Part shown: positions 1 through 64,000 of the stretch, one piece after another
Layout of the letters: each line of letters starts with the position of its first letter
Position numbering within the stretch: the stretch's first letter is position 1
Assembly (NCBI RefSeq): GCF_005938105.1
Contig: NZ_VCPE01000013.1
Span: 109,230 to 173,229, forward strand
Length of the DNA stretch: 64,000 nucleotides
Origin: Brucella haematophila
Lineage (GTDB): Bacteria; Pseudomonadota; Alphaproteobacteria; Rhizobiales; Rhizobiaceae
Direction: 5' to 3'
Notes under the pieces: generated by a model
The model's input: the letters and a program-made list of their open reading frames with translations, nothing else
Databases searched by the model: none
Told to the model about the DNA's origin: nothing
Made by a program: the position numbers and the translations under genes

Positions 1-2219
1 AGGAAACTTTGCGGATCGATGTCGACCTGCACTCTGATAGACCCTCGCTCCTTCGGCGAAGCGGCCAGCAAAGCGCGGATAAAGGATTGAATATCCGCGC
101 GTTTTGTCCCGTGGATCAATATTCGGAACCGATGCCTTCCGCGCACCAGCGCCAGTGGCGCTTCGGCTGGACCGAGCACCGAAACCTCCGAAGAGGACGG
201 CGCGGCGCGGCGAAGGGCGCGGGCATGATTTTCAGCATCCGGACGATTATCGGCAGAGATGATCAGCGCGGCCAGCCGCCCGAATGGCGGCAGTGCACTG
301 CGCTCTCGCTCCTCGATTTCGCGTGCATAAAACGCCTCGGTATCGCCGCTGACGATAGCGCGCATAACCGGATGGTCCGGTTGGTAAGTCTGGATCAGAC
401 CGAGGCTCTTGCGGCCCGTTCGCCCCGCGCGTCCGGTAACCTGATTGAGAAGCTGAAAGGTGCGTTCAGCGGCGCGCGGGTCGCCATTGGCCAGCCCCAG
501 ATCGGCATCCACTACGCCCACCAGCGTCATATTGGGGAAATTGTGCCCCTTGGCGACGAGCTGCGTGCCGATGACGATATCAGCCTCGCCCTTCGCAATG
601 GCATCGAGTTCCAGACGCAACCGCTTCACGCCCCCCGCCATATCAGACGAAAGCACTATGATTCGCGCGTCGGTGAAGGTCGCCGCAACTTCTTCCGCGA
701 TGCGCTCCACGCCCGGACCGCAGGCGACCAGATGATCGAGCGTGCCACACTCCGGGCAGGCTTCGGGCGTCGGCTCGTGATAACCGCATTGATGGCACAT
801 CAATTGACCGCGAAAGCGATGCTCGACCAGCCAGCTTGAACATTGCGGACACTGGAAGCGATGGCCGCAGACGCGGCACAAGGTCAGCGGCGCATAACCA
901 CGACGATTGAGGAACAGCAGCGCCTGTTCACCGCGCTCCACCGTCTTCCCGACGGCTTCGGTCAGTGCAGGTGACAGAAAGCGCCCCGGCGGCGGCGGCG
1001 AGCGCCGCATGTCGATGGTCTTCAGATCGGGAAGGGCTGCTTCCGCATAGCGCCCATAAAGCTTGATTCGCTTGTAACGGCCCTGATCCGCATTGACCTG
1101 ACTTTCGATGGAGGGCGTGGCAGAGGCCAGCACCACCGGAAAGCCGCCAATGTGGCCGCGCACGACAGCCATGTCGCGGGCATTGTAGAAGACCCGGTCT
1201 TCCTGTTTGTAAGCCGGATCATGTTCTTCGTCGACGATGATCAGACCCAGTTCCTTGAAGGGCAGAAACAGCGCCGAACGCGCGCCTGCAACCACACGCA
1301 CCGTGCCTTCGGTAACCTGACGCCAGACGCGCTCACGCGTGCGCGGCGCGAGGTCGGAATGCCATTCGGCTGGCTTGGCTCCAAACCTGTTGTGGAACCG
1401 GTCGAGAAACTGCTGCGTCAGGGCGATTTCCGGCAGGAGAATCAGCACCTGCTTGCCCTGCTCCAAGGCCTTGGCGACGGCTTCGAAATAAACTTCGGTC
1501 TTCCCGGAGCCAGTGACACCATCAAGAAGCGAAACGGAAAAACAGTCCGCCGCGACGGAATCAGAGAGCATTTCGGCTGCTGCCTGCTGGTCTTCCGAAA
1601 GCGTGGCGCGGGCGTAATCGGTATCCGGCTTCGCCACCACGGCGGGCGGCGGCAGCATCACTTCATCGAAAACGCCTTGCGCCTTCAGCCCTTCCACGAC
1701 CGTCGTCGAAACACCAGCCGCATGGGCCAGACCGGATCGCGTCCAGGCCAGTCCGTCGCGAGCAAGCTCCATTACGCGGGCACGGGCATCGGTCATGCGT
1801 TCCGGCTCGCCGCCTGAATAGCGCAAGCCCGGAACCGATGGTTCGGGATCGAAGGCCGCAGGCACGCGCAACACCATGCGCGCCACCATGCCGGGGGGCG
1901 AAAGCGTGTAGTCCGCAGCCCAGCGCATGAAACGAAGCATCTCGCTATCCACGGGCGGACAATCGAAAACTTCGGAAATAGATCGCAATTTTTTGGCATC
2001 GACCGCATCGGTTTCGCCTTCGCAGACGATACCCGCAACTTCACGCGGTCCGAGCGGGACGCGCACGATCGACCCGGGCTGGACGTTCATGCCCTCCGGG
2101 ACCATATAAGAATAAGGCCGTTCTGCTGGCATAGGCACCAGCACCGGAACCACGCGCGGCGCGAGGCTCGGAAAGAGGCCTGGAACGGGGTTAGCAATAT
2201 CGTGCGAATCTTTCGACAT
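1..2219 (-). CDS. priA: Primosomal protein N' (PriA helicase), C-terminus cut by window edge
   Basis: Replication-restart helicase that loads the primosome at stalled forks. The reverse strand reads continuously from ATG at 2217-2219 to base 1 (739 full codons). An N-terminal DNA-binding region is followed by a Walker A motif GVTGSGKTE near residue 235, the Walker B/DEAH-type box VDEEHD near 330, and a zinc module with eight cysteines (CRVCGH, CPQC, CHQCGY, CPECG) at about residues 443-490. A helicase C-terminal part (ATDR-like VTGRAGR) follows. The last visible residues VDIDPQSF are the usual PriA terminus, so only a residue or two should be missing. It is divergent from the transaldolase-like gene at 2328. 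Identification is secure. Confidence 0.95.
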   Translation of the reverse strand, partial: MSKDSHDIANPVPGLFPSLAPRVVPVLVPMPAERPYSYMVPEGMNVQPGSIVRVPLGPREVAGIVCEGETDAVDAKKLRSISEVFDCPPVDSEMLRFMRWAADYTLSPPGMVARMVLRVPAAFDPEPSVPGLRYSGGEPERMTDARARVMELARDGLAWTRSGLAHAAGVSTTVVEGLKAQGVFDEVMLPPPAVVAKPDTDYARATLSEDQQAAAEMLSDSVAADCFSVSLLDGVTGSGKTEVYFEAVAKALEQGKQVLILLPEIALTQQFLDRFHNRFGAKPAEWHSDLAPRTRERVWRQVTEGTVRVVAGARSALFLPFKELGLIIVDEEHDPAYKQEDRVFYNARDMAVVRGHIGGFPVVLASATPSIESQVNADQGRYKRIKLYGRYAEAALPDLKTIDMRRSPPPPGRFLSPALTEAVGKTVERGEQALLFLNRRGYAPLTLCRVCGHRFQCPQCSSWLVEHRFRGQLMCHQCGYHEPTPEACPECGTLDHLVACGPGVERIAEEVAATFTDARIIVLSSDMAGGVKRLRLELDAIAKGEADIVIGTQLVAKGHNFPNMTLVGVVDADLGLANGDPRAAERTFQLLNQVTGRAGRTGRKSLGLIQTYQPDHPVMRAIVSGDTEAFYAREIEERERSALPPFGRLAALIISADNRPDAENHARALRRAAPSSSEVSVLGPAEAPLALVRGRHRFRILIHGTKRADIQSFIRALLAASPKERGSIRVQVDIDPQSF

Positions 2220-2327
2220 GATCGCGTGACCTTGGCGCGGCTTTGCGCTAAAGAAAAGCCACCTTCCGGGACTTAAATGGATTTAGCTCCCAAAAACCAC
2301 CCGCGCTCATTATGGAGGAACGCTGTT

Positions 2328-2981
2328 ATGAAGTTTTTCGTGGACACTGCGGACGTCAAGGAAATCCGCGAACTGAACGACCTCGGACTGGTCGATGGCG
2401 TGACCACCAATCCGTCCCTCATCCTGAAGTCGGGTCGTGACATCATTGAAGTTACCAAGGAAATCTGCTCCTTCGTCAAGGGCCCGGTTTCGGCCGAGGT
2501 TGCTGCGACCGAGTATGAGCAGATCATGAAGGAAGCGGCCGTCATCTCCAAGATCGCAGACAATATCTGCATCAAGCTGCCGCTGACGCTCGACGGCCTC
2601 AAGGCTTGTAAGGCCCTGACCTCGGACGGCCACAAGACCAACGTGACCCTCTGCTTCTCGGCCAATCAGGCACTGCTCGCCGCCAAGGCTGGCGCTACCT
2701 TCGTTTCGCCGTTCATTGGCCGTATCGACGATATGGGCGTCAACGGCATGGAACTGATCGCCGAAATCCGTACGATCTTCGACAATTACGATTTCCGCAC
2801 CGAAATTCTTGCCGCTTCGGTTCGTACCGTCAATCACGTCAAGGAAGCAGCGCTTATCGGCGCCGATGTCGTGACCGCACCTCCGGCAACGCTGAAGGCG
2901 CTCGTCAAGCATCCGCTGACCGACAAGGGCCTCGAAACCTTCCTCGCCGATTGGGCGAAGACCGGCCAGAAGATCGCTTAA
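2328..2981 (+). CDS. tal: Transaldolase / fructose-6-phosphate aldolase family protein
   Basis: Small (217 aa) TIM-barrel aldolase of the TalC/FSA type, which transfers or releases dihydroxyacetone units between sugar phosphates in the pentose phosphate pathway. Visible family features are the N-terminal FFVDTAD, the GVTTNPSL motif around residues 24-31, and the Schiff-base lysine in ICIKLPLT (about Lys83). The ATG at 2328 is preferred over an in-frame ATG at 2277 because a GGAGG sits at 2314-2318 and family proteins begin MKFF. It has its own terminator at 3007-3032. Sequence alone does not decide between transaldolase and fructose-6-phosphate aldolase activity. Confidence 0.93.
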
Positions 2982-3006
2982 TCAGCGACCTAACGAGACA
3001 GATGAA

Positions 3007-3032
3007 AGGCGGGCTCATGGCCCGCCTTTTTT
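3007..3032 (+). terminator. Intrinsic terminator after the transaldolase-like gene
   Basis: A 7-bp GGCGGGC/GCCCGCC stem with a 5-nt loop is followed directly by TTTTTT. It lies between the stop of the transaldolase-like gene (2981) and the convergent ATPase gene ending at 3044. Confidence 0.85.
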
Positions 3033-3043
3033 ATTGCAGCTCA

Positions 3044-4138
3044 CTATTCCAGAACCGTCTCGCCGTCCTGCTTGCTCACGCGAATCGGCCTGCTGCCGCA
3101 ATGGTCGGCAATGGCATGGGCGAGCGCGCTGGAATGGGTTACCACCCAGATCTGGCTGCGCTCGGATGCCTGCGCGATCATTCTGGCCAGTGACGGGATC
3201 ATGTCCGGGTGCAGGCTCGCCTCGGGTTCGTTCAGCGCAACCAGCGGCGGCAGGCGATAGGACAGAAGCGCGCCTGCCAGCGCCAGCAGCCGAATCTGTC
3301 CGTCCGACAACTCACCGGGACGAAAAATGCGGGGCGGGAAAGCCGGGAAATTCAGACCGAAACTGGCGGTTTCCTCCGGATAGGGAACGACCAGTTTAGC
3401 GCCATCGAGCGCCTCTGCGATAAAACGGTCGAGATCGACCGTATCCTGACGGATATGCGCAAGCGTGGCGAAGACCGAGGCGAGATTGCCGCCATCCTCG
3501 TCCAGTATGGCCGCTGTGGCCGCGATAGAAGGATGACGCGCCGGTGCGTCGCGATCGCTTCTGAAGCCGTGATAAAAGCGCCATCCGCGCATTTGCGCCG
3601 AGAGGTCGCCGATTTCCGGATAATGCCCCGACTGGCCGAGCACCGCCAGCCCGCTTTCCGATGTCAGAAGCCGCGCCGGATGCTCCATGCGCCGCCCCTC
3701 CCCGTCGCGGGCAAAAACCGCCGGGCCGCGCCGATCCATGAGATCGACCGGGCGGCGACCTGTATCGAGATTGAGCTGCTCTTCCTTGATCTGCGGCTCG
3801 AACGGAAAGGCGCCGGACACTGGTGGCGGCAAACCCGCCTCGATCCGATAGGACAGGCGCGATGCCAGCCTTTCATCCTCGAAATCCGCTTCCAGAATAA
3901 TCCGCGCCGATTCGTGCTTGCGACGACCGCCGCTCCACATGGCCGACTGCATGCCGCCTTCCCGGACAATCTCTGTCGAAAAATTGCCTTCAGCAGCCGC
4001 CTTGATCAGTTGCAAAGCCCGATAGAGATTGGATTTGCCAGCGCCGTTTTCACCGACGAACACCGTCACCTGCCCAAGATCAAACCGGACAGAACGCAGC
4101 GAACGATAGCCTTTGGCCGAAAAGGAAACGAGGCGCAT
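3044..4138 (-). CDS. AAA family ATPase, RecF/ABC-ATPase-like
   Basis: A 364-residue ATPase of the SMC/RecF-like AAA_21 type, cytosolic, with unknown client. It shows Walker A GENGAGKSN (residues 29-37), the ABC signature LSDGQ (about 277), Walker B plus catalytic Glu in VALNEPEASLHP (about 302-312) and the H-loop VVTHSSA (about 331). No long coiled coil separates the two halves, so it is not an SMC or RecN. The start at 4138 follows GGAG and gives the family-like N-terminus MRLVSFSAKGYRSLR. Upstream in-frame codons to 4228 cross the terminator at 4162-4194 and are rejected. It is a stand-alone gene with no partner nuclease beside it, so a defence role is not supported here. Confidence 0.85.
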   Translation of the reverse strand: MRLVSFSAKGYRSLRSVRFDLGQVTVFVGENGAGKSNLYRALQLIKAAAEGNFSTEIVREGGMQSAMWSGGRRKHESARIILEADFEDERLASRLSYRIEAGLPPPVSGAFPFEPQIKEEQLNLDTGRRPVDLMDRRGPAVFARDGEGRRMEHPARLLTSESGLAVLGQSGHYPEIGDLSAQMRGWRFYHGFRSDRDAPARHPSIAATAAILDEDGGNLASVFATLAHIRQDTVDLDRFIAEALDGAKLVVPYPEETASFGLNFPAFPPRIFRPGELSDGQIRLLALAGALLSYRLPPLVALNEPEASLHPDMIPSLARMIAQASERSQIWVVTHSSALAHAIADHCGSRPIRVSKQDGETVLE

Positions 4139-4161
4139 GATCTCCGCAACAGGCTGACACA

Positions 4162-4194
4162 ATAAAGGGCGGCACAAACCGTGCCGCCCTTTAT
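4162..4194 (-). terminator. Intrinsic terminator of the MBL-fold gene
   Basis: A perfect 14-bp inverted repeat (ATAAAGGGCGGCAC and its complement) with a 5-nt loop. It lies downstream of the gene ending at 4286 and upstream of the ATPase start. The stem itself supplies the terminal T-tract in either direction. Confidence 0.8.
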
Positions 4195-4285
4195 ATCGAT
4201 CTCGATGCGAACCACAAATTCCAATCAACCAGCCAAGGCTGTTACTACAGTCCGGGCTGAGATCCGATTGTGCTTTGCCGGCGCA

Positions 4286-5194
4286 TTATTCCCATTTCAT
4301 CTCGCCCTTGATGACCTTCGCGCCCAGTTCCAGGCTGCTTTCGCCACCAAGATCAGGATAGCGCTTCTTCATCGCGGCGATAAGCTCTGCGCTGTCCTTG
4401 ACCTTCGCGGCCTCTTCATCGAACGCAGCGATATAATCACGGGTGAATTTGATCGCAGAAACATCGGTCGCAGAACCAGCCTTCATATGGGCGGGGACGA
4501 CGACTTCAGGATTGCGTGCGGCAATTGCATCCAGCGTCTTGATCCAAGCTTCGCGCTGCGCCAGGTCGGGCGTATCGGCCAGCCAGATATGCTCGCCTGC
4601 GCCAATCAGGACGCCACCGAACACGGCCTTCAGCGATGGCACCCAGAGATAGCGGCGGTTCTTCATGCCTTCAGCCGGAACAATCTCGATCTCGTTGCCT
4701 TCCAGCGTGAGTGTCTTCTCATCCGATGCCTGCGGCAGAACAAGATCGGACAGGCTCTGCGGGCCATTCTCCTTGAGTTGTGGTCCCCAGACCTTCAGCT
4801 TCGTCTCGACATTGCCGTTGATGGCTGCAACGGCCTCAGGGGCAGCAATGATTTTGACATCCGGGAAAGCCGACTTGATTTCACGCAGATTGAAATAATA
4901 GTCGGGATCGCTCTGGCTGACATAGACCGTGGTGAGCTTCTTGCCGGTTTCCTTGATCTTCTCGGCAACCGCCTTGCCATCGGAGAAGGTGAAACCACCA
5001 TCGAGAAGAATGGCCTCTTTCTCTCCGGTCAACAGAACCGGCGTCCGGTTGAAGCCATTCTCGTCGGCCTGAAAAAACTGCCACTTCAGTGGTGCTGCTT
5101 TTTCCTGTGCCGCTGCCGGGCCAGCAACGGCCAGACCCGCCACGCCTATTGCCGCAAAGACCGCGCCTCGCAAAACGTCTGAAAATCGCATCAT
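4286..5194 (-). CDS. Secreted metallo-beta-lactamase-fold protein with degenerate metal motif
   Basis: A 302-residue protein with a Sec signal peptide (hydrophobic segment ending VAGPAAAQ, about residue 30), then an MBL-like fold. LLDGGF at about residues 64-69 matches the strand before the metal motif. At the place where MBL enzymes carry HxHxDH, this protein has SQSDPD (about 93-98), so the first two histidine ligands are absent while the acidic residues remain. A later PAHM retains a histidine. The start (tandem ATGs at 5194 and 5191) follows GGAG. It may bind metal differently or be non-hydrolytic. It is predicted periplasmic and monocistronic, with the terminator at 4162-4194. Confidence 0.78.
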   Translation of the reverse strand: MMRFSDVLRGAVFAAIGVAGLAVAGPAAAQEKAAPLKWQFFQADENGFNRTPVLLTGEKEAILLDGGFTFSDGKAVAEKIKETGKKLTTVYVSQSDPDYYFNLREIKSAFPDVKIIAAPEAVAAINGNVETKLKVWGPQLKENGPQSLSDLVLPQASDEKTLTLEGNEIEIVPAEGMKNRRYLWVPSLKAVFGGVLIGAGEHIWLADTPDLAQREAWIKTLDAIAARNPEVVVPAHMKAGSATDVSAIKFTRDYIAAFDEEAAKVKDSAELIAAMKKRYPDLGGESSLELGAKVIKGEMKWE

Positions 5195-5410
5195 CTGAAT
5201 ACTCCTGAAATTATGATTGAACCGACGGCAATACCGAGCGGCTTTCATGCATGACGCTTCGGGCAAGTCCCTTCCCATTTTTCGCGTCACGCCTCGGGCA
5301 ATATGCAAATTGTAAATTAGTTCATTTGAAACAAGGAGTTATAAAAATGTTTGCAGGGAACAGCGATGTTACCTTGCTGAATTCCTTGAGCCTTTTTGCA
5401 ATAAAAGAAA

Positions 5411-5441
5411 TAAAAAAACGGCGCTCCGAGGCGCCGCTTTC
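5411..5441 (-). terminator. Intrinsic terminator of leuS-lptE
   Basis: A stem GGCGC(C)/GCGCCG with a run of seven T residues on the reverse strand. It lies 24 bases beyond the lptE stop. The following stretch to 5194 holds only the leader of the MBL-fold gene. Confidence 0.85.
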
Positions 5442-5464
5442 TGAATTTCAGATCAAAGAACCGA

Positions 5465-6046
5465 TCAGAGCTTCGACAGCTTCTGTGCCAGCGCGAGGAA
5501 AACCTGCTCTGCCAGTTCTTCCGCGGCGCGCTTGCGCGCATCGCGTTCTGCACGCAGGTTTGCGAATTCCTGACGCGGACGATCGAAGGAAGCGCCCGTC
5601 GTGCGTGTACCCGTGGCAAGCGGCTTGCCGTCCTTGTCACGCAGCACGAAATTCGACGTCGCCTTGACGATACCAGCCGATGGACGGCCCGTACGGTCGG
5701 TCTGATCGCCGATATCGACGCTCACCGCGGAAATCGTGCTCGTGGTCAGGCCGAGGCTCAGATGATACATCGGATTGGCTGGTTCACCAGCGCCGCCGCC
5801 CAACAGGAAGATCAGGCGATTGCGAACCTGCTGGCCATATACGTCATGAGCCGCATCGATGGACACGGAAGCCAGCTTGGTGCGCATATCCGGCGTCACG
5901 CTGCCACCGATCGAACCACCAGCGCCGCCGCCCGACGAATAGAGCGGCTGCACTGTACAGGCAGCCAGAAGAGCCGCAGCTCCCACAGCCACAAAAGCGA
6001 CGCGGAAAGTCTTGATTGCGGAGAGGAAACGATCAGGCAACGACAT
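5465..6046 (-). CDS. lptE: LPS-assembly lipoprotein LptE
   Basis: Outer-membrane lipoprotein that plugs and assembles the LptD lipopolysaccharide translocon. The 193-residue product has an N-terminal hydrophobic segment ending in the lipobox [11 protein letters not shown] (Cys about residue 30), then the alphaproteobacterial LptE domain with VRNRLIFLL and a basic/acidic C-terminal helix rich in Arg, Glu and Ala. The start at 6044-6046 lies inside the last codons of leuS (14-base overlap), so the two are translationally linked. In many alphaproteobacteria holA follows lptE. Here a terminator follows instead. Confidence 0.9.
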
Positions 6047-8666
6047 TGACGATCCTTTGCGGCACCACGATAATCTTCTTCGGCGAGCCCCCGTTGAGCG
6101 CAGCCTTGACGAAGTCAAGTTCGAGCACCGCCTGCTGAATGCTAGCTTGATCAGCGTCGCGGGCGATTGTCAAATCCCCACGCTTCTTGCCGTTGATCTG
6201 CACGGGCATCACAATCTCGTTTTCCACCACCAATGCGGCATCGAATGCCGGCCATGGCGCGCGGGCGACCAACGTTTCCTGTCCGGCGATCTTGCCGCCC
6301 AGTTCCGTCAGGCATTGTTCGGCCAGATGCGGCATCATCGGTGCGAGCATCTGAATGAGCTTTTCCGTGGCGTCACGAACAGCGCCCTTCAGCTCGTCAT
6401 CGGCCTTGTCCGAGGCGACAAGCTGCAACGGTGCTGCAAGCGCATTCACCAGCTCATAAAGACGCGCAACGCCGCGATTGAAGGCGAGCTTTTCGATATC
6501 GTCGCCAACAGCGTTGACCGTTTTGTGCACGGCCTTGGAAACGGCAAGGGCTTCGCCCTGCGAACCGGTCTTGGGCGACACATCTTTCAGGTGCTCGGCT
6601 GCTTCCGACACCAGACGCCAGACGCGCTGCACGAAGCGATGCGCACCTTCGGCACCTGCCTCCGTCCAGATCACGTCACGCTCAGGCGGCGAATCGGACA
6701 GCATGAACCAGCGCGCGGTATCTGCACCATAAGAAGAGATGATATCGTCAGGATCGACGACATTCTTCTTCGACTTCGACATCTTCTCGATGGAACCGAT
6801 TTCGACCGGCGCGCCGCTATCCAGCATGGTTGCAATGCGCTTGCCGTCAATGTCCTCGATACGGATATCGGCAGGCGCAACCCACTGACCATCGGCCTTG
6901 TAGGTTTCGTGCACGACCATGCCCTGCGTGAACAGGCCCTTGAAAGGCTCGTCCAGACCGACATGACCTGTGGCCTTCATGGCGCGGGTGAAGAAGCGCG
7001 AATAGAGCAGATGCAGGATCGCGTGTTCAACACCGCCGATATACTGATCGACCGGCAGCCAGCGATCAGCAATCGCACGATCCGTCGGCTCGTTTTCCCA
7101 AGGGGCCGTGAAGCGCGCATAGTACCAGGACGAATCGACGAACGTATCCATCGTGTCCGTCTCGCGACGGGCTTCGCCACCGCATTTCGGGCACTTCACA
7201 TGACGCCATGTGGCGTGACGGTCCAGCGGATTGCCCGGACGGTCGAAATCGACATCGTCCGGCAGCTTGACGGGCAGGTCGGCGCGCGGCACCGGATTGA
7301 CGCCACAGCTTTCGCAATGGATCATCGGGATCGGGCAGCCCCAATAGCGCTGGCGCGAAATGCCCCAGTCGCGCAGACGGAACTGCACTTTGCGGGCCGC
7401 CTGCGGCTGATTGCCGAGCGTGGACTGTTCCAGACGGTTTGCGACCTCGTCGAAGGCTGCTTCCGGCGTCATACCATCAAGGAAGCGCGAATTGATCATC
7501 ACGCCGTCATCGGTATAAGCCGTATCGGTGATGGCAAAAGTCGCCGCATCGTCGCCCTTCGGCAGAACGACCGGCGTTACCTTCAGCGCATATTTATTGG
7601 CGAAATCCAGATCGCGCTGGTCATGTGCAGGACAGCCGAACACAGCGCCTGTGCCATATTCCATCAATACGAAATTGGCGACATAGACCGGCAGCTCCCA
7701 GTTCTCGTCGAACGGATGCCTGACCTTGACGCCGGTATCGAAACCTTTCTTTTCAGCGGTTTCAAGCGCTGCAAGCGAGGTGCCATGCTGGTGGCATTCT
7801 TCGATGAAGCCGGTGAGCGACGCATTGTTTTCTGCAAGCTTCTTGGCGAGCGGATGATCGGCGGAAATCGCGACAAAAGCCGCGCCGAACAGCGTATCGG
7901 GACGTGTCGTGTAAACTTCGACTTCCGAGAAGCCTTCCGGCGCCGTCTTGCCGTCGAGCGCGAAACGAACCTGCAAGCCTTCCGACTTGCCGATCCAGTT
8001 GCGCTGCATCAGGCGGACTTTTTCCGGCCACTGGTCGAGCGTATCGAGACCGGCAAGCAATTCTTCGCTGAAATCGGTGATCTTGAAGAACCACTGCGTC
8101 AGTTCGCGCTGTTCGACCAGCGCCCCAGAGCGCCAGCCGCGGCCATCCACCACCTGCTCATTGGCGAGCACGGTATTGTCGACCGGATCCCAGTTGACCT
8201 TGGAGGTCTTGCGCGTCACCAGACCTTTTTCGAACAGGTCGATGAACAGCATCTGCTGACGATGATAATATTCCACATCGCAGGTCGCGAATTCGCGCGA
8301 CCAGTCAAGCGACAGGCCCATCGACTTGAGCTGGCGCTTCATCGTGTCGATGTTCTGGTAGGTCCATTCCTTCGGATGCACCTTGTTCTGCATCGCCGCG
8401 TTTTCCGCAGGCATGCCGAACGCGTCCCAACCCATCGGATGGAGCACGTTGAACCCCTTGGCGCGCTTGTAGCGGGCAACGACATCGCCCATCGCATAGT
8501 TGCGCACATGGCCCATATGGATGCGCCCCGATGGATAGGGGAACATCTCAAGCACATAATACTTCTCGCGCGGATCGCTGTTGTCCGTTTCGAAAGTCCG
8601 GTTTTCTTCCCAGACTTTCTGCCAGTGAGCTTCCGCCACGCGCGGATTATAACGTTCGGCTGCCAT
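6033..8666 (-). CDS. leuS: Leucyl-tRNA synthetase
   Basis: Class I aminoacyl-tRNA synthetase charging tRNA-Leu. The 877-residue length is typical. The HIGH-type motif appears as HMGH (residues 50-53, in [11 protein letters not shown]), the zinc-region cysteines as CESCG and CPKCGG, and the KMSKS loop as EKMSKSKKN at about residue 630. The CP1 editing domain lies between. It is first gene of the leuS-lptE pair and divergent from yggS. The long reverse-frame open stretch over this gene is a codon-usage shadow. Confidence 0.97.
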
Positions 8667-8788
8667 GTCCGTATTTACTCGTACGAAGGTGATGCAATAA
8701 GGAGAGTCGATATTTAATGGCGACCTTCACCACGTATTGGCGAAAGCGTCAACCTTTTGCGGATGAAAAGCCTGAAAGCGAGAGTTTC

Positions 8789-9451
8789 ATGTCAGATATC
8801 GTCACGAACCTGAACACGGTCAAGGCCGCAATCGCCACTGCCGAAAAAGAAGCGCATCGTAACAAAGGCTCGATCACGCTCGTCGCCGTGTCGAAAACCT
8901 TCGATGCGGATGCGATCCGCCCGGCGCTCGATGCCGGACAGCGCGTTTTCGGCGAAAACCGCGTGCAGGAAGCACAGAGCAAATGGCCTGAACTGCGCGA
9001 AGCCTATTCCGGCATCGAACTGCATCTGATCGGCCCGCTGCAATCGAACAAGGCCGCCGATGCCGTTGCCCTCTTCGACGTCATCGAAACCGTCGACCGC
9101 GAGAAGATCGCAGCAGCCCTTGCCGACGAGATCAATAAGCAGGGCAAGAGCCCGAAACTCTATGTGCAGGTCAATACGGGTCTGGAAGAGCAGAAGGCCG
9201 GCATTGCGCCGAAGGATGCCGTTGCGTTCGTCACACGCTGCCGCAGCGAACATGGCCTCGCCATCGAAGGACTGATGTGCATTCCACCGGCAGATGAAAA
9301 TCCGGGACCGCATTTTGCCCTGCTGGAAAAGCTCGCCCGCGAAGCTGGTGTCGAAAAGCTCTCCATGGGCATGTCAGGCGATTATGAAACCGCCATCGGC
9401 TTCGGTGCGACTTCGGTTCGTGTCGGCTCGGCGATTTTTGGCGGCAGGTAA
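8789..9451 (+). CDS. yggS: YggS/PROSC family PLP homeostasis protein, C-terminus rebuilt by an insertion
   Basis: Cytosolic pyridoxal-5'-phosphate binding protein of the YggS/PLPBP family, which buffers PLP and has no known enzymatic activity. The 220-residue sequence has the PLP lysine in VAVSK (about residue 35), FGENRVQEA, HLIGPLQSNK and MGMSGD. The start at 8789 matches family proteins. The in-frame start at 8717 adds a non-homologous tail. The last codons read SAIFGGR then stop at 9451, whereas the second copy of this 3' end at 10862-10917 continues in the same frame as GGRSYASPA. The present C-terminus therefore appears truncated by a few residues through an insertion, probably without loss of function. 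Confidence 0.93.
   Translation: MSDIVTNLNTVKAAIATAEKEAHRNKGSITLVAVSKTFDADAIRPALDAGQRVFGENRVQEAQSKWPELREAYSGIELHLIGPLQSNKAADAVALFDVIETVDREKIAAALADEINKQGKSPKLYVQVNTGLEEQKAGIAPKDAVAFVTRCRSEHGLAIEGLMCIPPADENPGPHFALLEKLAREAGVEKLSMGMSGDYETAIGFGATSVRVGSAIFGGR
9414..9444 (+). repeat. Left 31-bp direct repeat (3' end of yggS), putative att-like site
   Basis: Bases 9414-9444, within the last codons of yggS, are identical to 10862-10892. The flanks differ immediately on both sides (9413 is T against C at 10861; 9445 is C against A at 10893). The repeat bounds the AT-rich insert. Confidence 0.9.
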
Positions 9452-9473
9452 AGCGGCGATGTTTTACAGCTAT

Positions 9474-9487
9474 AATTCTCGAGAATT
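9474..9487. promoter_or_regulatory. 14-bp perfect palindrome overlapping a consensus -10 hexamer
   Basis: AATTCTCGAGAATT is a perfect palindrome at 9474-9487, and TATAAT occurs at 9471-9476. Both lie upstream of the first insert gene (9538). No good -35 hexamer is visible at 16-18 bases, so this is a candidate promoter/operator only. Confidence 0.35.
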
Positions 9488-9537
9488 CAGCGTAACATTA
9501 TGGCGTTCTTCAAGCGTAATCCAGCGAGATTGCTTAG

Positions 9538-10011
9538 ATGGAAGTATCAATTAAAAATTTTCTTAACAACGGCTACCTGACAATCGGAAAAAGCATGGGA
9601 GAAAACGTGTGGGGTATCGGCATTTCGAATTACTTTGATCCCAACACTTGCTCATGGAATATATCAGAGAATTCAGAGAATGAACCCACGACCATACAAC
9701 TACAATCATCATTTAGTACATCCAGCGGCGGCCTTTATTTAGGAATGGGAAGCAACAGCATAGAGCTGGATGGATACGATCTCCGCTACGCCGTATTATC
9801 CAACGATGAAAGTAACTTAATAGGCCCTTATAAAATAGCCCCCACCACCGTAGATTTAATTGGTATAATTTGGTCAACTATAGTTGATAGCAGAGATGAA
9901 AATTGGAAACTCTTTTCTATTCAGAACGATAAATCAAATTTATACTTTTTTGACAATGTAAAACAGTCTGCTATATACGATGAAATGTTTTGCATAATAG
10001 GAACTATGTAA
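9538..10011 (+). CDS. Unknown AT-rich protein 1 of the yggS insert
   Basis: A 157-residue protein not recognised as any known family. It has no signal peptide and no clear membrane span, and is rich in Ser, Asn, Ile, Asp and aromatic residues. The pattern suggests an all-beta fold. It aligns over most of its length with the protein at 10226: LTIG near the N-terminus, two tryptophans, PT-IQ, G-YL, SN-I, GY-L-Y, then LF--(x)NDKS--YF. Codon use is unlike its neighbours. No clear Shine-Dalgarno precedes 9538, so the start is less certain than for its paralogue. Transfer from an AT-rich donor is inferred. Function is unknown. Confidence 0.7.
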   Translation: MEVSIKNFLNNGYLTIGKSMGENVWGIGISNYFDPNTCSWNISENSENEPTTIQLQSSFSTSSGGLYLGMGSNSIELDGYDLRYAVLSNDESNLIGPYKIAPTTVDLIGIIWSTIVDSRDENWKLFSIQNDKSNLYFFDNVKQSAIYDEMFCIIGTM

Positions 10012-10225
10012 AACTGAAATCATATATTTCGTCATACTTATTTTTACCTCGGGTTGCCTCCGGGCATGACTGGTCATTCCGATATCACAAGCAGCACCAG
10101 TATGAACGAGAACGCGTAAGATCGACAATTTGACCTAATAGAAGAACAGTAATACTAAAAGTATTAATTGATAAATAATATTAAAATTTTCTGATTCAAA
10201 TCATCAAGCTTGAGGAGAGTAACCT

Positions 10226-10705
10226 ATGGATGATAATGGATTATTTGGAACATTTGGTTTTTTGACGAAAGATCGAAAGAATTTTCTAACAATAGGCGAT
10301 AATATAGATGAAAAAACATGGGCTGTTATCCTTACAAAAGATTCCGATTTCTATAGTACTCGTTGGAACCTTAATTATGACGAACGTTACCCTACAGCTA
10401 TTCAGTATACAAAAAGCTCGGACGCATTTGAAGCAGGGCCTTACCTTTGCGTATCAAGTAATACTATCGTAAAAAATGGATATAAACTCCATTATTCCGA
10501 ACTTTCCTATGGAAAAATAGAAGACCAGTTAAAATTTAATATTAAATCTATCGATACGGATCGTGATTATGTCAATATTTACGAAGATAAAAATTCTAAT
10601 TATACGCTTTTTTATTTAGAAAACGATAAGAGTGCTTATTTCGCTGAAATAAATTCAAGTGAAACGCCAGAGGGCGCAAAATTCTTGATGCCGGCATACG
10701 CATAA
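10226..10705 (+). CDS. Unknown AT-rich protein 2 of the yggS insert, paralogue of protein 1
   Basis: A 159-residue protein with a strong ribosome binding site (GAGGAGAG at about 10210-10217), which supports real expression. It shares with the 9538 protein the ordered motifs FLTIG (residues about 20-24), Trp about 32 and 47, PTAIQ, GPYLCVSSNTI, NGYKLHYSELS and LFYLENDKSAYF. Charged and aromatic residues alternate as in beta-sheet proteins. There is no signal peptide, transmembrane segment or recognisable catalytic motif. The 214-bp gap from protein 1 suggests separate expression control. A beta-trefoil or lectin-like fold is a guess from the W/G-YL pattern only. Confidence 0.75.
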   Translation: MDDNGLFGTFGFLTKDRKNFLTIGDNIDEKTWAVILTKDSDFYSTRWNLNYDERYPTAIQYTKSSDAFEAGPYLCVSSNTIVKNGYKLHYSELSYGKIEDQLKFNIKSIDTDRDYVNIYEDKNSNYTLFYLENDKSAYFAEINSSETPEGAKFLMPAYA

Positions 10706-10861
10706 GTAATAATAATTAAAAGTAGTTCATTTATTAGAAGTCGGTGCAATCATTGTATATGACTGCGGCTGATGTACAGGCACATTCGAACGCAATTGTG
10801 CTCTTATAAAGAGACAAGCCGATCAAAAGTGCTATCCATGGTATATTGGAGATCATCCAAC

Positions 10862-10892
10862 CGGTTCGTGTCGGCTCGGCGATTTTTGGCGG
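10862..10892 (+). repeat. Right 31-bp direct repeat of the yggS 3' end
   Basis: Perfect copy of 9414-9444, spaced by 1,448 bp. It is followed directly by the presumed native yggS tail. Confidence 0.9.
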
Positions 10893-10917
10893 ACGTTCCT
10901 ATGCGTCTCCGGCCTGA
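10862..10917 (+). pseudogene. Orphaned native 3' end of yggS
   Basis: Read in the yggS frame this segment encodes VRVGSAIFGGRSYASPA and a TGA at 10915-10917. It is most simply the original C-terminus, displaced by the insert. In the uninterrupted arrangement yggS would have overlapped the convergent FUSC gene (stop at 10899) by 19 bp. Confidence 0.7.
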
Positions 10918-11426
10918 ACCTCACTGCGCGCTTTGATGCGACCGATGATCCGCGTGTAGACCCAGGCAAGCGCAATCGCCACGGCGCATCCAAGCGCGAT
11001 TTCGACAAGCCTTGAAAGGGCGAGCAGCAATTCCTCATTGCGCGTCTGGGCAAAGCGTCCCGCATCCATGACAATCACCACGGTTGCGGGCGCCAGCCGC
11101 CAATTGATCGGATATTTGTCGATCATCAGGATGAGCAACACCGTCAATGCTGCGCCGAACAGGCTGGCCAGCGGAGAATAACCGAATATCCAGATCGTCA
11201 GCATCCCGATGGTGCAACCGACCGCCGTGTTGATCGCCCGGGCCTGCGCCAATGCCAGCGTTGCGCGCACATCCGGATCGGAAATGATCAGGACAGTAAT
11301 CACGGCCCAGATTGGATGTTCAATCCCCGCCCAGCGAAGTGCGAACCAGCAAATAAGGCAACCGAGCAATGTCTTCGAGGCATAAAGGAGTGCCTTGCCG
11401 GGATTGGTCAGATGCGGAAGCGTCAT
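10899..11426 (-). CDS. FUSC family (aromatic acid exporter-like) membrane protein
   Basis: A 175-residue inner-membrane protein matching one FUSC-type domain. It has four to five hydrophobic spans (LLGCLICWFAL, AVITVLIIS, AVGCTIGMLTIWIFG, LFGAALTVLLILMI, LGCAVAIALAW), with the family's P-W/AVITV pattern after span 1. FUSC proteins relate to aromatic acid and fusaric acid efflux, usually with a membrane-fusion partner that is not present here. The start at 11426 follows GAGG. The C-terminal codons lie next to the right repeat of the yggS insert. The substrate is unknown. Confidence 0.8.
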   Translation of the reverse strand: MTLPHLTNPGKALLYASKTLLGCLICWFALRWAGIEHPIWAVITVLIISDPDVRATLALAQARAINTAVGCTIGMLTIWIFGYSPLASLFGAALTVLLILMIDKYPINWRLAPATVVIVMDAGRFAQTRNEELLLALSRLVEIALGCAVAIALAWVYTRIIGRIKARSEVQAGDA

Positions 11427-11460
11427 ATGGCCTCGGTTGCCTGTTTGCTCACATTATCGT

Positions 11461-11748
11461 TCAGTGCAGAACGATCTCCCCTTGCACATTCCTCCAGTCC
11501 GATGGGCCGAGCAAGCGGCAATGCGTATAGGTCACCGAATGCAGCGGCCCATCGATCTCCCGTTTCCAGAATTCGATGAAATGATGCAGCACCGGAAATT
11601 CCGGCGCGACATCATATTCCTGCCAGACAAACAGCTGAAGCAGATGCGGATGATCCGGCATGTGATAGAAGAGTTTTGCCGTCGTCAAACCATAACCGGC
11701 GAGTTGCAGTTCGAAGGCCGATTTCGCGTGAAAAGCGGACGTCGTCAT
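11461..11748 (-). CDS. usg: Usg family protein
   Basis: A 95-residue cytosolic protein of the alphaproteobacterial Usg family, whose member genes often lie near tryptophan biosynthesis genes; molecular role unknown. Family-typical stretches are ELQLAGYGLTTAK, YHMPDHPHLLQ, FVWQEYD and EFWKREIDGPLHSV. The start at 11748 follows AGGGGAAA. The longer reading to 11850 adds an unrelated, AT-rich leader. It lies 34 bp from the FUSC gene start at 11426 and may be cotranscribed with it. Confidence 0.88.
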   Translation of the reverse strand: MTTSAFHAKSAFELQLAGYGLTTAKLFYHMPDHPHLLQLFVWQEYDVAPEFPVLHHFIEFWKREIDGPLHSVTYTHCRLLGPSDWRNVQGEIVLH

Positions 11749-12015
11749 GGCGATTTCCCCTTTTTGTGAAGAGCCATATATTCGGCTCCTGTATTCGAGA
11801 TAATCACTCCAAATGGTTTTTAAAGTGTAAAAACAATATGTTAGCAACAAATAGCTATGAGTGCTGCCAATTCAAAGATTTAGCCTGCGTCATTGTGGAC
11901 GGGAGACGCACCAATCGTCTAATTTACCTTCACCGCTTAGGAAGCTAGATAAGACCCAACAGTGGTTACGAACCACGCACTGACGAGAGGACGTTGGTGA
12001 AACTTGGAGGAAATG

Positions 12016-13971
<1,956 letters not shown>

Positions 13972-13977
13972 AACAAA

Positions 13978-14008
13978 AAAGGCCGGGAATTTCCCGGCCT
14001 TTCTTTTT
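13978..14008 (+). terminator. Intrinsic terminator after acs
   Basis: A 12-bp stem (AAAGGCCGGGAA with its complement, almost no loop) followed by TTTCTTTTT, starting 7 bases beyond the acs stop. Confidence 0.85.
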
Positions 14009-14028
14009 GAGAAGCGCCCTCCGCCCTC

Positions 14029-14136
14029 CTCATCCTGAGGAAGCGTCCTGAGCTTGTCGAAGGACGCTGTCTGAAGGATCAGGAGGGACGTATACCCCGT
14101 CCTTCGACACGGTGCTGCGCACCGGCTCAGGATGAG
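14029..14136. repeat. Palindromic intergenic element with nested inverted repeats
   Basis: The outer arms CTCATCCTGAG (14029-14039) and CTCAGGATGAG (14126-14136) are perfect complements. Inner arms GTCGAAGGACG (about 14057-14067) and CGTCCTTCGAC (about 14098-14108) also pair. The element would fold into a long hairpin. Elements with such ends are common in Rhizobiales intergenic DNA, which is family knowledge. It is distinct from the other palindrome family in this window. Confidence 0.75.
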
Positions 14137-14171
14137 GGGCGCGCAGGCCGCAGGAGCAAAATATCCCACGC

Positions 14172-14390
14172 TTAGAAGTCGATGGTTCGCCCTTTGATCT
14201 CCCAATCGCCGAAACGCGCCGGGTCCTTGCCGCCGCGCCCGCCGATTTCACGCGGGGCTTTGGCATTCGTTTCAGCGGCGCGGCGTTCTTCCGCTTCCTT
14301 GAGGGCGCGCTGGGCAGCCGGAGGCAGATCGTCAAACTTGCGCGGCGCAACGTTCTCGTCGATGTCGGTTTCGTTGAGTTTATCGGTCAT
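14172..14390 (-). CDS. DUF1674 / SDHAF4-like succinate dehydrogenase assembly factor
   Basis: A 72-residue small protein matching DUF1674, the bacterial relatives of mitochondrial SDHAF4, which binds flavinated SdhA during complex II assembly. The conserved C-terminal block is EIGGRGGKDPARFGDWEIKGRTIDF-like; visible key pieces are GGRGGKDPARFGDWE at residues about 51-65. The N-terminal half is acidic and probably flexible. The start follows AGGAC. It is a stand-alone gene, convergent with acs and divergent from htpX. Confidence 0.87.
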   Translation of the reverse strand: MTDKLNETDIDENVAPRKFDDLPPAAQRALKEAEERRAAETNAKAPREIGGRGGKDPARFGDWEIKGRTIDF

Positions 14391-14506
14391 CCGCTGAAGT
14401 CCTATTATTGAAGCGCAGGCATTTGATACCCATCATATAGGCAGGAATAGGTGGGACGCAAAACCCTGTTTGAGATAAACTCTCGCTGAATTGGAGACCA
14501 CGACGC

Positions 14507-15472
14507 ATGAATATGACGAAAACTGCCATGCTGATTGCTCTCATGACAGTCATGTTCATGAGCATCGGTTATTTGCTGGGCGGCGGCGGCGGCATGATGA
14601 TCGCGCTGGTGTTCGCTGTCGGCATGAACCTGTTCGGCTATTGGAACTCCGACAAAATGGTGCTGCGCATGTACAATGCGCAGCAGGTGGATGAGCGCAC
14701 GGCCCCGGATTATTACCGCATGGTGAGCGGGCTTGCCGCCAATGCCGGTTTGCCCATGCCGAAGGTGTTCATCATCCACGAAGACCAGCCCAATGCTTTT
14801 GCCACCGGGCGCAACCCCGAAAATGCAGCAGTCGCCGCCACAACCGGTCTTCTCCAGCGCCTGACCCCGGAAGAAGTCGCAGGCGTCATGGCGCACGAGC
14901 TGGCGCATGTGCAGAACCGCGACACGCTCACCATGACCATCGTGGCGACGCTGGCAGGTGCCATTTCGATGCTCGGCAACTTCGCTTTCTTTCTGGGCGG
15001 CAACCGTGAAAACGGCAATGGCGTCATTGGCGTCATCGGCACTATTCTGGCGATGATTGTCGCGCCCTTTGCCGCAATGATCGTTCAGATGGCCGTCAGC
15101 CGTACCCGCGAATATGCTGCCGACAAGCGCGGCGCGGAAATCTGTGGCAATCCGCTGTGGCTGTCTTCTGCGCTCAACAAGATCGCGCGCAGCGCCAAGG
15201 TTATCCCGAACGAGGAAGCCGAACACAACCCGGCAACCGCGCATATGTTCATCATCAATCCGCTGAGCGGACGCGGCGCCGACAATCTTTTCTCGACCCA
15301 CCCGGACACCGATAATCGCATCGCAGCGCTTGAACAGCTGGCCGGAGAAATGGGTATTCGCTCAGCCGGAATGGCTCCCCGCGCTGCTGCCCCTTCCCAA
15401 AGTAGTGGTCCATGGGGTAATGCAGGCGATAACAACAGTGGCGGTTCCGGCTATCGGGGCCCATGGTCCTAA
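14507..15472 (+). CDS. htpX: Membrane protease HtpX homologue
   Basis: Integral inner-membrane zinc metalloprotease (M48) involved in membrane protein quality control. The 321-residue product has two N-terminal spans (residues about 7-45), the zinc-binding HELAH (130-134), two further spans around 145-190, and the third ligand Glu in [14 protein letters not shown] (about 203). The C-terminal 25 residues are Gly/Ser/Asn rich and lie beyond the catalytic domain. The start at 14507 follows GGAG. ATG at 14513 is an in-frame alternative. Confidence 0.95.
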
Positions 15473-15474
15473 AA

Positions 15475-15517
15475 GCGTATCCCAAAAAGCGCCAAGCGGT
15501 TTTTGGATGAGATCCGC
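15475..15517 (+). repeat. Dispersed palindrome, diverged copy (subfamily A)
   Basis: A GCGTATCCCAAAAAGCG...CGGTTTTTGGATGAGATCCGC-type hairpin (positions give the full extent) starting just after the htpX stop. It is related to the copies at 43025 and 45024. Confidence 0.6.
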
Positions 15518-15537
15518 GCCAGATAAAGTAGAACAGC

Positions 15538-16932
15538 GTGAACGATAAGAAACCCGCGCCAAAACGCGGAAACAACAAGCCGTTAGTACAGAGCAATGTG
15601 GTGGACCGTCCCGGCTTGCCGGCGCGCCAATGTGCGGCGCGTCTGCTGGGTGCAGTGATTGAAAAGAACACTTCGCTCGATGGACTGACCGACAACAGCC
15701 ATGGCCACCCGCAATATCTGGCGCTGGAACCGCGTGACCGCGCGCTGGTGCGCGCTATTCTGGGTGCAAGCCTGCGCAATCGCGGCGCTATTGAACGGGC
15801 CATTTCGAAGCGTCTCGACCGGCCATTGCCGGAAAACGCCGTCGCGCTGAAGCATTTGCTGCATGTCGCCGTGGCGCAGATTTTCTATCTCGATCTTCCC
15901 GATCATTCGGCGGTGGATCTGGCAGTGGAAGCTGCCAATGCCGATCCACGCAATCGGAAATATGCCGGTCTGGTCAATGCATTGCTGCGCCGTCTGTCGC
16001 GCAACAAGGAACGTGCGCTCGCACACACGTTGCTACCGGAAGGCAATGTGCCCGAATGGTTTTCCAAGAGCATTGTCGATGCTTACGGCGCGGAAAAAGC
16101 CGCAGCCATCTTCGCCATGCACGCCTACGAGCCGCCGATCGATTTCACCGTAAAGGGCGATCCGAAGGTCTGGGCTGAGAAACTCGGCGGCATTGCATTG
16201 CCGAACGGCTCCGTTCGCGTGCAGACCGTTGATGGCGCACTGACCGACCTGCCCGGCTTTGCCGAGGGTGACTGGTGGGTGCAGGATGTGGCGGCAAGCC
16301 TGCCCGCCCGCCTGATGGGCGACATCAAAGGCAAGCGCGTCGCCGATCTTTGTGCGGCACCTGGCGGCAAGACGTCCCAGCTCGTGCAGCAGGGCGCGGA
16401 TGTCACCGCGCTCGATCTGTCTGAAAACCGGTTGAAGCGTTTGCGCGGCAATCTGGAACGCCTTGGTTACGAGGCGAAGACCGTTGCGACCAATCTGATG
16501 GATTTCGCGCCGGAAGAGCTTTTCGATGCTGTTCTTCTTGATGCGCCCTGCTCTTCCACCGGCACGGTGCGTCGTCATCCCGATGTTCCTTGGACAAAGA
16601 CGCCGCAAGATATCACCAAGCTCGCCGACCTTCAGGGCAAGCTGCTGGCCCATGCCGCAACGCTGGTAAAGCCGGGCGGCGTTATCGTCTTTTCCAATTG
16701 CTCGCTGCATCCGCTTGAAGGTGAGGAAATGGCTCGCAAGGCGGCGGAAAATCCGCTGCTTGAGCCCTACCCGATCACTCTGGATGATTGTCCCGGTCTT
16801 GAAGGGCTGATCACCAGCGAAGGCTATCTGCGCTCCACGCCAGCCGATCTGCCAGCGGACCGTTTCGACGGCGATCCGCATATGGCGGGTATGGACGGTT
16901 TCTTCGCAGCACGCTTCAAGCGGTGCTCGTGA
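15538..16932 (+). CDS. rsmB: 16S rRNA m5C967 methyltransferase RsmB (Fmu/Sun family)
   Basis: Methylates cytosine in small-subunit rRNA using SAM. The 464-residue protein has an N-terminal NusB-like RNA-binding domain (about 30-165) and a C-terminal Rossmann methyltransferase. SAM loop CAAPGGKTS is at about 272-280, the motif IV cysteine in DAPCSSTG at about 336, and the second, catalytic cysteine in SNCSLHP at about 387. The start is GTG at 15538, just after a palindromic repeat; no strong ribosome site is visible. The identity is secure, but the exact cytosine target is by family inference. Confidence 0.92.
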   Translation: MNDKKPAPKRGNNKPLVQSNVVDRPGLPARQCAARLLGAVIEKNTSLDGLTDNSHGHPQYLALEPRDRALVRAILGASLRNRGAIERAISKRLDRPLPENAVALKHLLHVAVAQIFYLDLPDHSAVDLAVEAANADPRNRKYAGLVNALLRRLSRNKERALAHTLLPEGNVPEWFSKSIVDAYGAEKAAAIFAMHAYEPPIDFTVKGDPKVWAEKLGGIALPNGSVRVQTVDGALTDLPGFAEGDWWVQDVAASLPARLMGDIKGKRVADLCAAPGGKTSQLVQQGADVTALDLSENRLKRLRGNLERLGYEAKTVATNLMDFAPEELFDAVLLDAPCSSTGTVRRHPDVPWTKTPQDITKLADLQGKLLAHAATLVKPGGVIVFSNCSLHPLEGEEMARKAAENPLLEPYPITLDDCPGLEGLITSEGYLRSTPADLPADRFDGDPHMAGMDGFFAARFKRCS

Positions 16933-17040
16933 GCATAATCTAGCCCGCTTCAAGCCGAGCAAATCGTAAAAATTGTCATAACGGGCAGCGATACCCGTTA
17001 TGGTTAACGCTCGATTCACCATTCTATAGAATTGTAAAGA

Positions 17041-17063
17041 AGGCCGGAATTCTGATCCGGCCT
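17041..17063. terminator. Hairpin after rsmB
   Basis: AGGCCGGA and TCCGGCCT flank a 7-nt loop, but no T-tract follows in the plus direction. It may be a weak terminator or mRNA 3' end structure. Confidence 0.4.
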
Positions 17064-17071
17064 GAAGGATT

Positions 17072-17120
17072 AGAGCATTTCCAGCAAAAGTGCGAAGCGG
17101 TTTTGCGTTGGATAATGCGT
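17072..17120 (+). repeat. Dispersed palindrome, subfamily B
   Basis: Starts AGAGCATTTCCAGCAAAAGTG and ends GGATAATGCGT. It is nearly identical to copies at 30229 and 45754. It lies directly upstream of the heparinase gene start. Confidence 0.85.
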
Positions 17121-17127
17121 AAACACA

Positions 17128-18870
17128 ATGACAAACGATACGGAGAAAGACCGGGTGGCAGTCGCCCTCAGCGAAACCCCTCACCTTTGGGGACTGGCCG
17201 TTGCACAGGCGTGGCGCAAGTTTAGCCGCCGCCTGCGTATGGGGCCGCTTTACAGCTGGCGCTTCACCGGCTTTACGCCCGACCGTATCCTGATTGCACC
17301 GCCGGATCTGCGTGTTGCCGACCCGCAGCTGGCGCAGGAATTCTATCACGGGCGCTTTGCGCTTGCGGGCCGCCTTGTCGAAACCGGCGGGCTATCGCCC
17401 TTTGCCGTTGAGCCGCCGACACCCGAATGGGAAGCGGCGCTGCAAAGCTTCGGCTGGTTGCGTCATCTGAAAAGCGCGAACAGCGAACTGGCAACCGCCA
17501 ATGCACGGGCGCTTGTCGATGACTGGATGCGCATGTTCGGCAAGCGCATCGGCGGTCTCGCCTGGGCGCCCGAAGTGACGGCGCAGCGTATCATCGCCTG
17601 GCTCCAGCATTCCAACCTGATCCTTTCCGGCGCGGAAATGCCAGCCTATCGCAAATTCATGCGCTCTCTTGCCATGCAGGTCCGCTATCTGCGCACCGTG
17701 GCGGGCGCGATGGACGACGGTGAAGAGCGGCTGCGCGCACGCATCGCGCTGGCTTTCGCAGCGCTTGCATTGCCGGTCTCACCGCCGACCGCGCGTGCTG
17801 CCCGACGCAATCTCGAATATGAGCTGAAGCGCCAGATTTTGCCCGATGGCGGGCATATCTCGCGTAATCCGGTTACGGTACTGGAGCTGCTGGCCGATCT
17901 TCTGCCACTGCGCCAGACCTATGCCAATGGCACAGAATCCCCGCCAAAGGCCCTGATCGAGGCAGTTGAGCGCATGCTGCCCGCATTGCGCTTCTTCCGT
18001 CATCAAGATGGCAGCCTTGCGCTGTTCAACGGCGTCGGCCCGACCATGCCGGAACGCATCATTTCAGTGCTGCGTCATGATGAAACCGCTGGTTCACCAC
18101 TGACCCACGCGCCCTATTCCGGCTATGAACGTCTTTCCATGGGATCGACAACGATCATCGCCGATACGGGCCTGCCGCCGCCGGTCACTGCTTCGCGGGA
18201 CGCCCATGCGGGCTGCCTCGCTTTCGAAATGTCCTCCGGGCGCCAGCGCTATATCGTCAATTCCGGCATCGACCGTTTCGGCCCGCCGGAATTTCGTCCA
18301 TTGGGACGTTCGACCGCCGCCCATTCGACAGCGACCATCAACGACACATCGTCATGCCGGTTCAGCCTCAACGCAGGCCTTTCCAATATGATCGGCACGC
18401 CGATCATTGCCGGGCCAACGCGTGTGCAGCGCGACCGCATCGAGGAAATGGGCCGTCAGGGTTTTGTGGCGAGCCATGACGGCTATGCGCGCCTGTTCGG
18501 CATTTATCATGAGCGCCGGCTGGTACTCTCTCACAATGGCAGTGTCATTCAGGGTGCTGACCGCTTCTATCGCGGCGACGGGCGACCGCTGAAATCCAAT
18601 GGACGTGACAATATTGCGGTGCGGTTCCATCTGCACCCGACGGTCGATATTTCCTACGATGAAAATGGCCTGATCGTCCTGTCTGCTGATCGCGACGACA
18701 CATGGGTTTTCTCCTGTTTCGAAGTCGCGCCGCAACTGGAAGACACGATCTTCTTCGCCGGTTTCCGCGGGCCTGTTACATCCAAACAGATCGTGCTGTC
18801 TTTCCCGGCTTCCGAACTGCCGGAAATCAACTGGCAGTTCAGCCGCGTGGCGCTCGGCAGCTACGTCTAA
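17128..18870 (+). CDS. Heparinase II/III family protein
   Basis: A 580-residue polysaccharide lyase-like protein. The first half is an all-alpha toroid-like region (YSWRFTGF, QRIIAWLQHS, PDGGHISRNP, LPALRFFRHQDGSLALFNG). The second half is a beta-rich domain with YSGYERL, DAHAGCLAFEMS and HSTATINDTSSCRF, typical of alphaproteobacterial heparinase II/III proteins linked to the rsmB locus. No signal peptide is visible, so a cytosolic or unconventional location is possible. The substrate is unknown. In related genomes I recall purH following this gene; here purH lies 20 kb away. Confidence 0.87.
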   Translation: MTNDTEKDRVAVALSETPHLWGLAVAQAWRKFSRRLRMGPLYSWRFTGFTPDRILIAPPDLRVADPQLAQEFYHGRFALAGRLVETGGLSPFAVEPPTPEWEAALQSFGWLRHLKSANSELATANARALVDDWMRMFGKRIGGLAWAPEVTAQRIIAWLQHSNLILSGAEMPAYRKFMRSLAMQVRYLRTVAGAMDDGEERLRARIALAFAALALPVSPPTARAARRNLEYELKRQILPDGGHISRNPVTVLELLADLLPLRQTYANGTESPPKALIEAVERMLPALRFFRHQDGSLALFNGVGPTMPERIISVLRHDETAGSPLTHAPYSGYERLSMGSTTIIADTGLPPPVTASRDAHAGCLAFEMSSGRQRYIVNSGIDRFGPPEFRPLGRSTAAHSTATINDTSSCRFSLNAGLSNMIGTPIIAGPTRVQRDRIEEMGRQGFVASHDGYARLFGIYHERRLVLSHNGSVIQGADRFYRGDGRPLKSNGRDNIAVRFHLHPTVDISYDENGLIVLSADRDDTWVFSCFEVAPQLEDTIFFAGFRGPVTSKQIVLSFPASELPEINWQFSRVALGSYV

Positions 18871-18886
18871 GCAAATTTCCGTTCAA

Positions 18887-19234
18887 TCACGGATGTAGCG
18901 GCGGGAAATCGTGCCGCTCCGTCAAAGCAGCCAGAATTTTGTGCGGATCGGCAATCAGTGATCGTCCCTGATAGGTGCCCGTTTCGAACGGTGAGCGGTC
19001 GCCGTCCTTCAAAACCAGCAATGGCAAAGACTGGTTTTCTTCGCCTGCAAGCTGGATCACCGTCTCACGCGGTCTGGCAAACGCTACGCGCTCGATCTTC
19101 AAATCGCGCCCAAGTTTTGGAAATGACGCCAGAACACCCTCAATCAGCGCGCAATGCCAGCAGTAGAATTCCTGTCCGGGATAGGCCGGATCTTTGAAAC
19201 CCGGCGTCAGAAGAAACAACGTATCTTGGGTCAT
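18887..19234 (-). CDS. DUF3088 thioredoxin-like protein
   Basis: A 115-residue cytosolic protein of the DUF3088 family. It has the conserved start DTLFLLTPGF, a CxxC-like YCWHCALIEG at about residues 24-33, and NQSLPLLVLKDG at about 68-79, consistent with a thioredoxin/glutaredoxin fold. The CWHC pair could be redox active; this is inference. The start at 19234 follows GAGG. It is convergent with the heparinase gene, separated by 16 bp. Confidence 0.82.
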   Translation of the reverse strand: MTQDTLFLLTPGFKDPAYPGQEFYCWHCALIEGVLASFPKLGRDLKIERVAFARPRETVIQLAGEENQSLPLLVLKDGDRSPFETGTYQGRSLIADPHKILAALTERHDFPPLHP

Positions 19235-19396
19235 TTTGCTTTGGCCTCAGAGCGAATGGATTTACAAATAGCCACTTCGTCATTCCATATCAGTTCTTCA
19301 CCAAGCCGTCTTCAAAAGTGAGTAACCGTTGCGGAACCGGATGCACAGCATACCGTTCCGGTTTAACGCCGGTCCTCAACAACAGGAGTTTATCCC

Positions 19397-20416
19397 ATGG
19401 GCGAAAAGATCAACCAGCGCATCGTGCTCGCATCCCGTCCCGACGGACGCCCCACAGCGGAAAACTTCCGGCTCGAAGAAGCGGCAGTTCCGAGCGCGGG
19501 CGAAGGCGAAGTGCTTCTGAAGCTGCGTTATCTTTCGCTCGACCCCTATATGCGCGGCCGCATGAGCGCCGCCAAATCCTATGCCGCTCCGGTGGAGATC
19601 GGTTCCGTCATGGAAGGCGGCACGGTGGGCGAAGTGGTGGAAAGCCAAAGCGCGGGCTTCGCGCCGGGCGACTTCGTACTGTCCCATTCCGGCTGGCAAA
19701 GCTATGCGTTGGCGAATGCTTCAACCTTACGCAAGCTTGATCCTGAGCAAGCGCCGCTGACCACGGCGCTTGGCGTTCTCGGCATGCCGGGCTTCACCGC
19801 CTATTCCGGCCTCTTGACCATCGGCCAGCCCAAGGAAGGCGAAACCGTTGTCGTTGCGGCGGCTACCGGTCCCGTTGGTTCTGCTGTCGGTCAGATCGCC
19901 AAGCTGAAGGGCGCACGGGCGGTCGGCATTGCGGGCGGCGCGGACAAGTGCAAGGCGCTGATTGACGAATTCGGTTTCGACGTTGCCGTTGACCATCACA
20001 GCCCGAACTTCGCCCAGGAACTGGCGATTGCATGCCCGAATGGTATCGACGTCTATTTCGAGAATGTCGGCGGCAAGGTTTTCGCAGCGGTCTTCCCGTT
20101 GCTGAATCCTTTTGCCCGCGTGCCGGTTTGCGGGCTCATCGCGCAATATAACCAGAGCGGTCCATTTGACGGTCCCGACCGCCTGCCGGTGCTGATGCGC
20201 GATATCCTGTCGAAGAGCCTGACCATCCGCGGCTTCATCCAGCGCGACTTTGCCGACCAGCGCCCCGCCTTCTATCACGATATGGCGAAATGGATCGCCG
20301 ATGGACAAATTCGCTATCGCGAAGACATTGTGGAAGGGCTCGAAAACGCACCGAAAGCCTTTATTTCGATGCTTGAAGGCGGCAATTTCGGCAAGCTCGT
20401 CGTAAAGCTCTCATAG
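19397..20416 (+). CDS. NADP-dependent oxidoreductase (MDR, prostaglandin/curcumin reductase type)
   Basis: A 339-residue zinc-independent medium-chain dehydrogenase/reductase of the leukotriene B4 dehydrogenase/CurA group, reducing alpha,beta-unsaturated ketones with NADPH. Visible features are LSLDPYMRGRMS (residues about 49-60), the nucleotide-binding region VVAAATGPVGSAVGQIAKLKG (about 152-172, quoted in part), FENVGG and CGLIAQYN. It has no zinc-binding cysteines. RBS AGGAG precedes 19397. The substrate is not predictable. Confidence 0.88.
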   Translation: MGEKINQRIVLASRPDGRPTAENFRLEEAAVPSAGEGEVLLKLRYLSLDPYMRGRMSAAKSYAAPVEIGSVMEGGTVGEVVESQSAGFAPGDFVLSHSGWQSYALANASTLRKLDPEQAPLTTALGVLGMPGFTAYSGLLTIGQPKEGETVVVAAATGPVGSAVGQIAKLKGARAVGIAGGADKCKALIDEFGFDVAVDHHSPNFAQELAIACPNGIDVYFENVGGKVFAAVFPLLNPFARVPVCGLIAQYNQSGPFDGPDRLPVLMRDILSKSLTIRGFIQRDFADQRPAFYHDMAKWIADGQIRYREDIVEGLENAPKAFISMLEGGNFGKLVVKLS

Positions 20417-20502
20417 AATGCAACTATTCCGCTTGCAGAACCACGTTGCAAGCATGATGCTACGCCGGGTTTTGCGAGTCACTTCGGCGAGGCAGACAGA
20501 TC

Positions 20503-20787
20503 ATGGGTGAACGCCAGCAGGCTGGCATAGGCGAGGATGCCGGCGGTCCGGGACGCGAGCGCCAGGAAGAAGCGCGCCGTATTCTGGATCGGCTGGACCG
20601 CGAACAAACCGGGGCGGACGGCCTCGTCCGTCGCGGTTTTGCCCGCACAGCCAATCACCTTGCTGCCGGGGACACACCGGAAAACGACCATATCGAAATC
20701 TGGGCCACCCGCATCGGACGAACCCTCGGCCTTCTCATCACGCTGGCGATCATCGTCTGGCTCGTCTTTTATCTCATGCAAAGCTAG
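20503..20787 (+). CDS. Small C-terminally anchored membrane protein, unknown function
   Basis: A 94-residue protein with a charged, Arg/Glu-rich N-terminal two thirds and one hydrophobic span near the end (LGLLITLAIIVWLVFYLM, about residues 75-92). This gives a tail-anchored topology with the N-terminus in the cytosol. It ends 7 bp before pdxY, so the two are likely cotranscribed. GAGG at about nine bases supports the start. I recognise no family. The pairing with pdxY may be conserved in relatives but cannot be tested here. Confidence 0.72.
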   Translation: MGERQQAGIGEDAGGPGRERQEEARRILDRLDREQTGADGLVRRGFARTANHLAAGDTPENDHIEIWATRIGRTLGLLITLAIIVWLVFYLMQS

Positions 20788-20794
20788 GTCTAAC

Positions 20795-21679
20795 ATGACG
20801 CTTTCTGCGCCTTCGGACGCGACAACCGTTATTGTCATTTCAAGCCATGTCGTGCGCGGTTCGGTGGGCAACCGAGCCGCTGTCTTCGCATTGGAAACAC
20901 TGGGGTTTCCAGTCTGGGCCGTGCCAACCGTGGTCCTGCCCTGGCATCCCGGCCATGGCCCTGCCGGGCGCATCGTGCCGCCGCCGGAAGAGTTTCTGCG
21001 CCTGATGCAGGATCTTCAGCGTGCTCCATGGCTTGGTGAAGTCGGCGCAATCCTGACCGGCTATCTTGGCCACCCGGAACAGGCGGCAGCCGTTGCCGAG
21101 CTGGTCAAGGGCGTCAAGGCCCAAAACCCGAACGCCGTCTATCTCTGCGATCCGGTGATTGGTGACGAGAAAGGCCTCTATGTGCCGGAGGCAACCGCTA
21201 TCGGCATCCGCGACAAGCTCATGCCGCTTGCCGATATAGCAACACCCAACCGGTTCGAACTGTCCTGGCTGACCGGCGTGCCACTGGAAGACAACAAATC
21301 GCTGATGGAAGCTGCACTGGACGCCGGACCGGCCACCATGCTGGTTACTTCCGCCTTCCCGCTGATGGCGGGCAGTATCGGCAATATATTGCTGACGCCG
21401 ACCATGGCGCTGATGGCCGAGCACCGCCGTGTGGATGGTCCGACCAACGGACTTGGTGATCTGACTTCGGCTGTGTTTCTCGCACGCCGCCTTTCCGGGC
21501 AGTCGGAAGAAAAGACCTTGCAGAGCACCACGGCTGCCGTATTCGAGATCATGGCGCGGTCGGCAAAACGCGGCGCCGATGAGCTGATGCTGGAAGCTGA
21601 CGCCTCCAGCCTTGCCACGCCCATGGCCATGGTGCAGACGCGACGCCTTGTGCACCCAACCAAGGGATTGCGCGCTTGA
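20795..21679 (+). CDS. pdxY: Pyridoxal kinase
   Basis: Phosphorylates pyridoxal (and related vitamers) to PLP in the B6 salvage pathway. The 294-residue ribokinase-fold protein has VISSHVVRGSVGNRAA at residues about 13-28, DPVIGDEKGLYV, TPNRFELSWLTG, and the anion hole/catalytic Asp in GPTNGLGDLTSA (about 212-224). The in-frame upstream start at 20537 overlaps the small membrane gene and encodes a non-homologous leader, so 20795 is chosen. It ends overlapping the next gene by 4 bp. Confidence 0.93.
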   Translation: MTLSAPSDATTVIVISSHVVRGSVGNRAAVFALETLGFPVWAVPTVVLPWHPGHGPAGRIVPPPEEFLRLMQDLQRAPWLGEVGAILTGYLGHPEQAAAVAELVKGVKAQNPNAVYLCDPVIGDEKGLYVPEATAIGIRDKLMPLADIATPNRFELSWLTGVPLEDNKSLMEAALDAGPATMLVTSAFPLMAGSIGNILLTPTMALMAEHRRVDGPTNGLGDLTSAVFLARRLSGQSEEKTLQSTTAAVFEIMARSAKRGADELMLEADASSLATPMAMVQTRRLVHPTKGLRA

Positions 21680-22410
21680 CGCGTGAAGCGACGCCCGTTG
21701 CTGGCGTCGATGGCTGCCCCGGCGGCTGGATCGCTGTATCAGGTGAAGGCAGCAGCATGCGTGCCGACGTCTTCCGTAGCTTTGCCGCATTGATTGCAGC
21801 GCTGCCGGACAATGCCACCATCGCGGTCGACATGCCGATCGGGCTGCCCGAAACAGGCACACGGGCAGCCGAACGCGCAGCGCGGGTGCATCTTGGTGCC
21901 AGACAGTCGAGCCTCTTTTCCATTCCGCCACGCGAAGCCGTTTATGCCGAAGACTATCGCGAAAGCTGCGCGCGTTCGCTGGAGCGGTCCGATCCGCCAC
22001 GCAAGGTTTCCCGGCAGGCTTTCGGGCTGTTCCCGAAAATCCGCGAACTAGACACGGTTCTGCGCAGCGAGCCAGAATTGCGCGAGCGTGTAATCGAATC
22101 TCACCCCGAACTCGCCTTCGCCATGCTGAACGGCGGGCCCAGTGGTCCCAGCGCCATGACGCTGCCCAAGAAAATTAAAGGCCTTGTCAATCCGGAAGGC
22201 ATGGCGGAACGCCAAGCCTTGCTGATACGTCGCGGCCTGCCGGAAAATTTTGTCAGTCTGCGCGCTCCGCGAGGCGCGAAAGATGATGACTTTCTCGACG
22301 CCTGCGCCATGTTTCTCGTGGCCAGACGTTATACGCACGGCAAAGCCCGAGCACATCCTGCCCATGCCGAGCATGATGCACACGGTCTGCGAATGACGAT
22401 ATGGGCCTGA
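21676..22410 (+). CDS. DUF429 family protein (predicted RNase H-like nuclease)
   Basis: A 244-residue protein of DUF429, predicted to share the RNase H fold. AGVDGCPGGWIAV at about residues 8-20 and AVDMPIGLPE at about 52-61 hold the acidic residues expected in the active site. SIPPREAVYA, ESHPELAFAMLNG and DDDFLDACA follow. The TTG start at 21676 overlaps the pdxY stop (TTGA), indicating translational coupling. The role and substrate are unknown. Confidence 0.83.
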   Translation: MTREATPVAGVDGCPGGWIAVSGEGSSMRADVFRSFAALIAALPDNATIAVDMPIGLPETGTRAAERAARVHLGARQSSLFSIPPREAVYAEDYRESCARSLERSDPPRKVSRQAFGLFPKIRELDTVLRSEPELRERVIESHPELAFAMLNGGPSGPSAMTLPKKIKGLVNPEGMAERQALLIRRGLPENFVSLRAPRGAKDDDFLDACAMFLVARRYTHGKARAHPAHAEHDAHGLRMTIWA

Positions 22411-22454
22411 TCATTTTGATTGATCTCGGTTTTCGATAAGGATATTGGAACGCC

Positions 22455-23111
22455 ATGGCTGATCTTCCGGACACACTCCTCTCGGGTTACAAAACCTTCA
22501 TGACGGAGCATTTCGCACGGGAAACCGCGCGCTATCGCGAACTGGCGGAAAAAGGACAATCACCGGAAACTCTGGTTATTGCCTGCTGCGATTCCCGTGC
22601 TGCTCCCGAAACAATCTTCAACTCTGCGCCCGGCGAAATCTTCGTCCTGCGCAATGTTGCCAATCTCATCCCCCCCTACGAGCCCGATGGCGAGTTTCAT
22701 GCGGCATCGGCTGCGCTGGAATTTGCCGTGCAAAGCCTCAAGGTGAAGCATATCGTGGTCATGGGCCATGGACGATGCGGCGGCATCAAGGCTGCGCTCG
22801 ATACGGAAAGCGCGCCTCTGTCGCCCGGTGATTTCATCGGCAAATGGATGAGCCTGATTGCGCCAGCGGCTGAAGCCGTCGGCGGCAACAGCCTGATGAC
22901 GCCGACCGAGCGCCAGACAGCGCTGGAGCGCATTTCGATCCGCTATTCGCTGAATAATCTGCGCACCTTCCCTTGCGTCGATATTCTGGAAAAGAAGGGT
23001 AAGCTCAGCCTGCATGGCGCGTGGTTCGATATTTCGACCGGCGAGCTTTGGGTGATGGATCACCAGACGGGCGACTTCAAACGCCCTGAAGCTGGCGAGC
23101 CCATTTTGTAA
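22455..23111 (+). CDS. Beta-class carbonic anhydrase
   Basis: Zinc enzyme interconverting CO2 and bicarbonate. The 218-residue length is usual. The zinc ligands are the Cys of CCDSRA (about residues 44-49, with the Asp-Arg dyad) and His and Cys of MGHGRCGG (about 103-110). There is no signal peptide, so it is cytosolic. It is separated by 44 bp from the DUF429 gene and probably ends the pdxY-DUF429 transcript. A bidirectional terminator follows. Confidence 0.93.
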   Translation: MADLPDTLLSGYKTFMTEHFARETARYRELAEKGQSPETLVIACCDSRAAPETIFNSAPGEIFVLRNVANLIPPYEPDGEFHAASAALEFAVQSLKVKHIVVMGHGRCGGIKAALDTESAPLSPGDFIGKWMSLIAPAAEAVGGNSLMTPTERQTALERISIRYSLNNLRTFPCVDILEKKGKLSLHGAWFDISTGELWVMDHQTGDFKRPEAGEPIL

Positions 23112-23129
23112 TTCTTGCCAGACGGCAAT

Positions 23130-23159
23130 AAAAAGCCCCGGTTTGACCGGGGCTTTTTT
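23130..23159. terminator. Bidirectional terminator between carbonic anhydrase and transglycosylase genes
   Basis: AAAAAGCCCCGG/CCGGGGCTTTTT, a 12-bp stem with a 5-nt loop. It has a T-tract in both directions and sits between convergent genes. Confidence 0.9.
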
Positions 23160-23204
23160 AGTTCCAGAACATACGGAGCGCTTCAGCAGCGCTCCATATG
23201 CCCT

Positions 23205-24026
23205 TTAGTTCCCGTCGATAGCCTTGCCCATGACGGCGATAGCACGCTGGTAAACCTGCGCTGCATTCCAGCCCTGGATCGCGCCGTAATTCGGCTCGCC
23301 CGGCTGGTAGCCAGCGCCGCGGCTCCAGCCGTGACCGACCAGGAAGTTGGCGGTCGAGTGAAGAGCGTCCGCCTTGTTCTTCAGGTCGAAATGGGCGCTG
23401 CCCGAACCGCTGACGCCGTATTTCAGGACGTTAGCCGGCATGAACTGGGTCTGGCCAACTTCACCATGCATGGCGCCGACAGCCTGCGGGCTGAGATCGC
23501 CCTGATCGACGAGCTTGAGAGCAGCATAGAGCTGTTCGGTGAAATAGTCGGTACGACGGCAGTCATAAGCCAGCGTTGCAACGGCTGAAACCGTGTGCTG
23601 CTTGCCCAGATAGTTGCCAAAGCCGGTTTCCATGCCCCAGATCGCGATCAGCGGACCGGCAGGAACGCCATAGCGCTTTTCAATATTGGCGAAGAGAGCT
23701 GCATTCTGCGCCTTCATGGCCTTGCCGCGCTTGATGATCGTATCCGCGCCGCGCTTCTTCATGAAGTCTTCGAAGGAGAGTTTGAAGCTCTTCTGGTTGC
23801 GATCGGCATTGATGGTAGCCTGCGCATATTTGGTGCTGGCCAGCGCGCTGAGGCCGGCCTTGCCAACACCGCGCGATGGCGCTTCCTTCAGGGTCTGCTG
23901 CAGCCACGCATTGTAACCCGCAGCATTATTGCCGCATTGTGCGGCTTCCGCCGCACCTGCACCCGCAAACATGCCCGCTGCAAGAACTGTCGCCGCCCAA
24001 ATCCGGCCCTTGGCAGTCAACGCCAT
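23205..24026 (-). CDS. Lytic murein transglycosylase (MltB/SLT_2 type)
   Basis: Periplasmic enzyme cleaving peptidoglycan glycan strands to 1,6-anhydro ends. The 273-residue protein has a signal peptide (about residues 1-28, ending AGAAEAAQ). Cys at about 31 is not in a convincing lipobox. The SLT_2 domain contains AIWGMETGFGNYLG with the catalytic Glu at about 133, and GQTQFMPANVLKYG. The C-terminal part GWSRGAGYQPGEPNYGAIQGW is abbreviated here to its WSRGAGYQPGE core. The start follows AAGGAG. It is monocistronic. Confidence 0.9.
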   Translation of the reverse strand: MALTAKGRIWAATVLAAGMFAGAGAAEAAQCGNNAAGYNAWLQQTLKEAPSRGVGKAGLSALASTKYAQATINADRNQKSFKLSFEDFMKKRGADTIIKRGKAMKAQNAALFANIEKRYGVPAGPLIAIWGMETGFGNYLGKQHTVSAVATLAYDCRRTDYFTEQLYAALKLVDQGDLSPQAVGAMHGEVGQTQFMPANVLKYGVSGSGSAHFDLKNKADALHSTANFLVGHGWSRGAGYQPGEPNYGAIQGWNAAQVYQRAIAVMGKAIDGN

Positions 24027-24404
24027 TCTTATCTCCTTAGTGAGTGATCTGCTGTGAACTGTCCGCGAAATTGATTCGCCTTATGCGGGAATTTGCCATT
24101 CCCACACTGTAATGTCATCGGCGGATATGCGCTAAATCGGGTGAAAGAACGGCAAAACGACCGAGTTTTGCTTGACATTCCGCGCTTCGAGTCCTAATCC
24201 ACCCCTCAATCTATCCGCGATCTTCAGAACGCGAGCCACCGACCGGGACCCATTATGGTATAAAGCGATCCCGGAGGTCCACATCCGACAGCGCGTTGCG
24301 CCCTCGGGTGCTGTACCGCTTTGGGTGCTTCTTGAACTGGCAGACACGCGGGACGATCTATCCCGGATAAGCCTCCCGCCTACTCCCGGATATAAGGAAA
24401 CGCG
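24027..24404. other. Intergenic region upstream of ffh
   Basis: 378 bp between the divergent transglycosylase gene and ffh. It must hold both promoters. I see no SRP RNA consensus, no tRNA and no convincing coding frame. Confidence 0.5.
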
Positions 24405-25976
24405 ATGTTTGAATCACTTCAGGAGCGTCTTGGCTCCATCCTGAACGGCCTCACCGGACGCGGCGCTCTCTCTGAAAGCGACGTGACGGCAGCGCTGCGC
24501 GAAGTGCGTCGTGCGCTCATCGAAGCCGACGTTTCGCTGGAAGTGGTTCGCTCCTTTACCGACCGCGTTCGTGAGAAGGCTGTCGGCGCTGAAATCCTGA
24601 AAAGCATCAAGCCCGGCCAGATGGTCGTTAAGATCGTCCATGACGAGCTTATCGAAATGCTCGGCACCGAAGGCGTCTCCATCGATCTGAATGCGCCAGC
24701 GCCAGTCGTCATCATGATGGTCGGCTTGCAGGGCTCGGGTAAGACGACCACCACCGGCAAGATCGCCAAGCGCCTGACCGAGCGCCAGCGCAAGAAAGTG
24801 CTGATGGCCTCGCTCGATACGCGCCGCCCGGCCGCGCAGGAGCAGCTTCGTCAGCTCGGCATCCAGACCAGTGTCGACACGTTGCCGATCATTGCCGGTC
24901 AGTCGCCGGTTGAAATCGCCAGGCGCGCCGTACAGGCCGCCAAGCTTGGCGCCCACGACGTCGTCATTCTCGACACCGCCGGTCGCACGCATATTGACGA
25001 GCCGCTGATGGTGGAAATGGCGGATATCCGCAAGGCCGCCAATCCGCATGAAATTCTGCTCGTCGCCGACAGCCTGACCGGTCAGGACGCCGTCAATCTG
25101 GCGCGCAATTTTGATGAACGCGTCGGCATCACCGGTATCGTTCTGACCCGTATGGACGGTGACGGTCGCGGCGGTGCAGCCCTTTCGATGCGCGCCATCA
25201 CCGGCAAGCCGATCAAGCTGATCGCCACCGGCGAAAAAATGGATGCGCTTGAGGAGTTCTATCCCAAGCGTATCGCCGACCGCATTCTCGGCATGGGCGA
25301 CATTGTTTCGCTCGTCGAAAAGGCTGCTGAAAACATCGACGCGGAAAAAGCCGCTGCGATGGCCAAGAAGATGCAGTCCGGCAAGTTCGATCTCAACGAT
25401 CTCGCCGACCAGCTGGGCCAGATGAAGAAGCTCGGCGGCATGGGCGGCATCATGGGCATGATGCCCGGCATGGGCAAGATGAAGGATCAGGTCGCGGCAG
25501 CCGGTCTCGATGATAAGGTGTTTGACCGCCAGCTCGCCATTATCGGTTCCATGACCAAGGCTGAGCGCGCCAATCCAGACCTGTTGAAGCACAGCCGCAA
25601 GCAGCGCATTGCCAAGGGTTCGGGCACCAACGCCGCCGACATCAACAAGCTTCTCAAGATGCACCGCCAGATGGCCGACATGATGAAAGTCATGGGCAAG
25701 GGCAAGGGCGGAATGATGAAGCAGATGATGGGCGGTCTTGCCAGCAAGATGGGCCTTGGCGGTCTGGGCGGCGGCATGGGCGGCCTCGGCGGCATGCCGG
25801 ATCTGTCGAAGATGGACCCGAAGCAGCTTGAAGCGCTTGCCAAGCAGGCGGAAGCAGCCGGTCTGACGAAAGGCGGCGGCCTGCCTGGACTTTCTGGCGG
25901 CGGTCTCCCCGGTTTGGGCGGACCCAAGCTTCCGGGTCTTGGTGGCGGCCTTCCAGGTCTGCCGAAGAAGAAGTGA
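24405..25976 (+). CDS. ffh: Signal recognition particle protein Ffh
   Basis: SRP54 GTPase that targets nascent membrane proteins to FtsY. N domain is at residues 1-90. The G domain has G1 GLQGSGKTTT (about 108-117), DTRRPAAQEQL, DTAGR, and a TRMDGDGRGG closing loop. The methionine-rich M domain (about 300-445) includes MGGIMGMMPGMGKMK. At 523 residues it is longer than most homologues (about 450-500) because of a C-terminal Gly/Leu/Pro tail built of GGLPGL-type repeats (about 485-520). RBS AAGGAA. First gene of ffh-chorismate mutase-rpsP. Confidence 0.97.
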   Translation: MFESLQERLGSILNGLTGRGALSESDVTAALREVRRALIEADVSLEVVRSFTDRVREKAVGAEILKSIKPGQMVVKIVHDELIEMLGTEGVSIDLNAPAPVVIMMVGLQGSGKTTTTGKIAKRLTERQRKKVLMASLDTRRPAAQEQLRQLGIQTSVDTLPIIAGQSPVEIARRAVQAAKLGAHDVVILDTAGRTHIDEPLMVEMADIRKAANPHEILLVADSLTGQDAVNLARNFDERVGITGIVLTRMDGDGRGGAALSMRAITGKPIKLIATGEKMDALEEFYPKRIADRILGMGDIVSLVEKAAENIDAEKAAAMAKKMQSGKFDLNDLADQLGQMKKLGGMGGIMGMMPGMGKMKDQVAAAGLDDKVFDRQLAIIGSMTKAERANPDLLKHSRKQRIAKGSGTNAADINKLLKMHRQMADMMKVMGKGKGGMMKQMMGGLASKMGLGGLGGGMGGLGGMPDLSKMDPKQLEALAKQAEAAGLTKGGGLPGLSGGGLPGLGGPKLPGLGGGLPGLPKKK

Positions 25977-25981
25977 GCATT

Positions 25982-26293
25982 ATGAGCGACGAACAGAACA
26001 CTGCACCCGCCGAACTTCTGTCACTGCGTGCCTCCATCGACAATATCGATGCGGCGCTGATCCATATGCTGGCCGAACGATTCCGCTGCACAAAGGCAGT
26101 GGGCGTACTGAAGGCCGAACGGGGCCTTGCCCCGGCTGACCCGGCTCGCGAAAAGCGTCAGGTCGAGCGTCTTCGCGCTCTGGCTGTCGATGCCCATCTC
26201 GACCCCGATTTCGCCGAAAAATTCCTGAACTTCATCGTGAAGGAAGTCATTCGGCATCATGAGCATGCCGCTGCCAATCACAGCGGAAAATAA
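25982..26293 (+). CDS. Chorismate mutase (AroQ class)
   Basis: Converts chorismate to prephenate, the first step towards Phe and Tyr. A 103-residue all-helical AroQ-type monofunctional mutase, with LRASIDNIDAALIHMLAERF (residues about 13-32), KAVGVLKAERG and a basic Arg/Lys set matching the active site. The ATG at 25982 is chosen. A GTG at 25973 overlapping the ffh stop is also in frame and would couple translation. Genes for this enzyme lie beside ffh in several Rhizobiales. Confidence 0.88.
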   Translation: MSDEQNTAPAELLSLRASIDNIDAALIHMLAERFRCTKAVGVLKAERGLAPADPAREKRQVERLRALAVDAHLDPDFAEKFLNFIVKEVIRHHEHAAANHSGK

Positions 26294-26382
26294 ATAGCCG
26301 ATAACGGCTCGATCCATTGCCCCGACGGGCAGAACTACCGATAGCCCGTCAGGGCCAAACAATTGTCTAAAGGAAAGAAAAA

Positions 26383-26790
26383 ATGTCCCTCAAGATTCGT
26401 CTCGCCCGCGCTGGCTCCAAGAAGCGTCCTTACTACCACGTCGTCGTTGCCGACGTCCGCAGCCCGCGCGACGGCCGTTTCATCGAAACCGTTGGCGCAT
26501 GGAACCCGATGCTGGCCAAGGACGCTGAACGCGTAAAGCTCGACGCCGACCGCATCCAGCATTGGATCGCTCAGGGCGCACAGCCGACCGATCGCGTTCT
26601 GCGTTTCCTCGACCAGGCTGGCATTGCCAAGCGTCCTGCTCGCAGCAACCCGACCAAGGGTGAGCCAGGCAAGAAGGCTCAGGAGCGTATCGCTCTGGCC
26701 AAGCAGGCTGAAGAAGAAGCTGCTGCCAAGGCTGCAGAAGCCGCTGCTGCTGCCGCTGCTCCGGCTGAAGAAGCTGCTGCAAGCGAATAA
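26383..26790 (+). CDS. rpsP: 30S ribosomal protein S16
   Basis: Small-subunit protein with a core of about 80 residues ([20 protein letters not shown]..., [13 protein letters not shown]). Total length is 135 residues because of an alphaproteobacterial C-terminal extension, here Lys/Gln/Glu then Ala-rich ([18 protein letters not shown]). RBS AAGGAAAG. In most relatives rpsP is followed by rimM and trmD. Here a terminator and a convergent MarR-GNAT gene follow, so that linkage is broken. Confidence 0.97.
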
Positions 26791-26814
26791 TCTTTCGCGC
26801 AGTTTGCGTTTTGA

Positions 26815-26846
26815 GAAAGCGGCGGAGCAATCCGCCGCTTTTCTTT
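26815..26846. terminator. Terminator between rpsP and the convergent MarR-GNAT gene
   Basis: AAAGCGGCGGA/TCCGCCGCTTT stem (11 bp, 4-nt loop) then TTCTTTT in the plus direction. It also touches the stop of the convergent gene. Confidence 0.85.
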
Positions 26847-27823
26847 TATGCGCTGGCCTTCATTTGTCCGGGAAGACTTGCCGCGAGGTCCAGTTCCCAT
26901 GTCTGGCCAATCAGATCGACACCGAAGGAATGGTGCGGTGCTTCATCGACAAGCTTGAATCCGGCGCGCTCATAAAGACGCCGTGCAGCCGTTAGAACAC
27001 TATTCGTCCAGAGTGTGAGGCGCTCATCGCCGACAGCCCGTGCGCGCTCGATGCAGGCATTGACGAGTTTCGCTCCGACACCCGCACCCCTCGCATCCGG
27101 CTCGACATAGAGCAGACGCAGTTTGCCAAGCCTGGGCTGGTCGCCCTTGACCAGAAAGACCGAGCCGACGATGCGACCGTCGATTTCCGCAACCCATGCT
27201 GCATCATGGGCGGGGTCGAAATTCTGCGTGAAATCGGCAAGAATGCGGGCGACGAGCGCTTCGTAATCATTATTCCAGCCATATTCTCCGGTGTAGAGAA
27301 CGGCTTGGCGATGAATGATCCAGCCGAGATCACCGGCTTTGAGATCACGCAAAAGCACCTGCCCCGTTTGACCTTCGTCAAAAACGCGCATGATCGCACC
27401 GGTTGCCGTCAGCAGATCGCGGCGGCGGTCGGGATTTAAACCATCGAGAAGTTCGCCCACGGCCTCGCAGGTATTGCGCTCCAGAGCGCTGAATGTCTTG
27501 CCGCCAGTTTCGGTCAGCAAAATGGGGCGGCTGCGACCGCCTTCCGGATGCGGCTCCGTCTCAATCAGGCCGCGCTCGGTGAAGCGCTTCAATGTCCTGC
27601 TGAGCTGGCCGCGATCAAGTCCGAGCGCTCGCATGATATCCGCCGCCGTCGGCGCGGAACGATGTGCGATTTCGTAAAGAATACGCGCCTCGGTCAAGGT
27701 GAACGGGCTTTTGTCGAGATGCGCGTTCAACAGGCCAAGGCGGCGCGTATAGACACGATTGAAAGCGCGCAATGCGCCAATATCATCCCGGTTTTCCGGT
27801 TTCGTCATCGCTTCATACGCCAT
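26846..27823 (-). CDS. Fused MarR-type regulator and GNAT N-acetyltransferase
   Basis: A 325-residue bifunctional protein. Residues about 12-150 form a MarR winged helix (LTEARILYEIAH, ADIMRALGLDRGQLSRTLKR, and a wing with EGGRSRPILLT). Residues about 165-315 form a GNAT acetyltransferase whose acetyl-CoA loop is VEPDARGAGVGAKL. The start at 27823 follows GGGAGG. The TTG at 27913 would translate through the operator and is rejected. This fusion class is known, but its acetylation substrates are not. The upstream palindromes at 27841-27892 suggest autoregulation. Confidence 0.88.
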   Translation of the reverse strand: MAYEAMTKPENRDDIGALRAFNRVYTRRLGLLNAHLDKSPFTLTEARILYEIAHRSAPTAADIMRALGLDRGQLSRTLKRFTERGLIETEPHPEGGRSRPILLTETGGKTFSALERNTCEAVGELLDGLNPDRRRDLLTATGAIMRVFDEGQTGQVLLRDLKAGDLGWIIHRQAVLYTGEYGWNNDYEALVARILADFTQNFDPAHDAAWVAEIDGRIVGSVFLVKGDQPRLGKLRLLYVEPDARGAGVGAKLVNACIERARAVGDERLTLWTNSVLTAARRLYERAGFKLVDEAPHHSFGVDLIGQTWELDLAASLPGQMKASA

Positions 27824-27840
27824 GGCGCGGCGCCTCCCTA

Positions 27841-27892
27841 TGTTGACTCTATCAATATCTAAAGTGTTGACTAAGTCAACATAGAGTTGACA
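27841..27892 (-). promoter_or_regulatory. Palindromic operator cluster of the MarR-GNAT gene
   Basis: TGTTGACTAAGTCAACA at 27865-27881 is a palindrome with perfect 8-base arms. Extra half sites TGTTGACT (27841-27848) and AGTTGACA (27885-27892) flank it. The reverse-strand TTGACT inside the palindrome could serve as a -35 element, so binding would block transcription. Operator spacing and symmetry fit MarR dimers; assignment is inference. Confidence 0.65.
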
Positions 27893-28044
27893 TGCATGGC
27901 ATACTCTCACCAAACGGACTGGACGAGGCGCGAAATTACGCTATCTTATTGATTTGACGGCTCGCATTTGCGTGATTGCGAATATTCGGGCTACGACATC
28001 CGTGTTCGGGCGCTTGGCAAAGCGTCCTTTTTCAGGAGAAACCC

Positions 28045-28668
28045 ATGTCGGCTGCGACGGTTGCCTCTTCTTTTTCTTTCCGCCGTATTTTCATTGCTCT
28101 TGGTCTTGCCGTTCTTGTTCCGCTGCTTTCTGCATGCGGTTTCAACACGATCCCGACCAATGAGGAAAAGGCCAAGGCCGCCTGGAGCGAGGTGCAGAAC
28201 CAGTACCAGCGCCGCGCCGATCTCGTGCCCAATCTGGTCGAGACCGTGAAGGGCTATGCCGCTCATGAAAAGGATACGCTGCAAGCGGTGATCGATGCGC
28301 GCGCCAAGGCGACGCAGGTGCAGATCACGCCGGAAACGCTCAACAATCCTGAACTCTTCAAGCAGTTCCAGGACAATCAGGCCAATCTCACCAGCGCCCT
28401 GTCGCGCCTGATGGTGGTGGTCGAGCGCTATCCGGACCTCAAGGCCAATCAGAACTTCCTCGCGCTGCAATCGCAGCTCGAAGGCACGGAAAACCGCATC
28501 GCCGTGGCGCGCCGCGACTATATTGAGGCGGTTCGCGTCTACAACACCACGCTACGGACCATGCCAACCATGATCTGGACCTGGATCTGGTATCGCGACG
28601 CCCAGCCGATGCAGACCTTCAGCGCTGATGCTGGCAGCCAGACAGCACCGCAAGTCAAGTTTAACTGA
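28045..28668 (+). CDS. lemA: LemA family lipoprotein
   Basis: A 207-residue envelope protein with an N-terminal span and lipobox LLSACGF (Cys about residue 32), then a helical LemA domain (WSEVQNQYQRRADLVPNLV at about 51-69, and TENRIAVARRDYIEAVRVYN). LemA proteins are scaffolding membrane proteins of uncertain function and commonly pair with TPM domain proteins, as here. The start at 28045 follows CAGGAGAA. The reading from 27976 is an unrelated leader. First gene of a three-gene operon. Confidence 0.92.
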   Translation: MSAATVASSFSFRRIFIALGLAVLVPLLSACGFNTIPTNEEKAKAAWSEVQNQYQRRADLVPNLVETVKGYAAHEKDTLQAVIDARAKATQVQITPETLNNPELFKQFQDNQANLTSALSRLMVVVERYPDLKANQNFLALQSQLEGTENRIAVARRDYIEAVRVYNTTLRTMPTMIWTWIWYRDAQPMQTFSADAGSQTAPQVKFN

Positions 28669-28679
28669 CGGTCGCTTCC

Positions 28680-29567
28680 GTGGCGGCGGGCACAGCATTT
28701 TCGCGTGATCATCGCGGCCTTCACTGGCCGCGATACCTGTTTGCATGCATCGTTCTGCTGTGTTCCGCTGTCCTGACGCTGCAACCGACCTCGGTTGCCT
28801 ATGCGCAGGACACAACGAAGCAGACGCCGACCCTCACCGGTCGCGTGGTGGACAATGCGGGCATCATCGATCCGGCAGAGCGTCAGCAGCTGACCCAGAA
28901 ACTGGCGGATTTTGAAGCCAAGTCGTCCGATCAGGTGGTGGTGGTGACGGTGCCGAGCCTCAATGGCGAGGACATTGAATCCTATTCAAACCGCCTGTTC
29001 CGCAGCTGGGCTCTCGGCCAGAAGCAGGAAAACAACGGTATCTTGCTCGTTGTCGCGCCGAACGACCGCAAGGTGCGCATCGAGGTCGGTTACGGGCTTG
29101 AGGGCACGATGACCGATGCGCTGTCGAGCGTTATCATCAACGGCACCATTATTCCCGCCTTCCGTACTGGCGATTATAGCGGCGGTATCGTGCAGGGTGT
29201 GGACGGCATTCTCTCCGTTCTCTCCGGCGACGCCGCCGAGCTTGAAGCGCGCGCCAAGCGCAATGCGCAAACCAGTTCGGACGATGTGGACTGGGTTGCC
29301 GTTATCTTCATCACCTTCTGGTGCCTGATCTTCTTCGGCGGTTTTGGCTTTGCCGTGCTTGCCCCGATCTTCGGACGCAAGCTCGGCCCCGGTCGCTATG
29401 AATGGCTGGGCATGACAATCAACACCAATTCAAGCGGTGGCTCCGGTGGTCGTGGCGGCGGCTGGGGCGGCGGCGGTGGCTGGTCATCCGGCGGTGGCGG
29501 TGGCGGCGGCGGCTTTGGCGGCGGCGGCGGCTCATCGGGTGGCGGCGGCGCCTCGGGTAGCTGGTAG
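28680..29567 (+). CDS. TPM domain membrane protein with Gly-rich tail
   Basis: A 295-residue protein. The hydrophobic N-terminal segment (about 19-42, ending AYAQ) is a signal peptide, followed by a TPM (DUF477) domain (VVDNAGIIDPAERQQL, NNGILLVVAPNDRKVRIEVG, YGLEGTMTDA). One transmembrane span is at about 205-225. The last 45 residues are almost only Gly and Ser. TPM domains have been tied to phosphatase activity and photosystem repair in plants; the bacterial role is unclear. The GTG start at 28680 is 12 bp after lemA. Confidence 0.9.
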   Translation: MAAGTAFSRDHRGLHWPRYLFACIVLLCSAVLTLQPTSVAYAQDTTKQTPTLTGRVVDNAGIIDPAERQQLTQKLADFEAKSSDQVVVVTVPSLNGEDIESYSNRLFRSWALGQKQENNGILLVVAPNDRKVRIEVGYGLEGTMTDALSSVIINGTIIPAFRTGDYSGGIVQGVDGILSVLSGDAAELEARAKRNAQTSSDDVDWVAVIFITFWCLIFFGGFGFAVLAPIFGRKLGPGRYEWLGMTINTNSSGGSGGRGGGWGGGGGWSSGGGGGGGGFGGGGGSSGGGGASGSW

Positions 29568-29579
29568 GGAGACGCGACG

Positions 29580-30221
29580 ATGAAGCATCACACGCTGATT
29601 GGCGCTGAAGACCATGCCCGCATTGCGGAGGCAATCCGGCAGGCAGAAGCCGAGACCAGCGGCGAAATCTACGCCGTGCTGGCGCGCAGCAGCGACGACT
29701 ATTTCTTCGCAGCCGGTTTTGTCGCTACCTGCGGCATTCTGCTTGCTTCGGTCATCGCCGCCTTGCTCGCGCATTGGTACTGGTTTGATATCAGCCTGCC
29801 GATGTTCGGCCTTGCCATTCTTGCCGCCTTCATTTCGGCCATGCTGGTTCTCTGGCTCCTGCCATCGATCCGCATGTTGCTGGTGCCCCGCCGTATCCGC
29901 TACAAGCGCGCCCATCTCAACGCACTGCAACAATTCCTGGCGCGCAACGTCCACATCACTGAAAAACGCACCGGCATTCTGCTCTTCGTTTCCATGGCTG
30001 AGCACTATGCCGAAGTCATCGCCGATGCGGGTATTCATGCGCGTGTCGAGCAGGACGAATGGAACGCCATTGTCGCAACGCTGATCCATCACGCATCGCG
30101 CTCGCAGATGGCGGAAGGCTTCGTCATGGCGATTGGTCAGGCGGGCACGCTACTGGAAAAACACTTCCCCGCAGGCGCCGACAATATTAACGAACTGGAC
30201 GATCATCTGATCGAACTTTGA
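29580..30221 (+). CDS. Second TPM domain membrane protein
   Basis: A 213-residue protein beginning with a cytosolic TPM-like segment (LIGAEDHARIAEAIRQAE, SGEIYAVLARSSDDY) and then two closely spaced spans (about 40-65 and 75-100). The remainder of the domain carries RNVHITEKRTGILLFVSMAEHYAEVI, given here by its core TGILLFVSMAEHY. It lies 12 bp after the previous TPM gene, with GGGAGA as its ribosome site, completing the lemA-TPM-TPM operon. Confidence 0.87.
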   Translation: MKHHTLIGAEDHARIAEAIRQAEAETSGEIYAVLARSSDDYFFAAGFVATCGILLASVIAALLAHWYWFDISLPMFGLAILAAFISAMLVLWLLPSIRMLLVPRRIRYKRAHLNALQQFLARNVHITEKRTGILLFVSMAEHYAEVIADAGIHARVEQDEWNAIVATLIHHASRSQMAEGFVMAIGQAGTLLEKHFPAGADNINELDDHLIEL

Positions 30222-30228
30222 CGGCTCC

Positions 30229-30277
30229 AGAGCATTTCCAGCAAAAGTGCGTAGCGGTTTTGCGTAGGATAATGCTT
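30229..30277 (+). repeat. Dispersed palindrome, subfamily B
   Basis: Nearly identical to the copies at 17072 and 45754. It follows the last TPM gene and is followed directly by another hairpin. Confidence 0.85.
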
Positions 30278-30288
30278 AAAAAATGGAT

Positions 30289-30327
30289 GGAGCGGTTCCA
30301 CGATTCCGTTCCAACTGGAACCGCTCC
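30289..30327. terminator. Hairpin after the lemA-TPM operon
   Basis: Perfect 12-bp arms GGAGCGGTTCCA and TGGAACCGCTCC, 15-nt loop, no clear T-tract. It may end the operon or belong to a composite repeat. The rest of 30328-30604 is AT-rich leader for the GDH gene with nothing recognisable. Confidence 0.45.
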
Positions 30328-30604
30328 AGCATCTCAGAATCATCTTCGACTTTGGTCTGAATTGCGGCGAAGCGGAGCCATTCCCGCCGCCGTCGGAGGC
30401 CAATTTGTAGTGCACGGTGAATTTCTCCGGTATTTTTAGAAAAATTGCCCGAAGTTTTCGATATTTTGTTCCAAATTAAATGGATTAGATGCCATTTTTC
30501 TGACTTTTCGGGAAAATTTTCGTTATTCGCAGCGATTTGTCATCGAAACAAATGTCTAATCTGCTAGTTTGGCGCGCATTGCCATCATGACAGGAGTATC
30601 CGAC

Positions 30605-33600
30605 GTGACTGCAAAGCAGGATCGGTCGAGCAAAGTTAAGAATTCCAAGGCAAGCAAAGAGGAAAAAAAGGGGGGGAAGCCGAAGGCGCTGGCAGCCTTC
30701 TCACAGCTCCTCTTCGAGTGGGCTCCGCCAGAAGATCTGGCTGCTTACGACGCCGAAGCTCTCGACAGTTCTGCCCGCCACGGCTATGCGGCGCTTGAAT
30801 CCTACCGCAAGGGCAAGAGCATCATCAGCGTCGATAACGGTATCGAACGCCATGGTCGCCCGGTAAGCGTCATCACCATCGTCAACGACAATATGCCGTT
30901 CCTGCTCGATTCCATTCTGGGCGAGCTGAACAATCACGTCAGCCAGATTTTCATGGTCGTGCACCCGGTTCTCGATATTGCTCGGGAAAAGGATGGACTG
31001 GTCATTCTCGGCGAAGCATCGCAGCTCGCACCCGCCAAGGGCGTTGAGCGCGTCAGCCTTGTGCAAATTCACCTCCCCGCGCTTGGCAAGCAGGCCAAGG
31101 CCGACCTGACGGACGGGCTCAAGCGCGTTCTCGGTCAGGTGCGTTTTGCCGTGGGCGACTGGAAGCCGATGTTGAAGCGTCTCGATGACGCCATTGTGGA
31201 TTACAAGCGCGCTTACGAGCTGAACGGCAATGCCGCCATGCCCGAAGCCATCGCCTTCCTCGAATGGCTGCGCGACGATCATTTCATCTTCCTCGGCATG
31301 CGTGAACTGGCCTTTGAAGGCTCGGGCAAGAAGCGCAGCCTCGTCGCCATCAAGGAGCCGCTCGGCGTCCTTGGCGACAATGAAGTGCGCGTCTTGCGCA
31401 AGGATGACGACGACACGGTAACGCCGCGTGAGGTCACGGAATTCCTCGACAGCAGCGAACCGCTGATCGTCACCAAGGCCAATACGCTGTCACTGGTGCA
31501 TCGCCGCTCCTATCTCGATTATATCGGCGTGAAGATCTTCGGACCGAAGGGCGAAGCCGTGGGTGAACTGCGCCTCGTCGGCCTGTTCACCTCGGTCGCT
31601 TACATCAGCTCGGTCGCCAGCATCCCGTTCATTCGCTCGAAGGCCGATGCGGTCATCAAGCATCTGGGCTTCAACCGCGAAGACCATTCGGGCAAGGCGC
31701 TGATCAATGTGCTGGAAGAATATCCGCGCGATGAGCTTTTCCAGATCGACACGGAAAGTCTGACGGCCAATGCCGAACTCATCCTCGCGCTTGGCGAGCG
31801 TCCGCGTGTCCGTGCCATTCCCCGTCTCGACCGTTTCGGCCGTTTCGCGACTGTGCTCGTCTATATCCCGCGTGATCGTTACGACTCGGTCGTGCGTGAA
31901 AAGATCGGCCGCTATCTCGTCGACGTCTATGGCGGCGACAGCTTTGAATTCCATCCGGTTTTCCTGCAGAACGGCCTGACGCGCGTTCAGTTCGTCATTC
32001 GCCGTCACGAACGATCCACCCCGCATATCGACCGCGAAGCACTGGAAGCGGAAGTCCGCGCCATGGTTCGCACCTGGGAAGATGCGGTGCGTGAAAGCGT
32101 GGAAAATGCCGATGCAGGCGTCGTGGCGCTGGCCGCAAGCTTCCCGCCATCCTATCGCGAAATCTTCACCGCGCCGGAAGCGCTGGTCGATGCCGAGCGC
32201 ATTGCCGGTCTCAGCCCGGAAGCGCCGCTTTTCGTGGATTTTTACCGCTATCGCACCGATGGACCAGATGCGGTTTCACTGAAGCTCTATCATCACGGTG
32301 CACCGGTCGTGCTGTCACAGCGCGTGCCGCTTTTGGAAAATATGGGCTTCCGCGTCGTCAGCGAACAGACCATCGACCTGCCGCAAGCCGGTAAAGACGG
32401 GGCGCCGGTCTATGTTCACGACATGCAGCTCGTCAACGCCTATGGCGCTCCTGTCGATCTCACCGATGACGGCGAAATGCTGGAAGACGTATTCCGCACT
32501 GTCTGGGACGGCTTTGCCGACAATGACGGCTATAATGCGCTGGTACAGACGGCACGCCTCACCGCGCGTCAGATCATGATCCTGCGCTCCTATGGCCGTT
32601 ATCTGCAACAGGCAGGTATCGCCTATTCGCAGGGCTTCATCGCAGCCGCGCTCAACCGTTATCCGGAAATCGCCAGCGACCTCTATTCGCTGTTCGATCT
32701 GCGTTTCAACCCATCGGCCAAGCGCCGTGATACGGCTGAAAAGAAGCTGATCGACGCCATCGAAACAGCGCTTCTGGGCGTGCCGAGCATTGATGACGAT
32801 CAGATCCTGCGCCGGTTCCGCAACCTGATTGAAGCGACATTGCGCACCAATGCCTATACGCTGGATGGTGACGGCAAGCCGCGCGTGACCTTTGCGTTCA
32901 AGCTCAATCCGCGTCTCGTCGACGGACTGCCTGATCCGCGCCCGTATCGCGAAATCTTCGTCTATGGCCCGGAAGTCGAAGGCGTGCATCTTCGTTTCGG
33001 TGCTGTCGCACGTGGTGGTCTGCGCTGGTCGGACCGTGCACAGGATTACCGCACCGAAGTGCTGGGCCTCGTGAAGGCGCAGCAGGTGAAGAATGCCGTG
33101 ATCGTGCCGGTCGGCGCCAAGGGCGGCTTCTATCCGAAGCGCCTGCCAGTGGGCGGCGACCGCAACGCCGTCTTTGAGGCGGGTCGCGACGCCTACAAGG
33201 TGTTCATCTCGACGCTTCTTTCGGTCACCGACAATATCCACGACAACGATGTGGTACCGCCGCAAAATGTCGTGCGTCACGACAATGACGATCCTTATTT
33301 CGTCGTCGCCGCCGACAAGGGCACAGCCACCTTCTCCGATACGGCCAATGCCATCAGCCAGGCGCATGATTTCTGGCTGGACGATGCTTTCGCATCGGGC
33401 GGTTCTGCCGGTTACGACCATAAGGGCATGGGCATCACCGCCCGTGGCGGCTGGGAAGCCGTGAAGCGGCATTTCCGTGAATTCGACATGGATATCCAGA
33501 CCGAGCCGTTTACGGTTGTCGGCGTGGGCGATATGTCGGGCGACGTGTTCGGCAACGGCATGCTGCTTTCCGAGCAGATCAAGCTAATTGCGGCCTTCGA

Positions 33601-35395
33601 CCATCGCGACATCTTTATCGATCCGACCCCGGTTCCGGCTGACGGCTTTGCCGAGCGCAAGCGCCTGTTCGAACTGCCGCGATCAAGCTGGCAGGATTAT
33701 GATCGTTCGAAGCTGTCGTCGGGTGGTGGCGTCTATAGCCGCAGCCAGAAGACCATCACACTGTCTGCCGAAGCAGCAGCCGCAATCGGCCTTGCCAAGA
33801 CCACGGCAACGCCGCAGGAAATCATGACGACCATCCTGAAAGCTCAGGTTGATCTCTTATGGTTCGGCGGTATCGGCACCTATATCCGCGCTTCCAGCGA
33901 AACCGATGCACAGGTCGGCGACCGCGCCAATGATGCCATTCGCATCACCGGCTCGGACGTGCGGGCCCGCGTGATCGGCGAAGGCGCCAATCTCGGCATG
34001 ACCCAGCGCGGACGCATCGAATATGCGCTCGCCGGCGGTCGCAGCAACACTGACGCCATCGACAATTCGGCTGGCGTCAACTGCTCGGACGTTGAGGTCA
34101 ACATCAAGATTGCTCTGGCCGCCGCCATGCGTTCAGGCAAGCTGAAGCGCCCTGCCCGCAACAAGCTTCTGGTCAGCATGACCGACGATGTTTCGGAACT
34201 GGTGCTGCGCAACAACTATCTCCAGCCGCTGGCGCTTTCGCTGAGTGAGCGTCAGGGTTTGGCGGAGCTCCCCTATCAGGCGCGCTTCATGGCGGAGCTG
34301 GAAAACCGGAAGCTTCTGGACCGCAAGGTCGAGTATCTTCCGTCGGATGCGCTGTTGACTGAGCGCCAGAAGGCTAGCCAGCCGCTGACCCGTCCGGAAC
34401 TGGCGGTTCTGCTGGCCTATGCCAAGCTGTCGCTCTCCGACGATCTGGTGGCGAGTGCACTCCCCGACGAGCCTTACTTCCAGTCGCTGCTGTTCGGCTA
34501 TTTCCCGAAGCGCATGGCCAAAACCTATGCCGAGGAAATCTCCGGCCACCGTCTGAAGCGGGAAATCGTTGCAACCTTGCTGGCAAATGATGTCATCAAT
34601 CGCGGCGGTATCACCTTCATCAGCCGTCTGGCCGATACGACCGGCAAGTCGCCTTCGGATATCGTTCGCGCCTATGTGGCGGTGCGTGACGGCTTCGAGA
34701 TCGATGCGATCTACGACGCCATCGACGCGCTGGACAACAAGGTCCCTGGCGATGTGCAGAACCAGTTCTACCATCTCGTCGGCGAAATGCTGCAGGCGAC
34801 GACGGCTTGGGTGCTGCGCAACGATACGACCCGCGCAAACCTCACCGAGCTGGTCGGCACCATCGTCAAGGCGCGTGCCGAACTGGAACCGCGGTTCGAA
34901 GGCCTGATGCCGGAATTCCTGCGCAACGCTGTGCGTGCCGACAAGGCCGCCTTCGTTGAAAAGGGTGCACCGGAAAAGCTGGCCCAGCGTCTCGCCAATC
35001 TCCAGCTTGCGGGCATCATGCCGGATATCGCGCTGATCGCGCATCTGGCGGAAGCCGATCTGGTGGCAACGGCCAAGGCCTATTTCGGCGTGTCGGAAGC
35101 CTTCCGCATCGGACGCATCGAAGATGCGGCACGGTCTATCCCCGTCACCGACTATTATGACGGGTTGGCTCTGTCGCGTGCCAGCGAGACCATCACGCAG
35201 GCCGCACGCGGGATCACCATCGCCGCTCTGAAGCGCTTCGCCAAGGAGAAAGACCCGGCTGCGGCATGGCTCGATGCGGACGGCGTCCAGATCGAACAGG
35301 TGAGAAACCGCATGGTCGCGCTCACCGAAGGTGGAGACCTCACCGTCTCGCGTCTGGCGGTTGCTGCGGGCTTGATGTCGGATCTGGCGCAATAA
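30605..35395 (+). CDS. NAD-specific glutamate dehydrogenase, large (180-kDa) class
   Basis: Catabolic glutamate to 2-oxoglutarate + ammonia. About 1,596 residues, the typical size of the large GDH class with N-terminal ACT-like modules, a central catalytic domain and a C-terminal extension. The catalytic core shows RGGLRWSDRAQDYRTEVLGL, KNAVIVPVGAKGGF, GVGDMSGDVFGNGML and GEGANLGMTQRGRIEYAL (each 20 residues or fewer). The GTG at 30605, eight bases after AGGAG, is preferred; ATG 30587 and TTG 30569 are in frame. The first 35 residues are Lys/Ser rich. It is monocistronic with a terminator at 35418. Confidence 0.95.
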   Translation: MTAKQDRSSKVKNSKASKEEKKGGKPKALAAFSQLLFEWAPPEDLAAYDAEALDSSARHGYAALESYRKGKSIISVDNGIERHGRPVSVITIVNDNMPFLLDSILGELNNHVSQIFMVVHPVLDIAREKDGLVILGEASQLAPAKGVERVSLVQIHLPALGKQAKADLTDGLKRVLGQVRFAVGDWKPMLKRLDDAIVDYKRAYELNGNAAMPEAIAFLEWLRDDHFIFLGMRELAFEGSGKKRSLVAIKEPLGVLGDNEVRVLRKDDDDTVTPREVTEFLDSSEPLIVTKANTLSLVHRRSYLDYIGVKIFGPKGEAVGELRLVGLFTSVAYISSVASIPFIRSKADAVIKHLGFNREDHSGKALINVLEEYPRDELFQIDTESLTANAELILALGERPRVRAIPRLDRFGRFATVLVYIPRDRYDSVVREKIGRYLVDVYGGDSFEFHPVFLQNGLTRVQFVIRRHERSTPHIDREALEAEVRAMVRTWEDAVRESVENADAGVVALAASFPPSYREIFTAPEALVDAERIAGLSPEAPLFVDFYRYRTDGPDAVSLKLYHHGAPVVLSQRVPLLENMGFRVVSEQTIDLPQAGKDGAPVYVHDMQLVNAYGAPVDLTDDGEMLEDVFRTVWDGFADNDGYNALVQTARLTARQIMILRSYGRYLQQAGIAYSQGFIAAALNRYPEIASDLYSLFDLRFNPSAKRRDTAEKKLIDAIETALLGVPSIDDDQILRRFRNLIEATLRTNAYTLDGDGKPRVTFAFKLNPRLVDGLPDPRPYREIFVYGPEVEGVHLRFGAVARGGLRWSDRAQDYRTEVLGLVKAQQVKNAVIVPVGAKGGFYPKRLPVGGDRNAVFEAGRDAYKVFISTLLSVTDNIHDNDVVPPQNVVRHDNDDPYFVVAADKGTATFSDTANAISQAHDFWLDDAFASGGSAGYDHKGMGITARGGWEAVKRHFREFDMDIQTEPFTVVGVGDMSGDVFGNGMLLSEQIKLIAAFDHRDIFIDPTPVPADGFAERKRLFELPRSSWQDYDRSKLSSGGGVYSRSQKTITLSAEAAAAIGLAKTTATPQEIMTTILKAQVDLLWFGGIGTYIRASSETDAQVGDRANDAIRITGSDVRARVIGEGANLGMTQRGRIEYALAGGRSNTDAIDNSAGVNCSDVEVNIKIALAAAMRSGKLKRPARNKLLVSMTDDVSELVLRNNYLQPLALSLSERQGLAELPYQARFMAELENRKLLDRKVEYLPSDALLTERQKASQPLTRPELAVLLAYAKLSLSDDLVASALPDEPYFQSLLFGYFPKRMAKTYAEEISGHRLKREIVATLLANDVINRGGITFISRLADTTGKSPSDIVRAYVAVRDGFEIDAIYDAIDALDNKVPGDVQNQFYHLVGEMLQATTAWVLRNDTTRANLTELVGTIVKARAELEPRFEGLMPEFLRNAVRADKAAFVEKGAPEKLAQRLANLQLAGIMPDIALIAHLAEADLVATAKAYFGVSEAFRIGRIEDAARSIPVTDYYDGLALSRASETITQAARGITIAALKRFAKEKDPAAAWLDADGVQIEQVRNRMVALTEGGDLTVSRLAVAAGLMSDLAQ

Positions 35396-35417
35396 TCCGC
35401 ACCGACAACAAAAATTT

Positions 35418-35443
35418 AAAGGGCAGCTTAGAGCTGCCCTTTT
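35418..35443 (+). terminator. Intrinsic terminator after NAD-GDH
   Basis: AAAGGGCAGCT/AGCTGCCCTTT stem with a short loop, then TTTCATTTC. Confidence 0.82.
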
Positions 35444-35505
35444 CATTTCTTGTCGGGCAACCATGGTCCGTATAAGCTCCGGCCACATTCGCAAGGGAGT
35501 GGCAT

Positions 35506-36888
35506 TTGACCGATCAGGCAGTCAGCGAACGCAGCTATGCATCTCGTCGCGGCATATGGGGCTGGATGCTGTTCGACTGGGCGGCGCAACCGTTTTTCAC
35601 CGTTGTCACGACCTTCGTTTTCGGCCCCTACTTCATCTCCCGCATGGCGGCGAACCCCGAAGCCGGTCAGGTTGCGTGGGGCTACGGCATCGCTGCGGCA
35701 GGCTTTGTCATCGCCATTCTGTCGCCTGTTCTGGGCGCTGTTTCTGACCGCACGGGGGCACGCAAACCCTGGATAGGCTTCTTCGCCGTTTTGAAGATCG
35801 TCAGCCTGTCGCTGCTCTGGTTCGCCGCGCCGGGCGCAAGCCTGTTCTGGGTGTTGCTGGCCTTTGCAATCGCCTCGATTGCTGCCGAATTCTCCATCGT
35901 CTTCAATGATTCCATGATGCCGCGTCTCGTGCCGCGCGCGGATATCGGGCGCATCTCCAATATCGCCTGGGGGCTTGGTTATCTCGGCGGCATGATCGTG
36001 CTGATCTTTGTCGTGCTGTTTCTGGCCGGATCTCCGCAGACCGGCAAGACGATCATCGGCATTGACCCTCTCTTCGGCCTTGATCCTGCGACCGGCGAAG
36101 ATGCGCGCATCACCGGACCGCTTGCCGCACTCTGGTATCTGGTGTTCGTGCTGCCGATGTTTCTGTTCACACCGGATTCGGCAGGGGGCGAACCATTGCG
36201 CAAGGCGCTGCGCCATGGTCTTTCGGAACTGAAAACCACACTGCGCGAAGTGCGTCAGCGTTCCGGCATCATGCGTTTTCTCATTGCCCGCATGGTCTAT
36301 CAAGATGGCGTCAACGCTTTGCTGGCGCTGGGCGGAGGCTATGCCGCAGCCATGTTTCACTGGTCGATTACCGAGATTGGCCTTTTCGGCATGATCCTCA
36401 ATGTGATGGCGATCTTCAGTTGCCTTGCCGCCAGCCGCGTGGATACGCGCTTCGGCTCGAAAGCCGTGGTCATTGGGTCGCTGGTGCTGCTGCTGCTCGC
36501 CACGCTCGGCATCGTATCGACAGGGCGCGACTATACATTCTTCGGATTGCTTCCCTTTGTCGAAAGCAGCGCGCACGGGCTTTTCTCGACGCCTGCCGAA
36601 CATGCCTATCTGATTTATGGCCTGATGATCGGCGCGGCCTTCGGCCCGGTACAGGCATCGTCGCGCTCATGGTTTGCACGCAGTATCCTGCCGCAAGAAT
36701 CAGGCCGCTATTTTGGCATTTATGCGCTGGCGGGTCGTGCAACCAGCTTTCTGGCCCCATTTCTGGTCGCCACCGTCACGGCCATCAGTGGATCAGCAGC
36801 AATTGGAATGGCGGTGCTTGTTCTGTTTTTCGCCGCCGGTCTGTTTTTGGCAAAGGCAACGCCCTATCCTGCCAGCCAGCCGTCCTGA
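35506..36888 (+). CDS. MFS transporter, UMF1/Atg22-like
   Basis: A 460-residue inner-membrane transporter with about twelve spans. WGWMLFDWAAQPFFT near the N-terminus (residues about 18-32) is characteristic of the Atg22/UMF1 branch of the major facilitator superfamily. The loop GAVSDRTGARKPW (about 78-90) is the MFS motif A equivalent. The TTG start at 35506 follows AAGGGAGT and the N-terminus is short and charged. Atg22 exports amino acids from fungal vacuoles; the bacterial substrate is unknown. Confidence 0.88.
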   Translation: MTDQAVSERSYASRRGIWGWMLFDWAAQPFFTVVTTFVFGPYFISRMAANPEAGQVAWGYGIAAAGFVIAILSPVLGAVSDRTGARKPWIGFFAVLKIVSLSLLWFAAPGASLFWVLLAFAIASIAAEFSIVFNDSMMPRLVPRADIGRISNIAWGLGYLGGMIVLIFVVLFLAGSPQTGKTIIGIDPLFGLDPATGEDARITGPLAALWYLVFVLPMFLFTPDSAGGEPLRKALRHGLSELKTTLREVRQRSGIMRFLIARMVYQDGVNALLALGGGYAAAMFHWSITEIGLFGMILNVMAIFSCLAASRVDTRFGSKAVVIGSLVLLLLATLGIVSTGRDYTFFGLLPFVESSAHGLFSTPAEHAYLIYGLMIGAAFGPVQASSRSWFARSILPQESGRYFGIYALAGRATSFLAPFLVATVTAISGSAAIGMAVLVLFFAAGLFLAKATPYPASQPS

Positions 36889-36889
36889 A

Positions 36890-36917
36890 AACTGGCGCGA
36901 GAATGATCGCGCCAGTT
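36890..36917. terminator. Hairpin between the MFS and glpF genes
   Basis: Perfect 11-bp arms AACTGGCGCGA and TCGCGCCAGTT with a 6-nt loop between convergent genes. A short T-run (TTTT) follows on the reverse strand, so it probably ends glpKF. Confidence 0.6.
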
Positions 36918-36930
36918 CCATGATCTTCGC

Positions 36931-37653
36931 TCACATCATGCCGACCGCGCTGGCCGCGCCAATGGCCAGCAGGCCGCCGATGATCGGTGCGGCAACGGGC
37001 ACCCATGCGTAAGACCAGTCCGATCCACCCTTGCCCGGGATCGGTAACAAAGCATGCGCGATGCGCGGGCCGAGATCACGCGCCGGGTTGATGGCATAAC
37101 CAGTCGGTCCGCCAAGCGAAACACCAAGCGCCCAGACAAGAAGACCGACCATCAGAGGACCGAGAACGCCATCGGCTCCAACAGCCTTCGCGCCGATGGC
37201 GATGACGACGAAGACAAGCACGAAAGTGCCGATGACTTCGGTCACACAATTGGCCGGAATGTTCCTGATTGCCGGAGCCGTGCAAAACACGCCAAGCTTT
37301 AGCGCCTTATCCGTAGTCGGCTTCCAGTGCGGCAGATAGGCAAGATAAACCAGCACGGCTCCGACAAAAGCGCCCAGCAATTGCGCGGCGATATAGGGGA
37401 CCACTTCCGCCGCCGGAAAACTTCCTGCCGCATAGAAAGCCAGCGTGACGGCAGGATTGAGATGGCCGGCAGCGCCCGCTGCAACTGAAACCATCACACC
37501 GCACAACACGGCCAGCCCCCAGCCGACCGAAATAACGATCCAACCGGAATTCTGTCCCTTGGATTGTGCCAAAAGCACATTTGCGACGACCCCGTCGCCC
37601 AGCACGATCAGCACCATTGTGCCGAGAAATTCGCCTAAAAAACCACTTGTCAT
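36931..37653 (-). CDS. glpF: Glycerol uptake facilitator (aquaglyceroporin)
   Basis: A 240-residue MIP family channel with six spans and two NPA boxes, HLNPAVT (about residue 69) and INPARDLGPR (about 197). The Asp after NPAR is typical of glycerol facilitators rather than water-only channels. The start at 37653 (MTSGFLGEF) fits the family. The longer reading to 37758 begins in a non-homologous region. It lies 121 bp after glpK on the same strand, forming glpKF. No glpD or glpR is seen nearby. Confidence 0.9.
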   Translation of the reverse strand: MTSGFLGEFLGTMVLIVLGDGVVANVLLAQSKGQNSGWIVISVGWGLAVLCGVMVSVAAGAAGHLNPAVTLAFYAAGSFPAAEVVPYIAAQLLGAFVGAVLVYLAYLPHWKPTTDKALKLGVFCTAPAIRNIPANCVTEVIGTFVLVFVVIAIGAKAVGADGVLGPLMVGLLVWALGVSLGGPTGYAINPARDLGPRIAHALLPIPGKGGSDWSYAWVPVAAPIIGGLLAIGAASAVGMM

Positions 37654-37774
37654 AATCTCATCCCGAAAAATCAGTTTGCAGAAATTCATCCGGTGGACGC
37701 GTATTGCCCACCGGCCTGCCAAAAAAGCTTTGTAATTCTCTATTCTGCCTGGTCTCAAAGACCGCGCTTCAGCT

Positions 37775-39280
<1,506 letters not shown>

Positions 39281-39504
39281 GGTATCCTCCCGTCGAATAT
39301 CTTTCTGTAAAACGCTTTCAGTTTACATCCGGTGATGAATATCTCCGCTCATACCCTGGCATCCTCCCTGTGAGGCAAAACATGCCCGCACTTGCGGAAT
39401 AGTTCATAAATGAATTTAAAACGAAACAATTCGAAACTCAACGAAAACAAAAAGCCCCGAAATTTTTCGTTTCGGGGCTCGTTTTCAAATTGTAAGCCAA
39501 TGAA
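39281..39504. other. Intergenic region between purH and glpK
   Basis: AT-rich. It contains the purH terminator (39452-39480) and presumably the glpKF promoter. No regulatory motif could be assigned with confidence. Confidence 0.4.
39452..39480 (-). terminator. Intrinsic terminator of purH
   Basis: AGCCCCGAAA/TTTCGGGGCT with a 7-nt loop, followed on the reverse strand by TTTTTGTTTTC. Confidence 0.88.
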
Positions 39505-41121
39505 TTAATGGCGGAAATGACGCATCCCGGTCATCACCATGGCAATGCCATGCTCATCGGCGGCAGCGATCACTTCTTCGTCACGCATCGATCCGCCGGG
39601 CTGAATCACAGCCGTGGCGCCCGCCTGCACAGCCGAAAGCAGACCGTCTGCAAACGGGAAGAACGCATCGGAAGCGACCACGCAACCTTTGGTCAGCGGC
39701 TCTGCGAGACCGGCAGCTTCCGCCGCATCTTCCGCCTTGCGGGCGGCGATGCGCGCGGAGTCGACACGGCTCATCTGGCCTGCGCCAATACCAACCGTTG
39801 CGCCGTCCTTCACATAGACGATGGCGTTCGACTTCACGTGCTTGGCGATGCGGAAAGCGAACTTCATGTCGTTCAGTTCGGCTTCGCTCGGGCTGCGCTT
39901 GGTCACGACCTTGATGTCGAGATCATCGACAACGCCGTTGTCGCGCGACTGAACCAGCAAGCCACCGGCAACCGTTTTCGCGGCAATGCCTTTGGCGCGT
40001 GGGTCGGGAAGACCGCCCGTCACCAGCAGGCGCAGGTTCTTCTTGGCGGCAACGATGGCCTGTGCGCCCGGCGTTGCATCTGGAGCGATGATGACTTCCG
40101 TGAAAATCTTGACGATTTCCTCGGCAGCGTCTTCATCCAGCGTCTTGTTGAGGGCAACAATGCCGCCAAAAGCCGACACTGGATCGCAGGCCAATGCCTT
40201 CAGATAAGCGTCTTTAATCGATGCACCTTCCGCCACGCCGCACGGATTGGCGTGCTTGATGATGGCGACAGCTGCCGTGCGCGCCGGATCGAACTCCGCG
40301 ACGAGTTCGAAAGCTGCATCGGTGTCATTGATGTTGTTGTAGGAAAGCTGCTTGCCCTGAAGCTGGGTTGCCGTGGCAACGCCCGGGCGCTTTTCACCCG
40401 AGAGATAGAAACCAGCGGTCTGATGCGGATTTTCACCATAGCGCATGACCGAATGCAGCTTGCCTGCAACCGAACGCCAAACCGGCGTTTCTTCTTCAAT
40501 GGCTTCAGCGAACCAGTTGGAAATCGCCGCGTCATAAGCCGCAGTGCGCGAGAAGGCCTTGGCAGCAAGCTTCTTGCGGAAAGCGAGCGGCAGCGAACCG
40601 CCATGCTTCTCAAGCTCGGTGACCACCTCGTCATAATCTGTCGGATCGACAACAGTTGCGACATAGGCGTGGTTCTTGGCCGAAGCGCGGATCATCGCCG
40701 GGCCGCCAATATCGATATTCTCAACCGTGGTGTCGTAGTCGCCACCCTGGAAGCGGACTTCCTCGAACGGATAGAGATTGATCACGGCAAGATCGATGCC
40801 GCCGATCTTGTGCTCTTCCATCGCGGCAACATGTTCCGGATCGTTGCGCACGGCGAGCAGACCGCCATGGACTGCCGGATGCAGCGTCTTGACGCGCCCA
40901 TCCATGATTTCGGGAAAGCCGGTGATTTCGGAAACGTCACGAACCGGAATGCCTTCTGCGGCAATGGACTTGGCCGTACCGCCGGTCGAGAGTATCTCGA
41001 CGCCATGCGCATGAAGCGCCTTGGCGAATTCGATCAGACCAGTTTTGTCGGAAACGGAAAGGAGGGCGCGGCGCACCCGATGAAGATCGGGAGCGGGAAT
41101 ATGCTTTGAGCTGACAGCCAT
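39505..41121 (-). CDS. purH: Bifunctional AICAR transformylase/IMP cyclohydrolase
   Basis: Last two steps of purine synthesis: formylation of AICAR and closure to IMP. The 538-residue length is typical. The N-terminal MGS-like cyclohydrolase domain ([41 protein letters not shown]) is followed by the transformylase domain with [20 protein letters not shown] (catalytic Lys-His) and the C-terminal MTGMRHFRH. It is transcribed alone, away from the heparinase gene that borders it in some relatives. Confidence 0.96.
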
Positions 41122-41237
41122 AGGAAACGGTCTCTTCGTTGCTGAAGCGTTTTGCGTTCAGGAAAGGGGACAGCGTCGCCGTAGCACAGTCGGACAAGGA
41201 ATCCTACCGCAAAAGACCGGAAACCACCGGCGAAAGA

Positions 41238-41266
41238 AAAACCCCGCCTCAAAGGCGGGGTTTCGT
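41238..41266 (-). terminator. Intrinsic terminator of mmsA
   Basis: AAACCCCGCC/GGCGGGGTTT with a 5-nt loop and TTTTTCTTT on the reverse strand. It lies beyond the duplicated mmsA 3' end. Confidence 0.85.
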
Positions 41267-41296
41267 ATCAGATATCGCGACTATTAAGACGCCTAA

Positions 41297-41342
41297 TTAC
41301 TTCATCGTCGGGATGACGAACTCAGCCCCATCCTTAACCCCA
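41297..41342 (-). repeat. Extra copy of the mmsA 3' end
   Basis: 46 bp matching 41397-41442 (the real mmsA end, including its stop) with a single mismatch (41333), displaced by exactly 100 bp. The intervening 54 bp contains a GCGTCC/GGACGC hairpin (about 41349-41372). CGTCTGGGGTTA at 41388-41399 is the inverse complement of 41435-41446. Confidence 0.85.
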
Positions 41343-41396
41343 CGCCGTGCGTCCGCAGCGAAGCGAGGACGCGCAAACGTAAAGAATCGTCTGGGG

Positions 41397-42893
<1,497 letters not shown>

Positions 42894-43024
42894 CGAGAAA
42901 CCTCCCTGATTACCGTTTATGAGGACACACCCTGCCCTCATCTTTGCCCCTATCCTGACTCTGCAAATTCATGATTGCAAGGCGCTGAAAAGCGTATCCG
43001 TTGTGCATTTTTTATAGTACGAAA

Positions 43025-43067
43025 CATGATCCCGAAAAGTGTGAAACGGTTTTCGGACAAGATCATG
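43025..43067 (+). repeat. Dispersed palindrome, subfamily A, tandem copy 1
   Basis: CATGATCCCGAAAAGTG at one end, GATCATG at the other, a 43-bp hairpin. The tandem partner starts 57 bp on. Both lie in the mmsA-LysR promoter region. Confidence 0.9.
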
Positions 43068-43081
43068 TTCAGGCAAGAGAC

Positions 43082-43124
43082 CATGATCCCGAAAAGTGCG
43101 AAGCGGTTTTCGGACAAGATCATG
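43082..43124 (+). repeat. Dispersed palindrome, subfamily A, tandem copy 2
   Basis: Differs from copy 1 at only a few bases (GTGCGAAGCGG against GTGTGAAACGG). It ends 17 bp before the LysR start codon, so it is within the 5' leader. Confidence 0.9.
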
Positions 43125-43141
43125 TTCAGGTGAAGTACATT

Positions 43142-44023
43142 ATGAACTGGGATGATATTCGCATATTCCTCGCGGTGGCGCGCTCGGGCCAGATTCTGGG
43201 TGCAGCCAAGCGGCTTGGCCTGAACCACACCACTGTGGCGCGGCGGCTGACGGCGCTTGAAACTGCGCTTTCCACCACGCTTCTGACACGCCGCACCAAT
43301 GGCTCGACACTGACGCAGGCGGGTGAGGAATTTCTGCTCGCCGCCGAGCGCATGGAAGCGGAAATGCTGTCCGCCCGCGCGCAGGTTGGCAATGCGGATG
43401 TCGCGGTTTCGGGCACGGTGCGCATAGGTGCGCCAGACGGTTTCGGCGTGACCTTTCTTGCACCGCGCCTCGCCCGGCTGACACAGCAATATCCAGACCT
43501 CACCATCCAGCTGGTGCCCGTGCCGCGCTCCTTCTCGCTGTCCCGGCGCGAGGCCGATATTGCCATCACCGTTGAACGTCCAGATCAGGGGCGGCTCATT
43601 GCGCGCAGGCTGGTCGATTATACGCTCGGCCTCTATGCCCATCGCAGCTATCTGGAAGCCAATGGCACACCGGAGAATTCAGAAGACCTCAACCACCATC
43701 GCCTGATCGGCTATGTGGAAGATCTGGTCATCAACCCGTCGCTTGCCTATGCGCCCGAAATCAGCCGTGACTGGAAACCGGCTTTCGAGGTGTCGAGCGC
43801 ATTGGGACAGGTGGAAGCGGTGCGCGCAGGTGCGGGCATCGGTATTCTGCATTCGTTCATCGCCCGCGCAGACCCCGATCTTGTGCCGGTTCTGCCCGAC
43901 CGGGTGATCCGGCGCGCCTATTGGCTCGCCTATCATGAATCCGCCCGCACATTGCGGCGTGTGACAGCCGTATCCGCCCTCATCTCCGAACTGGTGGAAG
44001 GCGAAAAATCGCTGTTCAGCTGA
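43142..44023 (+). CDS. LysR-type transcriptional regulator
   Basis: A 293-residue regulator. The winged helix is at the N-terminus (WDDIRIFLAVARSGQILGAA, then LNHTTVARRLTALE, residues about 2-60). A periplasmic-binding-like effector domain spans about 90-290 (VRIGAPDGFGVTFLAPRL). The start at 43142 follows AGGTGAA. Upstream in-frame codons lie inside the palindromic repeats and are rejected. Divergent placement suggests it controls mmsA. The effector is unknown. Confidence 0.9.
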   Translation: MNWDDIRIFLAVARSGQILGAAKRLGLNHTTVARRLTALETALSTTLLTRRTNGSTLTQAGEEFLLAAERMEAEMLSARAQVGNADVAVSGTVRIGAPDGFGVTFLAPRLARLTQQYPDLTIQLVPVPRSFSLSRREADIAITVERPDQGRLIARRLVDYTLGLYAHRSYLEANGTPENSEDLNHHRLIGYVEDLVINPSLAYAPEISRDWKPAFEVSSALGQVEAVRAGAGIGILHSFIARADPDLVPVLPDRVIRRAYWLAYHESARTLRRVTAVSALISELVEGEKSLFS

Positions 44024-44035
44024 AATAAGGCATGC

Positions 44036-44680
44036 TCAATTGAGCCGCATATAGGCGACCATCACGCCAACAATCATCGCCGCCGGAACGAACAATGCGT
44101 CAAGGCCGATGAACGCATGGCCGAGGCCACCTGCAACTGCGCCGAGCATCAAGGCCAGCCAGACGGAAACATGCTGCAACCAGCGCCATTTTGGCGTTTC
44201 GCCGCGCAGCGAACAGGCAAGGTCGGCGGCGGCATTGAAAAGCGTTCCGGTCACATAGGTCACGCCAAGGCGCGCCGCGCCTATGGGCTGTACGGCGGCA
44301 TTCTGCGCGCCCATGGCGGCGGCGAGCAGCAGCACCGGCTGGATGAACATCGATCCCTCCCGCCGTAGCACGCCCACTGCCAGCAAGATCACCACGACGC
44401 TGGCCATCACATAGAGGCTGCCCCAGCGCCCATAGGCACGCACGGTCAGCGTGCCGAAAAACGCGCCAAGGAAGAACAATATGATGAGGATCGCGGGAAA
44501 CCAGACCAGCACGGAGCCTTGAACGCCGGGTTGCCCCGCGAGTGCGACGCCGAGCTGCGTGGTATTGCCGCTCATGAAGGAAGCGAAGAAACCGCCCAGT
44601 TGCAGAAAGGCTATCGCATCAACGAAACCAGCCGATGCGGTAAGAACCAGACCGAGCGACAGTTTGGAATTCGGTGTCAT
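44036..44680 (-). CDS. DUF1275 (YoaK) family membrane protein
   Basis: A 214-residue inner-membrane protein with six or more spans. DUF1275 hallmarks are GFVDAIAFLQLGGFFASFMSGNTT (core FVDAIAFL and FMSGNTTQLG), GAQNAAVQPIGAARLGVTYVTGTL (core GAQNAA and TYVTGTL). Function is unknown; some annotations suggest transport. It is convergent with the LysR gene and separated from the GlsB-like gene by the terminator at 44706-44730. Confidence 0.88.
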   Translation of the reverse strand: MTPNSKLSLGLVLTASAGFVDAIAFLQLGGFFASFMSGNTTQLGVALAGQPGVQGSVLVWFPAILIILFFLGAFFGTLTVRAYGRWGSLYVMASVVVILLAVGVLRREGSMFIQPVLLLAAAMGAQNAAVQPIGAARLGVTYVTGTLFNAAADLACSLRGETPKWRWLQHVSVWLALMLGAVAGGLGHAFIGLDALFVPAAMIVGVMVAYMRLN

Positions 44681-44705
44681 TTCACTGGACTTCGGGAAAG
44701 GAACC

Positions 44706-44730
44706 GACCCGGCTTCGACAAAGCCGGGTC
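44706..44730 (-). terminator. Terminator of the GlsB-like gene
   Basis: GACCCGGCTT/AAGCCGGGTC stem with a short loop between the GlsB-like stop (44753) and the DUF1275 start. Confidence 0.65.
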
Positions 44731-44752
44731 TTGCAAGAAATGGAACTGATCC

Positions 44753-45007
44753 TCAGACGCGTTTGACGATGCGCAGAATGATCAGAAGTATTGCCGCGCC
44801 GATGAATGCATTGATGATCGAGGCAATGATACCGCCGCCGACGGAAAAGCCGAGGCGCGGCAAAAGCCAGCCTGCAAAGAACGCACCGATCACGCCGACA
44901 ATAATATTGCCGATCATGCCGAAACCGCCACCCTGCACGACCTTGCCGGCCAGCCAGCCTGCGACGAGACCGACAAAAAGAAATACGATTAGACTTCCAA
45001 CATCCAT
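44753..45007 (-). CDS. GlsB/YeaQ/YmgE family small membrane protein
   Basis: An 84-residue protein of the transglycosylase-associated/GlsB family: three hydrophobic spans rich in Gly (FLFVGLVAGWLAGKVVQGGG, IIVGVIGAFFAGWLLPRLG, IIASIINAFIGAAILLIILRIVKRV, last given by its core AFIGAAILLIILRIVKRV). It is linked to stress responses in other bacteria. The start at 45007 follows GGAGGGAG. The reading from 45079 passes through a palindromic repeat and is rejected. Confidence 0.9.
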   Translation of the reverse strand: MDVGSLIVFLFVGLVAGWLAGKVVQGGGFGMIGNIIVGVIGAFFAGWLLPRLGFSVGGGIIASIINAFIGAAILLIILRIVKRV

Positions 45008-45023
45008 GCGCTTTTCTCCCTCC

Positions 45024-45070
45024 AGAGCACATCCCGAAAAGTGTGAAACGGTTTTCGGGCGAGATGTGCG
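45024..45070 (+). repeat. Dispersed palindrome, subfamily A
   Basis: AGAGCACATCCCGAAAAGTG to GAGATGTGCG, upstream of the GlsB-like gene. It shares its central block with the copies at 43025, 51455 and 54159. Confidence 0.88.
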
Positions 45071-45163
45071 TCGAAACAAACAGTTAGAGCGCCGTCACCC
45101 GGCGCATCTGGAGTGAGTTGACAATATGTTGGTCGAGCACACAAGAGGGGTGCGAAAATTTGA

Positions 45164-45201
45164 GCATATCCTGAAACGACTGCGCATTTTTCAGGATATG
45201 C
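45164..45201. terminator. Palindrome after rppH, possible terminator or distant repeat copy
   Basis: Perfect 12-bp arms GCATATCCTGAA and TTCAGGATATGC, 8 bases beyond the rppH stop. No long T-tract. The layout resembles a diverged subfamily A palindrome. Confidence 0.5.
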
Positions 45202-45208
45202 CAGAAAA

Positions 45209-45733
45209 TTACGGTGCCAGATGCCGGAAGGCAGCGACGACTTCCTCGTAAACCTTGCGCTTGAACGGCACGATCAGTTCCGGCAGTTGCTGCATCGGCT
45301 TCCAGTCCCAGCTGTCGAATTCAGCCGTGTGACCACCGGGCGGCGGATTGATTGCAATCTCGCTTTCATCGCCCTCGAACCGATAGGCAAACCATTTCTG
45401 CGTCTGGCCGCGATATTTGCCCTTGAGCGCCTGCCCCACCAGATGCGGTGGCAGATCATAATTGATCCAGTCCGGCGCTTCGGCAAGCAGCGAGACCGAC
45501 TTCATGCCGGTTTCTTCGTAAAGCTCACGCAGTGCAGCTTCGACCGGGTCTTCGCCCTTGTCGATGCCGCCCTGCGGCATCTGCCAGAGTTGCGTTGCGC
45601 CATCCATCTCATCGCCCGGAATGACGATGCGATGTCCGGCCCAGACCAGACCGGCCTTGTTCAGCACCATCAGCCCGACACAGGGGCGGTAGGGCAAGCT
45701 TTCAGGATCGACGGGGCCTTTGTGCTTCGACAT
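45209..45733 (-). CDS. rppH: RNA pyrophosphohydrolase (Nudix)
   Basis: Removes pyrophosphate from mRNA 5' ends, initiating decay. A 174-residue protein with the Nudix box [20 protein letters not shown] beginning at residue 55 and [12 protein letters not shown] at the N-terminus, both typical of RppH. The start at 45733 follows GGAGA. Longer readings run through a subfamily B repeat (45754-45798). It is downstream of the divergent deacetylase gene on the same strand. Confidence 0.94.
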
Positions 45734-45753
45734 GACATTCTCCATGATATGCA

Positions 45754-45798
45754 GCATTTCCAGCAAAAGTGCGTAGCGGTTTTGCGTAGGATAATGCG
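45754..45798 (+). repeat. Dispersed palindrome, subfamily B
   Basis: Lies in the 73-bp gap between the divergent polysaccharide deacetylase gene and rppH. It matches 30229-30277 closely. In an operon it would form a hairpin between the two cistrons. Confidence 0.87.
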
Positions 45799-45806
45799 TA
45801 AAAAAA

Positions 45807-47027
45807 CTAGTGTCGTTCCGGGTCGCGGACCAGCGCCGAAACGGGAACGATTTCGATGCCGCGCTTCTTGACCTCGTTCGCCCAATCCCGCACTGCATCG
45901 ACGGTCACGCCGAAGGCAGAGCCAGTGCCAATCGCGCTGCCATTGGCGCGCGCAATGCGTTCCAGCTCATTGAGACGGTCGAGCACTGCCGAACGGTCCT
46001 GCGAAGCATCGATCAGCACATCGGCTGCCGCATAGGGCACGGCGTCCTTTTGCGCGATCTGATCGGCCTGACTGCGCGCCGAAGTGCCATCATCCAGATA
46101 ATAAAGCCCGCGCCTGCCGATCTCGCCCAGCACCGGCGCGAATGCATCTGCCTCACCGGTAAAGCGCGCGCCCATATAATTCATCACACCGGCATAGTTG
46201 GTCATGCGCGACAATGCCCACAAAAGCGACGTCTGGTTTTTGGCGGCTCCGTCATCCACCGTCAGCGTGTTGCGCCCCGGATTGATGCGCGGATAATCAA
46301 ATGGCTCCATCGGCAGTTGCAGCAAAAGCTCGTGACCGTTCTGACGCGCCGCCTGCATCCAGCGTTGCAGGCTGTTGCCTTGCGGCGCGAAGGCCAGCGT
46401 CACTTCCGATGGCAGCTTCTCTACAGCTTCCATGCTACCGGTCTGTGACAGGCCAAGCCCGCCAATGACCAGCGCGATCCTTGCGCCCCGCGCGCCCGAC
46501 CAGCCGACGGCATAGGCATCCATCGGCCGCAAACCGTCAGAGCCGCGCACTGGCAATGGTCCGGTCGGGCTTTGCTCGACCAGTTCCTTTTCCGGCAAAT
46601 GTGCAACACGCGGATCCTGCCCCGTCTTGCGCTGGTTCTGCACGACGACAACATTGCCATCCACTGTCCCGGCAGTGACATTTGGCATATCAGGCGTGAC
46701 TTTGATGATTGCCGGGCCGGTTTGCTGGCCTCCGGTTCCGCGCAGCGCGGTGCCCGGCGCGGGTGTGTTACCGGTCGCAGTCGATGCCTGCTGCCCAGTT
46801 TTGACCGCGGCATCAGCCGGTGTTTGTACCTCGGCGACTGCCGCCTTTTCAGGCTTGCGAAAAGCATCGCGGTTGGTCTGCCAGACGGTGACCATCATAC
46901 CGCCTGCGACACCCAGAACGATTGCCGCGCCCAGGCCAAGCAAAGACCAACGAAAAGCGCGGGAGCGTTCGCCCCCGCGCTTTCGCGGTTTCTTATCCAG
47001 TCCTAACGGGCTGTTCAGATCCAGCAT
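45807..47027 (-). CDS. Divergent polysaccharide deacetylase family protein (DUF610)
   Basis: A 406-residue protein anchored by one N-terminal span ([21 protein letters not shown], about 29-49). A Thr/Gly/Pro/Gln-rich periplasmic linker (about 60-150) follows, then a divergent NodB-like domain ([66 protein letters not shown]). It is in the envC-ctpA operon, starting 7 bp after ctpA, which points to cell wall remodelling. The enzymatic activity is uncertain. Confidence 0.9.
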
Positions 47028-47034
47028 GGAACGA

Positions 47035-48363
47035 TCAGTTCAACACGCCCTTCTTCGGATCCGGCGGGAATGCGGCATTCGCCACTTCGCCACGCAGGAG
47101 CTTCAGAGCTTCGTTGAGCTGGATATCGTCCTTAGGGTCGGCCGGCACATAGGCCGACGAACCCGAGCCGTTGTCATCTTCAGCATTGCCCTTGATGTGG
47201 CCCTTGAGTTCGGATTCGCCGCGAACGACGTCCTCACCCTTCAGTTCCGGCGGCAGCGGCTGTTCAACCTTGATGTCCGGCGTGATGCCCTTGCCCTGGA
47301 TCGACTTGCCCGACGGCGTGTAATAAAGCGCCGTAGTCAGACGCAGCGATCCGTTTTCACCAAGCGGAATGATCGTCTGCACAGAGCCCTTGCCGAAGGA
47401 CTGCGTGCCGAGCACCGTCGCACGGCGATGATCCTGAAGAGCACCTGCAACGATTTCCGAAGCGCTGGCCGAACCGCCATTGATGAGCACGATCACCGGC
47501 TTGCCGTCAGTCAGATCACCCTTGCGGGCATCGAAGCGGGTCACATCCTGCGGATCGCGGCCACGGGTCGAAACGACTTCGCCCTTGTCGAGGAAAGCGT
47601 CGGAAACAGCAACGGCCTGATCGAGCAGACCACCCGGATTGAGGCGCAGATCGAGCACGAAGCCCTTGAGCTTGTCGCCCGGAATCTTGCTCTGAATATC
47701 CTTGATCGCCTTGCCGAGATCGTCAGCCGTCTGTTCGGTGAACGAAATCACGCGCACATAACCGACATCGTTCTCGACGCGGTAACGAACGGCCTTCACC
47801 TTGATGACGGCACGCGCAATCTTGAGCGTGATCGGCTTGTCGACGCCCTGACGCATCAGCGTCAGCTCAATCGAGGAACCGATTTCGCCGCGCATTTTGT
47901 CGACCGCATCGTTAAGGCTGAGGCCGCGCACTTCCTGACCGTCGATCTTGGTGATCAGATCGCCTGCGAGAACACCGGCCTTCGAGGCAGGCGTATCGTC
48001 GATCGGCGCAATCACCTTCACAAGATCATTGTCCATGGTGACTTCAATGCCGAGACCGCCGAATTCACCCTTCGTCTGCACGCGCATATCCTGCGCGGCT
48101 TCCGGATTGAGATAGGACGAATGCGGATCAAGCGAGGTCAGCATGCCGTTGATGGCGCTTTCCGTCAGCTTCTTGTCATCCGGCGGCGTCACATATTGCG
48201 CGCGCACGCGTTCGAAAATATCGCCGAAAAGCGCCAGATCCTTATAGACGTCAGCATCCTTGGCGGCTGCGAAAGCCGTCGAAGCTGGAGCGCCTTGCAC
48301 CATCACCATGGCAGATGCCCCCATCAGGGCTCCGGCGAACAGCAGCGACAGTTTACGTATCAT
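47035..48363 (-). CDS. ctpA: Carboxy-terminal processing protease (S41A)
   Basis: Periplasmic serine protease trimming C-termini of envelope proteins. The 442-residue product has a signal peptide (about 1-32), a PDZ domain (about 90-170, GLGIEVTMDNDLVKVIAPI and AGVLAGDLITKIDG), and the catalytic Ser in NGGSASASEIV (about 296-300) with the Lys in QSFGKGSVQT about 25 residues later. The start at 48363 lies within the last codons of envC (11-bp overlap). The C-terminal 45 residues are acidic and low complexity. Confidence 0.95.
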   Translation of the reverse strand: MIRKLSLLFAGALMGASAMVMVQGAPASTAFAAAKDADVYKDLALFGDIFERVRAQYVTPPDDKKLTESAINGMLTSLDPHSSYLNPEAAQDMRVQTKGEFGGLGIEVTMDNDLVKVIAPIDDTPASKAGVLAGDLITKIDGQEVRGLSLNDAVDKMRGEIGSSIELTLMRQGVDKPITLKIARAVIKVKAVRYRVENDVGYVRVISFTEQTADDLGKAIKDIQSKIPGDKLKGFVLDLRLNPGGLLDQAVAVSDAFLDKGEVVSTRGRDPQDVTRFDARKGDLTDGKPVIVLINGGSASASEIVAGALQDHRRATVLGTQSFGKGSVQTIIPLGENGSLRLTTALYYTPSGKSIQGKGITPDIKVEQPLPPELKGEDVVRGESELKGHIKGNAEDDNGSGSSAYVPADPKDDIQLNEALKLLRGEVANAAFPPDPKKGVLN

Positions 48364-49699
48364 TTTGTGTCCTTCCAGAAAGCCGTTCGGTCCACCATGG
48401 GGCCGGATCGACGGGTTTTCCATCTTTTCGAAACTCAATGTAAAGCAACGGCGCACCATTGCCCACCTCTATCGGCGCAACACTCGCGAGAAGTTTATCT
48501 CCCATCGCCCCGACCGGTTCGCCCGCCAGTACAAACTGGCCTTGCGCCACGTCGATTCGCCCCATGCCTGCCATCACAATATGATATCCATTGCCCGCAT
48601 CGAGGATCAAGAGTTGCCCGTAAGATCTAAACGGTCCCGCATAAAGCACAACGCCATCGGAAGGTGACGTAATCGTGGCGGAAGGCAAGGTTTCCAGCAC
48701 CTGACCCATCATGGCGCCGCCAGCGCCATCCTTGTCGCCGAAGCGGCGTGACGTCTTGCCTGCTGCCGGCAAAACCAGCTTCCCTTGCAAGGAGGCGAAA
48801 TTTGTCTGCGCGCGCAGATGATTGTCATCCGGCGTCGCCTCGCCAGCCCGCTCGCGGGCCGATGCCAGACGGTCGGCCTCGGCCTTGCGCGCCGCATCGG
48901 CGGCATCGCGCACACCGGCCATCTGCTTGTCGAGCCCGTCGATCAGGTCCTTGAGGCTGCCTGCCTTGGCGGCCAGTTCTTCGGAGCGCTTGCGCTGCGC
49001 TTCCATTTCCTGTTCCGACTGGGATTGCAGCTTCTTCTTTTCATCGAGCAAAAGCGACTGGCGCTTCTGCTCCTCAGCCTGCGTGGTGCGGGTCTGTTGC
49101 AGCTTCTCGCGCTCCTGCGAGATGGACGCAGTCACTGTCTGCATATCCTTCAGGTCGCCCGTCAGCTCTTCCACCTGCTCGCGCATTTCCGGCACCACGG
49201 CACCCAGCAGTACGGCACTGCGCACCGAGGCAAGCGCATCATCCGGTCGGACCAGAATGGCAGGCGGCGGGTTGAGCCCCATGCGCTGCAAAGCGGCCAG
49301 CACTTCCGCCAGAACCCCGCGCCGCGCCCGCAGCGACGTGCGAATGCCAGCCTCCTGCTCATGCAGGGAGACCAGCTTTTCGGCAATATCCGTGATGTCC
49401 TGCTGCAATTTCTTGTCGGTCTTGGCCGATTGGATCAGGGCGGCTGTGATCGTGTCCTGATCCTTCTTGAGGCTCGCAACTTCGCTCTCGAGCTGCTTGA
49501 GCTTGTCTCCGGTGACGGTAAGCTCACCGGTGAGCTTCTCATATTCGCCAGCCGCCTGATCGCGTTGCTGCTGCAGGGCATCCTGCGCAAAACCGGACTG
49601 CGGAAAGGCCACGATACCAGCCAAAGCGCAGGTCGCAAAAAAGCCCGCCCGCGCTAGAGCGAGCAGCCGGGGCTTGCTGAAAAGACGTACAGGACTCAT
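48353..49699 (-). CDS. envC: Murein hydrolase activator EnvC-like protein
   Basis: A 448-residue periplasmic protein that activates amidases for septal peptidoglycan splitting in homologues. It has an N-terminal signal segment (about 15-38) and long coiled coils (about 40-120 and 185-290, rich in Gln, Glu, Lys). The C-terminal LytM/M23 domain (about 315-440) has lost the zinc ligands: no HxxxD where MMGQVLET stands, and YIEFR replaces HxH near the end. Such degenerate LytM domains are expected for EnvC. First gene of envC-ctpA-DUF610. Confidence 0.92.
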   Translation of the reverse strand: MSPVRLFSKPRLLALARAGFFATCALAGIVAFPQSGFAQDALQQQRDQAAGEYEKLTGELTVTGDKLKQLESEVASLKKDQDTITAALIQSAKTDKKLQQDITDIAEKLVSLHEQEAGIRTSLRARRGVLAEVLAALQRMGLNPPPAILVRPDDALASVRSAVLLGAVVPEMREQVEELTGDLKDMQTVTASISQEREKLQQTRTTQAEEQKRQSLLLDEKKKLQSQSEQEMEAQRKRSEELAAKAGSLKDLIDGLDKQMAGVRDAADAARKAEADRLASARERAGEATPDDNHLRAQTNFASLQGKLVLPAAGKTSRRFGDKDGAGGAMMGQVLETLPSATITSPSDGVVLYAGPFRSYGQLLILDAGNGYHIVMAGMGRIDVAQGQFVLAGEPVGAMGDKLLASVAPIEVGNGAPLLYIEFRKDGKPVDPAPWWTERLSGRTQNDT

Positions 49700-49878
49700 G
49701 CGTGTTCTATCAGGGCGAAACAAGGCTAAAATCAGGGCCAAAAATCAGGCTCCGATCAACCTATCCCGATACCGTTAACGAAACATCAACCATAAGCTCC
49801 GGTATCGCAAACAATGGCCCGCGAAACTTAATCCAGCAGGTGCGGACAAAACGCGCAGAACAGTTCTGTTCACCAGTC

Positions 49879-50778
49879 TTACGATGCGATCAGTTCAAGC
49901 TCTATTTTCCTACGTCGTATCATCTCGCGCATCGATGCCGTGCGATGGCACGCTTTCTCGTCGAGCGTAGCGGTTTTCTTCCAGATACCGTAATTCTGTC
50001 GGAAATAGTCGATCACCAGCAAATCTGCATCCACGCGATCCTGTCCGTCTTCGACAAAATCGAGCAAAGCGCTTACGCAGCTGCCCTTACCCTCGGCGCG
50101 GCGGCTGTTCTGGCCGATCATCCAGATGGGAATGCCGCGTCTTTCCAGATGGCCGGAAATCCAGGGGTCATCCACGGTCCACATGACATCGGGAATTTTG
50201 TAGAACAGTTCATCGAACCATTCAGGCTGAACGAGAACACCGGCAAAGCCCGAAATCTGGTCCACATAGCCGGGCGTGCTGAGGTCCGGCTTGTGCAGAA
50301 ACAGGGACGCAATGCGCTTCATTCTGTATTTGCGGTCCTTAAGCTTCCAGCGGCTGCGCGGAAGCCGGTCGGCAAGCCTGCCCGCATCGGCAATATCGGG
50401 AAATGTTTCGCCGACTTCAACAATGCAATGGCCCGGCTTGCGCGCCGCTTCCGCCTTGAAGCGTCCGTGCCACCCGGCGTCATAAATCTTGTCGTCATCG
50501 CAGAACAGGATATCTACGTCCCGCCCCCGTAGATCACGGGCGGCAGGCAAAACCTTGGTCGCAGGTCCGAGATCTTCATCACACCGGACGATTGTTATGC
50601 CTGCGGGTACTTCGGGCAGCTTTCCATCCCAATCGGGAAAACGCCTGTATTTGTAGGGGATATAAAGGCGAACTTCCGCCGCCTTCAGTCTTTGTGACAG
50701 AAGCGACAACAGCGTTGGTCTTAAAAACTGAAAACGTGGCGGAATGGTCGATAGCGTTATGACAGTAGACCGGCTCAT
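49879..50778 (-). CDS. Glycosyltransferase-like protein
   Basis: A 299-residue cytosolic protein starting STVITLSTIPPRFQFLRPTL, with a Rossmann-like GT-A pattern: VRLYIPYKYR, VRCDEDLGPATK, and a DxD-type ILFCDDDKIYD at about residues 90-100. VDDPWISGHLERRGI follows. Most like small glycosyltransferases acting on surface polysaccharides. No polysaccharide cluster surrounds it. The ribosome site is weak and the upstream region AT-rich, hinting at lower expression or acquisition. Donor and acceptor are unknown. Confidence 0.72.
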   Translation of the reverse strand: MSRSTVITLSTIPPRFQFLRPTLLSLLSQRLKAAEVRLYIPYKYRRFPDWDGKLPEVPAGITIVRCDEDLGPATKVLPAARDLRGRDVDILFCDDDKIYDAGWHGRFKAEAARKPGHCIVEVGETFPDIADAGRLADRLPRSRWKLKDRKYRMKRIASLFLHKPDLSTPGYVDQISGFAGVLVQPEWFDELFYKIPDVMWTVDDPWISGHLERRGIPIWMIGQNSRRAEGKGSCVSALLDFVEDGQDRVDADLLVIDYFRQNYGIWKKTATLDEKACHRTASMREMIRRRKIELELIAS

Positions 50779-50894
50779 CTCAATCCAATATTTTAAATAT
50801 TGCTAATAAAAACAACCTATTAATAATATTAGATCGTACTTCGTTGTGGGAAGCAATCCTCAGATTCACCGCTTTATGGACAAAAGAAAGATCA

Positions 50895-51377
50895 TCACGA
50901 GCGATGGTAAGGATGACCGGCCAGAATGGTCGCCGCGCGATAAAGCTGTTCGGCAATCAGAATGCGGGCAATCTGGTGCGGCCAGGTCAATTCTCCCAAA
51001 GCCAGAACCAGATCGGCACGCGACCGCAGCGCCGGATCGTGCCCATCCGGGCCACCGATGGCAACAATCAGCTGCCGTTTGCCGTCATCGCGCATGCGCC
51101 CGATGCGCTCGGCAAAGGCTTCGGAACCCAACGCCTTGCCGCGCTCGTCGAGCAGAATGAGGGCCGCGCCATTGTCCAGCGCTTCATTGATGCGCTGTGC
51201 TTCTTCCGCCTTGCGTAATTCTGCCGTCTGGCCGCGACTTTCCGGGATTTCGCTCACACCGGCGAATTCAAGCCCCAAAGGCGGACCCGCTTTGGAAAAA
51301 CGGTCGAAATAGCGCTCGACCAGCTCCCGTTCGGGGCCGGCTTTCATCCGGCCCACGGCAAAAACACTCACACGCAT
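50895..51377 (-). CDS. rlmH: 23S rRNA pseudouridine1915 N3-methyltransferase RlmH
   Basis: SPOUT methyltransferase modifying helix 69 of 23S rRNA. 160 residues (family about 155-160) with the knot region LLDERGKALGSEAFAERIG, the SAM loop AIGGPDGHD and the terminal LIAEQLYRAATILAGHPYHR (each 20 or fewer). The start at 51377 gives MRVSVFAVGRM. The reading from 51446 passes through repeat DNA and is rejected. It pairs with rsfS as in many bacteria, with a palindromic repeat between them. Confidence 0.95.
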   Translation of the reverse strand: MRVSVFAVGRMKAGPERELVERYFDRFSKAGPPLGLEFAGVSEIPESRGQTAELRKAEEAQRINEALDNGAALILLDERGKALGSEAFAERIGRMRDDGKRQLIVAIGGPDGHDPALRSRADLVLALGELTWPHQIARILIAEQLYRAATILAGHPYHRS

Positions 51378-51405
51378 CACGCCCTCAATATGGCAGAGGT
51401 CCAAA

Positions 51406-51500
51406 GCGCTTCCGACCTGATTGCGTCGGATCAACGCTCCAAACATTTACTTTACGCACATCCTATCCGAAAACCGTTTCACACTTTCCGGGATGTGCGC
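51406..51500 (-). repeat. Composite palindromic repeat between rsfS and rlmH
   Basis: An imperfect palindrome (about 51406-51440) is followed by a subfamily A hairpin (51455-51500, GCACATCC... to ...GGATGTGC). The same two-part architecture occurs at 54105-54204. Confidence 0.78.
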
Positions 51501-51530
51501 AACGCCTGCCAGACCTTAGCGGTCGACGGA

Positions 51531-51902
51531 TCAATGGACGGTTTCCAACGCTCGTTCGTCGTCGAAATCGTCATCAAGCCATATCTTCTCGATATTGTAG
51601 AAGTCACGGACTTCCGGACGGAAGATGTGCACGATGATATCGCCCGTGTCGATCAGGACCCAATCGCCACTGTCTAGCCCCTCGACCCGCACATTCTTGC
51701 AGCCCGCTTCATTGAGCGCCTGCAAAAGATGGTCGGCCACAGCCGTCACGTGACGGTGCGAACGGCCCGACGCGACGATCATATAATCGCCGATCGTTGA
51801 TCTTCCGCGAATGTCGATGGGGATGATGGATTCTGCCTTGGAGTTTTCGAGACTGGCCAAGGCCGCGTCGAAGGTCTGGGACACGAGATCGGTCTCGTTC
51901 AT
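51531..51902 (-). CDS. rsfS: Ribosome silencing factor RsfS
   Basis: Binds L14 and blocks subunit joining when nutrients are scarce. A 123-residue DUF143 protein with KAESIIPIDIRGRSTIGDYM (about 21-40), ASGRSHRHVTAVADHL, GDWVLIDTGDIIVHIFRPEV and FYNIEKIWLD, all hallmark pieces. The ATG at 51902 follows a weak GGTCAGG. A longer N-terminus would need a non-standard start. Adjacent to rlmH. Confidence 0.94.
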   Translation of the reverse strand: MNETDLVSQTFDAALASLENSKAESIIPIDIRGRSTIGDYMIVASGRSHRHVTAVADHLLQALNEAGCKNVRVEGLDSGDWVLIDTGDIIVHIFRPEVRDFYNIEKIWLDDDFDDERALETVH

Positions 51903-52124
51903 CCTGACCAGTGAAGGCGCGTGGAGAGCCTTCTTCTCAAGTGCTGTTCTCAGTGTATTGCCTTTCTAACAAGAACAACCCGATACGGCAGTAAAAGCAC
52001 CGTACGAACCTAAGATAGGCAGAGTCCCTGTTTTGTTTCAAGAGTCACGACCTTACAGGGCCGTTCACTTTTTCGATTATCTCGCTTTTTTTGCATATAT
52101 CTTGTTTAAACCGTCACCAAACTA
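51903..52124. other. Intergenic region between nadD and rsfS
   Basis: 222 bp, AT-rich in its right half. No repeat, terminator or further coding frame stands out. It should carry the rsfS promoter. Confidence 0.4.
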
Positions 52125-52784
52125 TCAAGATCGTGTGCCGGACTTGCGAATGGCGCTCGATGACAGCGATGAGCGCGGCCCGTGGATGAAAGTCCATGCA
52201 GGCGGCGTGCGGCGCGCCAGCATCGGCGCATATTGCTCATCAAGACGGCTGTGCGAAAAAGTCTGCGCCATGCGCGACGACAAATATGCCAGCGTCGAGC
52301 CAGGACGGTCGATCACCGCAATAGGAAAATTATTGGCGATTTCGCGCCAGCGCTGCCAGCGATGGAAGGACGCCAGATTGTCCGCGCCCATCACCCAGAC
52401 AAAATGCACACCGGGATTGGCGTCGCGGATCAGGGCCAGCGTATCGGCGGTGTAGCGCACATTGAAGGCAGCTTCGAGCGCCGTCACCTTGATACGCGGA
52501 TCGCTGGCGATTTCTTCGCTCCACCGCAGCCTGTCGGCCAGAGGTGCCAGTTCACGGGTGTCTTTCAGCGGATTGCCCGGCGTCACCATCCACCAGAGTT
52601 GATCGAGTTTCAGCCGCCGAATGGCGATCTCCGCGACCAGAGCGTGACCGCCATGCGGCGGATTGAACGAACCGCCGAACAGGCCGACCGCCATGCCTTT
52701 CTCGGCATGCGGCATGCGCAAATATTTTGCGTCAACGTCCGGATATTGTTCTTTCAGTGCGGAAAGCCCGAAACCAAAGCGCAT
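52125..52784 (-). CDS. nadD: Nicotinate-nucleotide adenylyltransferase
   Basis: Adenylates nicotinate mononucleotide in NAD synthesis. 219 residues with the nucleotidyltransferase motif GLFGGSFNPPHGGH (about 34-47), WVMGADNLASFHRW and a final SSLSSSAIR (SSTxIR type). The start codon at 52784 shares its A with the proA stop (TGATG), so translation is coupled. A shorter start at 52715 (MPHAEKGM) is possible. Confidence 0.94.
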   Translation of the reverse strand: MRFGFGLSALKEQYPDVDAKYLRMPHAEKGMAVGLFGGSFNPPHGGHALVAEIAIRRLKLDQLWWMVTPGNPLKDTRELAPLADRLRWSEEIASDPRIKVTALEAAFNVRYTADTLALIRDANPGVHFVWVMGADNLASFHRWQRWREIANNFPIAVIDRPGSTLAYLSSRMAQTFSHSRLDEQYAPMLARRTPPAWTFIHGPRSSLSSSAIRKSGTRS

Positions 52785-54067
52785 CAGCTTCGAATCTGCC
52801 CGTTGCCGCGAACACGATATTTGAACGAAGTGAGCTGTTCGACGCCGACGGGGCCGCGTGCGTGCATCTTGCCGGTGGCGATCCCGATTTCCGCACCCAT
52901 GCCAAACTCACCGCCATCCGCAAACTGCGTCGAGGCATTGTGCAGCAAAATGGCCGAGTCGATTTCATTGAAGAACCGCGCAACCGCTTCCGCATCCTCG
53001 GCGACAATGGCTTCGGTGTGATGCGAGGAATAGCGGTTGATGTGCCGGATCGCACCATCAACGCCATCGACAAGCGTCACTGAAATGATCGCGTCGAGAT
53101 ATTCGGTGGACCAGTCTTCTTCACTCGCCGCAATGGCTGCCGGATAAAGCACCTTCACCTCTTCGCTGCCACGGATTTCGCAACCCTTGGCGGCCAGATC
53201 TTCAAGGATCGGCACGAGATGTGTCGAGGCGACCGCGCGATCCACCAGCAGCGTTTCAGCCGAGCCGCAAATGCCTGTGCGTCGCATCTTGGCGTTGACC
53301 GCGATCTTGCGCGCCATGTCGAGATCTGCGGTCTTGTCGATATAAAGATGGCAGATGCCTTCCAGATGCGCGAAAACCGGCACGCGCGCTTCCGACTGAA
53401 CGCGTGCGACGAGGCTTTTGCCGCCGCGCGGGACGATGACGTCGATAGCGCCGTCGAGCCCTTTCAGCATTTCACCGACCGCCGCGCGATCCGTCACCGG
53501 CACGATCTGGATGGAATCGGCAGGCAAGCCGCCAGCTTCCAGTCCTGCCACCAGTGCCTTGTGAATCGCGGCAGACGAATGGGCCGAATCCGAACCACCG
53601 CGCAGGATCACCGCATTGCCAGCCTTAAGGCAGAGCGCACCGGCATCCGCAGTGACATTGGGGCGGCTTTCATAAATGACGCCGATAACACCAAGCGGCG
53701 TGCGCACGCGCTCGATATGCAGACCATTGGGGCGATCCCATTCGGCAATCACCGCACCGACCGGATCGGGCAATGCTGCAATGGCGCGGATGCCTTCCGC
53801 GATTCCCTCAATGCGCTTATCATCCAGCGTCAGGCGATCCACGAAGGAAGCGGCCATGCCGCTCGCGGCAGCGTTGGCCAGATCAATCTTGTTGGCTTCG
53901 AGGATGGCGTCGCGGCTTTGGAGAATGGCATCGGCTGCAGCCAGAAGCGCCTTGTTCTTCTGCTCCGTGCCAGCAATCGCCAGTGGTGCTGCGGCGGCTT
54001 TCGCCTTGCGGCCCACTTCGGCCATGATCGCGGCTATGTCGCTTCCAGCTTCCACTTTATTCAGCAT
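52784..54067 (-). CDS. proA: Gamma-glutamyl phosphate reductase
   Basis: Second step of proline synthesis, reducing glutamyl phosphate to the semialdehyde. A 427-residue aldehyde-dehydrogenase-fold enzyme with [20 protein letters not shown] (20 residues), [21 protein letters not shown], and the catalytic Cys in [13 protein letters not shown] (about 272). It lies between proB and nadD on the same strand. A composite repeat separates it from proB. Confidence 0.96.
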
Positions 54068-54104
54068 CCTCTCCCCGCCTTTCCCTGTTCAGGCATTTTC
54101 GGTC

Positions 54105-54204
54105 AGAGCGCGTTTCGATCTGATTGAATCAGATCGGCGCTCTCAATGTTTATTTTAACGCACATCTTATCCGAAAACCGTTTCACACTTTTCGGGATGT
54201 GCGC
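54105..54204 (-). repeat. Composite palindromic repeat between proB and proA
   Basis: The first part (54105-54143) starts AGAGCGC and ends GGCGCTCT around a GATCTGATT/AATCAGATC core. The second part (54159-54204) is a subfamily A hairpin. The whole fills most of the proB-proA gap. Confidence 0.82.
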
Positions 54205-55334
54205 TAGGCTGCCACGGCTGCGCCGCGCACCACGAGATCATTGCGATGGATCATTGCCGCACGGGCATCATAGCCAAGAATGGTGCTGATCTCATCGCTT
54301 TTAAGCCCGGCAATCTTGCGTGCATCCTCGGCATCATAAGCAATCAATCCACGCGCAATTTCACGACCATCTTCATTGAGCACAGCCACAGTATCGCCGC
54401 GCTCGAAATGACCGTCGACATTTTTCACGCCCGCAGGCAATAGCGACTTGCCCGATTTCAGCGCCTTGGCCGCGCCTGCATCGACACTGAGACGACCCGC
54501 CGGTTCCAGATTGCCGGAAATCCAGGTTTTCCAGGCATTAACCGGGGCACGGGCAGCTTCGAACAAAGTCGCACGCTCGCCGCGATCAATCGCCGAAAGC
54601 GGTCCCATGCGGATACCGGATGTGATGATCATCGCCGTTCCAGCAGCATTGGCGATCTTGCCCGCATCGAGCTTGGTCTTCATGCCGCCACGCGACAGTT
54701 CGGAAGCCGCAGCGCCTGCCATAGCCTCGATCTGCGGCGTGATGGTTTCCACCAGCGGCAGAAACGCGGCATCCGGGTTCTTATGCGGCGGAGCCGTATA
54801 AAGCCCGTCAATGTCGGAGAGCAGGATCAGCAGGTCAGCGCCCATCATCGTCGCCACGCGGGCGGCCAGACGATCATTGTCGCCATAGCGAATTTCTGTC
54901 GTCGCCACCGTGTCATTTTCATTGATGACCGGCACAGCCTTGAGCTTCAAGAGTGTCTCGATGGTCGCGCGTGCATTGAGATAACGGCGACGCTCTTCAG
55001 TGTCGGAAAGCGTCACCAGAATCTGGCCCGACTTGATGCCATGGCCGCCGAGCACGTCGGCATAGGCCTTGGCGAGCGCGATCTGGCCAGCAGCGGCGGC
55101 TGCCTGACTTTCCTCAAGCTTCAGCGCCTTTTTCGGCAGGCCGAGCACGGTGCGCCCCAGCGCGATGGCGCCCGACGACACCACCAGCACCTCGACGCCT
55201 GCGTGATGCAGGGCGGCAATGTCCTGCCCCAGGCTTTCCAGCCATTCGCGCTTCAGCCCCTTGGCGCGATCCACCAGAAGAGCAGAACCAATTTTAACAA
55301 CAATGCGGCGATAGTCTTTCAGTTGCTTCAGCAT
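54204..55334 (-). CDS. proB: Glutamate 5-kinase
   Basis: First, feedback-regulated step of proline synthesis. A 376-residue protein with an amino acid kinase domain ([14 protein letters not shown] at about 9-22, [42 protein letters not shown]) and a C-terminal PUA domain (about 280-376). The start at 55334 gives the family N-terminus. Upstream codons to 55439 overlap obgE and are rejected. It starts 28 bp after the obgE stop. Confidence 0.96.
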
Positions 55335-55362
55335 GCTCTCATTCCTCTCGCCGCATTCAGCC

Positions 55363-56394
<1,032 letters not shown>

Positions 56395-56511
56395 TTACCT
56401 CTTGCGGCGCAATCGCGCCCTAAACCCGGGCCCGCGCATCATCTTGCGCGAGCCAAATTGCAATTACAGCAAAACCCGTTTCCTGCAAACAGTTGCAGTG
56501 CTTGGATTTCA

Positions 56512-57066
56512 TCAGAACTTGTCTTTCCAGACAGGTTCGCTGAAGTCGATATAGAGCAGTTCCTGATCCAGATACTGCCCCTGCACAAAAAGCGACTTCG
56601 GCTCAAGCCCGTAGGTCTTAAAGCCGAGCGCATGATAGATCCGCTTTGCCGGTTCGTTCGTCGACACCACCTTGGCATCGAGAAGCACAACCTGCGCCGC
56701 GGAATGTTCGATCACTTTTTGAACCAGAGCCTTGCCCAGTTCCAGCCCGCGCGCTTCCGGCGCTACAAACACGCCCCAAAGCGTTCCGCGATGGCGCTCG
56801 GATTTGCGATCGTGGCGGAACATCCCTGCCGTGCCCAGCAGATTCTCACCGTCAAATGCGCCGAAGATAATATTGCCATCCACCTGCTCCAGACGGCGCG
56901 CGAAGACGCTGTCGGAATAGGCATTTTCTTCCTCGAAGCTTGAACCGAAAGACATTGGCGCGCGGCTCAGCGCGCTCAATCTGATAGCGCGATAGCGATG
57001 CAGATCGCCCTTATCGAGGGCGCGCACCACAATCCTTTCGGGTGCACTCACATAAGCGTCGTTCAT
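56512..57066 (-). CDS. GNAT family N-acetyltransferase
   Basis: A 184-residue acetyltransferase with IVVRALDKGDLHRYRAIR at the start, the acetyl-CoA loop APEARGLELGKALVQKV (about 109-125; RGLELG in place of the usual RGxGxG/A) and ALGFKTYG. The start at 57066 follows GGGGAA. One of two successive GNAT genes between obgE and rpmA. The acceptor is unknown. Confidence 0.88.
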   Translation of the reverse strand: MNDAYVSAPERIVVRALDKGDLHRYRAIRLSALSRAPMSFGSSFEEENAYSDSVFARRLEQVDGNIIFGAFDGENLLGTAGMFRHDRKSERHRGTLWGVFVAPEARGLELGKALVQKVIEHSAAQVVLLDAKVVSTNEPAKRIYHALGFKTYGLEPKSLFVQGQYLDQELLYIDFSEPVWKDKF

Positions 57067-57098
57067 TGCATTCCCCATTCTCTTTATATTTTCCCGAC

Positions 57099-57135
57099 CA
57101 TCTGCCGAAAACCGCTTCATGCTTTTCGGGATGCG
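57099..57135 (-). repeat. Dispersed palindrome, partial subfamily A copy
   Basis: CATCTGCCGAAAACCGCTTCATGCTTTTCGGGATGCG-type hairpin (quoted in part: GCCGAAAACCG, CTTTTCGGGATGCG) between the two GNAT genes. Confidence 0.7.
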
Positions 57136-57174
57136 TTCAAGGCGGCCCTGCGAAACACGCAGGGCCTTATGTTC

Positions 57175-57858
57175 TTATGACTGCCAGCTTCTTAGGCCGA
57201 TCCAGGTGCGCCGGTCGAGAACATAGCGTTCAACCGGCACGTTTCCGGCGGCAAGCGTATCCGACATGCCCATATTGCTGAACTGGAAACCGCACTTGTG
57301 GATCACACGACGCGATCCATTGTTGGTCGCTCGGCAGGAAATATGCAGGCGGTCGATTGCGGTCGCCCGAAACACCAGATCGATCAACGAATGGGCGGCT
57401 TCGGTGGCAAAGCCATGCCCCCAATAGGGCTCGCCCAGCCAGTAGCCGATCTCCAGTCCGTCGCCATGTTTATTCGCATGAATGCCGCAACAGCCCATAA
57501 AGATGCCGGTCTCGGCTTGCGTAATGGCGTAGATGCAATTGCCCATCTCGCCTTTTCGCACGCGTTCGACAAAGTCGACGGCATTCTCACGCGTATATGG
57601 ATGTGGCATGCGAGTGAGCATGCCAGAGACGCGAAGATTGTTGGCAAGATAGGAAATGGCATCTACGTCTTCGACATGCGGCGGGCGCAGAACCAGCCTT
57701 TCGGTGACCAAGACGGGGCAATCTAATTCAGGGGCTAACTCAGGAGCCAACTCTGACTCCAGATCAGCTGCCAGACCGGGAGAGAAATCGGCGAAACGCT
57801 CTCTCCGGCTCGTACAGCTTTCTGCGTAACTATCTTCTTCTAAAACGTCGACAACCAT
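57175..57858 (-). CDS. GNAT family N-acetyltransferase (RimJ/RimL-like)
   Basis: A 227-residue protein whose last 180 residues form a GNAT domain of the ribosomal-protein acetyltransferase type: LVTERLVLRPPHVEDVDAIS, GYWLGEPYWGHGFATEAAHS and NNGSRRVIHKCGFQ. The N-terminal 45 residues are acidic with the short repeat ELAPELAPELD. The start at 57858 is placed by GGAGGAC; ATG 57879 is in frame. It is downstream of rpmA, past a terminator. The substrate is unknown. Confidence 0.87.
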   Translation of the reverse strand: MVVDVLEEDSYAESCTSRRERFADFSPGLAADLESELAPELAPELDCPVLVTERLVLRPPHVEDVDAISYLANNLRVSGMLTRMPHPYTRENAVDFVERVRKGEMGNCIYAITQAETGIFMGCCGIHANKHGDGLEIGYWLGEPYWGHGFATEAAHSLIDLVFRATAIDRLHISCRATNNGSRRVIHKCGFQFSNMGMSDTLAAGNVPVERYVLDRRTWIGLRSWQS

Positions 57859-57876
57859 TTGTCTGTCCTCCAGATG

Positions 57877-57909
57877 CAAAAAGGGAAGATGGTGGTCCCA
57901 TCTTCCCTT
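57877..57909 (-). terminator. Intrinsic terminator of rplU-rpmA
   Basis: A 12-bp perfect stem AAGGGAAGATGG/CCATCTTCCCTT with a 5-nt loop, followed on the reverse strand by TTTTTG. Confidence 0.88.
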
Positions 57910-57977
57910 CGATCTTTTGGCTAGGCTGCCATATACACCGGGTCCGATGGGACGCCGGTGGTTTTAAGAGGCCCGGC

Positions 57978-58247
57978 TTACTCTGCTGCTTCCGCGATCG
58001 GGTCTACCGATACGTACGTGCGGCCGTTGGCTTTCGTACGGAAAGATACGGAACCGTTCGTGGTTGCAAAAATAGTGTGGTCCTTGCCGAGGCCAACATT
58101 GGCGCCCGGATGCCACTTCGTGCCGCGTTGACGCACGATGATGTTGCCAGCGAGCACAGCTTCGCCGCCAAACTTCTTCACGCCAAGGCGTTTGGATTCT
58201 GAATCGCGACCGTTACGCGAGGAACCGCCAGCTTTTTTGTGTGCCAT
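57978..58247 (-). CDS. rpmA: 50S ribosomal protein L27
   Basis: 89-residue L27 with the invariant N-terminus [20 protein letters not shown] and [21 protein letters not shown] precedes the start. Second gene of rplU-rpmA, 25 bp after rplU. Confidence 0.98.
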
Positions 58248-58272
58248 TGGTGTTCTCCTTTAATCTCTCTAC

Positions 58273-58701
58273 TTACTCAGCCGACTCGGCCTTGGCTGCA
58301 GCCTTCTTAGGCGCTGCCTTCTTCGGCTTTGCGGCTTCGCCTTCGGCGGCTTCTGCCTTCGGAGCCTTCTTCTCAGCGGCCTTCTTCGAAGGCTTTGCGC
58401 CGTCGGTGAGGATCTCCGAGATGCGGATGGTCGTCAGTTCCTGACGATGACCACGGGTGCGCTTCGAGTTCTGACGACGACGCTTCTTGAACGCGATGAC
58501 CTTGCGGGCACGGCCCTGTTCGACGACTTCGGCGGTCACGAGAGCGCCTGCGACGACTGGTGCGCCAATGGTCGTGCCGACCATCAGAACTTCTGCGAAT
58601 TCTACGATGTCACCGGCTTCGCCAGCAACTTTTTCGACCTTGATCAGGTCATTTGCGGCAACGCGATACTGCTTGCCACCGGTCTTGATGACTGCGAACA
58701 T
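58273..58701 (-). CDS. rplU: 50S ribosomal protein L21 with C-terminal extension
   Basis: 142 residues. The first 103 match L21 ([44 protein letters not shown]). The remaining 40 residues are a Lys/Ala/Glu-rich tail ([16 protein letters not shown] and [11 protein letters not shown]), an alphaproteobacterial feature. RBS AAGGACAAC. First gene of the pair. Confidence 0.98.
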
Positions 58702-58883
58702 TTGTTGTCCTTTCGGTTGTTCGGTCCGGCTCTCATTTCCACGACATTAGCGCCGAAGTGATGGGCCGTCTTTTTATCAGTCGGTTAAGTGAAGGGCTTG
58801 AGCCCCTTGATTGACGACCCGGAAATCCGGAAATCCTCAATCAAAACAATAGGCGCGGACTGCCCCACGCCTAAGGTCTGGTG

Positions 58884-58913
58884 CTTATAGGTTCGGAACG
58901 TGGGAAAAGTCAA
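58884..58913 (-). promoter_or_regulatory. Predicted promoter of rplU-rpmA
   Basis: On the reverse strand TTGACT (58913-58908) and TATAAG (58889-58884) are spaced by 18 bases, giving a start near 58876 and a leader of about 175 nt before rplU. The remainder of 58702-59052 shows nothing else recognisable. Confidence 0.55.
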
Positions 58914-59052
58914 GAATTTTCACGAGAGAATGCAAATTAGGTCTTGTCTAATTGCAATCAGCCCGCTATTGAGCCGCTACACACTTAGCATTCGCTTTTG
59001 ATGCTGTTTGACGGTGCGATTAAATAGATCGTTTTACCGGATTGCACAATGC

Positions 59053-59142
<90 letters not shown>

Positions 59143-59221
59143 TTTGTTTCCCAGCAATATCCATGTCCGTTCCAAAGCAACCATACTTCTCTGTGTCGGC
59201 TGAACCATGCTAGAAGGCAGC

Positions 59222-59890
59222 ATGAGTGAGTTGTCATCCGTAGCCCCTATTTATAATCCGCCGCTGGAGCCATATGTCTCCATTATTCATCGCGATGCGG
59301 ATCTTCTGGTATTGGACAAGCCAAGCGGGCTTTTGTCCGTTCCCGGTCGTCACCCGGCTCTCTCCGACAGCCTTGCTACACGGGTGCAAAAACAGTTTCC
59401 GCAGGCGCTCATGATCAACCGGCTGGACAAGGACACATCCGGTCTCGTCCTGATGTCGTTGAACCGGAAAGCCCATGCTCATGTCGCTGCGCAGTTCGAG
59501 GCTCGCACCACAGAGAAATCCTACATCGCCGAAGTCTGGGGCCGTATGGATAGTGATGAAGGCTTTATCGATCTGCCGCTGGCTATCGATCCCGACAACA
59601 AGCCGCGCCATCGCGTGGACCATGCGCACGGCAAATCGGCGCAGACACGCTGGCAAGTTCTGAGCGTTGGTGAAAACAGCACGCGTTTGCGCCTCTTTCC
59701 CCTGACTGGCCGCACCCATCAGCTGCGCGTCCACATGCTGGCGATAGGACATGTCATTCTCGGTGATGAATTCTATGCGGAAGGCGCAGCACTGGCAGCA
59801 GCAGACCGCTTGCTTCTCCACGCCGAAAAGCTAGCCTTTCGTCATCCCGATGGGCGTGATGTGACATTCACCGCGCCCTGCCCGTTCTAA
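59222..59890 (+). CDS. RluA family pseudouridine synthase
   Basis: A 222-residue pseudouridylate synthase with the catalytic Asp in INRLDKDTSGLVL (about 67-79), DLLVLDKPSGLLSVPGR before it, and LFPLTGRTHQLRVHM towards the end. Short, with no S4 domain, so RluA or TruC-like rather than RluC/RluD. The start at 59222 is chosen over 59207 because of spacing to GAAGG. The RNA target cannot be fixed from sequence. It precedes rsmJ by 16 bp. Confidence 0.9.
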   Translation: MSELSSVAPIYNPPLEPYVSIIHRDADLLVLDKPSGLLSVPGRHPALSDSLATRVQKQFPQALMINRLDKDTSGLVLMSLNRKAHAHVAAQFEARTTEKSYIAEVWGRMDSDEGFIDLPLAIDPDNKPRHRVDHAHGKSAQTRWQVLSVGENSTRLRLFPLTGRTHQLRVHMLAIGHVILGDEFYAEGAALAAADRLLLHAEKLAFRHPDGRDVTFTAPCPF

Positions 59891-59906
59891 CCCCGCCCTG
59901 AGATCA

Positions 59907-60527
59907 ATGATGTCGCAGAAACTAGATACATCGGAGCTGGTTGTCGATTTCGTTGGCGGTGCTGTCGGTCACCGGTTTCGCTCCGGCGAAGGACGCGGAC
60001 AGGCACTTGCCAAAGCGGTTGGCCTCACCCGCGGCGTCACGCCGGAGATTGTCGATGCGACGGCGGGTCTGGGCCGTGACGCCTTTTTGCTCGCATCGCT
60101 CGGCGCTCGGGTCACATTGATTGAACGTTCCGAGAAAATGCATGCATTGCTGGCCGACGGTCTGGCGCGCGCCGCCACCGAGGGCGGACAATATGTCGAA
60201 ACCGTTGCGCGCATGACATTGCTGCATGGCGATTCCTGCGAACTGCTGCCGAACTTGAAGCCGCAGGTAATTCTCGTTGACCCCATGCATCCGCCACGCG
60301 GCAACACGGCGCTCGTCAAAAAGGAAATGCGGCAAATCCGCGAGATCGTCGGTACAGACCCGGATGCGGAAAGGCTGATGCAGGTGGCGCTGGAAGCAGC
60401 GCTCAATCGGGTGGTTCTGAAATGGCCATTGCGCGCCGAGCCAATGGCGGGTCTGCGTAAACCATCACATCAAATTCTCGGCAAAAGCACCCGCTATGAC
60501 GTATTCGTCAAAACCAAGATTGCATAA
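59907..60527 (+). CDS. rsmJ: 16S rRNA m2G1516 methyltransferase RsmJ
   Basis: A 206-residue SAM-dependent methyltransferase. The RsmJ signature is seen in VDFVGGAVGHRFRSGEGRGQ, ALAKAVGL, the SAM loop VDATAGLGRDAFLLASLGA and catalytic VDPMHPPR. Tandem ATGs at 59907 and 59910 leave the start ambiguous by one codon. Probably cotranscribed with the preceding pseudouridine synthase, giving an rRNA-modification pair. Confidence 0.93.
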   Translation: MMSQKLDTSELVVDFVGGAVGHRFRSGEGRGQALAKAVGLTRGVTPEIVDATAGLGRDAFLLASLGARVTLIERSEKMHALLADGLARAATEGGQYVETVARMTLLHGDSCELLPNLKPQVILVDPMHPPRGNTALVKKEMRQIREIVGTDPDAERLMQVALEAALNRVVLKWPLRAEPMAGLRKPSHQILGKSTRYDVFVKTKIA

Positions 60528-60664
60528 AAATCTTTTTGAATTGCTTGAAAGCAGTCGGTGCGTTGCAAGTCAAACGAGCAAAAAATATAGAAATTTTGGT
60601 AATTCGGTTTAATTTGAAAATGCTGCATTTCGCAAAACGTAATTCATAATATTACCGAGGGCGC

Positions 60665-62155
60665 ATGAAGACACAGATGGATCTGACGACGGCGCCAATC
60701 AATCAAGCGCTGCTGCTCTTCGCCTTACCGACGCTTGGATCATCGATCCTGCAATCGGCAAACGGTTCCATAGACACGATCTGGATCGGCCATTTGCTCG
60801 GAACAAATGCGCTGGCCGCCACGACCAACGGCAATCTTGTCATGTTCCTGCTGACGGCCTTTGTCTTCGGCTTCGGCATGGCATCGACCATTCTGATCGG
60901 ACAATCTTTCGGACGCCGCGAAATCGAAACTGCACGCGCCATTACCGGCACGACGCTGGGAGCTTTCGTGCCGATCAGCATTCTTGTTTCCATTGCCGGC
61001 TGGTTTCTGGCGCCACATGTGCTGACGCTGCTTGGCACACCGGAGACGATCGAACCTCTGGCCCGCGCCTTCCTGCAAGTCACCTTCGTCGCCATGCCTG
61101 CCATCCTCATGCAGACAATCCTGATGATGGCCCTGCGCGGTAGCGGAGACTCGATCACCCCGCTGATCTTCATGGGCCTGGCAGTTATTCTGGATATTGC
61201 CTTTAATCCCCTGCTCATCCTCGGGATTGGCCCTATTCCTCCATTAGGCATATCCGGCTCGGCGCTTGCCACGGCGGTCGCGAATTATATCAGCCTCGCC
61301 GCCATGCTGTTTTACATCTACCACAAGGACCTCCCCTTGCGCTTGAAGGGGCCGGAACTCCGGTTTCTGATACCAGACCTCAAAGTGCTGAAGCTCATTT
61401 TCAGCAAGGGGCTGCCGATAGGAATCCAGATGATCGTGGTTTCGAGCGCGATGCTGACCATGATGCGACTGGTCAATCAGGAGGGCGTCGATACGACAGC
61501 GGCTTTTGGTGCAACACAACAGTTGTGGACCTATGTGCAGATGCCCGCCATGGCGCTTGGAGCGGCGGTCAGCGCCATGGCAGCGCAGAATATCGGTGCT
61601 GGCAACTGGGACCGCGTCAGCAGTATCACCCGCATCGGTGTGCTCTATGCAATCTTGATGACCGGCATTCTTGTTGTTGTGCTGCTCATTGCCGACCGGC
61701 AAGCGATGCAAATATTTCTCGGCGCTGAAAGCCCGGCCATTCCGATCGGCCAGCATATTGGCAAAATGGCGACCTGGGGCTTCATCGCCTTCGGTGTCTC
61801 AATGGTTTTGTTCGGAACGGTTCGTGCCAACGGACAGGTGATCTGGCCGCTCATCATCCTTTTCGTATCGATGTATCCGGTGCGGTTGGGCGTTGCGCTC
61901 GGCTTGCGGCAATGGCTTGGCGTGGATGCGCTGTGGCTGAGTTTTCCGGTTGCCATGCTGTCCACCATGCTCATGGCGGGTGTTCTTTACCTGCGCGGCA
62001 ACTGGCGCGAAAACAAATCAATGAATGTCGATAAATACGAGCAGGATAGTGTAACCGCTTCAACCTCTCAGACGGCTGAAGCCGCGCCATCCTGCAATGC
62101 GCTCGCACCCAATGCGCCAGCTGTGATGGAGGGAAGCGCAACGGGCGGACGGTGA
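60665..62155 (+). CDS. MATE family efflux transporter
   Basis: A 496-residue inner-membrane cation-coupled multidrug/toxin exporter with twelve predicted spans. PINQALLLFALPTLGSSILQ begins span 1; QSANGSIDTIWIGHLLG and IQMIVVSSAMLTMMRLVNQE mark the two MatE repeats. The final 45 residues are a hydrophilic Ser/Ala/Thr tail not seen in most MATE proteins. RBS GAGG. The AT-rich 60528-60664 gap holds its promoter. Substrates are unknown. Confidence 0.92.
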   Translation: MKTQMDLTTAPINQALLLFALPTLGSSILQSANGSIDTIWIGHLLGTNALAATTNGNLVMFLLTAFVFGFGMASTILIGQSFGRREIETARAITGTTLGAFVPISILVSIAGWFLAPHVLTLLGTPETIEPLARAFLQVTFVAMPAILMQTILMMALRGSGDSITPLIFMGLAVILDIAFNPLLILGIGPIPPLGISGSALATAVANYISLAAMLFYIYHKDLPLRLKGPELRFLIPDLKVLKLIFSKGLPIGIQMIVVSSAMLTMMRLVNQEGVDTTAAFGATQQLWTYVQMPAMALGAAVSAMAAQNIGAGNWDRVSSITRIGVLYAILMTGILVVVLLIADRQAMQIFLGAESPAIPIGQHIGKMATWGFIAFGVSMVLFGTVRANGQVIWPLIILFVSMYPVRLGVALGLRQWLGVDALWLSFPVAMLSTMLMAGVLYLRGNWRENKSMNVDKYEQDSVTASTSQTAEAAPSCNALAPNAPAVMEGSATGGR

Positions 62156-62294
62156 AACACGCGATTTCACCTGCCGGTCACATACATTGAAAACAACGCA
62201 AATTACCGGTGCTGACCTGTTGCAATCTGCATGGCCTTGGTTCATATAGCGCGGGCCTGACAGAATCGGTTCTTTTTAGAATCGGCTGGCGCGA

Positions 62295-62369
62295 GCGGGT
62301 GTAGCTCAGGGGTAGAGCACAACCTTGCCAAGGTTGGGGTCGAGGGTTCGAATCCCTTCGCCCGCTCCA
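62295..62369 (+). tRNA. tRNA-Gly (GCC)
   Basis: Acceptor GCGGGTG/CGCCCGC, D-arm TAGCTCAGGGGTAGAGCA, anticodon loop CTTGCCA (GCC), T-loop TTCGAAT and encoded CCA. Confidence 0.97.
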
Positions 62370-62393
62370 GTTTTTCTGTTCAGTCTAGCTTTC

Positions 62394-62419
62394 AAAATCC
62401 CGGCTTCGTCCGGGATTTT
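62394..62419 (+). terminator. Terminator after tRNA-Gly
   Basis: AAAATCCCGG/CCGGGATTTT stem with a 6-nt loop and a T-run, 25 bp beyond the tRNA. Confidence 0.85.
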
Positions 62420-62463
62420 TGCTTATATGCTTTCCAGTCCGCTGCGAACCGCTAACGATGTTC

Positions 62464-63534
62464 TCAAGTGTTTCTCAGGAATTTGAATGGAACACCGGAT
62501 ATGAGCGCCTTCACATAGCGCGGCTTTTGATAATAGCCGTTCAACGATACACGCGGCAATCTCATAAGGGACTGAAGACTATTGCAGTCGAGCACACCCG
62601 GCTGGGTCGTGACCCCGACGGTAAAGCCAGCTTCCGCAATCGCCGACGTCTCGCGCTTCCCGACCGCGGTCGGCCAGCCATACGGATAGGAAAATGAACG
62701 CGGCTTCTGCCCGGCATAGCGTTCAATCGCGGCGGCTGACTGCTCGATCTCTTGATGCAACCGGTCTTCATCAACGCGGCGTAGGTTGAGGTGATTCATT
62801 GTGTGGGCGCCAAAATGAACCAGAGGATCTTGTGCCAATTGGCGCAGCTCCGATTCATCCATCACCAGATCTTCAATAATTGCAATCGGTGAAACGCCGT
62901 GCGCCCGCGCTGCTGCATCTATCCGCTCTACAGCGACATCTTCATCGATTGCCTTAACAAAGGCCGTGAACCGATCGAAGGCTGATAGCTTTTCGTACAG
63001 CGTCTCGCAGCGAATGCCTTCAACTCCGCTTCCAAAATCAAATTGAAAGCGTGTGGTTTTCCTTACAAACGCTTCCGCTGTTTCCCACCAGGCGCTCCGC
63101 TTCCGTTCCACAAACCCAGGATTGACGAAGATTGTGTAGGGGACAGCAAACTTGCGGAATATGGGCGCGGCAAACTCGGCGTTGTTGCGATAACCGTCAT
63201 CCAGAGTGAAGGCAACGAAGCTTCGTCTGTCTGCCGTGTCTGCAAGCAGGCTCGGCAAGTCATGTAAATGAACCGGTGTGAGCCCCTCGCTTATCGCGAC
63301 CCTGATGGCTTCTTCCAGAAACTCCGGCGTGACCGAGAGATGTGCATTGGGTGAGAAGCGCTCCGCATGTGCCGGGCGAACATGATGTAAGGTGAAGATT
63401 ACACCGCGCCCCGAAGCCTCCGAGAATAGTGAGCGTACAAAGGGAACAGCTGCCAGCTCCAGCCCGGCCCTGATTAAGCCGTAGCGCAGAGAGGAGTATA
63501 TCCCCTGAAACGATCGCATTGCACCCCGCGCCAT
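62464..63534 (-). CDS. Polysaccharide deacetylase (NodB domain) protein
   Basis: A 356-residue protein. NodB motif 1 FTLDDGYRNN (about 107-116) holds the catalytic and metal-binding Asp pair; motif 2 FGAHTMNH (about 235-242) holds the two His ligands. SFSYPYGWPTAVGKRE is motif 3. VIFTLHHVRP near residue 46 is common in carbohydrate esterase family 4 proteins of polysaccharide clusters. No clear signal peptide. Likely removes N- or O-acetyl groups from a surface polymer; the substrate is unknown. ATG 63519 is an alternative start. Confidence 0.87.
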   Translation of the reverse strand: MARGAMRSFQGIYSSLRYGLIRAGLELAAVPFVRSLFSEASGRGVIFTLHHVRPAHAERFSPNAHLSVTPEFLEEAIRVAISEGLTPVHLHDLPSLLADTADRRSFVAFTLDDGYRNNAEFAAPIFRKFAVPYTIFVNPGFVERKRSAWWETAEAFVRKTTRFQFDFGSGVEGIRCETLYEKLSAFDRFTAFVKAIDEDVAVERIDAAARAHGVSPIAIIEDLVMDESELRQLAQDPLVHFGAHTMNHLNLRRVDEDRLHQEIEQSAAAIERYAGQKPRSFSYPYGWPTAVGKRETSAIAEAGFTVGVTTQPGVLDCNSLQSLMRLPRVSLNGYYQKPRYVKALISGVPFKFLRNT

Positions 63535-63863
63535 TCAAGCGCGTCCCTTATTAAGTAAAAATCTAAAATGTCATTACACTATGGTTCGTCAACAAGTCAT
63601 GTATGAATGTTGATAGGTACTATTTCATGCCAGTTCAATGGCTTTATAGAACTACAATGCCAATCGCATCCCGACTGGCATGGGGCTAAAACCGCCGTAC
63701 GATGACTGTATCATTCGCTGTATTAGCTTGTCATGGGTGCACCCACCCAGTTCGCAACAGCCATGCCTTATGTGCGGAGTTTGCTTTATAGGCATCGGTT
63801 GGGCCGGCGCTCACCACGGCCTATCGCCGTTTGTTTCGTAGACATTCAGGCGTATAAACGCGG
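63535..63863. other. Intergenic region between the NodB gene and tRNA-fMet
   Basis: AT-rich near the NodB start and GC-richer to the right. I see no coding frame, RNA gene or repeat here. Confidence 0.4.
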
Positions 63864-63893
63864 AAAGCCCCGCATTTTTTTGCGGGGCTTTTT
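63864..63893 (-). terminator. Terminator after initiator tRNA
   Basis: AAAGCCCCGCA/TGCGGGGCTTT stem with a 6-nt T loop and a downstream T-tract on the reverse strand, 19 bp past the tRNA 3' end. Confidence 0.85.
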
Positions 63894-63911
63894 GTTGTAT
63901 TCAGATGGTTT

Positions 63912-63988
<77 letters not shown>

Positions 63989-64000
63989 ATAAACTTTGTG

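What the first reader, a model, noticed from the sequence alone, without database searches (positions are those of the whole stretch)
9414..10917. AT-rich islet integrated into the 3' end of yggS, flanked by a perfect 31-bp duplication
A 1,448-bp segment of foreign composition lies between two identical 31-bp copies of the yggS C-terminal codons. The left copy keeps yggS translatable with a new stop (ending GGR), and the right copy continues in the same frame as the presumed native tail (GGRSYASPA, stop 10915-10917). This is the geometry of integrase attachment sites in gene ends, but yggS is not a usual target and no recombinase is present. It could be a small non-autonomous (satellite-like) element or cargo left after element decay.
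Basis: partly seen in the sequence, partly recalled or inferred. Interest (0 to 1): 0.85.

Follow-up and report, generated by a model that had tools for sequence, protein, structure and literature searches.

The report
Swapped-in orphan gene islet behind yggS
A 1.4-kb AT-rich stretch with two related genes of unknown function was inserted into the very end of the yggS gene of a Brucella/Ochrobactrum-group bacterium; some relatives carry very different versions of the same gene family at the same place, so this looks more like a spot where genes are swapped by recombination than like the remains of a phage-like element.

Summary
Two identical 31-bp copies of the yggS 3' end (9414-9444, 10862-10892) flank 1,417 bp of 36% GC, and the two closest held relatives have the empty site. 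The integrase/satellite reading is weaker. No recombinase or recognisable remnant lies in the islet; no second yggS end was seen in 29 genus loci (1.5 kb downstream) or 80 wider loci (mostly 10 kb); the core was not found as a phage attachment site. Five members lie between yggS and usg/acs; one stands where relatives have a DUF429 gene, between pdxY and a carbonic anhydrase gene. In one other carrier (G018) the yggS tail is also unusual and the last 56 bp differ unusually from its sisters. Best reading: a recombination-driven gene-exchange site; in the window genome a one-sided capture through the yggS end doubled 31 bp (inferred). The fold may be a beta-trefoil (weak evidence); function is unknown.

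The parts
8717..9451 (+). yggS (PLP-binding protein; Ala_racemase_N), last codon and stop (AGG TAA) supplied by the islet
   Evidence: ORF; Pfam PF01168 E 5e-22; 96-98% protein identity to G016/G030
9414..9444 (+). left 31-bp direct repeat (inside yggS)
9445..10861 (.). 1,417-bp AT-rich insert, absent from the closest held relatives
   Evidence: GC 0.36; empty site in G030, G016; no convincing nucleotide relative in 119 other genomes, best non-self E 8.5e-4 over 23 bp
9538..10011 (+). ORF1, 157 aa, member of an unnamed genus-restricted family
   Evidence: leave-one-out 47.0 bits, rank 1
10226..10705 (+). ORF2, 159 aa, paralogue of ORF1 (33% over 123 aa), with GAGGAG shortly before its ATG
   Evidence: E 5e-15; leave-one-out 28.6 bits, rank 1; sequence
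10862..10892 (+). right 31-bp direct repeat
10893..10917 (+). displaced native yggS tail (R)SYASPA-stop
   Evidence: same kind of tail directly after the single 31 bp in G030, G016
10899..11426 (-). FUSC-like gene, also patchy at this locus in the genus
   Evidence: Pfam FUSC_2 E 3e-16; found at this locus in 10 of 35 genomes, the window's included
11461..11850 (-). usg, right-hand neighbour gene of the variable interval
   Evidence: Pfam Usg E 2e-39
20537..22410 (+). second site in this genome, without a family member: pdxY followed by a DUF429 gene; in G021 a family member stands in the place of the latter

Best explanation
The interval between yggS and usg/acs is a site of gene exchange in the Brucella/Ochrobactrum genus. 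Its cargo includes a fast-diverging, genus-restricted family of about 160-residue proteins without an evident signal peptide. Alleles and neighbouring genes are swapped by recombination anchored in the conserved flanking genes, without a recombinase of their own (inferred; some support in G018). In the window genome a DNA fragment carrying a yggS 3' end plus two family genes paired with the last ~31 bp of the resident yggS. Its other, non-homologous end was joined at the left edge of that paired stretch, so the 31 bp were doubled, yggS received a new Arg-stop end, and the old tail was pushed 1.4 kb downstream (mechanism inferred). What the proteins do is unknown; a beta-trefoil binding or immunity-type protein is the leading guess.
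For: Empty sites and displaced tail. Same family at the same locus in G021, G031, G018 and a second G021 copy at pdxY-can. Homology by leave-one-out HMM: each of the six members ranked first against 13,229 real ORFs and 3,000 shuffles; five at 28.6-47.0 bits, G031 marginal at 16.1 versus 15.9 for the best shuffle. At pdxY-can the G021 gene stands where 10 of 30 loci read have a 770-820-bp gap filler (DUF429 by Pfam in the window, the only one scanned), with no flanking duplication, so members can arrive without att-like repeats. In G018 the last 56 bp of yggS differ from sister G008 at 17/56 against 69/544 elsewhere (one-sided p 0.0009). Of 30 genomes tested against their nearest relative (5 of the 35 left out) it was the only one below p 0.1, and by that stretch it is nearest to G024, G020 and the window genome. 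The FUSC gene of its sisters G008 and G033 is gone in G018. None of 80 wider loci has a second yggS end downstream. Published parallels: hotspots without mobility genes and with recombining flanks (PMC5635113, passages); proposed homology-facilitated illegitimate recombination building gene arrays (PMC5361080, passages).
Against: No donor with a GGR-stop yggS end followed by these genes was found. The window genome shows no imported tract beyond the 31 bp. In G018 the sisters' yggS end is itself somewhat unusual (G033 and G008 differ from others by a median 0.232 in the last 56 bp, 0.18 in the rest; G018 0.196 and 0.197), so part of the signal may be theirs; G018's end is not significantly closer to the window genome than the rest of its gene (p 0.28); p 0.0009 becomes about 0.03 after correction for 30 tests. 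The usg side is ambiguous, since that end of usg varies fast in general (control G033 vs G011 25/110 against 19/187). Two of the other three carriers at this locus have a normal yggS tail. The illegitimate route is described as far rarer than ordinary recombination (PMC5361080, passage). A 31-bp exact duplication around an islet is also what a site-specific recombinase would leave.
Confidence: 0.55

Rival explanations
1. Site-specific integration: the 31 bp is an att core, used by a tyrosine recombinase acting in trans or since lost. The islet is a non-autonomous element or the remnant of a larger one, and its left end evolved to restore yggS.
For: Exact duplication in gene-end geometry; restored FGxR-stop end; native tail displaced to the far end. 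Long att cores are known in this genus: phage BiPBO1 shares 46 bp with its attB beside a tRNA-Lys gene (PMC4729917, passages). The genome has 13 tyrosine recombinase matches elsewhere. G018 also joins inside the last yggS codons, with an end like that of the window's clade.
Against: No recombinase in the islet; an integrase-like 33-aa frame scored -1.2 bits, about 16,700th of 46,843 reported fragments. No second yggS end in 29 genus loci with 1.5 kb downstream or in 80 wider loci (three of these are genus members also in the 29). Core pattern in viral contigs only inside an unrelated phage ORF. A family member sits at pdxY-can without flanking repeats, and in G021 and G031 at the yggS locus no second yggS end stands out from shuffles.
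Confidence: 0.25
2. The islet is ancestral at the locus, and the closest relatives lost it by deletion between the 31-bp repeats.
For: Direct repeats of 31 bp can recombine (general knowledge); the family is present in three other genus members.
Against: 27 of 35 genus genomes keep the xYxx(P/S)A tail directly on yggS (my count); the left Arg-stop end is an outlier within the genus; the islet has no convincing nucleotide relative in the genus.
Confidence: 0.08
3. Assembly artefact or chance duplication.
For: Reads were not available.
Against: Islet and both flanks lie on one 173-kb contig; the cargo has homologues at the orthologous locus in other assemblies; a 31-bp repeat is short for a read-based misassembly (inference).
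Confidence: 0.03

Closest known systems
Integrase-free gene-exchange hotspots between core genes (PMC5635113, passages seen)
   Same: Variable cargo between the same two conserved genes, no mobility gene in the window's islet, a possible recombination signal in a flanking gene of one carrier
   Different: Here a 31-bp gene-end duplication is left behind, and part of the cargo is one family of unknown proteins; only species representatives were available, so strain-level turnover was not measured
Homology-facilitated illegitimate recombination building gene arrays (T6SS immunity arrays of Vibrio, PMC5361080, passages seen)
   Same: Conserved upstream anchor, non-homologous right end, old sequence pushed downstream, tandem divergent paralogues
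   Different: No secretion cluster next to it in the stretch read; what is pushed downstream is only a gene tail; the anchor is a housekeeping gene end
Integrative elements at gene 3' ends (for example Brucella phage BiPBO1, 46-bp att beside tRNA-Lys, PMC4729917, passages seen)
   Same: Identical core on both sides, host gene end restored
   Different: 1.4 kb, no integrase, protein-coding target, no second example found
Beta-trefoil proteins (lectins, fascin, FGF fold)
   Different: No sequence family match; the ORF1 model gave no such match; no internal repeat signal

Membership tests
Integrative (site-specific) mobile element | identical core repeats at both ends | tested here: met
   31/31 identical
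Integrative (site-specific) mobile element | recombinase gene or recognisable remnant inside | tested here: not met
   two ORFs without a convincing family match; a profile of 13 own recombinases gives -1.2 bits for the only motif-like frame
Integrative (site-specific) mobile element | same target used by other elements, or the core carried by phages | tested here: not met
   none of 29 (1.5 kb downstream) and none of 80 (10 of them with under 10 kb downstream) loci has a second yggS end; viral contigs 1 match in a phage ORF; phage records 1 match at E 0.9. A diverged copy or an unsampled element would be missed
Integrative (site-specific) mobile element | precise excision as a circle | not testable with these tools
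   needs PCR or reads
Recombination-driven gene-exchange hotspot | different cargo between the same core genes in different genomes | tested here: met
   35 genomes: FUSC in 10, family genes in 4 (window genome in both), a 139-aa ORF in G023, an autotransporter in G011 beside FUSC, 21 compact
Recombination-driven gene-exchange hotspot | excess homologous recombination in the flanking core genes | tested here: inconclusive
   G018 yggS end p 0.0009 uncorrected, the only one of 30 genomes below 0.1, but its sisters' end is itself unusual; window genome p 0.20; usg ambiguous
Homology-facilitated illegitimate recombination product | homologous anchor on one side, non-homologous join on the other | tested here: inconclusive
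   left end supplies a yggS-like Arg-stop end; the right join shows no further likeness to the native flank before the 31 bp (my reading); donor not found
Beta-trefoil protein | three-lobed beta fold | tested here: inconclusive
Orphan immunity-gene array | matching effector elsewhere | not tested
   no effector search was made

The most novel reading that the evidence does not exclude
The yggS-acs and pdxY-can intervals are dedicated exchange sites for a previously unnamed, hypervariable family of small beta-trefoil-like proteins in Brucella/Ochrobactrum. New alleles are captured by one-sided pairing with as little as ~31 bp of the yggS end, a route that mimics an integrase att site without any integrase, and the genes diversify under conflict with predators, phages or competitors.
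Probability: 0.25. Interest if true: 0.65.

Novelty: new member of a known kind. Interest (0 to 1): 0.45.

Why it matters
It is a clean case where att-like geometry (identical gene-end repeats, restored gene end, displaced tail) may arise without an integrase, a warning for automated island callers. It also defines a fast-diverging protein family, unnamed in the libraries searched, with an unusual pattern: nearly unrecognisable between species of one genus, yet found at the same chromosomal place. Isolate genomes of this group beyond the species representatives used here should allow the route of capture to be settled by sequence comparison (inference).

Tried and rejected
Integrase remnant: the frame at 10018-10119 reads HIFRHTY...GHSDI, like Tyr-recombinase box II (motif recalled). 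The strict pattern was in 0 of 1,500 shuffles and at one other place in 2.48 Mb of fetched DNA, a sequence fetched as an integrase; a looser one was in 1 of 1,500 shuffles and 15 distinct places. But Pfam, PHROGs and PDB sequence searches and a profile of 13 own integrases do not support it. Rejected as coincidence; the motif was noticed after the fact.

Donor search: no convincing nucleotide relative of the insert in 119 other genomes, of which at most three candidates each were scored, in plasmids (only yggS parts) or in phages (two short chance matches). tblastn of ORF1 and two other members in plasmids and of ORF2 in phages gave nothing beyond one E 0.7 match. A genome-contig scan with ORF1+ORF2: 69 pattern matches, none confirmed. 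A viral-contig scan with the family alignment could not be run.

Family libraries: PADLOC, PHROGs and NCBIfam were run on five members, Pfam on the same five; the sixth (L058) was not scanned. Weak matches of single members: DruK E 0.013 (PADLOC), ten PHROGs at E 0.017-0.57, HAD-IIIC E 0.15 (NCBIfam), Cap15 receptor E 0.32 and a rhamnosidase N-domain E 0.053 (Pfam). Not followed.

Weak profile matches in G034, G019 and G026 (E 0.08-0.8, 51-53 residues) were dropped from the family count; they did not return with the six-member profile at E up to 5.

G023 as another insertion in the yggS end: its tail is GGRS-stop and a tail-like string stands before usg when compared with G010 (score 28 against a maximum of 24 in 200 shuffles), but not when compared with G009 (14) or G024 (17); suggestive only. 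Its 139-aa ORF looked to me like a peptidase-inhibitor lipoprotein, but Pfam gave no match, so I make no claim. G001's odd tail (TNPSPN) was not explained.

Imported flanks around the G021 pdxY-can islet: identity to the window is not clearly lower at the edges. Internal three-fold repeat in the proteins: none seen. ORF1's model matched no trefoil.

Literature (open-access library only): yggS + integrase + genomic island 0 papers; yggS + attachment site + integrase 0 papers; Brucella/Ochrobactrum/genomic island/yggS, any 3 of 4 terms: 56 papers, none of the 10 listed holds yggS; Ochrobactrum + beta-trefoil: 1 paper, on wastewater enzymes by its title and abstract.

Full report
What is there. 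Two exact 31-bp copies of the yggS 3' end lie at 9414-9444 and 10862-10892; no other match with up to 3 mismatches occurs in the genome. The 1,417 bp between them have 36% GC against 55% in the flanks, and no other repeat pair of 18 bp or more around AT-rich DNA turned up in 451,951 bases of the genome. The left copy ends yggS with Arg-stop; the right copy continues into the tail SYASPA-stop, which overlaps the end of a FUSC gene. In the two closest held relatives, G030 and G016, the same 31 bp occur once and read directly into that tail and FUSC. By my count, 27 of 35 genus genomes have a comparable six-residue tail. So DNA was inserted in the window's lineage, and the right-hand tail is the original one. 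Identity to G030 and G016 is 95-97% on both sides with no imported tract visible. The genus is Brucella/Ochrobactrum: contig lengths tie G024, G003 and G017 to Ochrobactrum sp. Q0168, O. chromiisoli and Brucella tritici.

What the cargo is. The two ORFs (157 and 159 aa) are paralogues (33% over 123 aa) without a Pfam match; PADLOC, PHROGs and NCBIfam gave only weak matches of single members, none for ORF1 (five members scanned). Reading the yggS-acs interval in relatives showed AT-rich ORFs of 156-165 aa at the same place in G021, G031 and G018. A profile of these five found a sixth, again in G021, between pdxY and a carbonic anhydrase gene. Leave-one-out profiles rank every member first among 13,229 real ORFs and 3,000 shuffles; five are clear (28.6-47.0 bits), G031 is marginal (16.1 against 15.9). 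Over the genus the six-member profile finds six members in 4 of 35 genomes. In a sample of 394 genomes of the taxonomic family, eight of them of this genus, it finds 3 genomes, all of this genus, 1 of 109 genera (E up to 0.01). The insert has no convincing nucleotide relative in 119 other genomes, plasmids or phages.

How the locus behaves. Between yggS and acs the 35 genomes hold FUSC (10), family genes (4, the window genome being in both groups), a 139-aa ORF (G023), an autotransporter (G011, besides FUSC) or almost nothing (21). In G021 and G031 the family gene follows a normal yggS tail. In the window genome and in G018 the joint lies inside the last yggS codons. At pdxY-can the G021 gene stands where 10 of 30 loci read, the window's among them, have a 770-820-bp filler, a DUF429 gene in the window; only the last bases of that filler remain in G021, and there is no repeat. 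Replacement is my reading; many other genus members have a short gap there. Both sites lie about 12 kb apart in the window.

How it got there. In G018 the last 56 bp of yggS differ from its nearest relative G008 at 17 of 56 positions against 69 of 544 elsewhere (one-sided p 0.0009). Among 30 genomes compared with their nearest relative (five of the 35 were left out) this is the only case below 0.1, and by that stretch G018 is nearest to G024, G020 and the window genome. I read this as the yggS end travelling with the islet by homologous recombination. Against it: the yggS end of the sisters G008 and G033 is itself farther from others than usual (median 0.232 against 0.18 in the rest), so part of the signal may be theirs, and G018's closeness to the window genome there is not significant on its own (p 0.28). 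The usg side points the same way, but that end varies fast in general. In the window genome nothing beyond the 31 bp can be called imported. The simplest account there is one-sided: a fragment with a yggS end paired with the last 31 bp, and its other end was joined at the edge of the pairing, doubling the paired stretch. The insertion and the duplication are shown; the order of events, the donor and the absence of a recombinase at the time are inferred.

The integrase alternative. It predicts the geometry and the restored gene end, and long att cores are known in the genus (BiPBO1, 46 bp; PMC4729917, passages). Its further predictions failed where I could test them. There is no recombinase or recognisable remnant in the islet. 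There is no second yggS end in 29 genus loci with 1.5 kb downstream (24 with one copy and 5 with none within 6 mismatches). There is none in 80 wider loci, the best 80 of 591, of which 10 have less than 10 kb downstream; the longest shared string was 16 nt, and a diverged copy without a shared 13-mer would be missed. In the family sample only the window genome has two strict-pattern matches, while the pattern itself matched only 13 of 394 genomes, so that test is narrow. The core pattern in viral contigs hits only a long phage ORF, a tape-measure-like protein by recall. I keep this rival at 0.25.

Placement. The locus works like the integrase-free exchange hotspots of PMC5635113 (passages), and the capture is like the homology-facilitated illegitimate recombination proposed for Vibrio immunity arrays (PMC5361080, passages), which that paper describes as rare. 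Membership in the second is not proven, as no donor is known. The cargo family appears unnamed in the libraries searched. Overall: an ordinary kind of process with an unusual, deceptive footprint and a new small protein family.

Noticed in passing
L058:4969-5436 (G021); window 20537-23111: Second site of the family: in G021 an AT-rich member stands where the window has a DUF429 gene, between pdxY and a carbonic anhydrase gene. Both family sites lie next to vitamin B6 genes (yggS, pdxY; roles recalled), perhaps by chance.
   Followed up: partly
L035:880-1562 (G023): yggS ends GGRS-stop there, followed by a filler with a 139-aa ORF of unknown family and a yggS-tail-like string just before usg; possibly another insertion in the yggS end.
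   Followed up: partly
L039:1746-4838 (G011): A 1030-aa autotransporter ORF sits between FUSC and usg, one more cargo in the same interval.
   Followed up: partly
window 43029-45058 and 51464-54191: Short dispersed repeats (28 and 24 bp; CGAAAAGTGTGAAACGGTTTTCGG-like, in both orientations) in the window.
   Followed up: no
G031, G014, G013: usg was not found between yggS and acs in these genomes, so the right neighbour of the interval also seems to be lost at times.
   Followed up: no
L016 (G001): yggS ends GGRTNPSPN there, unlike the genus tail, with usg right behind it.
   Followed up: no
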